Positions 1-33,591 of a stretch of 33,591 bases of DNA are shown piece after piece; position 1 is the first letter of the stretch; each line of letters starts with the position of its first letter. This stretch comes from an uncultured Bacilli bacterium (GTDB taxonomy: Bacteria > Bacillota_I > Bacilli_A > RF39 > UBA660), in NCBI GenBank assembly GCA_947624955.1, contig CANQMM010000012.1, positions 1 through 33,591 of the forward strand. Direction: 5' to 3'. The translations under genes were made by a program, and so were the position numbers. The notes under the pieces are model-generated. The model had not been told where the DNA came from, did no database searches, and saw only the letters and a list, made by a program, of their open reading frames with translations.

Positions 1-44
1 GCACTTTAGTGCAGGCCAATAATAAAGCCTTTTAGGCGCAAATG

Positions 45-68
45 AAAAACCACCAGCTAAGCTGGTGG
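45..68 (-). terminator. Rho-independent terminator of the phosphomannomutase gene
   Basis: Read on the minus strand, an 8-bp GC-rich stem (CCACCAGC/GCTGGTGG, 3-base loop) is followed directly by five T. It lies just past the stop codon of the 73-1431 gene. Confidence 0.85.
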
Positions 69-72
69 ATAT

Positions 73-1431
73 TTATTTTAAAGAATTTACCATCTCTTCG
101 TATTCTTTCTTAATTTCTTCTAATCTTTCCCTCGTCGTTGCTTCAAATCTTAATGTGAGATTTGGCCCCGTATTACTCGCTCTTACTAAAGCCCAGCCAT
201 CTGCATATGTAACTCTTACGCCATCGATATCATTAACTTTTAACCCTTTAGCTAGACAAATATCTTTAATCTTTTTAACTATCGTAAATTTATTGTCATC
301 ACTAACTGCTACTTTAATCTCCGGAGTATTATAATAAATATTAATTCCTGCTAACAATTCACTAATACGTTTATCTGTTTTACTAAGTATTTCAATTAAT
401 CTTAAAGAAGAATAAATCCCATCATCGATTCCCGGCCATCGATCATTGAATACAACGTGTCCTGATAACTCGCCACCTAAAGGAATATTATCCATATTTA
501 CTTTACTTCGGATATAAGAGTGTCCACCAACGCGGTAGCAGATTGGCTCCCCACCTAATTTAATAATCTCATCTTCCAATGCTTTACTACTCTTAACATC
601 AAAAACTATTTTTTTATTGTCTACTTTAGGTAATAAATCTCTAACAAACATAATCATAATCTTATCGGCAGGTATCCACTCCCCATTTTCTAAGATAACT
701 CCTAATCGGTCGGCATCACCATCATACCCAATTCCTAAATCCGCACCACTAGCTAATACTTCTGCTTTTAATTGTTCTAAATTACTTGCAATCGCTGGAT
801 CAGGGTGATGAGTAGGGAAGTTGCCATCACTAACGCCATTGATAATTTTATAATCGATATTCAACTCTTTAAATATCGTCTCCAAAAAAGGCGAAGCGGT
901 GCCATTAGCGGGATCTAGAATAACTTTAACTTTTCGCTTACCTAATTCAATTCTTGATTTAGCAAAACTTGCATAGTAGGGAACAATATCAAAATCTTTA
1001 ACTACTCCTTGACCTTTTAGAAATTTTCCATTTAAAGTATAATCGCGAAAATCATAAACTTGTTCTCCTCTAGCCATTCCATACTTATCAAAGCTAAATT
1101 TAAAACCATTATCATCTTTCGGATTATGACTAGCTGTCACCATAACACTAAATATCGTCTGACATTTCTTAGTGGCATAAGCACACATCGGCGTAGTAAC
1201 TAATCCTAAATTAATTACATTACATCCGGAATCGGTAATCCCTTTAATTAAGTTACTAGCTAAATTAGGGCTACTTAATCTATTATCTCTTCCGACTACA
1301 ACAGTTTTCCCATTATATTTTTCTTGAATATAAGACCCATAACTAAGACCTAAAGTATAGGCAAAATTATCATCGATATCAGTAGGATAAACACCTCTTA
1401 TATCATATTCTCTAAATACTTTACCATTCAT
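73..1431 (-). CDS. Phosphomannomutase/phosphoglucomutase (alpha-D-phosphohexomutase)
   Basis: Interconverts hexose 6-phosphate and hexose 1-phosphate, supplying sugar nucleotides for envelope glycans. The four-domain family signature is complete: the phosphoserine loop TASHNP (Ser101), the metal loop DGDAD (237-241), the sugar-binding loop GGELSGH (319-325), and a C-terminal phosphate-binding loop with RASNTGPNL. At 452 residues it has the usual length of the AlgC/ManB type (about 450-465). The ATG is preceded by GAGAGG and by a sigma-A promoter. It is monocistronic and ends in a strong terminator. Whether the preferred substrate is mannose or glucose phosphate cannot be read from sequence, so I give no gene symbol. 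Confidence 0.93.
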   Translation of the reverse strand: MNGKVFREYDIRGVYPTDIDDNFAYTLGLSYGSYIQEKYNGKTVVVGRDNRLSSPNLASNLIKGITDSGCNVINLGLVTTPMCAYATKKCQTIFSVMVTASHNPKDDNGFKFSFDKYGMARGEQVYDFRDYTLNGKFLKGQGVVKDFDIVPYYASFAKSRIELGKRKVKVILDPANGTASPFLETIFKELNIDYKIINGVSDGNFPTHHPDPAIASNLEQLKAEVLASGADLGIGYDGDADRLGVILENGEWIPADKIMIMFVRDLLPKVDNKKIVFDVKSSKALEDEIIKLGGEPICYRVGGHSYIRSKVNMDNIPLGGELSGHVVFNDRWPGIDDGIYSSLRLIEILSKTDKRISELLAGINIYYNTPEIKVAVSDDNKFTIVKKIKDICLAKGLKVNDIDGVRVTYADGWALVRASNTGPNLTLRFEATTRERLEEIKKEYEEMVNSLK

Positions 1432-1455
1432 ATAAATACCTCTCTATCATTTATG

Positions 1456-1485
1456 ATTATATCACGTCTTAATCCAATTACTCAA
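1456..1485 (-). promoter_or_regulatory. SigA-type promoter of the phosphohexomutase gene
   Basis: On the minus strand TTGAGT (1485-1480) and TATAAT (1461-1456) are separated by 18 bases, about 25 bases upstream of the ATG at 1431. Confidence 0.65.
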
Positions 1486-1487
1486 GA

Positions 1488-1516
1488 TTTACAAATCCCT
1501 AATTATATGTTAAAAT
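1488..1516 (+). promoter_or_regulatory. Promoter of antitoxin RNA, copy 1
   Basis: TTTACA (1488-1493), 17-base spacer, TAAAAT (1511-1516). Both hexamers and the spacing recur in copy 2 at 1827-1855. The start site should be near 1523, just before a GAAA-tetraloop hairpin. Confidence 0.75.
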
Positions 1517-1540
1517 GTATTTATTGAAGGAAACTTCATA

Positions 1541-1586
1541 AAATAAAAAAGGAAGCATTCAGTTTTCTCAAGTTGAGTGCCTACCT
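1541..1586 (-). terminator. Predicted terminator of the toxin mRNA, copy 1
   Basis: On the minus strand the stem GCACTCA/TGAATGC, with outer AGG/CCT pairing, is followed by TTCC and six T. This would make the toxin mRNA about 245 nt long and include the complement of nearly the whole antitoxin RNA. The stem and T tract are conserved in copy 2. Confidence 0.5.
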
Positions 1587-1602
1587 AATTTAATTGTGTA
1601 TA

Positions 1603-1642
1603 GACACTCATTCTAAGATTTATATGAATGAGTGTCAATTTT
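1603..1642 (+). terminator. Terminator of antitoxin RNA, copy 1
   Basis: A perfect 11-bp stem, GACACTCATTC (1603-1613) with GAATGAGTGTC (1626-1636), is followed by AATTTTTT. The toxin stop codon on the other strand lies in this stem. Confidence 0.85.
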
Positions 1643-1727
1643 TTATTACGATTACTAACCAAGTTAGTAGAAATAAAATGATAGTAATGGATTTTAAAAC
1701 TTTTAAAATAAAAGTTCTAGTTTTCAT
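1635..1727 (-). CDS. Predicted 30-residue type I toxin peptide
   Basis: ATG at 1727 is preceded by a near-perfect ribosome binding site, AAGGGAGGT (1744-1736), with an 8-base spacer. The peptide begins with a basic stretch (MKTRTFILKVLK). A hydrophobic segment able to span the membrane follows (SITIILFLLTWLVIVI), and it ends with KN. This is the usual build of type I toxins such as the Fst, Ibs, TxpA/BsrG or AapA families, but I do not recognise this sequence as any of them. Copy 2 preserves the frame: aligned codons differ mostly at third positions or conservatively (TTT/TTC, AAA/AAG, CTA/CTC, V/L, K/R), and ITIILFLL is identical. The stop codon lies in the antitoxin terminator. The most likely action is membrane depolarisation or damage when unrepressed; that is inference. 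Confidence 0.75.
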   Translation of the reverse strand: MKTRTFILKVLKSITIILFLLTWLVIVIKN

Positions 1728-1735
1728 TTTATCAA

Positions 1736-1772
1736 ACCTCCCTTCTATAAAGAATGGAGGTAGACACTCAAC
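1736..1772 (-). promoter_or_regulatory. Toxin mRNA leader: SD-sequestering hairpin and long-range pairing element
   Basis: In the toxin mRNA, ACCTCC (1761-1756) pairs with GGAGGT of the ribosome binding site (1741-1736). The stem continues through TTCT (1754-1751) with AGAA (1746-1743) and a TTAT loop. The overlapping GTTGAGTGTCTACCT (1772-1758) can instead pair over 15 bases, with one G-U, with AGGTAGGCACTCAAC in the same mRNA's 3' region (1586-1572). The two pairings compete for ACCT. Confidence 0.65.
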
Positions 1773-1793
1773 AACTGAAATCTCCCTAAATAA

Positions 1794-1802
1794 ATTATAG
1801 CA
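1794..1802 (-). promoter_or_regulatory. Extended -10 promoter of the toxin gene
   Basis: The minus strand reads TGCTATAAT, an extended -10. The -35 region is weak. Start is predicted near 1787, giving a leader of about 60 nt. Confidence 0.55.
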
Positions 1803-1826
1803 TATCCACAATGAGTAAATCGAATA

Positions 1827-1855
1827 TTTACAAATATCTAATGCTATGTTAAAAT
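1827..1855 (+). promoter_or_regulatory. Promoter of antitoxin RNA, copy 2
   Basis: TTTACA (1827-1832), 17 bases, TAAAAT (1850-1855), the same hexamers and spacing as copy 1. Confidence 0.75.
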
Positions 1856-1861
1856 GTATTT

Positions 1862-1970
1862 ATTGAAGGAAACTTCATACAATAAAAAGGAAGCATTTAT
1901 TTTTCACAAGTTGAGTGCCTACCTTATATATAAGGATGGGACACTTATCTAAACGATGAGTGTCATTTTT
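1862..1970 (+). ncRNA. Predicted antitoxin antisense RNA, copy 2 (orphan)
   Basis: This is a paralogue of the 1523-1645 RNA. It has an identical first hairpin (1864-1877) and a conserved second stem in which GCATTTA replaces GCATTCA but still pairs through G-U with TGAGTGC. It has the same 15-mer (1910-1924) and a terminator stem GACACTTATC (1940-1949) with GATGAGTGTC (1955-1964) followed by a T run. Its cognate toxin has no start codon, so it may act only in trans on copy 1 or be a relic. Confidence 0.7.
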
Positions 1971-1972
1971 TT
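1940..1972 (+). terminator. Terminator of antitoxin RNA, copy 2
   Basis: A 10-bp stem with one G-U pair and a 5-base loop (TAAAC), followed by seven T. Confidence 0.8.
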
Positions 1973-2055
1973 ATTAAAACTATCTTGATGATAAGGAGAA
2001 ATAAAATGATAGTAATGTATCGAAGAAGCTTTATTATGAAAACATACTCAGTGGC
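1963..2055 (-). pseudogene. Degenerate type I toxin, copy 2 (start codon lost)
   Basis: The minus-strand frame aligns codon for codon over 30 positions with the toxin at 1635-1727 and shares ITIILFLL and a lysine-ended tail. The first codon is GCC instead of ATG, with an in-frame TGA directly upstream. The strong ribosome binding site is reduced to AGGAAG, and no toxin promoter is visible because the region abuts the ileS promoter. Substitutions in the body are conservative, so the loss looks recent. Confidence 0.65.
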
Positions 2056-2087
2056 TCAATGCTTCCTATAAATTTTAATAAGATTGG

Positions 2088-2116
2088 TTGACTTTTCCTC
2101 AAATAATCTTTATAAT
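2088..2116 (+). promoter_or_regulatory. SigA promoter of the ileS leader
   Basis: TTGACT (2088-2093), 17-base spacer, TATAAT (2111-2116). Transcription should start near 2123. Confidence 0.8.
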
Positions 2117-2122
2117 TAAATC

Positions 2123-2352
2123 CATAAAGCAATTGATGAAGACGGCAATATTTGAGTATTTAAAAGAGAGTTGCTTAACTTGGTGGAAAAGCAATTAAAA
2201 AAAGAGTATTGCAAATCACTTCTAATGTGTTACTTTGAAATTAGTAAAAGTAAACGCATCACTCCCGTTAAGAGTTTAAGTGTATGACAAGTTCATAAAC
2301 TAAGGTGGTACCACGAATAATTCGCCCTTAGATTGTGAACTTTTTTATTTTC
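2123..2352 (+). ncRNA. T-box riboswitch (isoleucine)
   Basis: This leader senses uncharged tRNA and controls readthrough into ileS. The T-box core AAGGTGGTACCACGAA (2302-2317) is present. The GAGTA loop-E element near 2154 and the stem I distal element AGAGAG...TTGGTGGAAAAGC (about 2165-2192) are also present. A specifier-loop ATC codon (2215-2217, Ile) is followed by a purine. The antiterminator core competes with the terminator hairpin at 2289-2346. The Ile specifier agrees with the downstream gene. Confidence 0.92.
2289..2346 (+). terminator. T-box terminator hairpin
   Basis: AAGTTCA (2289-2295) pairs with TGAACTT (2336-2342). CTAAGG pairs with CCTTAG inside, and a T run follows. The 5' arm includes the T-box bases, so the two folds are exclusive. 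Confidence 0.85.
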
Positions 2353-2387
2353 TCATCCGTTGCTTAATAGAAAAAGGTGGCAAAAAT

Positions 2388-5300
2388 ATGAAAAATTTTA
2401 AAGAACTCGACAAAAGACCGGTAAGAGAAGTAGAAGCATCAATTAGTGAATCTTGGCAGAGTATCAATCATATGCACGATAGACAAGTAGAGCAAAATGA
2501 AAAGAATGCTACATTCGTCTTCTATGATGGTCCAGCATTTGCTAATGGTTTCCCTGGTCTTCATCATATGGTATCCAAAAATTTAAAAGATACCATTACT
2601 AAATATCACGTTATGAATGGTAAAAAAGTAATTCGTAAAATTGGTTGGGATACTCATGGCTTACCAATCGAAAATCACGTTGAGAAAAAATTAGGTATTT
2701 CCTCTAAAAAAGAAATCGAAAAACTTGGTGTTGAAAAGTTTAATGAAGAATGTCGTAAAAGCGTTAGAGAAAATGAAAATGCCTTTACTGATTTAACACG
2801 TAAAATGGGTCAATTCTTCGATGTCGAAAATCCTTATCTAACATATAAAAATGAATATATCGAAACTGAATGGTGGATTCTAAAAAATATGTATGAAAAA
2901 GGATTGTTCTACGAAGGCACAAGAGTAGTCCCTTATTGTCCGCACTGTGGAACAGGTCTTGCTACTCACGAAGTTGCCCAAAACTATCAAACTGATACGG
3001 CTATAACGGTCATCGCCCCATTTAAAAAGAAAGATGAAGATGTCTATTTCCTTGCTTGGACAACAACGCCTTGGACGTTAATCGCTAATGTTGCCTTATG
3101 TGTTAACCCTAATGAACATTATAGTTTAGTCGAATCTAAAGGGACTAAATTCATAATGGGTACCGCTTTAGTATCTAGTGTCTTAGGCGAAGATGCAACT
3201 ATCTTAAAAGATTACTTAGGTAAAGACTTAGAATATATGGAATATGAACAATTAATTCCTTCCTTTGCCGTCGATAAAAAAGCTTTCTTCGTAACTTGTG
3301 ATGATTATGTCACGATGGAAGATGGTACTGGTATCGTTCATATTGCTCCGGCTTTTGGTGAAGATGATGCTAATGTCGGCAAAAAATATGACTTACCTTA
3401 TTTAAATCCTGTTGGGAAAGATGGCTGCTATGTCGGTGGTTTATGGGATGGTAGATTTGTTCACGATGTTAATGAAGAAGTAGTAGATTACTTAAAAGAA
3501 AATGGTAAATTATTTAAACGGCAAAAGATTAGCCATGAATACCCTCATTGCTGGCGTTGTGATACTCCATTAATTTATTACTCAATGCCAAGTTATTATA
3601 TTAAAGTAAGTGCTATGACTAATGATTTAGTTAAATCTAATGCTCAAGTTAATTGGTATCCGGCTTACGTTGGTGAAAAAAGGTTTGCCAACTGGCTTGC
3701 CAATGCTCGCGATTGGAATGTTTCCAGAAGCCGTTATTGGGGTAGTCCAATTCCGTACTTTAAATGTGAATGTGGTCATACCTGTATGATTGGTTCAATT
3801 GCCGAATTAAAAGAAAAAGCTATTGAAGATATTCCTGAAGACTTCGACTTACATAAACCATATATCGATAATGTGCATTTAAAATGTGCCAAATGTGGTA
3901 AACCGATGACTAGAATACCTGATGTTCTCGACTGTTGGTTTGACTCTGGTTCGATGCCATTTGCGCAATACCACTATCCATTTGAAAATCAAGAATTATG
4001 GGAAAGTCAATTTCCGGCGGACTTTATCTGTGAAGGTATCGATCAAACTCGTGGGTGGTTCTATACTCTTATGGTTATCTCCACATTCGTAAAAGGTTGC
4101 TCACCATTTAAAAATGTCTTAGTTAATGACTTACTACTCGATGCCGAAGGCAAAAAGATGAGTAAATCAAGAGGTAATATCGTTGAACCATTTACCACGA
4201 TTAAAGAATATGGCGCTGATACTGTAAGATTCTACTTACCATATGTATCGCCAGTATGGACTCCATTAAAATTCGATATTAACGGTTTAAAAGAAGTTTA
4301 TTCTAAATTCTTTAATCCTTTAAAAAATACTTATAGTTTCTTTGCAATGTATGCTAATATCGATAAAATCGACACCGATAAGTGTAATGTTCCTTATAAA
4401 GATCGTGAAGAAATCGATAAATGGTTATTATCTAAATATAATAAATTAGTTCGAGATGTCCGTAATGCTTTTGATGAATATGACTTAAATAAAGTAGTTC
4501 ACTACTTAGCTAATTTTGTATCTGAAGATTTATCTAACTGGTATATTAGAAGAAATCGTAATCGTTTCTGGGGTAGTGAACTAGATAATTCGAAAAAATC
4601 AGTTTACATAACTACTTACGAAGTATTAGTAGGATTATCTAAATTAATTGCTCCAATAACCCCATTTGTCTCTGAAGAATTATATCGTAACCTAACTGGT
4701 GAAGAATCCGTTCACTTTAGTTCCTATCCGGTAGTTGATGAAAGCTTAATTAATGAACATATTGAAGAGAGAATGGATTTAGTAAGAAATCTAATTAGTA
4801 TCGGTAGATATGTCCGTGAAGAAGCCAAAATCAAAGTTCGTCAACCACTTAGTGAAGCTTTATTAGATGGTAAAAATGAAGCCTTAATTAAAGACTTAGT
4901 TCCTCTAATTAGCGAAGAATTAAATGTTAAAAAAATCGAATTTGTTAAAGACCTATCTACTTATATGAACTTTACTATTAAACCGGATTTTAAAACGGTT
5001 GGTAAAACCCTCGGCCCTAAAATTAAGAGTTTTCAAGCTCAACTAGAAGCCTTAAGTCCTGAAGATATTGCTAAACTCCAAAACAATGAAACAGTAACAA
5101 TCACTTTAGACGGTGAAGAATTAACGGTAACTAAAGATATGACCGATATTCGCATCTCTTCCAAAGAAGGTTTTAATGTCGGTATGGATAATGGTGAATT
5201 CATTATTCTAAATACCGAATTAACTGAAGATTTAGTACTTGAAGGTAATGCCAGGGAGATAATTTCCAAAGTTCAACAATTACGTAAAAATTATAACTTT

Positions 5301-5486
5301 AATATCACTGACCGTATTATTATGTACTATAACGGTGATGAAGAAATTACTAAAACTATTACTAAATATACCGAATATATTTCTAAAGAAACATTAAGTA
5401 CAAAAATTCTTCCAAAAGATAACTTAGAAGAAAAACTAGATATTAATGGTCATACTATGACTATCGAATTAGTTGTTACTAATTAA
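2388..5486 (+). CDS. ileS: Isoleucyl-tRNA synthetase, eukaryote-like type (IleRS2)
   Basis: Charges tRNA-Ile with isoleucine. At 1032 residues, with GWDTHGLPIE, GIDQTRGWFYTLMV and the KMSKS loop at 590-594, it belongs to the eukaryote-like IleRS clade, which tolerates mupirocin better than the usual bacterial IleRS1. Its class I signature is unusual. Where HxGH is expected after FANGFP, the sequence is GLHH (residues 57-60), so the first and third positions are swapped to GxHH. Other visible parts are the cysteine pairs of the editing and tRNA regions (CPHCGTG, CWRCDTP, CECGHTC, CAKCGKP) and a long anticodon-binding C-terminus. It is preceded by an Ile T-box and AAGGTGG; it is the only synthetase here. 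The resistance phenotype is inferred from the family. Confidence 0.95.
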   Translation: MKNFKELDKRPVREVEASISESWQSINHMHDRQVEQNEKNATFVFYDGPAFANGFPGLHHMVSKNLKDTITKYHVMNGKKVIRKIGWDTHGLPIENHVEKKLGISSKKEIEKLGVEKFNEECRKSVRENENAFTDLTRKMGQFFDVENPYLTYKNEYIETEWWILKNMYEKGLFYEGTRVVPYCPHCGTGLATHEVAQNYQTDTAITVIAPFKKKDEDVYFLAWTTTPWTLIANVALCVNPNEHYSLVESKGTKFIMGTALVSSVLGEDATILKDYLGKDLEYMEYEQLIPSFAVDKKAFFVTCDDYVTMEDGTGIVHIAPAFGEDDANVGKKYDLPYLNPVGKDGCYVGGLWDGRFVHDVNEEVVDYLKENGKLFKRQKISHEYPHCWRCDTPLIYYSMPSYYIKVSAMTNDLVKSNAQVNWYPAYVGEKRFANWLANARDWNVSRSRYWGSPIPYFKCECGHTCMIGSIAELKEKAIEDIPEDFDLHKPYIDNVHLKCAKCGKPMTRIPDVLDCWFDSGSMPFAQYHYPFENQELWESQFPADFICEGIDQTRGWFYTLMVISTFVKGCSPFKNVLVNDLLLDAEGKKMSKSRGNIVEPFTTIKEYGADTVRFYLPYVSPVWTPLKFDINGLKEVYSKFFNPLKNTYSFFAMYANIDKIDTDKCNVPYKDREEIDKWLLSKYNKLVRDVRNAFDEYDLNKVVHYLANFVSEDLSNWYIRRNRNRFWGSELDNSKKSVYITTYEVLVGLSKLIAPITPFVSEELYRNLTGEESVHFSSYPVVDESLINEHIEERMDLVRNLISIGRYVREEAKIKVRQPLSEALLDGKNEALIKDLVPLISEELNVKKIEFVKDLSTYMNFTIKPDFKTVGKTLGPKIKSFQAQLEALSPEDIAKLQNNETVTITLDGEELTVTKDMTDIRISSKEGFNVGMDNGEFIILNTELTEDLVLEGNAREIISKVQQLRKNYNFNITDRIIMYYNGDEEITKTITKYTEYISKETLSTKILPKDNLEEKLDINGHTMTIELVVTN

Positions 5487-5559
5487 TATTTTAAACTTGG
5501 AAAATCTTATTTATTTTCTCCCATATTTGTAATATAATTTAATTAGGAAAGTGGTTTTT

Positions 5560-5979
5560 ATGAGTAGTTGGATGAGTTGGTTAATAATAATCTTAATTTT
5601 AACTTTTATTGAATTATCGACTGTCAATTTAGTATCGGTATGGTTTATTGCTAGTGCCATCCTCTCGTTGATAGTTTCCTTCTTTAGTGATTCCTTTCTT
5701 TTGCAGTTTGCCATCTTTGTTCTCGGAGGATTAGTATTACTTTTAATAACGAAACCATATTTAGTTAAAAAGTTAAATAAAAATGATACCAAAACCAATA
5801 TCGACAGGATAATCGGGATGCAAGGCAAAGTAACCGAAGCTATCCACCCTAATGAAATAGGGGAAGTTTATGTCGATGGTAAAAGATGGAGTGCCTACTC
5901 CGAAGAAGAAATAGGTGTTAATGAAATGGTGACAATTTTAGCTATAAATGGCGTAAAATTGCATGTAAGAAAGGAGTAA
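5560..5979 (+). CDS. NfeD-like membrane protein
   Basis: A short NfeD of about 139 residues. Two or three N-terminal membrane segments are followed by a C-terminal OB-fold-like domain (about 85-139, beginning at IIGMQGKVTEAI and including GEVYVDGKRWSA). Proteins of this family accompany SPFH/flotillin proteins in membrane microdomains, and the next gene 6 bases downstream is an SPFH protein, which supports the call. I chose ATG 5560 behind AGGAAAGTGG; a GTG at 5551 is an alternative. A TATAAT at 5533-5538 probably starts the two-gene operon. It lacks the protease domain of long NfeD proteins. Confidence 0.85.
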   Translation: MSSWMSWLIIILILTFIELSTVNLVSVWFIASAILSLIVSFFSDSFLLQFAIFVLGGLVLLLITKPYLVKKLNKNDTKTNIDRIIGMQGKVTEAIHPNEIGEVYVDGKRWSAYSEEEIGVNEMVTILAINGVKLHVRKE

Positions 5980-5985
5980 AAATAT

Positions 5986-6873
5986 ATGGATATCTTAGTA
6001 GTCATCTTAATATTATTAGCTATTTTAGTAATTCCGAATGTCAAAATTGTTCCGCAAGCTCAAGTTTATGTGATTGAAAGGTTAGGGTCATACTATACCA
6101 CTTGGCATAATGGTCTACATATTAAATTGCCTTTTATCGACCGGATTAGTAATAAAGTGACTCAAAAGGAAATTGTTAAAGATTTCGCCCCACAACCGGT
6201 AATTACCAAAGATAATGTTACAATGCAAATTGATACCGTTGTCTATTTTCAAATAACTGATGCCAAATTATATACTTATGGTGTTGAATATCCTATCAGT
6301 GCGATTGAAAATTTAACTGCTACCACGCTTCGTAACATCATAGGGGAACTCGAACTAGACCAAACTTTAACAAGCCGTGACATTATTAATTCGAAAATGC
6401 GTTCCATTCTTGATGAAGCAACCGATCCTTGGGGAATTAAAGTTAATCGTGTCGAAGTTAAAAACATTATTCCACCAAGAGATATTCAAGAAGCAATGGA
6501 AAAACAAATGCGGGCTGAACGTGAACGAAGAGAAAAAATTCTCCAAGCTGAAGGCGAGAAAAAGTCTTCCATCCTCATTGCGGAAGGTGAAAAAGAAAGT
6601 GCTATTCTAAGAGCTGATGCCCAAAAAGAAAGTCAAATCCGTATCGCCGAAGGTGAAGCGGAAGCCCTACTTAAAATAAAGGAGGCCGAAGCTGAAGGCA
6701 TTAAACTATTGAAAGAAGCTAAAGCCGATAAAAATGTTCTTGCTTTAAAAAGCTTCGATGCCTTAGATAAGTTAGCTAATGGTAGTGCTACCAAAATTAT
6801 TGTTCCAGCTGAATTACAAGGTATCGCCACTCTTGGTACCACTATTAAAGAAGCTATGAAAGAAAGTAAATAG
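5986..6873 (+). CDS. SPFH/stomatin-like membrane protein (QmcA type)
   Basis: An N-terminal membrane anchor (residues 1-20) precedes the SPFH domain (about 22-180), which contains VYVIERLGSYYTTWHNGLH and NRVEVKNIIPP. A long charged coiled-coil with AEGE repeats follows (about 180-250). Family members form oligomeric scaffolds on the inner membrane with NfeD partners. The repeats AEGEKKS, AEGEKES and AEGEAEA are typical of the stomatin/prohibitin tail. It sits 6 bases after nfeD with its own AAGGAG site and is followed by a hairpin terminator. Confidence 0.9.
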   Translation: MDILVVILILLAILVIPNVKIVPQAQVYVIERLGSYYTTWHNGLHIKLPFIDRISNKVTQKEIVKDFAPQPVITKDNVTMQIDTVVYFQITDAKLYTYGVEYPISAIENLTATTLRNIIGELELDQTLTSRDIINSKMRSILDEATDPWGIKVNRVEVKNIIPPRDIQEAMEKQMRAERERREKILQAEGEKKSSILIAEGEKESAILRADAQKESQIRIAEGEAEALLKIKEAEAEGIKLLKEAKADKNVLALKSFDALDKLANGSATKIIVPAELQGIATLGTTIKEAMKESK

Positions 6874-6885
6874 TATAAACTATTT

Positions 6886-6923
6886 AAAATCATCCAATCT
6901 AAAAATAGAAAGGATGATTTTTT
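6886..6923 (+). terminator. Terminator hairpin overlapping the next gene's ribosome binding site
   Basis: AAAATCATCC (6886-6895) pairs with GGATGATTTT (6912-6921), followed by further T. The 3' arm contains GGATG, the only site that could serve the ATG at 6925. Confidence 0.7.
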
Positions 6924-6924
6924 A

Positions 6925-7146
6925 ATGGAAAAAGTACCTGATATTATCTCAACTAAAGATTTAAGTTATATCGAAGATATCTTTAATTGGAATTTTACCG
7001 CCGCTAAAAAAGCTTTAAGCGACGCTAACTGTGTCCAAGAAGGGTCTATTAGTAAAACACTTTACGAGGTCTACAACTTACATTACTCAATTTGTAAGAA
7101 ATTAATTAAACTATTAAATCAAGGAGGTCAAAATGGCAACAAGTAA
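6925..7146 (+). CDS. Small spore-coat-associated protein
   Basis: A 73-residue, mostly helical protein with ISTKDLSYIEDIFNWNFTAA near the N-terminus. That pattern (KDLxYxxDxxxWN...K) is what I associate with small coat-type proteins encoded beside cotF in clostridia and bacilli. It overlaps the CotF-like gene by 14 bases, so the two are translationally coupled. The ribosome binding site lies in the 3' arm of the preceding hairpin. Expression during sporulation is inferred from the neighbour; no sporulation promoter is evident here. Confidence 0.65.
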   Translation: MEKVPDIISTKDLSYIEDIFNWNFTAAKKALSDANCVQEGSISKTLYEVYNLHYSICKKLIKLLNQGGQNGNK

Positions 7147-7447
7147 AATTAAAAATCCAGAAACTAAAGTTCCTAAAAATAGTGAAATGAATGACCGCGA
7201 TTATTTACTCGATGTTTTAGAAACCATCAAAAATATGCATACTAATATGGCTACCGCCCTCAATGAAGCAAGCAACGCAAGACTATATAATGAATTTTTA
7301 AAAATAACGGATGAAATATCCCTAATGCAAAGAAAATTATATAATCTAGCTTTCCAAAAAGGTTGGTATACAATAGAAACAAGTAAAGAAAGCAAAATCA
7401 AAGAAACGATTAATAAATTGAATACCAAGTTAGAAGAGTTGAAATAA
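7133..7447 (+). CDS. CotF family spore coat protein
   Basis: A 104-residue helical protein with the CotF core: NDRDYLLDVLETIKNMHTNM, then LNEASNARLYNEF, and the conserved ending LAFQKGWYTIE (about 76-86). These correspond to the NxRDxLxDxLxxxK and GWYxxE motifs of the family. It is preceded by AAGGAGG and overlaps the previous small coat gene. A compact terminator covers its stop codon. The CotF family assignment is firm; the position in the coat is not known. Confidence 0.82.
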   Translation: MATSKIKNPETKVPKNSEMNDRDYLLDVLETIKNMHTNMATALNEASNARLYNEFLKITDEISLMQRKLYNLAFQKGWYTIETSKESKIKETINKLNTKLEELK

Positions 7448-7455
7448 CTCTTTTT
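7434..7455 (+). terminator. Terminator of the coat gene pair
   Basis: AAGAGTT (7434-7440), 5-base loop, AACTCTT (7446-7452), then T. The hairpin includes the stop codon. Confidence 0.7.
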
Positions 7456-7501
7456 ATTTTGCAAAAAAATCATTATAATAAATGTAGAAAGAAGGTATTT
7501 T

Positions 7502-9682
7502 ATGTACGCCAAAGTCTTAATCGAATATAACAATAAACAAGTTGATAAAACCTTTACTTATAAAATACCTGACTATTTAACTAATCTCCAAAAAGGAATG
7601 AAAGTCACTGTTCCTTTCGGTATTGGTAGCCATACTATTAACGGCTTTGTTACGGATATCACGGATACCTATGAAGGCGATTATGATATTAAAGAGATTA
7701 TCGATGTTAAAGACCCGGAACTAATTCTAAATGAAGAACTTTTAGCAATTGGCGAATATTTAAAAGAATTAACTCTTTGTAGTACTATAACGGCCTACCA
7801 AACAATGTTACCTTCTAGTTTAAAAGTTAAAGATCAAAAAAGTAATTACACTAAATATATAACTTATGTCGAATTAGTAAGCGAAGAAAAAGCCCAAGAA
7901 TTTTTGAATTCTAATCCTGTATCTAAAACGCAAAAATTTATAATCGAAGATCTATTAAATAAGAAAAGAGTCTTAAAGACGACTTATTCGAGTACGGCCT
8001 TAAAAGTACTTATTACTAAAGGTTTAGTCCAAATAATTAAAGAGCAACAATACCGTCTTAATTACCAAAACCAAGTTTCTGAACCGCTACCTTTAACTGA
8101 AGAACAAGCTAAAGCCGTCGAACAAGTCGAATTTGCTACTAATAATACTTATCTTCTCTATGGCGTTACCGCTTCCGGTAAAACCGAAGTATATATGCAG
8201 TTAATTGCTAAAGCTTTAAAAAATCACCAAACCGCTATTCTTTTAGTTCCGGAAATTACCTTAACTACCCAAATTGTCAACCGTTTTTATGCCCGCTTTG
8301 GTAATCAAGTAGCGATTTTACATAGTGGTTTAAGTGACGGTGAAAAATACGACGAATACTTGAAAATCTTAAGAGGGGAGGTAAGTATCGTTATCGGAGC
8401 GCGGAGTGCCATCTTTGCTCCTTTAAAAAATATTGGAATCATTATCATCGATGAAGAGCATTCCCCAAGTTACAAACAAGAAACCAATCCGCGTTATCAC
8501 GCTTTAGATATTGCAAAATTTCGCAGTAAATATCATCAAGCACCTCTAATACTTGGTTCAGCTACGCCAACTCTCGAATCGATGGCTCGGGCCGAAAAAG
8601 GCGTATACCATTTCCTTTCTTTAACTAATCGTATTGGAGCGGCTCAAATGCCTAGCATCGAACTAATCGATATGCGTAAAGAATTAAAAAATAATCGCTC
8701 GATAATCAGTAAAAAACTCTTAAATAAAATGCAAACGTGTCTAGCTAATCACGAGCAAATAATTCTCTTATTAAATCGCCGTGGACATTCCACGACTATT
8801 ACTTGTCAAAATTGCGGATATATTTATAAATGTCCTTACTGTGATATTACCTTAACTTATCATAAATCATCCAATGTCTTACGTTGTCATTATTGTGGGT
8901 ATTCCCTCATTAAAAAAGATACTTGTCCAAATTGCCACGAAGAAGGTTTAATCTTTTTAGGTACCGGCACGGAAAAACTTGAAGAGGAAATCCAAAAACT
9001 CCTTCCGACGAGTCGCATAGTCCGGATGGATGCGGATACGACCCAAAATAAAGGCACTCATCAAAAAATTATTGATGCTTTTGCTAATCACGAATATGAT
9101 ATCCTATTAGGTACGCAAATGATTAGTAAAGGACTCGACTTTCCCAATGTTACCTTAGTCGGTGTCATCAATGCGGATGCATCATTAAATATTCCCGATT
9201 TTCGTAGTAGTGAAACAACATATGCTTTATTGAGCCAAGCATCGGGGCGAGCAGGGCGGAGTAATAAAAAAGGCCAAGTCTATATTCAAAGCTATAATCC
9301 GGATAATTACACTTTAAAATGTGTAACTAATAATAATTATTTAGCTTTCTATCGCTATGAGATGCAAAACCGCAAACTCTTATCCTACCCGCCATATTAC
9401 TATCTAACTAGTCTTAAAGTGGCTAGTAAATCATATGATTTAGCTAGTAGTGAAATTAATAAAGTCAAGAAATATTTAGAAGAACACTTAACCGCTACGA
9501 CAATTATTTTAGGACCAACCCCGGCCGCGAATTTTCGCGTAAATAATGTTTATCGTTTTCAAATCATCTTAAAATATAAAAAAGAACCTAATTTATTGCA
9601 GACTCTTCAAGAATTAGATCATTTATTTCTTCTAAATAATCAAGCCTTCTTAGAAATAGACCTCAATCCTGTCACTTTATAA
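7502..9682 (+). CDS. priA: Primosomal protein N', replication restart helicase PriA
   Basis: Reloads the replicative helicase at stalled forks. The protein has 726 residues. It has the N-terminal 3'-DNA-binding domain (1-100), a helicase core with Walker A GVTASGKTE and the DEEH box, then SATPT. Eight cysteines of the paired zinc sites run from CQNCGYIYKCPYC to CPNCHEEG. Motifs GTQMISKGLDFPNVTLVGV and ASGRAGRSNKKG follow. Ribosome binding site is AGAAAGAAGG. A TATAAT at 7474-7479 suggests its own promoter; fmt follows 34 bases later. Confidence 0.96.
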   Translation: MYAKVLIEYNNKQVDKTFTYKIPDYLTNLQKGMKVTVPFGIGSHTINGFVTDITDTYEGDYDIKEIIDVKDPELILNEELLAIGEYLKELTLCSTITAYQTMLPSSLKVKDQKSNYTKYITYVELVSEEKAQEFLNSNPVSKTQKFIIEDLLNKKRVLKTTYSSTALKVLITKGLVQIIKEQQYRLNYQNQVSEPLPLTEEQAKAVEQVEFATNNTYLLYGVTASGKTEVYMQLIAKALKNHQTAILLVPEITLTTQIVNRFYARFGNQVAILHSGLSDGEKYDEYLKILRGEVSIVIGARSAIFAPLKNIGIIIIDEEHSPSYKQETNPRYHALDIAKFRSKYHQAPLILGSATPTLESMARAEKGVYHFLSLTNRIGAAQMPSIELIDMRKELKNNRSIISKKLLNKMQTCLANHEQIILLLNRRGHSTTITCQNCGYIYKCPYCDITLTYHKSSNVLRCHYCGYSLIKKDTCPNCHEEGLIFLGTGTEKLEEEIQKLLPTSRIVRMDADTTQNKGTHQKIIDAFANHEYDILLGTQMISKGLDFPNVTLVGVINADASLNIPDFRSSETTYALLSQASGRAGRSNKKGQVYIQSYNPDNYTLKCVTNNNYLAFYRYEMQNRKLLSYPPYYYLTSLKVASKSYDLASSEINKVKKYLEEHLTATTIILGPTPAANFRVNNVYRFQIILKYKKEPNLLQTLQELDHLFLLNNQAFLEIDLNPVTL

Positions 9683-9716
9683 AAAAATATGTTATAATTG
9701 AAAACGGTGATATATC

Positions 9717-10652
9717 GTGAATAAAATCAAAATTGTCTTTATGGGTACTCCCGAATTTGCTGTACCTGTTCTTGAAAGTTTAATTGCCACTTATGAAGTA
9801 GTATTAGTTGTTACGCAACCCGATAAATTAGTCGGCCGCCATCAAGAATTAAAGTATTCGCCTATCAAAGAGGTAGCTCTAGCTCATAATATTCCTATCT
9901 TTCAACCCCAAAAGATTCGTGCCGACTTTGCCCCAATCATTGCTGCACAACCTGATTTAATCGTTACGTGTGCATACGGGCAAATAATTCCGAAAACCCT
10001 GCTTGATCTTCCTTCCTTAGGATGTATTAATGTCCACGCTTCTTTACTACCCGAACTAAGAGGAGGAGCACCTATCCATAAAGCGCTCATCAATGGTTTA
10101 AAGAAAACCGGAGTAACTATTATGTATATGGATGAAGGTATGGATAGTGGGGATATCATTACGCAAGCTGAATATATAATTAAAGATACAGATAATGTCG
10201 GTACTTTACACGATGCGTTAAGTACCTTAGGGGCTAATTTATTAATGAAAACGCTTCCTAGTATTATTGCCAAAACTAATTCGCGGACCCCGCAAGATGT
10301 TACTAAAGCTACCTATGCTTATAACATTAAAAGGGGGGAAGAACATTTAGAGTTTAATAAAACCTCTCAAGAATTAGTTAACCAAGTTCGGGGTTTAAAT
10401 CCTTGGCCACTAGCCAACTTAATCCTAAATGGGGAAGAGATTAAAGTACTTAATGCTTACACCGTCGATAATGCTAGTAATTTGATGCCAGGAACCATCA
10501 TCGACTTAACTAAAGATGCCATAATCATTAAAACTCAAGATCGGGCCTTAGCCATAACCGAATTAAAACCCTTCGGCAAAAGAGCTATGTCCGCAAAAGA
10601 TTATTTAAATGGTATCGATAAAAATAAATTAATGCATAAAATAGTGGAGTAA
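9717..10652 (+). CDS. fmt: Methionyl-tRNA formyltransferase
   Basis: Formylates initiator Met-tRNA using 10-formyl-tetrahydrofolate. It has 311 residues, the usual length. The N-terminal Rossmann start IVFMGTPEFAVPVL is present. The catalytic region has INVHASLLPELRGGAPIHKA (Asn, His) and GMDSGDII (Asp), and the C-terminal OB-type tRNA-binding domain follows. The start is GTG, with GGTGA upstream at the right distance; no closer ATG precedes the conserved region. An extended -10 (TGTTATAAT, 9690-9698) lies upstream. The usual partner def is not next to it. Confidence 0.95.
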   Translation: MNKIKIVFMGTPEFAVPVLESLIATYEVVLVVTQPDKLVGRHQELKYSPIKEVALAHNIPIFQPQKIRADFAPIIAAQPDLIVTCAYGQIIPKTLLDLPSLGCINVHASLLPELRGGAPIHKALINGLKKTGVTIMYMDEGMDSGDIITQAEYIIKDTDNVGTLHDALSTLGANLLMKTLPSIIAKTNSRTPQDVTKATYAYNIKRGEEHLEFNKTSQELVNQVRGLNPWPLANLILNGEEIKVLNAYTVDNASNLMPGTIIDLTKDAIIIKTQDRALAITELKPFGKRAMSAKDYLNGIDKNKLMHKIVE

Positions 10653-10655
10653 ACG

Positions 10656-10775
10656 ATGAAAAAATATATTCAAGCCTTATGGCAAAATAAAAAAACTCAA
10701 GCGGGGATTAAACTAATCTTATGGTTACTAGCCATCTTAGCTTTAGTCATAATTGAAAAGTATCTTCTTCATTGA
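10656..10775 (+). CDS. 39-residue single-pass membrane peptide
   Basis: The ATG lies 4 bases after the fmt stop, behind TGGAGT. The peptide has a basic N-terminus (MKKYIQALWQNKKTQAG) and one hydrophobic segment (IKLILWLLAILALVIIE). Its stop codon overlaps the -35 of the next promoter. The family is unknown to me. Position and ribosome binding site argue that it is translated with fmt. Confidence 0.5.
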   Translation: MKKYIQALWQNKKTQAGIKLILWLLAILALVIIEKYLLH

Positions 10776-10800
10776 CTTCCATTATTTATGGTGTTAATAT
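10772..10800 (+). promoter_or_regulatory. SigA promoter of the CDP-alcohol phosphatidyltransferase gene
   Basis: TTGACT (10772-10777), 17 bases, TAATAT (10795-10800). The downstream ribosome binding site includes seven consecutive G (10822-10828). Confidence 0.65.
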
Positions 10801-10836
10801 AAACGTATCATTTTTCTCTAAGGGGGGGACATCTAT

Positions 10837-11565
10837 ATGTCAGATAAAGCAAAAAAAATAATTGTCAATATTTTAACCGGGTCACGTTTGTTAGCGGCTT
10901 TAGCTATCGCCCCAATTTATTTCTCTTTTGGTAGTATTGCGGCAGCCATAACAATTGGTGCTTCATTTTTAACCGATTTTATCGATGGCAAACTAGCTAG
11001 AGGATGGCACGTCGAATCATTTCTCGGTAGTTTATTAGATTCTGTTTCCGATAAAGCTCTAGCAGCTAGTTCTTTGATAACTTTAAGTCTCGTAAATCCC
11101 TTATTTCTTATTCCTTTATTATTAGAAGTCGGAATTTTAACAACGAATGTTATTGCTGCTAAATCTGGTGAAAATATTCAATCTAATATGTTAGGTAAAA
11201 TAAAAGAATGGTTTCTTGGTCTTGGTGCTGCTTCCGGTTTTGCCCTTACTGCTCCGAACATCGCCGAAAAATTAACGGAAACTACCCAAACAACTTATTT
11301 AAATACGGCGGCGTTAACTTCTGCTATTGCTTGCGGGGCGACGTTAGCTAGTTATTGTGCTTCCTACTATAGTGCTCACAAAGATCGTTTAGAATCTTTA
11401 CAAATCGAACAAAATCTTGCCGATATTAAGAGCCAAAAAGAAGCGCTTCGAAAATTAAAGACTAGACCGGAAATTCTTCACGATTTAATCGATACCGAAT
11501 TTTATCACACGCATAAAAATGATCCAATCTTATCTTTACTTTATAAAGAAAAACCTCAAAATTAA
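10837..11565 (+). CDS. CDP-alcohol phosphatidyltransferase (PgsA-like)
   Basis: Membrane enzyme that transfers a phosphatidyl group from CDP-diacylglycerol to an alcohol. The signature DxxDGxxARx8Gx3Dx3D is complete, from DFIDGKLARG to GSLLDSVSD (about residues 47-73). Several membrane segments follow, then a charged cytosolic tail of about 50 residues. At 242 residues it is longer than PgsA (about 190) because of that tail, so the alcohol acceptor (glycerol phosphate for phosphatidylglycerol, or another) is uncertain. It has its own promoter and a terminator over its stop codon. Confidence 0.85.
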   Translation: MSDKAKKIIVNILTGSRLLAALAIAPIYFSFGSIAAAITIGASFLTDFIDGKLARGWHVESFLGSLLDSVSDKALAASSLITLSLVNPLFLIPLLLEVGILTTNVIAAKSGENIQSNMLGKIKEWFLGLGAASGFALTAPNIAEKLTETTQTTYLNTAALTSAIACGATLASYCASYYSAHKDRLESLQIEQNLADIKSQKEALRKLKTRPEILHDLIDTEFYHTHKNDPILSLLYKEKPQN

Positions 11566-11574
11566 GGTTTTTTT
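11549..11574 (+). terminator. Terminator of the phosphatidyltransferase gene
   Basis: AAAACCT (11550-11556) pairs with AGGTTTT (11565-11571), followed by more T. It overlaps the stop codon. Confidence 0.7.
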
Positions 11575-11594
11575 ATTTGTCAAGAAAAAGTTTT

Positions 11595-11624
11595 GAATAG
11601 TTTTGTCAAATATAACTCATAACA
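11595..11624 (+). promoter_or_regulatory. Putative SigF/SigG-type promoter of sigG
   Basis: GAATA (11595-11599), 18-base spacer, CATAACA (11618-11624). This matches the forespore consensus GHATR-N18-CATNHTA at all but one position. No sigma-A pair is visible before the ATG at 11644. Confidence 0.45.
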
Positions 11625-11643
11625 AATTGAAAGGAGTTATATA

Positions 11644-12420
11644 ATGACAAAATATAAAGTTGACATAACAGGTGTAAATACTCAAGAATTAAAAGTTTTA
11701 ACTAATGAAGAAATGACGGAATTGTTTAAAAAATATCAGCAAGGAGATTTAAAAGCTAAAGAAGAATTGATTAATGGTAATTTAAAACTAGTCCTAAGTA
11801 TCTTGCGAAAATTTAATAATCAAAAATTTAATATGGATGACTTGTTTCAAATCGGTTGTGTCGGTTTAATTAAAGCCGTCGATAATTTTGATTTATCTCA
11901 TCAAGTAATGTTTTCTACCTATGCTGTACCTTTAATACTCGGTGAAGTAAAAAGATATATCCGTGATAATACTTCCATACGAGTTAGCCGAAGTCTCAAA
12001 GATTTAGCTTACCGAATCTTAAAGTTTAAAGAAGAGTATCTAGCTACCCATAATAGCGAACCCGATAATGCCACTATTGCTAAAGCTTTAGATACGGAAG
12101 AATATATGATTGCCAATGCTCTTTGTTCTTTAAAAGAACCCGTTAGTATTTACGAGCCGATATATAATGATGGCGGGGATACCATCTATCTTTTAGACCA
12201 AATTGCCGATAAAAAAGCCATTCAAAAAGATCAAGATTTGCATATTCTCCTGCACAAATCATTAGAAAAAATTAAAAAAAGAGAACGTTCCGTTTTAATT
12301 GACCGCTTTATCATTGGTAAAACCCAAACTGAGATTGCTGAAATGTTAGGTATTTCTCAAGCCCAAGTATCTCGAATCGAGAAGAATGCCTTAGCTAATT
12401 TAAAGAAAATGATTAATTAA
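11644..12420 (+). CDS. sigG: Late forespore sigma factor SigG
   Basis: Directs late forespore transcription during sporulation. It has 258 residues; Bacillus SigG has 260. The N-terminus KVDITGVNTQELKVLTNEEM closely matches the SigG-specific start (KVEICGVDTSKLPVLKNEEM), which separates it from SigF. Region 2 has DDLFQIGCVGLIKAVDNFDL and FSTYAVPLILGEVKRYIRD. Region 3 has SIRVSRSLKDLAY and the SigG-like EPIYNDGGDTIYLLDQI. Region 4 ends with the helix-turn-helix KTQTEIAEMLGISQAQVSRIE. Ribosome binding site is AAGGAG. The following ymxH/ylmC-type gene is also a sigG neighbour in bacilli. Confidence 0.95.
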   Translation: MTKYKVDITGVNTQELKVLTNEEMTELFKKYQQGDLKAKEELINGNLKLVLSILRKFNNQKFNMDDLFQIGCVGLIKAVDNFDLSHQVMFSTYAVPLILGEVKRYIRDNTSIRVSRSLKDLAYRILKFKEEYLATHNSEPDNATIAKALDTEEYMIANALCSLKEPVSIYEPIYNDGGDTIYLLDQIADKKAIQKDQDLHILLHKSLEKIKKRERSVLIDRFIIGKTQTEIAEMLGISQAQVSRIEKNALANLKKMIN

Positions 12421-12447
12421 TAAACATATAATTAATTAGGTGATAGC

Positions 12448-12675
12448 ATGCGCATTTCAGACCTTCAAGCAAAAGATATTGTAAATATTAATGATGGTAA
12501 AAGAATTGGGCGGATTATCGACATTGAAATTAATCCTGAAGGCAAGATAATCTATCTCGTCGTAGAACAAAAAAGAGCCATCCGGGCCTTTGTTACCTCC
12601 TCCTTACAAGATACCACCATATCATATAACCAAATTAAAAAAATTGGCGAAGACGTCATCCTCGTCGATTTCTAA
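12448..12675 (+). CDS. YlmC/YmxH family PRC-barrel protein
   Basis: A 75-residue single PRC-barrel domain starting MRISDLQAKDIVNINDGKRIG, typical of the YlmC/YmxH family linked to sporulation. It follows sigG by 27 bases with an AGGTGAT ribosome binding site and ends in a terminator, so it is probably co-transcribed with sigG. The molecular role of the family is unknown. Confidence 0.85.
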   Translation: MRISDLQAKDIVNINDGKRIGRIIDIEINPEGKIIYLVVEQKRAIRAFVTSSLQDTTISYNQIKKIGEDVILVDF

Positions 12676-12676
12676 T

Positions 12677-12696
12677 AGGGCAGTAATGCCTTTTTC
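12677..12696 (+). terminator. Terminator after sigG-ymxH-like operon
   Basis: GGCA (12679-12682), GTAA loop, TGCC (12687-12690), then five T. The stem is short. Confidence 0.55.
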
Positions 12697-12701
12697 TAAT
12701 C

Positions 12702-12730
12702 TAGTCAATTAAATATATTTATGATATAAT
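12702..12730 (+). promoter_or_regulatory. Extended -10 promoter of lspA-rluD
   Basis: TGATATAAT (12722-12730) is an extended -10. TAGTCA at 12702-12707 is a weak -35 at 17 bases. Confidence 0.6.
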
Positions 12731-12753
12731 CTTTAAAGAAAAAGAGGGTAAAT

Positions 12754-13230
12754 ATGAATCGTAAAATATTAATTACTGCTATTGTTGTATTATTTTTAGA
12801 CCAAATTACTAAAGGTTTAATTTTAGCCTTCTTTAAAGAAGGAGAAACTCTTCCCATCATTAAGAATTTTTTAAGTCTTACCTACGTCGAAAATAGTGGT
12901 GCTGCTTGGGGCTTATTTGCGAATAATCTAATTTTAATAATCTTTATAACTCTCATAGCCGCCTTAATAATCTATAAATTTATGTATAGTTTCCAAAGGA
13001 ATAATCGCAATAATTTAGCTTTCGGTTTAGTTCTCGGTGGCTTGTTTGGCAATCTAATCGATCGCATTATATTTGGTTATGTTCGGGACTTTATCGATTT
13101 TAATATTTTTGGTTACGATTATCCGGTTTTTAATGTCAGTGATATCGCTATAGTTATCGGAATTTTCCTTCTAATTATAGCCATCTTTAAAGGGGAGGAC
13201 CATAATGCAGTTAATAGTCGAAAAAAATAA
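12754..13230 (+). CDS. lspA: Lipoprotein signal peptidase (signal peptidase II)
   Basis: Membrane aspartyl protease that removes signal peptides from lipoproteins. It has 158 residues and four membrane segments. The family motifs are FLDQITKG, YVENSGAAWG, GGLFGNLIDRI and VRDFIDF, then FNVSDIAIV. The Asp of GNLIDR and that of FNVSDIAI are the catalytic pair. It overlaps rluD by 26 bases, the common lspA-rluD arrangement of Firmicutes. Confidence 0.95.
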   Translation: MNRKILITAIVVLFLDQITKGLILAFFKEGETLPIIKNFLSLTYVENSGAAWGLFANNLILIIFITLIAALIIYKFMYSFQRNNRNNLAFGLVLGGLFGNLIDRIIFGYVRDFIDFNIFGYDYPVFNVSDIAIVIGIFLLIIAIFKGEDHNAVNSRKK

Positions 13231-14101
13231 TATTCGTTTAGATAAATATTTAAGTGAAGCCACCGAGATTACCCGTTCCCAAATCAATAAAATGATTGAC
13301 AGTGCCGCCGTTTTAGTTAATGACCAAAAAGTCAAACCAAGCTATTTAGTTAAGGAAGGCGATGTCATCGTCATCAGTGATAATTGGCAACAACCAATTG
13401 CTATTAAACCAAATGAAATGCCGATAACTATCGTCTATGAAGATGAAGATATTATGGTAGTTAATAAACCGAGTGGGGTAGTCGTCCATCCCGGCGCCGG
13501 CAACCACGACCATACTTTAGTAAATGGTCTTATGTACTATACACAATCTTTGAGTGACATTAACGGTGAAGAACGTCCCGGCATAGTTCATCGAATAGAT
13601 AAAGATACCTCCGGTCTATTACTAATTGCTAAATCCAATCAAGCTCACGCCATTCTTACGGAATACTTTAAAAATAAAGAAGTTCACCGCGAATATATCG
13701 CTCTATTAGATGGTGTTTTCCCTCATAATACGGCCACTATTGATGCTCCAATTGGTCGCGATAAAAAAAATCGTAAGAAAATGTGTGTTACTGCCGAAAA
13801 TGCTAAATCGGCCATTACTCATCTCCAAGTAATTAAAAGATTTGCCCATCATACTTTAGTATCTCTCGTTTTAGATACCGGTCGCACTCACCAAATTAGG
13901 GTGCATATGCAGTATATCGGTTATCCCGTTCATAACGATCCCGTCTATAATAACCGTCAGGCCACCCCATTTGGGCAATTTCTCCATTCCCATAGTATGG
14001 ACTTTTATCATCCTATCACTAAAGAACATTTGACTTTTTCTTGTCCCCTACCTACGGAATTCCAAGAATATTTAGACCAATTGGAACAAGAAGAAAAATA
14101 G
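13205..14101 (+). CDS. rluD: 23S rRNA pseudouridine synthase, RluD family
   Basis: Converts uridines of 23S rRNA to pseudouridine. It has 298 residues with an N-terminal S4 RNA-binding domain (about 1-62, LDKYLSEATEITRSQINKMI) and a catalytic domain with HRIDKDTSGLL, where Asp132 is the catalytic residue. RTHQIRVHMQYIGYPVHND follows. ATG 13205 is preceded by GGGGAGG inside lspA. Family membership is firm, but RluD and its paralogues in Firmicutes are hard to separate by sequence alone. Confidence 0.9.
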   Translation: MQLIVEKNNIRLDKYLSEATEITRSQINKMIDSAAVLVNDQKVKPSYLVKEGDVIVISDNWQQPIAIKPNEMPITIVYEDEDIMVVNKPSGVVVHPGAGNHDHTLVNGLMYYTQSLSDINGEERPGIVHRIDKDTSGLLLIAKSNQAHAILTEYFKNKEVHREYIALLDGVFPHNTATIDAPIGRDKKNRKKMCVTAENAKSAITHLQVIKRFAHHTLVSLVLDTGRTHQIRVHMQYIGYPVHNDPVYNNRQATPFGQFLHSHSMDFYHPITKEHLTFSCPLPTEFQEYLDQLEQEEK

Positions 14102-14386
14102 ATAAAGAATTAAGCTATAATAGAGGATAGCTAAAATATTATATTTGTTATTTTTGTGGTATATCTCCCATAATAGACAAGTACTATTAATTACTAAAAA
14201 TAAACTGCTTAAAGAAGTTAGTAACTTATCTAAATAATAACTATTAAATATCAGTAAAGCAATAGTTAATAGATAATTAGTTAGAATTAAAAATAAACAG
14301 TCATTATTTAATAACCGCCCTTTATATGTCTTAAAAGTTAAAATACTTAATATTATCATACTTAATCCAATTAATATTATTATCAT
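14072..14386 (-). CDS. Small multi-pass membrane protein of unknown function
   Basis: 104 residues, very hydrophobic, with three or four predicted membrane segments. The ATG at 14386 has a good ribosome binding site (AAGGAG with a 10-base spacer), which is the main reason to accept it. Its 3' end overlaps the converging rluD by 30 bases. I see no family motif. The nucleotide composition is even more AT-rich than the neighbours. Confidence 0.5.
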   Translation of the reverse strand: MIIILIGLSMIILSILTFKTYKGRLLNNDCLFLILTNYLLTIALLIFNSYYLDKLLTSLSSLFLVINSTCLLWEIYHKNNKYNILAILYYSLILYLFFFLFQLV

Positions 14387-14430
14387 TATTTTTATTCTCC
14401 TTACTAATTATATTCCCAATTATTCAAAAC

Positions 14431-14459
14431 TTTACTAAATCTCTAAAATATTATAAAAT
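14431..14459 (+). promoter_or_regulatory. SigA promoter of the rhomboid protease gene
   Basis: TTTACT (14431-14436), 17 bases, TAAAAT (14454-14459), 19 bases before the ATG at 14478, with CAGGAGG between. Confidence 0.65.
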
Positions 14460-14477
14460 TATATCAGGAGGCGACTT

Positions 14478-15632
14478 ATGAGTACAATGTATGTCGACAA
14501 TAAAGATGCTATAATTATGAAACTCGTTCACTACTTTATTACCGAAGAAAATTATGTTCCAATTATAGTAAATGGTGTTAAAGATGAAATCTGGTTAGAA
14601 AATGATGAAGGGCCTTATAAAATCGTCCGGATTAATTCTAATTATATTCATAATGCTGAACAATATCGTTTTGATATTTTTAAAACTAAAAACATCATGC
14701 GTCAAATAAAAAAGAAAACCCTATCATTGAGTATGAATGTCTTAAATATTCATTTAAACCTTAACGAAGGCGTTAATATGCAAGAAAGTAAAAATGTTGA
14801 AGCTATCAATTTAACTAATATGGAAGATATCAGTGAGAATAAAGGTTTAATGTCTATTTTCCCTAATATAAGTGAAAAATTAGTTAAAGATACAGATGGC
14901 TTAGATTTAATTATTCATATTACTAATGATATCAATAAAAAGACCGAAAGTGAAAACCGTAAATTAGAAGATACATTTAAACCTAAACCAATTATTATTA
15001 CTAAAATTTTAATTGCTATTAATGTCTTGATATATATCTATAGTATCTTCGGGGGATATAATCATATTATCAATTCTTATTCGGTTTCTGCATCTGCTAT
15101 TAGAGCTGGAGAGTATTATCGCTTAATTACAGGTACATTTTTACACGCCGGTATTTTCCATATTCTATTTAATATGTATGCTCTTTATGTTATTGGTAGC
15201 CAAGTAGAAACATACTTAGGAAAAACTAAATTTGCCATTATTTATACATTGAGCGCTCTAACCGGTAGTTTAATGTCGATGATATTCTCTTCTGCTCAAT
15301 CCGTTGGAGCAAGTGGAGCTATCTTCGGTTTATTAGGTTGTTTATTATATTTTGGTTACCATCATCGTCTATACTTAGGTAGCGTCTTACGTAATCAAAT
15401 TATTCCCGTTATTTTAATAAATTTAATTTTCGGCTTTGTCTCTTCAGCAGTTAATGATGCAGTTCATATCGACAATGCTGCCCATATTGGTGGTCTAGTT
15501 GGTGGTTTCTTTATCACGATGGCTTTAGGTGTCGCTAATAAAGACCAAAAAAGAGATCGATTAAATGGTTTGATAGTTACAACTATCTATGTAGCGTTCT
15601 TAATATATGCGGCTTTTATGCTTACTATTTAG
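14478..15632 (+). CDS. Rhomboid family intramembrane serine protease (GluP-like)
   Basis: Cleaves substrates inside the membrane. A cytosolic N-terminal domain of about 165 residues precedes the rhomboid core. The catalytic pair is Ser279 in GASGAIFGLLG and His336 in NAAHIGGLVGG. The oxyanion region is in HAGIFHILFNMYALYVIG. Six or seven membrane segments are expected. The long N-terminal domain resembles Bacillus GluP/YqgP, although no TPR tail is present. It has its own promoter and terminator. Its substrate is unknown; the next gene encodes an exported protein but is a separate unit. Confidence 0.9.
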   Translation: MSTMYVDNKDAIIMKLVHYFITEENYVPIIVNGVKDEIWLENDEGPYKIVRINSNYIHNAEQYRFDIFKTKNIMRQIKKKTLSLSMNVLNIHLNLNEGVNMQESKNVEAINLTNMEDISENKGLMSIFPNISEKLVKDTDGLDLIIHITNDINKKTESENRKLEDTFKPKPIIITKILIAINVLIYIYSIFGGYNHIINSYSVSASAIRAGEYYRLITGTFLHAGIFHILFNMYALYVIGSQVETYLGKTKFAIIYTLSALTGSLMSMIFSSAQSVGASGAIFGLLGCLLYFGYHHRLYLGSVLRNQIIPVILINLIFGFVSSAVNDAVHIDNAAHIGGLVGGFFITMALGVANKDQKRDRLNGLIVTTIYVAFLIYAAFMLTI

Positions 15633-15655
15633 CACTTCACAGTGCTTTTTCTTTT
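15631..15655 (+). terminator. Terminator of the rhomboid gene
   Basis: AGCACT-TCAC-AGTGCT (15631-15646) followed by TTTTCTTTT. It overlaps the stop codon. Confidence 0.8.
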
Positions 15656-15659
15656 GAAT

Positions 15660-15688
15660 TTGACAAATATGCGGGGGGGGGGTATCCT
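15660..15688 (+). promoter_or_regulatory. Phase-variable promoter with a G10 tract as spacer
   Basis: Consensus TTGACA (15660-15665) and TATCCT (15683-15688) are exactly 17 bases apart. Ten of those bases are an uninterrupted G run (15673-15682). Gain or loss of a G would change the spacer length and so the promoter strength. The predicted start is near 15695, 23 bases before the ATG. Confidence 0.75.
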
Positions 15689-15718
15689 AGTCATAGAAAG
15701 ATAAAGGTGACTAGGATA
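15683..15718 (+). repeat. 11-bp inverted repeat spanning -10 box to start codon
   Basis: TATCCTAGTCA (15683-15693) and TGACTAGGATA (15708-15718) are perfect inverse complements with a 14-base centre that holds the ribosome binding site AAAGG. The left arm is the -10 box and lies upstream of the predicted transcript start. The right arm reaches the first base of the ATG. Confidence 0.85.
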
Positions 15719-17268
15719 TGAATAAGAAAGTAGTAATATTAGGAATACTTGCAGTATGTTTATCAATATCTATAGGTATTGGTTTTTCTTATGCTGTTTG
15801 GACACAAACTGAAAAACAAAATGATATGAATGTTTTTGAGTCTGGTTGCTTTAAAATAGAAATAACTGAAGAAAAGGATATTATCGATTTATCAAATCAA
15901 TATCCTATTTTAGATGAAGGCGGGAAAAAACTAACTCCCTATACTTTTACCGTAAAAAATAATTGTAGCTTATATGCTAGTTATGCAGTTAATTTAGAAA
16001 AATTAGCAGGTTCAGATTTAGATAATCAATATATTAAAGTTATGCTAAATAACAAACGTCCACAATTATATAACTATTATAATATAACAACTAAGGAAGA
16101 TGATAGTTCAGTAGACTCTAGAACATTAACAACTGATGGATTAGGTGACGGAGAAACTAGAACATATACATTAAGAATATGGATAGATGAGAGTGGAACA
16201 AATGAAACAGTAGGAAATAAGAGATTTTCTTCTAAGATTGTTATTAAATCAGTAGCGACATATCAAAGTGGAGCAGAGTACATAGCAAGTTTATTAGAAA
16301 GTAATAAAGAAACAATGATTAATGACGACCCCGATGAAAATGTCAGATATATAGGAGCCACTCCAAACAATTACGTAACATTCAATGATGAACCTTGGCG
16401 GATAATTGGTGTCTTTGATATGTTTGAATGTGAGGATGATGCCACCGTTGAAACCTATACAACTAAATGTTCAACTAAAAAACTATTAAAACTAATCAGA
16501 AATGAGTCAATAGGAGAATACTCGTGGGACAGTAGTGATGTTTCAGTAAATGGCGGAAACGGAATAAATGAGTGGAGTACATCGGCGATTCAAGTAGCAT
16601 TAAATGGGGCATATTATAATAGTGAAAACGGAACTTGTTATGGAGGATACAATTTATTGCCAAAGAAATGTGACTTTACAGTAGAAAATCATAATTCTAC
16701 AAAAGGATTAGATGAAATAACAAGGACCCAAGTAGCAAAAGTTATATGGAATACCGGAACGATTAGCGGTATATGGGATGGCAATCAATCTAAATATACA
16801 GTACAAATATTTTATGAAGCAGAACGGAGCAACAACAGTGGTGAGTGGGCATGTAATAGTGGGACAACATATTGTAATGATAATCTTCCAAGAACAACAA
16901 AATGGATAGGAAAAGTAGGACTAATGTACCCAAGTGACTATGGATTAGCTACAGGATCAGGTAATTCAAAAGATAGAAACTCTTGTTTACAAAAAGCAAT
17001 ATTTACGTGGGCTGATTCAAGTTTTGCTGATTGTAAAGCAAATGATTGGTTGTTTAATAGTTCCGAACAATGGACAATGACCCCAGCAACTTATTCATCT
17101 CAAGCTACAGTTGTTTTTAGGGTACGCAATAACGGTATTATACACGATCATTCTGCAAATTTTGCATATGGTATTAGACCAGTAGTTTATTTAAAATCAG
17201 ATATTAAAATTATTCACGATGATGCTCATATTGGCAGTGTGGAACATCCCTATGAATTAACATTTTAA
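15718..17268 (+). CDS. Exported surface protein, TasA-like N-terminus and DUF6273-like C-terminus
   Basis: 516 residues. The N-terminal signal/anchor (about 5-27) ends in a SipW-type context (GIGFSYAVWTQTEKQNDMNVF). A beta-rich segment of about 140 residues follows, like TasA/camelysin-type fibre proteins (VKNNCSLYASYAVNLEKL, RTYTLRIWIDESGTN). The C-terminal 330 residues start with a VTFNDEPWRIIGVF motif. They end in WTMTP and GIRPVVYLKSDIKI, then SVEHPYELTF, the pattern I associate with DUF6273-type lectin-like domains common in gut Firmicutes surface proteins. Many cysteines suggest an extracellular location. Codons favour AGA, GGA and ATA more than the neighbouring genes, compatible with transfer. 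Family names are from pattern memory; the switchable promoter supports a surface role. Confidence 0.6.
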   Translation: MNKKVVILGILAVCLSISIGIGFSYAVWTQTEKQNDMNVFESGCFKIEITEEKDIIDLSNQYPILDEGGKKLTPYTFTVKNNCSLYASYAVNLEKLAGSDLDNQYIKVMLNNKRPQLYNYYNITTKEDDSSVDSRTLTTDGLGDGETRTYTLRIWIDESGTNETVGNKRFSSKIVIKSVATYQSGAEYIASLLESNKETMINDDPDENVRYIGATPNNYVTFNDEPWRIIGVFDMFECEDDATVETYTTKCSTKKLLKLIRNESIGEYSWDSSDVSVNGGNGINEWSTSAIQVALNGAYYNSENGTCYGGYNLLPKKCDFTVENHNSTKGLDEITRTQVAKVIWNTGTISGIWDGNQSKYTVQIFYEAERSNNSGEWACNSGTTYCNDNLPRTTKWIGKVGLMYPSDYGLATGSGNSKDRNSCLQKAIFTWADSSFADCKANDWLFNSSEQWTMTPATYSSQATVVFRVRNNGIIHDHSANFAYGIRPVVYLKSDIKIIHDDAHIGSVEHPYELTF

Positions 17269-17282
17269 CGAAAAGTATATGT

Positions 17283-17313
17283 AAATTTGACACGGAAATG
17301 TGTCAAATTTTTT
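17283..17313 (+). terminator. Terminator of the surface protein gene
   Basis: AAATTTGACAC (17283-17293), 6-base loop, GTGTCAAATTT (17300-17310), then T. Perfect 11-bp stem. Confidence 0.85.
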
Positions 17314-17341
17314 ATGCTTTTTCAGAAATTCACTTAGAAAA

Positions 17342-17385
17342 AAAGGAAATTGGTACCTCGACCGAGAATATATAAAGTGAAAGGG
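17342..17385 (+). repeat. Shared upstream motif, copy A (before the Rpn-like gene)
   Basis: Contains TTGGTACCTCGACCGAGAA (17350-17368), identical to 30694-30712. The flanks are also similar: AAAGGAA before it, and an ATATA tract, AGTGAA and a GGGA after it. It lies between a terminator and the start of an accessory gene in both places. Confidence 0.8.
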
Positions 17386-17418
17386 ATATATTTCTCTTTC
17401 TAGAAACGGAGGTGAAAT

Positions 17419-18300
17419 ATGTCTAAAAAAATTATACCTTTATGGCATGATGAAATATTTAATACTATCTTTAATAATGAAGATAATATCGATTTATTAG
17501 AAGAGTTGATTGCCATCTTGTTCCAAAGAGATATTAATGAGATTAGAGGTAAAGCTAAATTACTATCCCGTAATCTTTATCGCGTTAAAAGGGGCGATGC
17601 TAAAAAAGAAGTCGATATTTTAGTTGATGTTGATGGTGAAAAGTTTAACATCGAAATTGAAGATTGTTATGATGAAGCCACCTTAAAAAAAGATTACTCT
17701 TATGCTTGTAATATCCACTCTCGTCAAGCCAAAAGAGGAATCAAGAATTATAATACCATCAAAGCTACTAATCAGCTAATAGTATTTATCAAAGGATTAC
17801 ACCAAGGAACAGTATTAAGTAGATATCCCTTTAAGAATGAAAACTCTAAAGAGATATTAAGTGACTCAATGCGGATATATCTACTTGATGTGGAACAAGG
17901 AATGTGTTATGATAAAAATACCAATAAAATAATTCAGATATGCCACGCTTTAACAGCTGAAACAGAAGAAGAATTTAAAAGCGCAATGAAAGGAGTATTT
18001 AGTAATATGGAAAAAGATAAGAGATTAGTAGAAAGTGATTTAGCGATAAGTATGGATCCAGATGACTATAGTATGACATTTGATTTATCCCATGAAGAGT
18101 TATTAAGAAATACTATAGAAGATCGGGCTTTAAAAAAAGGCGAGACAATAGGTCTTAAAAAAGGCGAATCTATAGGTCTTAAAAAAGGTGCGGCTAGAAA
18201 ACAAGAAGAGATAGCTAGAGCCATGATCAAAGACAAAGTAGATAAGAATATCATCGCCAAGTACACCAAATTGCCTTTATCAAAAATTATGATGTTGTAA
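17419..18300 (+). CDS. Rpn-like / PD-(D/E)XK nuclease family protein
   Basis: 293 residues. The N-terminal nuclease core has the PD-(D/E)XK pattern in KEVDILVDVDGEKFNIEIE (about 72-90), followed by QAKRGIKNY. The C-terminal part has two to three near-identical 8-residue repeats (LKKGETIG, LKKGESIG, LKKGAARK) and a terminal helical segment, typical of recombination-promoting nuclease/transposase (Rpn) proteins. Family members promote recombination or act in phage defence. The ribosome binding site is GGAGG. The 24-base repeats (about 18129-18190) can expand or contract in frame. No terminal inverted repeats of an insertion sequence are seen. Confidence 0.8.
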   Translation: MSKKIIPLWHDEIFNTIFNNEDNIDLLEELIAILFQRDINEIRGKAKLLSRNLYRVKRGDAKKEVDILVDVDGEKFNIEIEDCYDEATLKKDYSYACNIHSRQAKRGIKNYNTIKATNQLIVFIKGLHQGTVLSRYPFKNENSKEILSDSMRIYLLDVEQGMCYDKNTNKIIQICHALTAETEEEFKSAMKGVFSNMEKDKRLVESDLAISMDPDDYSMTFDLSHEELLRNTIEDRALKKGETIGLKKGESIGLKKGAARKQEEIARAMIKDKVDKNIIAKYTKLPLSKIMML

Positions 18301-18307
18301 TCAAAAG

Positions 18308-18331
18308 AAGCTTTCAGTCGAAGGCTTTTTT
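18308..18331 (+). terminator. Terminator of the Rpn-like gene
   Basis: AAGCTTTC (18308-18315), AGTC loop, GAAGGCTT (18320-18327), then T. It sits between converging genes and may serve both. Confidence 0.7.
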
Positions 18332-19052
18332 AATAATTTTCTTTATCTTTAAAATTTTCAAGAAAAGTCCAATAAGCAGTATAAGATATATCTTCTTTTA
18401 TTTTTTTATATTTCATCCCATAGTTATTTAATATATCTTTAATTAAATATTCCGTTAAATAAGGATTTCTAACTAATAATGGTCCAAGTAAATAAGTCCC
18501 AATAAAGTTATTGACTCTGATACCTTCCACTTTCATTTTAGGTTTAAAGCCCGTACCAACATCGACTTTAAATATTCCCTCTTCATAATTATCAATTACA
18601 GTTTCCCGGTTTTGCATCCCAATGATATCTTTATTTATTACATCACTTGTATAAAATTGCTCACCGATAATTCTAAATTCAATTTGGCGACCCACATAAG
18701 GAGCGATATCTAAACCCTCGTATTCATTATCTTGATAAATAAATTTCTTGCCAAAAATTGCCACTGTATCCCCGGTTACAATTAGATACTTATTAGATTT
18801 CACATAATCTTGTAAACTTTCTTTATTACTAATTAAACTATCCAATACTAATTTCGCATTTTCGGCAGTCCCTGAGCCAATATAACAAATATCATACTTG
18901 GCAAAATCTATAATATCTTCTAAACTTAAGAAATCGACTACTACTTTAAGGCCTTGGTACTCTAATTGCTTTACTAATGCTCTAATATTTCCATTATCCC
19001 CATAAAGATTCATTAAATCGTAGTATAAATGAGCCACTCTAATTGTTTTCAT
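18330..19052 (-). CDS. GatD-like glutamine amidotransferase-fold protein, catalytic residues lost
   Basis: Normal GatD supplies ammonia from glutamine to MurT, which amidates the D-Glu of lipid II. This protein of about 240 residues aligns along its length with GatD: LYYDLMNLYGDNGNI at the start, YIGSGTAENAKL, and GTYLLGPLLVRNPYLTEYLI. The nucleophile motif ICGGYQ is replaced by VTGDTV (Thr93 where Cys is expected). The catalytic His of GTYLHG is replaced by Leu189. Glutaminase activity is therefore not expected. I chose ATG 19052 because GAGGAGG lies 9 bases upstream; a TTG at 19070 would include the site itself. It overlaps the MurT-like gene by 14 bases. Confidence 0.85.
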   Translation of the reverse strand: MKTIRVAHLYYDLMNLYGDNGNIRALVKQLEYQGLKVVVDFLSLEDIIDFAKYDICYIGSGTAENAKLVLDSLISNKESLQDYVKSNKYLIVTGDTVAIFGKKFIYQDNEYEGLDIAPYVGRQIEFRIIGEQFYTSDVINKDIIGMQNRETVIDNYEEGIFKVDVGTGFKPKMKVEGIRVNNFIGTYLLGPLLVRNPYLTEYLIKDILNNYGMKYKKIKEDISYTAYWTFLENFKDKENY

Positions 19053-20385
19053 TATCATTTTCCTCCTCAATTTTTTTCGTCAGAAGTTCTGTCATATCGA
19101 AACACACCATCGTATAAATAGTTCCTTTACTCTTTGTTTTAATAATGTCGATAATCTTATCTAAATCATCAACTAATATAATTTTATTACGGTCAATCCC
19201 CGCATATGAAAGTCTTGTTGCAACATCGTATCTAAATCTCCCAATACAAATAATCTTGTCGATTGATGGCTCATCGAGTAATTCAAAATCGACATCATAT
19301 AACCAAGATAAATCGATTGACTTATATCTTCTGGAAACATTATCAAATCCTAGTACAACGCTTTTTGCCTCTTGACTATCCTTAATATATTTTAATGATT
19401 GATAATAACTTAAATTATTTTCGTTTTTACTTTCTAGCATTATAACATTACGTTTACCAAGCTTATAAGTTTTTCCTCTTCTAGTTATCATTTTATGCTC
19501 ATTGATCGATTTTAATATATCTTCCTCTTTAAATCCTAAACATCTAACTAAAGCATATGCTGCTAAAGTATAATATACCGCATAGATGACATCTTTATTT
19601 AAATAGACATCATGCCCATTAATCTGCATTGTATGTTCTTTTAAATTAACCTTCCTCGCTTCATAATCGACCGGATTACGACTAAAATCGTGGTTAGGAC
19701 ATTCATAATTACCAATATGACCATAATGATAATAATTATAATTTAATTTGCGATGACATTTAGGACAATATTGAAAATCTACACAGTTTAATCTTGGTTT
19801 TTTGTAGGAGTCCGGCATTTTCGCTACCCCATAAGTTACGACATTTTTAAATTGATCTCTTAAAGTATTAACTTTGACATCATCCGCATTGATAACCAAT
19901 TGCGTATCATTACCGATTGCTTCAACTATATCTTTAAAAACTACTTCGTAAGTACCATTTCTTCCCGGTTGGTCTCTTGTGATATTCGTTATTACTAAAT
20001 GCGTCATCTGTTTTTTCTCAAAAATTAGTTTTAAATGTCTTTCATCACATTCCAAAAGTAATACATCGTGTTTAAATTTCCCGGATAGCGTAGAGTTATT
20101 TAAAATAAGGGTCATCGCTGCTAATATTCCATTACTATCATCTTCATTATAACAAACATCAAGTCCATTATCTCTTAATATGTGAGCGATTAGCTCCGTT
20201 GTTGATCCCTTGCCGGAAGAGCCTGTTACCGCAATGACATATTTCGGATACTTGATTTTCGTAAGTACGTGCTTATCGATATAATCGTGGACAATTAACC
20301 CCGGAAAAACTCCACCTTTTTTTCCTAATAATCTACATAGTTTCGTCACTAATTTACAAACAAAGACACTTAAAAACAATCGCAT
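19039..20385 (-). CDS. MurT-like Mur ligase
   Basis: About 448 residues with the MurT order: Mur ligase P-loop VTGSSGKGSTT, LECDE, NITRDQ, a zinc ribbon, and the C-terminal domain ending in DLSWLYDVDFE. It departs from standard MurT at several points. The P-loop reads GSSGKG instead of GTNGKT. The ribbon is CPKC...CPNH, with His in place of the last Cys. The FNAYNALAAY motif is IYAVYYTLAAY. KNPAGxN is KNENNLS. With the degenerate GatD partner this suggests altered chemistry or a different acceptor or donor. ATG 20385 follows AAAGGTG. An extended -10 is upstream. Confidence 0.85.
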   Translation of the reverse strand: MRLFLSVFVCKLVTKLCRLLGKKGGVFPGLIVHDYIDKHVLTKIKYPKYVIAVTGSSGKGSTTELIAHILRDNGLDVCYNEDDSNGILAAMTLILNNSTLSGKFKHDVLLLECDERHLKLIFEKKQMTHLVITNITRDQPGRNGTYEVVFKDIVEAIGNDTQLVINADDVKVNTLRDQFKNVVTYGVAKMPDSYKKPRLNCVDFQYCPKCHRKLNYNYYHYGHIGNYECPNHDFSRNPVDYEARKVNLKEHTMQINGHDVYLNKDVIYAVYYTLAAYALVRCLGFKEEDILKSINEHKMITRRGKTYKLGKRNVIMLESKNENNLSYYQSLKYIKDSQEAKSVVLGFDNVSRRYKSIDLSWLYDVDFELLDEPSIDKIICIGRFRYDVATRLSYAGIDRNKIILVDDLDKIIDIIKTKSKGTIYTMVCFDMTELLTKKIEEENDNENN

Positions 20386-20402
20386 AAATATCACCTTTTC
20401 TA

Positions 20403-20411
20403 ATTATATCA
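20403..20411 (-). promoter_or_regulatory. Extended -10 promoter of the MurT/GatD-like operon
   Basis: The minus strand reads TGATATAAT. A weak TTAAGT lies 17 bases further upstream. Confidence 0.6.
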
Positions 20412-20511
20412 TAAATTTCCTACAAACTTAATTAATATACTTATTTTGACATATAATGTCGAAAACTCCCCAAGCAAAATAAATAACCTTATAATATATA
20501 TGGTGAGCGAT

Positions 20512-20739
20512 ATGGAAATATATTATACAAATGAAACTCTTTATGTTAATATCGATGAAATAGTCGATGAATTTAGTATCATCAAACTCCGTCGAAGATT
20601 ATTTAGAATATTGGAAGATTATGGCATTACTAATGTCGAATTAAATGTTTTTGGTCATGATGCGATTAGTAAAAATCTTCTTTTAGACTTATTAAAAGAG
20701 TCCAACCGAAAATACCATACTAATATAAAATTAAAATAA
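20512..20739 (+). CDS. Small STAS-like protein of unknown function
   Basis: 75 residues from the ATG at 20512; an upstream ATG at 20446 is less likely because GGTGAG lies next to the internal start. The predicted order is strand, helix, strand, helix (TLYVNIDE, IIKLRRRLFRILEDYG, NVELNVFG, KNLLLDLLKESNRKY). It resembles a shortened STAS domain such as the anti-sigma antagonist SpoIIAA, but the DSSG phosphorylation site is absent. I do not assign a function. Confidence 0.5.
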   Translation: MEIYYTNETLYVNIDEIVDEFSIIKLRRRLFRILEDYGITNVELNVFGHDAISKNLLLDLLKESNRKYHTNIKLK

Positions 20740-20788
20740 GTATCCAAAACGTTAAAAATATAGTATAATGTTTGAGGAAGTGAAGTAA

Positions 20789-21283
20789 ATGACAAAGTTT
20801 TTAACTATTTTAAGTTTTATTCCTTGGATATTATGCTATTTAAAGTATTGTTTTAATATGACGGCTGAAATTCATCAGCAAATAATTACCTTTGATTGGT
20901 TTAAAAAGAGTTTCTTTAAAATATTTCAATTTGAATCTTTAATTTTATTTGTGGTTTTTGTTTTCTTTGCTAGATATAAAAAAGAACTAGCATATATTAT
21001 GCTCTTTACCGCTATCTGCCTTTATCTTTTTGCTGCTAGTTTCCACGACCAAAGACACCCCAATAAAAAAATTAAATTAAATAATATCAATTATTTCGTT
21101 ATTGTTTTTTCCTTATTACTAGCTGTAGTTCCATTTATCTTCTACTTTAACACTAATCATCCAATAATTACGTATTTAATCTTATTTGGTTATCTTTTCT
21201 TTGCTCGTTTAATTGTGCTAATTGGTCATCTAATTTATAGTTGGCTTCCCAAATTTAGACGCAATAAATTAAAGATTGTCTAA
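20789..21283 (+). CDS. Multi-pass membrane protein of unknown function
   Basis: 164 residues with about four or five hydrophobic segments, an internal charged loop (SFHDQRHPNKKIK) and a basic C-terminus (KFRRNKLKIV). A TATAAT (20764-20769) and the start-proximal GAGGAAGTGAAG support expression. No family motif recognised. Confidence 0.65.
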   Translation: MTKFLTILSFIPWILCYLKYCFNMTAEIHQQIITFDWFKKSFFKIFQFESLILFVVFVFFARYKKELAYIMLFTAICLYLFAASFHDQRHPNKKIKLNNINYFVIVFSLLLAVVPFIFYFNTNHPIITYLILFGYLFFARLIVLIGHLIYSWLPKFRRNKLKIV

Positions 21284-21354
21284 AAAATAATATCTTTTAT
21301 CTATTTCACGTAAAATAAACTATAGATAAGCAACAAATATTAATCAACTAATGC

Positions 21355-21383
21355 TTGTTATTATCTATTTTTTTTGATACAAT
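21355..21383 (+). promoter_or_regulatory. SigA promoter of rpsB-tsf
   Basis: TTGTTA (21355-21360), 17 bases, TACAAT (21378-21383). It leaves an untranslated leader of about 107 nt. Confidence 0.75.
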
Positions 21384-21400
21384 ACGAATGGCTTATAAAA

Positions 21401-21490
21401 AGCAAATAGACATATTTGTGGATTTTGACTCTCGAGTGCCGAAGAGGTGAGGGCAGAAGTTGAAGCAAATAGATGTATAACGAAGGAGGT
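21401..21490 (+). promoter_or_regulatory. Structured rpsB leader with two exclusive folds
   Basis: AGCAAATAGA occurs twice (21401-21410 and 21464-21473). The segment ACATATTTG (21410-21418) can pair with the first copy as a small hairpin. It can also pair with the second copy plus ATGT (to 21476), closing a domain that contains GAGTGCC and GAGGTGAGGGCA. The second fold ends just before the ribosome binding site GAAGGAGGT. This suggests translational feedback by S2 or another signal; the ligand is unknown. Confidence 0.5.
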
Positions 21491-21496
21491 ATTTTT

Positions 21497-22480
21497 ATGG
21501 CCGTAGTTTCATTAAGTTACTTACTTGAAGCTGGAGTTCATTTTGGTCATCAAACTAAAAGATGGAATCCCAAAATGAAAGAGTATATTTTTACAACGAG
21601 AGATGACATTTATATTATCGATTTGCAAAAGACTGTTGCTAAAATCGAAGAAGCATATGCGGAAATTAAACGCATTGCGGATAATGGAGGAACTTTCCTA
21701 TTTGTTGGTACCAAAAAACAAGCCAACGAAGCTGCTAAAGAGACAGCTGAACGTTCTAACTCCTATTATGTAACTGAAAGATGGTTAGGTGGAACATTAA
21801 CCAATTTCCGTACTATTAGAAGAAGAGTTAAACGTCTTGAAGATATTGAAAAGATGGAAGCCGACGGTACATTTGAAGTATTACCTAAAAAAGAAGTTAT
21901 TGGTTTAAGAAAAGAATATGAAAAATTAAATAAAATTCTTGGTGGTATTAGAGAAATGTATAAACTACCACAAGCAATGATTATTGTTGATCCTAAAAAA
22001 GAAATCAATGCCATTAGAGAAGCTAGAAAATTAAATATTCCGGTATTTGGTATCGTTGATACTAACTGTGACCCTGATGATGTCGATTATGTTATTCCTG
22101 GTAATGACGACGCTGTTAGAGCTGTTAAAGTTGTTTTAGGCGTTTTAGGTAACGCAATTTGCGAATCTAAAGGATTAGAAATTTTAGACTTTGTTACTGA
22201 AGAAGACAAAAAAGCTGCAACTAATGAAGAGAAAAAAGCTAAGAAAGAACAACCTGAAAGAGAAGAAACTTTAGAAGAAGCTATTGAAATAGCTAAAAAT
22301 GAGATAGCTTTAGAAAATGCCGAAGCTGAAAAAGAAGCGGCCGTTGAAGAACCTGTAAAAGAAGATACTGATTATTCTAGTAAAACTTTAACTGAATTAA
22401 AAAGTCTTGCCAAAGAACACGGTATTAAAGGTTACTCAACAATGAAAAAAGACGAATTAATTGCTATTTTATCTAAATAG
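21497..22480 (+). CDS. rpsB: 30S ribosomal protein S2
   Basis: 327 residues. The S2 core is standard: [70 protein letters not shown]. Start is ATG 21497 behind GAAGGAGGT rather than the in-frame ATG at 21473, which lies in the leader. It carries an unusual C-terminal extension: an acidic, lysine-rich linker from about 230, then a terminal domain of about 35 residues ([20 protein letters not shown]...) resembling a SAP/Rho N-terminal nucleic-acid-binding fold. tsf follows 19 bases later. Confidence 0.97.
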
Positions 22481-22499
22481 GATAGAAAGGGTAGAGAAT

Positions 22500-23378
22500 A
22501 TGATTAGTGCAAGTTTAGTAAAAGAATTACGGGAAAAATCCGGAGCCGGTATGATGGATTGCAAAAAAGCTCTTGAAGCTACTAATGGTGATTTAACCGC
22601 CGCAATCGATTGGTTAAGAGAAAAAGGTATTGCTAAAGCCATCAAAAAAGAAAGCCGTATTGCTGCTGAAGGTTTAGCTAATATTTATGTCGATGGTAAC
22701 AAAGCCGTTATCTTAGAAGTTAATTCCGAAACTGACTTTGTTAGTAAAAATGCGGAATTTAAAGCAATGATTGATGAAATCGGTAATGCCGTTTTAAAAA
22801 GTGACGCTACAACTGTCGAAGAAGCTTTAACTCTTCCATCTAGTGAAGGAACAGTAAATGACCTTATCGTGGCTAAAACTGCTAAGATTGGGGAAAAATT
22901 ATCTCTAAGAAGATTAGCAGTAGTTACCAAAAATGCTGATGACAACTTCGGCGCTTATCTCCATATGGGTGGTAAGATTGCCGTTTTAACTGTTGTTAAT
23001 GGTGCTTCTGAAGAAGTTGCTAAAGATGTAGCTATGCAATCTGCAGCGATGAAAGCTGAATATGTCTTTAAAGAAGATGTTCCTGTTGATGTCGTTGAAA
23101 GAGAAAAAGAAGTTTTAACTAACGAAGCGATGAACGAAGGTAAGCCAGCTGACATTGCAGCTAAAATGGTTGAAGGACGCATCAACAAATTTTATAAAGA
23201 AGTTTGTCTATCTCTTCAAGCCTTCATTAAAGATGGCGACATCGATGTTGATACTTACGTTAAGAATAATCACGGTAAATTAATTAGTGCTACTCGTTAT
23301 GAAGTCGGCGAAGGTATGGAAAAACGTAATGATAACTTTGCTGAAGAAGTAATGGCTCAAGTAGCTGCTAGTAAATAA
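22500..23378 (+). CDS. tsf: Elongation factor Ts
   Basis: Nucleotide exchange factor for EF-Tu. It has 292 residues. It starts with the UBA-like domain (LVKELREKSGAGMMDCKKALEATNGD), then the EF-Tu contact EVNSETDFVSKNAEF (TDFV motif), and the core including LHMGGKIAVLTVV. ATG 22500 follows AGAAAGG and gives the conserved N-terminus without extension. Co-transcribed with rpsB and ended by a strong terminator. Confidence 0.97.
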   Translation: MISASLVKELREKSGAGMMDCKKALEATNGDLTAAIDWLREKGIAKAIKKESRIAAEGLANIYVDGNKAVILEVNSETDFVSKNAEFKAMIDEIGNAVLKSDATTVEEALTLPSSEGTVNDLIVAKTAKIGEKLSLRRLAVVTKNADDNFGAYLHMGGKIAVLTVVNGASEEVAKDVAMQSAAMKAEYVFKEDVPVDVVEREKEVLTNEAMNEGKPADIAAKMVEGRINKFYKEVCLSLQAFIKDGDIDVDTYVKNNHGKLISATRYEVGEGMEKRNDNFAEEVMAQVAASK

Positions 23379-23385
23379 TTCATTG

Positions 23386-23411
23386 GACACTTGATGACAA
23401 GTGTCTTTTTT
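23386..23411 (+). terminator. Terminator of rpsB-tsf
   Basis: GACACTTG (23386-23393), ATGA loop, CAAGTGTC (23398-23405), six T. Confidence 0.9.
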
Positions 23412-23435
23412 ATGCTATTCTAAAAAATTCATTCA

Positions 23436-23444
23436 TGATATAAT
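23436..23444 (+). promoter_or_regulatory. Extended -10 promoter of the thioredoxin-like gene
   Basis: TGATATAAT, 22 bases before the ATG at 23466. The -35 region is weak. Confidence 0.5.
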
Positions 23445-23465
23445 AATTATGAAAGAGTGGTTCAA

Positions 23466-24059
23466 ATGAGTTATCGAGTAAAACAATCTATCGGAGGCAT
23501 CCTTCTAATTATTATGTTAGCGGGCTTTATTTATATCGGTGGTAAAGAATATAAGCACGACGCTGAACTAACGGATGCGGAAAAATTCAGTCAAGAATAT
23601 CCTGATATTCCTAGTGATAATAAATTTACTTACTTAAGTAATAATGGATTAATGGATTTTTTAAGTAATGGTACGGGCATCTTGTTTTTGGCAAATCCTA
23701 GTTCACCGTATAGTGAACCTTACGCTAAAATACTAAATGCGACGGTTTCCGAGTCACCAATTTCCGAAATTTACTACTACAATATAAGCCGTGCTAAAGA
23801 GAGTAATAATAAGTATTACAAAGCCCTAACAGCCAAAGTTAAAGATGAACTTGTTACGACGGATACGAGTACCGAAAATCTCTTTACTCCGATGGTCGTC
23901 TTTATTAAAGATGGACAAGTTCTAGCTAGTGATAATACCTCGGCCGTGGTCGCCAATAAGTTAACTCCTGAAGAATTTTGGACTAGTGAACGGCAAGAAG
24001 AATTTGTTAATTTAATTAAAACTAATATTGCCCTATTAAATGAGGAGGAAGAAGTATGA
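23466..24059 (+). CDS. Membrane-anchored thioredoxin-like protein lacking the CxxC pair
   Basis: 197 residues with an N-terminal membrane anchor (about 10-26) and an extracytoplasmic domain with thioredoxin-like order. At the position of a CPxC active site the sequence reads FLANPSSPYSEPYAKIL, giving SPYS at 80-83, so both cysteines are serine. There is no other cysteine. The later TPMVVFIKDGQVLA is the usual cis-Pro strand. Redox catalysis is therefore unlikely; a binding or chaperone role is possible. The next gene overlaps by 4 bases (ATGA), so the two probably work together. Confidence 0.65.
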   Translation: MSYRVKQSIGGILLIIMLAGFIYIGGKEYKHDAELTDAEKFSQEYPDIPSDNKFTYLSNNGLMDFLSNGTGILFLANPSSPYSEPYAKILNATVSESPISEIYYYNISRAKESNNKYYKALTAKVKDELVTTDTSTENLFTPMVVFIKDGQVLASDNTSAVVANKLTPEEFWTSERQEEFVNLIKTNIALLNEEEEV

Positions 24060-24826
24060 ATGATGTCGAAAAAAATAAAACTAGTTTAATTATCTTTATT
24101 GCTTTAGTAGTTTTAATCGCCGTAGGAGGTTTTCTCTTAATAATTTATCATCACAACGAGAAAAAGAATGCCAATTCTTCCAAAGATTATAATGCTATTA
24201 AAGTCGATAAAGATAAGGATTTTATTTACTTTCCTTCCGCAAAAGTTGTCTCTACAGAACTCGGAATTATCTACCAAGATATTGCCATTAATCTCGATAG
24301 TCAAGATGCCACCAAAGTTAGTGAAAGTTTAAATAAATTATTACAAGAAAATGCGAAGTCAGTTAAATTAATTAGTGAGCAAGACCCCTTAGATAATCCA
24401 CCAACTTACGATACCGATGATATCTATAGCGCTCGTTTACAAAATTATAGTTTTTATACTTATCGCAATAAACTCATCCTTTTAGTCGACCAACATAATT
24501 ATGATTGCTACGGTATTGGTGGTGCCCACGACCTTACAAGTTATATTTTTAACCTAACTAGTGGTAATCTATTGAGTAAAGAAGCCCTTCTAGAAGAGTA
24601 TCAAATAACGGAAGAAGAAGTTGAAAATGTCATTATTAAAGAACTTAATGCCCTTAAAGAAAAACTTGATAGCACGCAAGAAGATCTCCTTCAATTAAGC
24701 CCGACTATTGATAGAGTAAAAAATCATGAATATACTTTATATCTTAATCGTAAAGGGGAACTAACCGCTAATGTAGTTGTAATTACTAATGAAATTAATT
24801 ATAATGAAGATATAGTTATTAAATAA
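24056..24826 (+). CDS. Membrane-anchored DUF4163/DUF3298 (PdaC/RsiV-like) protein
   Basis: 256 residues: one N-terminal membrane helix (about 9-31), then an extracytoplasmic domain. The hallmark is YDCYGIGGAHDLTSYIFNLTSGNLLS (about 151-176), the GGAH motif with the following hydrophobic/tG pattern of DUF3298. This domain forms the sensor part of the anti-sigma factor RsiV and occurs in the deacetylase PdaC; neither an anti-sigma nor a deacetylase region is present here. Translationally coupled to the thioredoxin-like gene; frr follows after 15 bases. Confidence 0.72.
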   Translation: MNDVEKNKTSLIIFIALVVLIAVGGFLLIIYHHNEKKNANSSKDYNAIKVDKDKDFIYFPSAKVVSTELGIIYQDIAINLDSQDATKVSESLNKLLQENAKSVKLISEQDPLDNPPTYDTDDIYSARLQNYSFYTYRNKLILLVDQHNYDCYGIGGAHDLTSYIFNLTSGNLLSKEALLEEYQITEEEVENVIIKELNALKEKLDSTQEDLLQLSPTIDRVKNHEYTLYLNRKGELTANVVVITNEINYNEDIVIK

Positions 24827-24841
24827 GAAAGAAGGAAAAAT

Positions 24842-25378
24842 ATGTTAGATGATAATATTGAATTAAAAATGTTAAAGACCATTGAGTCTTTAGAAAATAA
24901 ATTTATTAATATTCGTGCCGGAAGAGCTAATCCTAGTATGTTAAATGGTATCAATGTTAATTATTATGGAACCCCAACACCCATCCAATCTTTAGCTAAT
25001 ATTACAGTACCGGAAGCGAAACAATTGATGATTAAACCTTTCGATCGCAGTTGCTTAAAAGATATTGAAAGAGCCATCAATGAAGCCAATATTGGTATAA
25101 CGCCCATAAATAATGGGGAAATAATTATCTTGACAGTTCCGGATTTAACTGAAGAACGCCGAAGAGATTATGTAAAACAAGCCAAGAGCTTAGCCGAAGA
25201 AGCCAAAGTTGCTTTGCGAAATATTCGTCAAGATGCCAATACCGATATTAAAAAAGAGGAACATACGGAAGATGAAGAAAAACACCTTTTAGATGAAGTT
25301 CAAGAACTAATTAATAAATATAATAAAATAGTTGATGAAAAATTAAAAGAAAAAGAAACTGAATTAATGACTTTTTAA
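24842..25378 (+). CDS. frr: Ribosome recycling factor
   Basis: Splits post-termination ribosomes with EF-G. It has 178 residues, slightly short of the usual 185. Motifs: FINIRAGRANPSMLNGINVNYYGTPTPIQSLANI, IKPFDRS and VPDLTEERRRDYVKQAKSLAEEAKVALRNIRQDAN. Ribosome binding site is AGAAGG. In most Firmicutes pyrH lies directly upstream; here two membrane-anchored proteins do. Confidence 0.96.
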   Translation: MLDDNIELKMLKTIESLENKFINIRAGRANPSMLNGINVNYYGTPTPIQSLANITVPEAKQLMIKPFDRSCLKDIERAINEANIGITPINNGEIIILTVPDLTEERRRDYVKQAKSLAEEAKVALRNIRQDANTDIKKEEHTEDEEKHLLDEVQELINKYNKIVDEKLKEKETELMTF

Positions 25379-25410
25379 TAAGTTATGTTCCGTTTCTTTT
25401 TTAAAAAATA

Positions 25411-25439
25411 TTTACATTCCCCCAATCTTAATTTATAAT
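25411..25439 (+). promoter_or_regulatory. SigA promoter of the ClpX-like gene
   Basis: TTTACA (25411-25416), 17 bases, TATAAT (25434-25439). Confidence 0.75.
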
Positions 25440-25464
25440 AAATAACCAATAAATGGGTGGTAAT

Positions 25465-27036
25465 ATGGTAAAGAATTCGGAATATGATTACGGGATAAAA
25501 TATAGCGTAATGCAACTTAAAGATGATATATTTATTTTAGTGCCAGCAGATATTATCCCTGGTTATGCGATTAACGGTCAGTTTGAAGGTGATGAGATTC
25601 TTCCTTTACTTTCACCTTCAGCTTTAAATAAGCACCAATTCGTAGTCGATTCTGTTTGTAATAGTGCCGATTTATGTGCTCGTTATGAACTAGATGATCC
25701 CGAGTTCGTCAGCGAATATCTTATTACCGAAGAACAAGATTATGTAATACTTATCACCAATACCAGTAAAGGCCTTACTAAAAAACGGATTTCCTTAAAA
25801 GATCTTTTAGCAAAAATCCCTACCGAAATATATGATTCTTTTAAAGAAACTCCAACGGTATCTCTAAATGATGATAGCTTAGCAATGCTTTTAGGGATTC
25901 AGGATATCCATGACTTAAGAAAAGAACTTTTACGATTACGCGAACACTTAAAATCTTGCCAAAAAATGACTTCTGAAGGAGTTACTAGAGTTTACGTAGA
26001 ACGAGGAAAAATTAAATCCATCGATGTTGATCCTGACGCGGCAGTTCAGCCAGTTATCAATAGTGCCACTACTTCAACTAATAGTCAAAACTCGGCTTTT
26101 ATAAGTTTAAGAGGACTTGAAAAATACATTAAAGAACGCGTATTTGGACACGATGAAGAAATCCGAATAATTGCCAAAACTCTCATAATGAACTATCGTG
26201 CTAGACCCGAAGATGGTACTGAAGCCATACTCTTAATTGGTCCAACCGGCGTAGGGAAAACCGAAACTGTCGAAGCCGCCGCCGCTTACCTAAATTTGCC
26301 TTTTGTTTCCGTTAATACGCCAAATTTAGTTACCCAAGGTATTGTTGGTGATAACATAGAAGCTTACTTAGGTTCGCTAACAGCAGCAAGCAATTACGAC
26401 CTAGCTATCGCCCAAAAAGCTTTTATATTCTTTGATGAATTTGATAAATTAGGCAAGTCTCGATTGAATATTAAGGCCCCTGTTAAAGATATTTTATTAA
26501 AATTTCTAGAAGGTTACCAATTTAATGTTAGTAGTAAAAAGGATAAAGTTCTATTTTCTACCCGTATGCTTAACAAAGTATATGCCGGTACTTTCCAAGA
26601 TTTATTTGATAGTAAATCTCCCATAGGTTTTGAACAAAATAGGGAAACTGGTAAATTTAATATTCGAAGTATTTATGAAGCTGAATATTATGGTAAAGAG
26701 TTAATTACGAGAATTCCGCATATTCATATCTATAATCCTCTAGACCGAGATACGCAAAGAAGAGTAATATTAGAAGCAAAAAATAGTGTTTTAGTTAAGA
26801 AGATTACGCGATATTTACGTGATTTTCACGTTACCCTTACTCCAAGTCCAGAATATGTAGAAGCCTTACTAGATGCCCTTAAAGCTGAAGATAAAAGCAT
26901 GCGTGATTTAAATAATCTTATTTTAAGTAGTCTCAATTATGTCGAATGTGCTCTACTAGAAAATGAAGGCAAAATTAGTGAAATAACCCTTACCGGGGAA
27001 ACGGCAACTAATCCGCATCGCTTTATATTAAAGTAA
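25465..27036 (+). CDS. ClpX-like AAA+ ATPase with a novel N-terminal domain
   Basis: 523 residues from the ATG at 25465 behind GGGTGG. The C-terminal half is an AAA+ unfoldase of ClpX type: Walker A GPTGVGKT (259-266), the pore-loop equivalent GIVGD, Walker B FIFFDEFD (Asp324, Glu325), ITRIPHIHIY near the sensor region, and a C-terminal small domain with KSMRDLNNLI. An IGF tripeptide (387-389) lies where ClpX has its ClpP-docking loop. The N-terminal 190 residues have no zinc-binding ClpX domain and match nothing I know. It may be an alternative ClpP adaptor-unfoldase; a second, standard ClpX elsewhere is expected but not visible here. Confidence 0.8.
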   Translation: MVKNSEYDYGIKYSVMQLKDDIFILVPADIIPGYAINGQFEGDEILPLLSPSALNKHQFVVDSVCNSADLCARYELDDPEFVSEYLITEEQDYVILITNTSKGLTKKRISLKDLLAKIPTEIYDSFKETPTVSLNDDSLAMLLGIQDIHDLRKELLRLREHLKSCQKMTSEGVTRVYVERGKIKSIDVDPDAAVQPVINSATTSTNSQNSAFISLRGLEKYIKERVFGHDEEIRIIAKTLIMNYRARPEDGTEAILLIGPTGVGKTETVEAAAAYLNLPFVSVNTPNLVTQGIVGDNIEAYLGSLTAASNYDLAIAQKAFIFFDEFDKLGKSRLNIKAPVKDILLKFLEGYQFNVSSKKDKVLFSTRMLNKVYAGTFQDLFDSKSPIGFEQNRETGKFNIRSIYEAEYYGKELITRIPHIHIYNPLDRDTQRRVILEAKNSVLVKKITRYLRDFHVTLTPSPEYVEALLDALKAEDKSMRDLNNLILSSLNYVECALLENEGKISEITLTGETATNPHRFILK

Positions 27037-27065
27037 TTGATTTAGAAGAATGTCCATTATATAAT
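27037..27065 (+). promoter_or_regulatory. SigA promoter of the 27089 gene
   Basis: TTGATT (27037-27042), 17 bases, TATAAT (27060-27065). Confidence 0.75.
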
Positions 27066-27088
27066 AGCAAGAAAGAAGGAGAGATTTT

Positions 27089-27508
27089 ATGAAACCTGAT
27101 CAAGTTTTTGTAGGTGATATCAAAAGATGTACCAGTTTTGAATTTCATGATGATATGGCAGTTAAATTAGAAAGGAATGGTCAAATAATTGATCTAGCAA
27201 CATTTGGCCATATTGAAGTCGAAGAAGAAACTATTAAAGAAAATGCTGTGTTAATCAGGATGAAAAGTGGACAATATGTCGATGTGGAAAATTTAAATGG
27301 TACTCTTGATTACTTAAAAGCCTGCTACCAAGGGTCAAAGAAATATACAAGCAGAGGAGGATTATTACTAGAAACTGAGCCTCATACTAGGGGAGATGTC
27401 TATGTCGATGAAGAATCCTTACAACCATACTATAGAGAAACAATGACTGATAGTGTATCATTTATGCATTTAAAAAAACAATGGCCTAAAAGACCATCTC
27501 AACAATAA
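27089..27508 (+). CDS. Hypothetical protein
   Basis: 139 residues, no membrane segment or signal peptide. It is mostly beta-type in its first 85 residues (VFVGDIKRCTSFEF, GQIIDLATFGHIEVEEETI, AVLIRMKSGQYVDVENL) and ends in a basic tail (HLKKQWPKRPSQQ). Good promoter, AGAAGGAG ribosome binding site and terminator make it a real single gene. I do not recognise the family. Confidence 0.75.
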   Translation: MKPDQVFVGDIKRCTSFEFHDDMAVKLERNGQIIDLATFGHIEVEEETIKENAVLIRMKSGQYVDVENLNGTLDYLKACYQGSKKYTSRGGLLLETEPHTRGDVYVDEESLQPYYRETMTDSVSFMHLKKQWPKRPSQQ

Positions 27509-27514
27509 TTAATT

Positions 27515-27543
27515 AAAAAGCTCCATTACCAAGATGGAGTTTT
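27515..27543 (+). terminator. Terminator of the 27089 gene
   Basis: AAAAGCTCCAT pairs with ATGGAGTTTT across a 7-base loop, with one G-U pair. Confidence 0.65.
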
Positions 27544-27627
27544 ACATTGGCTATGTAAATATCCAATCAAGCGGCGGCCAATATATTGTTTTAATAAAAT
27601 GTATACTTGCTAATTCATTAAAGATAT

Positions 27628-28050
27628 CTATTTAACATATTCTTTAAGTTTTTTATCGTAACTCCTTTTTATGTCTGCCACAAAATCAAAAGAAAATTGC
27701 TCTAAATATTCAATAACTAAATCTACATGCTTTTCAAAGTCTACGTCTTTGTTAATGTTTTTTAAATATTTTGCCACTAACTTATTAGTAGTAATTCGCT
27801 CAACGTAAAAATACAATAAATTAGTATTACCAATTTTTTCTTTACCAGCTTTAACAATAGAAACTAGATACTCGCGACAAGCAGCCGGTCCATTAAATCC
27901 CATATTGAACATAATAAGTACGCATCCAATGAAAATTTTATCTGTTCCATCAGATGGCAGTGTTTTTTTAGTAAATTCGATTAACTTTTTTGTCGATTTA
28001 GAATTTACATATTCTTCTGAAAATATTTGTAAAAATTTATTAATAATCAT
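27628..28050 (-). CDS. Hypothetical helical protein
   Basis: About 140 residues, predicted almost wholly helical, soluble and lysine-rich. I chose ATG 28050 because GAGGAAATAAAG lies directly upstream; ATG 28074 has no site. A conserved-looking centre reads FIGCVLIMFNMGFNGPAACREYL. No family recognised. It is separate from the tRNA gene upstream on the same strand. Confidence 0.6.
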   Translation of the reverse strand: MIINKFLQIFSEEYVNSKSTKKLIEFTKKTLPSDGTDKIFIGCVLIMFNMGFNGPAACREYLVSIVKAGKEKIGNTNLLYFYVERITTNKLVAKYLKNINKDVDFEKHVDLVIEYLEQFSFDFVADIKRSYDKKLKEYVK

Positions 28051-28132
28051 CTTTATTTCCTCGCTTTGATACATCTTGTTACTTAAATATGTCCCTCGAT
28101 ATGTATTTTATTTTAGCATAATTTTTTTCATA

Positions 28133-28160
28133 TTAAAACTCGAACCATAAGCGTCCGAGT
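28133..28160 (-). terminator. Terminator downstream of tRNA-Arg
   Basis: The minus strand reads ACTCGGA...TTCGAGT followed by TTTT, with a 9-base loop. Confidence 0.65.
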
Positions 28161-28172
28161 ATAAATCTAAAG

Positions 28173-28249
<77 letters not shown>

Positions 28250-28277
28250 ATTTCGTAACCAACAAACAAATTATATA

Positions 28278-28320
28278 ATAAAAAAGATATTATTTCAAGT
28301 AGCAATAAATAATATCTTTT
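28278..28320 (-). terminator. Terminator of gerM
   Basis: AAAAGATATTATTT (28282-28295) and AAATAATATCTTTT (28307-28320) form a perfect 14-bp AT-rich stem, with T on the minus-strand 3' side. Confidence 0.6.
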
Positions 28321-28325
28321 GTCAT

Positions 28326-29258
28326 TTACAATTTAAAATTTTCAATTAAAACGTCATTAACATTAAAATTAACTTCTTTGACATTCATACTATCTTTTAA
28401 AGATAAAAAGATTGTATACTTAACTTCCTCCAAAATATCTTTACTATTAAGGTCACTTAATACATAATCATTAAAATTTAATGTTGCCACACTCTCTTTG
28501 ACCTCATAATCGAGTAATTCCACTGAACTAGCCAAATAACTCATTAAATTTTCTTGATAAATAGGGGAGCTTTTTAAACTTTCGATAACGATTTCTATTT
28601 TATTCGAGTCATCATTATTAATTAAAGATACTGGTACATAATAATAGCTATCCTTAAACTTACTTAAATAGTATATCGTCGTCATATACGTATTGGAAAA
28701 AGTATCTAAATCATAAACTTTATTAATGCCAAAATCACGATTTAATAACTCCGGTAATTTTTTCTTACTATTCGGTAATTTCGTTAATTTTTCTCCCTCG
28801 ACATATATCATAATATTCTTGATATTCTCATTTTCCGTCAAAGAATAAATAATACTTTCAATCATCTTACATTCATCATTTTCTTTGACATTTAAAAATT
28901 CCTTTGAAAAATTAAGTTTTAATAATCCGCCATCGATAGTTGCTTCAATTAATTTCGTATTTTCCGGAATAATCTGCTTAAAGCCATTGGGAATATAATC
29001 CTTCTTGCTACTTCCAATAGTTAGTGCCTCAATAATTTCTTTAACTTTTAATAAGTCATCATTTTCTTTAATAATCATTTGTGTTCTTGCGACATAGTCA
29101 TTACTATCGATTAAATATATTGGGCTTAAGTCCGCTTCAACATAATTAATAGATTGCGGAAACTCCTCCTTTTTGGATGGAAATATACATATAAGACCCA
29201 CAATAACTAAGGCGATAGTGGCAATAGTTATCCTTCTAATTGAGCTTTTCTTTAACAT
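28326..29258 (-). CDS. gerM: GerM-like sporulation/germination protein
   Basis: 310 residues: N-terminal membrane anchor (about 10-26), then two copies of the GerMN domain (about 55-165 and 195-305). Each contains a KVKEIIEAL or KIEIVIESL helix followed by a strand such as LKLNFSKEFL or ATLNFNDYVL. In Bacillus, GerM helps the SpoIIIAH-SpoIIQ complex assemble around the forespore. Here spoIIIAH lies two genes upstream, which supports this role. Ribosome binding site is GAGGAGG. It has a terminator on each side, so it is probably transcribed alone. Confidence 0.85.
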   Translation of the reverse strand: MLKKSSIRRITIATIALVIVGLICIFPSKKEEFPQSINYVEADLSPIYLIDSNDYVARTQMIIKENDDLLKVKEIIEALTIGSSKKDYIPNGFKQIIPENTKLIEATIDGGLLKLNFSKEFLNVKENDECKMIESIIYSLTENENIKNIMIYVEGEKLTKLPNSKKKLPELLNRDFGINKVYDLDTFSNTYMTTIYYLSKFKDSYYYVPVSLINNDDSNKIEIVIESLKSSPIYQENLMSYLASSVELLDYEVKESVATLNFNDYVLSDLNSKDILEEVKYTIFLSLKDSMNVKEVNFNVNDVLIENFKL

Positions 29259-29305
29259 CAGATAACCTCCTCAATAAATTATATTAATTCTTCTTCTTTT
29301 TAGAA

Positions 29306-29330
29306 TTAAAAAAAGTCGCCTAGACGACTT
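29306..29330 (-). terminator. Terminator of gerE
   Basis: The minus strand reads AAGTCG-TCTAGG-CGACTT followed by seven T. It overlaps the stop codon. Confidence 0.85.
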
Positions 29331-29535
29331 ATAACGTAATTTCATTTAACCTAATTAACTCAACAATTGCTTGTGCTCGGCCTTTAACTCCTAATTTTTG
29401 CATTACATTTGATACATGGTTACGAACGGTTTTTTCACTAATATTTAAAGCATCAGCTACTTCTTTAGTAGATTTGTTAAGAATTAGTAAGTCAAATACT
29501 TGTTTTTCTCTATGAGTTAGTACCCAATTCTTCAT
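29329..29535 (-). CDS. gerE: Late mother-cell transcription regulator GerE
   Basis: 68 residues; Bacillus GerE has 74. The whole protein is one LuxR-type helix-turn-helix: LTHREKQVFDLLILNKSTKE, then ISEKTVRNHVSNVMQKLGVKGRAQAIVEL. It matches Bacillus GerE over most positions, including TVRNHxSNxMQKLGVKGRxQAxVEL. In the mother cell GerE modulates SigK-dependent coat genes. A SigK-like promoter precedes it. Confidence 0.93.
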   Translation of the reverse strand: MKNWVLTHREKQVFDLLILNKSTKEVADALNISEKTVRNHVSNVMQKLGVKGRAQAIVELIRLNEITL

Positions 29536-29571
29536 TAAACTCGCTCTCTTTCTATTATAATCCCTTCATTG

Positions 29572-29599
29572 TATTGTATGTCCCATAAATCAAGAGAGT
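29572..29599 (-). promoter_or_regulatory. Putative SigK promoter of gerE
   Basis: The minus strand has CATACAATA (29580-29572), a full match to CATANNNTA, with an AC (29599-29598) 17 bases upstream as the minimal SigK -35. Bacillus gerE is also SigK-dependent. Confidence 0.5.
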
Positions 29600-29617
29600 G
29601 AGTGACAACGCCCAAAA

Positions 29618-30103
29618 TTATTGAAATTTTACCGTAATATATTTTTTCGTTTCAAATTCATTTTGGACTAAACGAATGATTTTATTAGCTATTTCCGTAT
29701 TATGATCTTTACTTGCTACCACGACATTAATCTGTTCGCCATTGATTTTAACAAATGAATCATAATTAATCGTTTGTTTAATATTTTCTTGGATTTTCTC
29801 TTCTAAACCTTTATTCATATTGATAGTCATTAATTCCTCATAAGCGACATTCTTTTCTTCGACACTAGCGGTTTCATTGAGTAAGATTGTTTGTAATTCT
29901 TCCATTCTTTCTAAGACTTTTTCATCTTCTTCGACTCTTAAAGCTACCAAAGCCGTACTTTCATTAACTACTGTCGATGTTTCCACTACATCTGTATTAC
30001 TTACATCTTCTAAACTACTATCCGGCATTGTTACATAATAAATCGTCAGTACTAATATCAAACTGCATAAAGTAACAAACCAAACATTTTTCTTATTTAT
30101 CAT
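29618..30103 (-). CDS. spoIIIAH: Stage III sporulation protein AH
   Basis: Mother-cell component of the feeding-tube channel to the forespore. It has about 161 residues. A membrane segment (about 6-24, NVWFVTLCSLILVLTIYYVT) is followed by a coiled-coil with VLERMEELQTILLNETASVEEKNVAYEEL. A small YscJ/FliF-like ring domain ends the protein (INVVVASKDHNTEIANKIIRLVQNEF). It stands outside a spoIIIA operon. Of the clustered ATG codons I take 30103, with GGAGG 7 bases upstream. Confidence 0.88.
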   Translation of the reverse strand: MINKKNVWFVTLCSLILVLTIYYVTMPDSSLEDVSNTDVVETSTVVNESTALVALRVEEDEKVLERMEELQTILLNETASVEEKNVAYEELMTINMNKGLEEKIQENIKQTINYDSFVKINGEQINVVVASKDHNTEIANKIIRLVQNEFETKKYITVKFQ

Positions 30104-30127
30104 CATCATTCCTCCGTTATCTACCAC

Positions 30128-30155
30128 ATTATATGAAAGCTCGCTAATTTTATTC
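30128..30155 (-). promoter_or_regulatory. Putative SigE promoter of spoIIIAH
   Basis: The minus strand has GAATAAA (30155-30149), 13 bases, CATATAAT (30135-30128), close to the SigE consensus (KMATATT, CATACANT). A sigma-A -35 is not present at the right distance. Confidence 0.4.
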
Positions 30156-30159
30156 CTTA

Positions 30160-30188
30160 TTTACTATTTGCTAAAAAAATATTATAAT
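30160..30188 (+). promoter_or_regulatory. SigA promoter of the VirB2-like gene
   Basis: TTTACT (30160-30165), 17 bases, TATAAT (30183-30188). Divergent from the spoIIIAH promoter. Confidence 0.7.
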
Positions 30189-30207
30189 TAACTAGTAGGT
30201 GGTTTGT

Positions 30208-30624
30208 ATGAATAAAATAAAATATACGCTTTTTAGTCTTCTTGCTTTTTTTTCAGTAAGTTTATTTCCGTTAGCTAAAGCTGAACTTGGTTTTTGCCAA
30301 GAAGCCGGTATTCAAAGATTATTTAAAATATTAGGTATTGCTTTATATATCGTTAAAATAGTCGTTCCGCTTTTACTGATTATTTTCGGGATAGTGGAAT
30401 TTACTAATGCCGTAATTGCTTCTGATGATTCACAGATTAAGAAAAGTACTAGTAAATTAGTCAAAAAAGTTATCGCCGGCGTTGTCATTTTTCTAATACC
30501 AACAATTATCACTTTTATATTTAATACTGTTCAGCAAACCATTAACAATAATTCGCAAGATTATAGCCGTCAACCTAAGTACTCTCAGTGTGTAAAATGC
30601 TTTACAAATCCGAAGGCTTGTTAA
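30208..30624 (+). CDS. VirB2/TrbC pilin-like small membrane protein
   Basis: 138 residues from ATG 30208 behind TAGGTGG. A signal peptide (about 1-25, ends PLAKAE) is followed by two membrane segments (IALYIVKIVVPLLLIIFGIVEF and VIAGVVIFLIPTIITFIF) joined by a short charged loop (DDSQIKKSTSKLVKK). The tail has CVKCFTNPKAC. The layout fits TrbC/VirB2-type pilin-like proteins found widely in gut Firmicutes without a secretion system; the function is unknown and no other type IV secretion gene is present here. Own promoter and terminator. Confidence 0.6.
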   Translation: MNKIKYTLFSLLAFFSVSLFPLAKAELGFCQEAGIQRLFKILGIALYIVKIVVPLLLIIFGIVEFTNAVIASDDSQIKKSTSKLVKKVIAGVVIFLIPTIITFIFNTVQQTINNNSQDYSRQPKYSQCVKCFTNPKAC

Positions 30625-30648
30625 ACCTCGAAAGTGTCAAAAAACGTC

Positions 30649-30676
30649 AAAATACTAAGAAATTAGTATTTTTTTT
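30649..30676 (+). terminator. Terminator of the VirB2-like gene
   Basis: AAAATACTAA (30649-30658), GAAA loop, TTAGTATTTT (30663-30672), more T. Perfect 10-bp stem. Confidence 0.85.
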
Positions 30677-30685
30677 AATTTTTTT

Positions 30686-30725
30686 AAAGGAATTTGGTAC
30701 CTCGACCGAGAACATATATAGTGAA
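30686..30725 (+). repeat. Shared upstream motif, copy B (before the bacteriocin locus)
   Basis: Carries TTGGTACCTCGACCGAGAA (30694-30712), identical to 17350-17368, with similar flanks. It sits 11 bases before GGGAGG, the ribosome binding site of the exporter, so it is either in the promoter or in the 5' end of the mRNA. Confidence 0.8.
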
Positions 30726-30736
30726 GGGAGGTATTT

Positions 30737-32794
30737 ATGGAAAAGAAATTAGTTTACAGACAACGCGAGTTAAAAGATTGTGGCGCTTGCTGTCTTGCTT
30801 CAATAATTGCTTACCACGGGGGATATGTTCCTTTAGCGGTAATCAAGCAAGAAACTTATACGACCCTAACAGGTACAACAGCTTACCATCTTATAAATGC
30901 GGGGAAGAATTATGGTTTTGACTGTCTTGCTTACAAGTTAGATAGTATAGATGATTCAAGAATACTCTTACCAGCAATTGCCCACTTGCGGTTGCCCAGT
31001 GGCTTAGAACACTTTGTCGTTATTTACGAAATTAGAAAAAATTCCTTAGTTCTCATGGATCCCAGTTGTGGGAAGAAAACAATTAAAAAGGAGGTATTTT
31101 TACAACAATGGACTAAGGTACTCATTAACTTTACTCCTAAAACAACGATAATTAAGATGACCGAGGTAAATCCTCTTAAAGCTTTAGTTAAATCCTTAAT
31201 TGCCAATAATAAAAAAATCTTTGGCAGTTTAATTTGTAGTAGTTTAATTCTCACAATCATCTCCATTATCACAAACTACTATTATGAAATTGGCTTGAAT
31301 ACAATTCAAATGCGCAGTTTATCTAAACTTTACCAAGTAATATTGGCTTTTGGATTTCTAACCGTTTTAAAAGTTATCTCTTTGGCCATTAAAAATTATT
31401 ATCAAATCTACTTAGACAAAAATATCGACTTTGAGCTCTATGAAAAATTTATTTCTCATACCATCCACCTCCCTTTAAACGTAGTTAAGAGTAGGACAAG
31501 TGGGGAAATAATCAGCCGCTTGCAAGATTTAAAAGAAATGAAATTCCTCATTAGTGAAATTCTTATTTCCTTATTTCTTGATACTACTCTTGCTACAGTA
31601 TCTGCTTTTCTTCTATATCGGAATAACTCTAGATTATTTACTGTCCTATGTCTAGTCTTATTCATTTACTTCACCGTTAGTTTAATATTTAATCGAGTAA
31701 CCTTCAAAAAGGCTTTAAAAAATATTGAAGAAGAAACCAAGTTTAATGCAGATATTTTAGAGAAGATTGAAAATATTGAATCGATTAAGAATACCCACAG
31801 TGATTCCTTATTTGCTAATCGTCTCAAAACTAGTTTATCTACTTATCTATCTGATAGTTTTTACTTTTCTAAAACTTATCAGCGGCAAAATTTTTGTAAA
31901 GATTTTATTAGTGAAGTAGGGGTATTTGCTATTACTAGTTATGCCTTCCTCCTAATTTTTCAAGGCCGGTTAAATATTAGTTCATTTTTAACCTTTAATG
32001 CTTTTATTTATTTCCTTCTTCAACCTTTGAAAAATACTGCTGATTTATTACCCAAATACAACTACATTAAAGCTATATTTATCAAAATCAATGAATATTT
32101 ATCCTTAAATGAAGAAAACACCCAAATTCTAGAAGAGAAAATTACCCATTTCCCAATTACGTATCAAAACGTCCATTATAGTTTTAATGCTTATAATAAT
32201 GTAATTGAAAATTTTTCAGTAGAAATACCTGAAGGTAGTAAAGTCTTTATTAAAGGCCCTAGTGGTAGTGGTAAATCAACGATTTGTAAGTTGCTTTATC
32301 GTTTGATTACTCCAACAAAAGGCACAATCTTATTAAATGGCATCAATATTCAAGATTATGCCTTAAATACGATTAGAGAAAACATCACCTATGTTTCCCA
32401 AAGAGAACAACTATTTAGTGATACTTTACTGAATAATCTAACTATTCAACAAAATTACGATTTAGCCAAAGTTAATCAAGTTCTAGAAATTTGTGAATTA
32501 AATGAGAAAGTAGATCAAATGCCTTACCGCTTAAACACCTTAATATTAAAAGATGCTAATAACTTAAGTGGTGGGGAAAAACAACGAATAGTTTTAGCTA
32601 GAGCATTACTTTTAGACAAACCGGTTATCATTCTTGATGAGGCCTTAAGTGAAGTAGGGATTACTCAAGAACAACGGATAATTAAGAACATCTTACAACA
32701 TTTCTCAGATAGAACCATCATCTATGTCAGTCATAAAGACGTCTCTCAATTTTTTCAAAAAACTATCTGCCTAGGAGGTCCCAATGAATGCTAA
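30737..32794 (+). CDS. Peptidase-containing ABC exporter for double-glycine peptides
   Basis: 685 residues. An N-terminal C39 peptidase (1-135) removes double-glycine leaders: Gln9, Cys15 (DCGACC), His92 (LEHFVV) and Asp108 (MDPS) are present. Six membrane segments follow (about 155-450). The ATPase domain has Walker A GPSGSGKS (507-514), the Q-loop YVSQREQLFSDTL, the signature LSGGEKQR, Walker B VIILDEAL and the H-loop YVSHKD. It exports and matures peptides such as the two encoded downstream, whose leaders fit. GGGAGG ribosome binding site. Overlaps the next gene by 11 bases. Confidence 0.95.
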   Translation: MEKKLVYRQRELKDCGACCLASIIAYHGGYVPLAVIKQETYTTLTGTTAYHLINAGKNYGFDCLAYKLDSIDDSRILLPAIAHLRLPSGLEHFVVIYEIRKNSLVLMDPSCGKKTIKKEVFLQQWTKVLINFTPKTTIIKMTEVNPLKALVKSLIANNKKIFGSLICSSLILTIISIITNYYYEIGLNTIQMRSLSKLYQVILAFGFLTVLKVISLAIKNYYQIYLDKNIDFELYEKFISHTIHLPLNVVKSRTSGEIISRLQDLKEMKFLISEILISLFLDTTLATVSAFLLYRNNSRLFTVLCLVLFIYFTVSLIFNRVTFKKALKNIEEETKFNADILEKIENIESIKNTHSDSLFANRLKTSLSTYLSDSFYFSKTYQRQNFCKDFISEVGVFAITSYAFLLIFQGRLNISSFLTFNAFIYFLLQPLKNTADLLPKYNYIKAIFIKINEYLSLNEENTQILEEKITHFPITYQNVHYSFNAYNNVIENFSVEIPEGSKVFIKGPSGSGKSTICKLLYRLITPTKGTILLNGINIQDYALNTIRENITYVSQREQLFSDTLLNNLTIQQNYDLAKVNQVLEICELNEKVDQMPYRLNTLILKDANNLSGGEKQRIVLARALLLDKPVIILDEALSEVGITQEQRIIKNILQHFSDRTIIYVSHKDVSQFFQKTICLGGPNEC

Positions 32795-33176
32795 ATATTT
32801 GCAACCACGCTCAGTAATATACTTTCTATTGTTTATCTTTCTTTTGATGGTCATTTATTTACTGACGTTTAATACCTACGATTATTATCAAGCTTCGGTT
32901 ATTGTTTCTTGTGATGAAAAATGTTCCATCACGGGAACAATCATTATTGATAACTCCTCTCCAAACATTGATTTTGTCATTTTAGATAATCAAAAGTATT
33001 TACCACAGCAAATAACATTCTCTGAACCGACTTATTCTTCGGAATACGCTAGTCTCTTGCAAGACGTGCAAATTCAAATAGATGTTCCAAAGTCCGCTAA
33101 TAACCAAGTTAAAAAAGTAACTATTCTAGCTAACAAACAACGCATATATCGTAAGATATGGCAAAAATTTCAATGA
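32784..33176 (+). CDS. Short membrane protein, probable accessory of the exporter
   Basis: 130 residues with one N-terminal membrane helix (about 12-30) and an extracytoplasmic beta-rich domain (YQASVIVSCDEKCSITGTII... to the C-terminus). It lies where bacteriocin loci usually encode an HlyD-like accessory of about 450 residues; this one is less than a third of that and has no coiled-coil hairpin. AGGAGG lies upstream within the exporter gene, so translation is coupled. It could be a minimal accessory or an immunity protein. Confidence 0.6.
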   Translation: MNAKYLQPRSVIYFLLFIFLLMVIYLLTFNTYDYYQASVIVSCDEKCSITGTIIIDNSSPNIDFVILDNQKYLPQQITFSEPTYSSEYASLLQDVQIQIDVPKSANNQVKKVTILANKQRIYRKIWQKFQ

Positions 33177-33189
33177 AAGGAGGCTTAAT

Positions 33190-33333
33190 ATGAGCTTACT
33201 AGATAGTAGAGAACTGCTAAGTATTACGGGCGGTGGTCTAGGTAAGGGCATCTTTATTGGTGTCGTTGCCCTAGGCATCCTCATCGTCGGTATTATTGAC
33301 GGCTATCTACGTCCATCAGCTTGTAATAAATAA
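33190..33333 (+). CDS. Double-glycine bacteriocin precursor, peptide 1
   Basis: 47 residues behind AAAGGAGG. The leader MSLLDSRELLSITGG (1-15) matches the double-glycine consensus with E at -8, L at -7 and I at -4. The mature part is 32 residues, glycine-rich and hydrophobic with GxxxG motifs (GIFIG, GIIDG). It ends in DGYLRPSACNK. Exported and cut by the C39 exporter upstream. GxxxG motifs and the paired second precursor point to a two-peptide (class IIb) bacteriocin; a quorum peptide is less likely because of the length and hydrophobicity. Confidence 0.8.
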   Translation: MSLLDSRELLSITGGGLGKGIFIGVVALGILIVGIIDGYLRPSACNK

Positions 33334-33334
33334 G

Positions 33335-33499
33335 ATGAAAATAGATAGTCCAGAATTAATTAAAATTACTGGTGGCGGATTTGAATTTACCTCAGCTATG
33401 CTTAGTGCCATTAATAAAAGTGTTGAAACTATTTATAATCTAGGCCGGAGCATTGGTTCTTCTATTAGAAGAATCTTCACTGGTAGTTTATGTTTCTAA
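33335..33499 (+). CDS. Double-glycine bacteriocin precursor, peptide 2
   Basis: 54 residues, starting one base after the stop of peptide 1 with only a weak ribosome binding site, so it is probably translated by coupling. The leader MKIDSPELIKITGG (1-14) has the same E, L, I and GG positions as peptide 1. The mature 40 residues are amphipathic and cationic near the C-terminus (GRSIGSSIRRIFTGSLCF) with a GxxxG motif (GRSIG). It is the natural partner of peptide 1. The start at 33335 is set by the leader; a start further upstream would disrupt it. Confidence 0.8.
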   Translation: MKIDSPELIKITGGGFEFTSAMLSAINKSVETIYNLGRSIGSSIRRIFTGSLCF

Positions 33500-33506
33500 A
33501 GGAGTA

Positions 33507-33563
33507 GGTGCCAAGGCACCGCTTCAGTAATAAGGAGTGAAAAATAAAAATCACTTCTTTTTA
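33507..33563 (+). other. Hairpins after the bacteriocin genes, end of window
   Basis: GGTGCC-AA-GGCACC (33507-33520) is a perfect 6-bp inverted repeat. AGTGA (33536-33540) pairs with TCACT (33551-33555), followed by TCTTTTT, a weak terminator. No clear gene follows in the last 90 bases; an immunity gene may lie beyond. Confidence 0.45.
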
Positions 33564-33591
33564 AGTGAAATAATAGAAAAAAACAAAAATA

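Follow-up and report, generated by a model that had tools for sequence, protein, structure and literature searches.

The question raised by this locus is whether a run of ten G, lying between the -35 and -10 elements in front of a gene for a predicted exported protein, works as a switch of transcription. The window, i.e., the whole stretch of DNA that was analysed (33,591 nucleotides), comes from an assembly of an uncultured Bacilli bacterium (1.17 Mb, 65 contigs). The comparisons described below lead to the conclusion that the G tract very likely belongs to a phase-variable promoter cassette, which drives a gene from a multi-copy exported C-type lectin family and in which slippage would set transcription.

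In the interval 15660-15688, TTGACA is followed by AATATGC (7 nt), G10 and TATCCT; the ATG stands about 30 nt beyond the end of the -10 (Table 1). The sequence-only reading had placed TTGACA and TATCCT 17 bases apart, ten of these being G, and its coordinates are exact. It had also spoken of a consensus promoter: the term is generous for the -10, in which only four bases out of six agree (10/12 overall). In related genera, TATAAT, TATACT or TATGAT is found at the -10 position. The transcription start, placed by its distance from the -10, is predicted at about 15695. The promoter directly follows the intrinsic terminator of a rhomboid-protease gene (ORF 14478-15632), thus the gene behind the G tract needs a promoter of its own; the terminator scan gave 2 terminators vs. 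0.5 expected in shuffles. Scanning the region for the promoter consensus gave 8 sites vs. 10.6 expected in shuffles. The TTGACA/TATCCT promoter is one of the two best sites, and the sole coding-strand site with 10/12 matches. The consensus used is not rare in AT-rich DNA, and the scan is by itself weak evidence for a promoter.

The G10 tract is very far from a chance run: base composition predicts about 8e-4 runs of ten or more G for this strand of the window and about 0.13 for both strands of the whole genome. The G10 tract is the only run of at least eight G in the window, and the earlier statement that no other promoter of the window has a similar run holds. The single G7 of the window (10822-10828) is located just 5' of the ATG at 10837, i.e., at a Shine-Dalgarno position and not in a promoter spacer.

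Table 1. Features of the G-tract locus, in positions of the window
Feature	Position	Strand	Remark
Intrinsic terminator of the upstream rhomboid-protease gene	15631..15646	+	-6.4 kcal/mol, z -2.3
-35 element TTGACA	15660..15665	+	identical in every genomic cassette copy
Promoter spacer	15666-15682	+	17 nt
G10 tract within the spacer	15673..15682	+	9-14 G in other fully resolved copies
-10 element TATCCT	15683..15688	+	4/6 match to consensus
Inverted repeat, left arm, 11 bp, TATCCTAGTCA	15683..15693	+	overlaps the -10; upstream of the predicted start (~15695)
Shine-Dalgarno-like AAAGGTGA	15703..15710	+	read from the sequence
Inverted repeat, right arm, 11 bp, TGACTAGGATA	15708..15718	+	ends at the first base of the ATG
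ATG of the G-tract gene	15718	+	start of 15718..17268
Exported protein, 516 aa (predicted): N-terminal signal/TM helix, beta-rich domain, C-terminal DUF6273-type C-type lectin domain	15718..17268	+	prediction
C-terminal C-type-lectin-like domain, residues 188-516	16279..17265	+	AlphaFold2 mean pLDDT 85
Variable-region-like segment of the gene	17083..17181	+	2/15 identity at template Asn codons, 12/18 elsewhere
Intrinsic terminator of the G-tract gene	17283..17310	+	terminator scan
PD-(D/E)XK (Rpn-like) nuclease gene, 3' of the G-tract gene	17419..18300	+	absent in sister species

The cassette (TTGACAAATATGC-Gn-TATCCTAGTCATAGAAAGATATAGGTGACTAGGATATG) is not confined to the window: at least 11 copies, that of the window included, are present in the genome. 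Nine G runs of at least 9 are found genome-wide and all of them (9/9) fall within the cassette. In a tenth copy, on contig C35, the tract is interrupted (G5AG7), and contig C46 ends five G into the tract of an eleventh; besides the resolved tracts, the tally contains one interrupted copy and two copies cut off at contig ends. The resolved tracts have 9, 9, 10, 11, 11, 13, 14 and 14 G, i.e., spacers of 16-21 bp, these lengths being taken from the assembly of one genome and short-read assemblies being able to misjudge long G runs. The flanks differ by about 2.7 of 47 bases per pair of cassettes (0.056 per site), yet 32 of the 36 pairs have tracts of unequal length. The copies on C41 and C42 have identical flanks (43/43 bases) with 9 vs. 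11 G. Such a spread of lengths among near-identical cassettes, seen here among paralogous copies, is the one that a hypermutable tract would predict.

All seven assembled genes behind a cassette code for one exported protein family. On C42 and C56, the cassette (G11 in both) stops immediately short of the ATG; on C49 (with a variable region of the TR1 type, see below) and C22, the gene starts immediately beyond it. Judging from these contig ends, these two cassettes probably join these two genes. A decayed cassette with a broken G tract (GTAGGAGA; L056 3640-3700, contig C19) is located in a tandem pair of genes, in front of the second one. Other members of the lectin family (L058, L059 and L063; contigs C33, C45 and C51) are driven by another promoter region that they share, which is devoid of G tract and contains repeated ATTGTAC/GTACAAT motifs.

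The pattern TTGACA-N(0-25)-G8+-N(0-12)-TATAAT was searched in 386 genomes of the same GTDB family. It is present in 65 genomes and in 45 of 150 genera, and the reversed-pattern control gives 0 matches in the same 386 genomes; 100/386 genomes match a looser pattern. Outside the family, elsewhere in the phylum, the figure is 14/373. By these sequence counts, the poly-G promoter is enriched in the family and not exclusive to it.

Spacing was analysed on the 115 distinct sites listed. The G run adjoins the -35 in some genera and the -10 in others, and the lengths of the non-G segments on the left and on the right compensate each other (r = -0.89). The SD of the total spacing is 1.96; shuffling of one side raises it to 5.4, and not one of 10,000 shuffles reached so low a value (p < 1e-4). 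The total spacing is comprised between 16 and 20 bp in 83% of the sites, with a mode of 19 and not 17. Since the non-G lengths compensate and the total spacing is conserved, the G runs occupy real promoter spacers. It also follows from a mode of 18-19 that the G10 of the window (17 bp) is not necessarily the state of highest activity. The view of G10 as the optimum, i.e., as fully ON, is doubtful, as related genomes centre on 18-19 bp; the strongest state is predicted to be G11-G12 (spacer of 18-19 bp).

The copies of some related genera (G120, G360) are nearly fixed at G9. Comparison of the same locus across species, restricted to three upstream-orthologous pairs, gives 9/9, 9/9 and 12/10 G. 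A looser scan of public genomes detects similar promoters in Clostridia, Treponema, Streptococcus and others; many of them precede exported proteins (64 of 97 downstream products have a hydrophobic N-terminal segment). In Streptococcus sp. 68 and S. thalassemiae, TTGACAAGTATTTAC-G9-TATACT promoters are located before exported proteins (L150 5482-5511, L159). The cassette was not found in the viral contigs searched.

The second element of the cassette is the inverted repeat. Its left arm starts with the -10 and ends before the expected transcription start, thus the RNA made from the promoter is devoid of this arm. Folding of the window cassette RNA gives -15.7 kcal/mol with the left arm vs. -0.2 without it; for the five cassettes of this genome that were examined, the values are -9.0 to -15.7 and 0 to -0.6, respectively. 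Arms of at least 8 are found in this position in 10 of 143 distinct poly-G cassettes vs. 1.1 expected (6 without the related copies of this genome), and C22 has matching changes in both arms. RNA reading through from upstream would contain both arms, whose pairing would enclose the ribosome site and block translation; only promoter-initiated RNA would be translated, the left arm being absent from it. As judged from the folding model, the repeat could in this way prevent the translation of read-through RNA. Similar hairpins are used against read-through by the transposase genes of insertion sequences. The alternative is that the repeat is the binding site of a regulator.

In that case, switching would depend chiefly on a putative regulator bound to the repeat over the -10, with a geometry altered by the G tract, and not on the -35/-10 distance as such. 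NadR, a repressor combined with a repeat tract at meningococcal nadA, is a precedent (PMC2791445): both systems have a repeat tract and a symmetric element near the promoter. The perfect repeat of the window extends from the -10 to the ATG, and the matched changes of C22 would fit an operator. However, the operators of nadA flank the repeat tract and the spacing between them matters, whereas here the repeat overlaps the -10 and the start codon; most poly-G promoters of related genera have no such repeat and their spacing is still conserved; and the arms are placed no less suitably for an RNA lock than for an operator. The intervention of a regulator is therefore considered unlikely. It could also be proposed that the G run is a fixed structural spacer (e.g., A-like DNA or a former of strand structures), needed at a set length for promoter function and without any switching. 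The almost invariable G9 of some related genera and the conservation of the total spacing agree with this proposal, but the near-identical cassettes of this genome carry 9, 10, 11, 13 and 14 G, and a spacer range of 16-21 bp is too broad for it; there is little probability that it is correct. Lastly, poly-G miscalls are a known artefact of short reads (PMC9187656), which might have created or stretched the runs in an assembly of 65 contigs having several cassettes at contig ends. This origin is highly improbable: both flanks are intact and conserved, the runs are confined to the cassette, the architecture recurs in many independent assemblies and the reversed-pattern control is zero.

The phase-variable promoter of an exported protein, as proposed by the sequence-only reading, is thus the explanation retained; sequence comparison supports it both by the near-identical copies with differing tracts and by the total spacing conserved family-wide. 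Slippage of the G tract would change the distance between the -35 and the -10 and would decide for each lectin gene if it is transcribed and to what level; it would act independently at each of the copies (at least 11). From these comparisons we infer slippage in living populations, graded or on/off expression and surface display.

The gene product had also been described as exported and multi-domain, which agrees with the predicted succession of an N-terminal signal/TM helix, a beta-rich domain and a C-terminal lectin domain; copy number, retroelement link, lectin fold and hairpin had been missed. The model of the C-terminal domain aligns with the N-terminal (DUF6273) part of the Thomasclavelia ramosa IgA peptidase 9qa6 (Z 16.3, rmsd 3.5, 216 residues; VIA-align), DUF6273 being the annotation of that part of the peptidase (PMC12402451). 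The next structural matches are C-type lectins, with Z 4-6, a range also reachable by a common arrangement. Against viral DUF6273 models, E values go down to 2.7e-7. DUF6273 domains are C-type-lectin-like and bear retroelement variable regions in gut phages (PMC11792537, PMC10743442). As modelled, the C-terminal domain of the window protein has a DUF6273-type C-type lectin fold. The curated DUF6273 profile (Pfam PF19789) is not reached by the window protein (14.4 bits vs. a cut-off of 23.5) and matches 1 of 17 family members (E 8.6e-4). The full-length structure is of low confidence (pLDDT 66) and has no significant fold match; plain Foldseek of the C-terminal domain vs. PDB gave nothing significant; the profile search of solved sequences with the window protein found none; Rfam gave no match over 15400-17500; and one distant relative only of the protein was found in the viral contigs searched.

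The genome holds 27 matching pieces of this lectin family. In a sister species, the G-tract gene and the nuclease gene that follows are both missing between the same neighbours; the two genes are therefore an accessory insert. The nuclease genes of the window (17419-18300) and of L055 (5767-6666) have KKGETIGLKKGES-type repeats, the close paralog being located beside the retroelement of contig C40.

This retroelement comprises a reverse transcriptase of the type found in diversity-generating retroelements (DGR) (RVT_1 3.3e-17, phrog_1423 3.7e-70), an Avd protein (phrog_3206 1.5e-14; 5.8e-11 with the NCBIfam Avd model, which is below the curated cut-off of that model) and, beside both, a template repeat (TR1). 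In ten paralogs, the 3' end matches this template; 17-24 of 34 A are changed and, for the other bases, mostly 1-5 of 24-26 each; in one drifted paralog, 11/26 C are changed. A second template (TR2) adjoins the gene of C35, i.e., the one behind the interrupted (G5AG7) cassette, with 17/29 A changed and 0/70 other bases. At the genome level, template repeats are accompanied by substitutions restricted to adenine in the variable regions, and this pattern designates many of the lectin paralogs as targets of a DGR, which would rewrite the binding face of these sister genes. An ORF with weak similarity to MutS domain I (E 8e-6; L055 8189-8674, C40) is located between TR1 and Avd. Just past TR2, where a reverse transcriptase might be expected, there is an ORF resembling, by eye, an IS200-type transposase (L060 5888-6400, C35).

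The gene of the window was considered as a current DGR target and rejected. Its differences from TR1 (A 18/32, C 11/23, G 13/23, T 4/21) have no adenine-only pattern, and no template repeat specific to it was found in the genome. At the amino-acid level, its segment 17083-17181 has the pattern of a variable region, but drift at silent sites and the loss of the match to a template make this region an old variant; the lectin face that the gene displays is most likely fixed. Across the 386 genomes, Avd is found in 51/100 genomes with poly-G promoters vs. 105/286 without (odds ratio 1.8, p 0.013, relatedness being ignored). The link between the two traits across the family is weak, and their coupling rests on this one genome. 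A literature search (open-licence papers) found no paper combining retroelements with phase-variable promoters.

A two-layer system can be put forward tentatively, its chances being somewhat below even: poly-G promoters would choose among about 20 or more displayed lectin paralogs, the retroelement would rewrite the binding face of many of them, and the hairpin at the start site would silence the "off" genes against read-through RNA.

The promoter type is a known switch in a new setting. In meningococcal porA, passing from 11G to 10G and 9G gives 2- and 13-fold lower surface expression (PMC3639595). The locus shares with porA a G tract between the -35 and -10 of a surface-protein promoter, lengths of about 9-11, a length that varies between near-identical copies (here paralogous ones) and an expected graded expression. 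However, porA is a single gene of a Gram-negative pathogen, whereas the Bacilli cassette has at least 11 copies, its tracts reach 14 G and an inverted repeat is present in addition at the ribosome site. Bordetella phage Mtd, the Faecalibacterium phage and the tentaclin DUF6273 targets have in common with the sister genes a reverse transcriptase, Avd, template repeats and adenine-specific variable regions in C-type-lectin domains. In contrast to known DGRs, many cellular targets are found here for one reverse transcriptase, some of them behind poly-G promoters, and the window gene has a variable region that has lost its match to a template. Bifidobacterium breve is likewise a gut commensal using G-tract slippage for surface structures (pili), but its tracts are inside the coding sequence (frameshift switch) and not in the promoter spacer.

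The best-known cases of switching by a poly-G spacer are those of Neisseria, in which it drives immune escape. In the uncultured Bacilli lineage studied here, the poly-G spacer takes the form of a repeated cassette, which is common in the GTDB family of this lineage and is placed on a lectin family also mutated by a retroelement. The bacterium probably varies both which lectins are shown and what they bind. If expression follows tract length, one small genome would combine combinatorial display and targeted hypermutation. Phage evasion, competition and host binding by such lineages thereby become open to test, and metagenomes can be searched for switchable surface proteins by means of a simple sequence signature.
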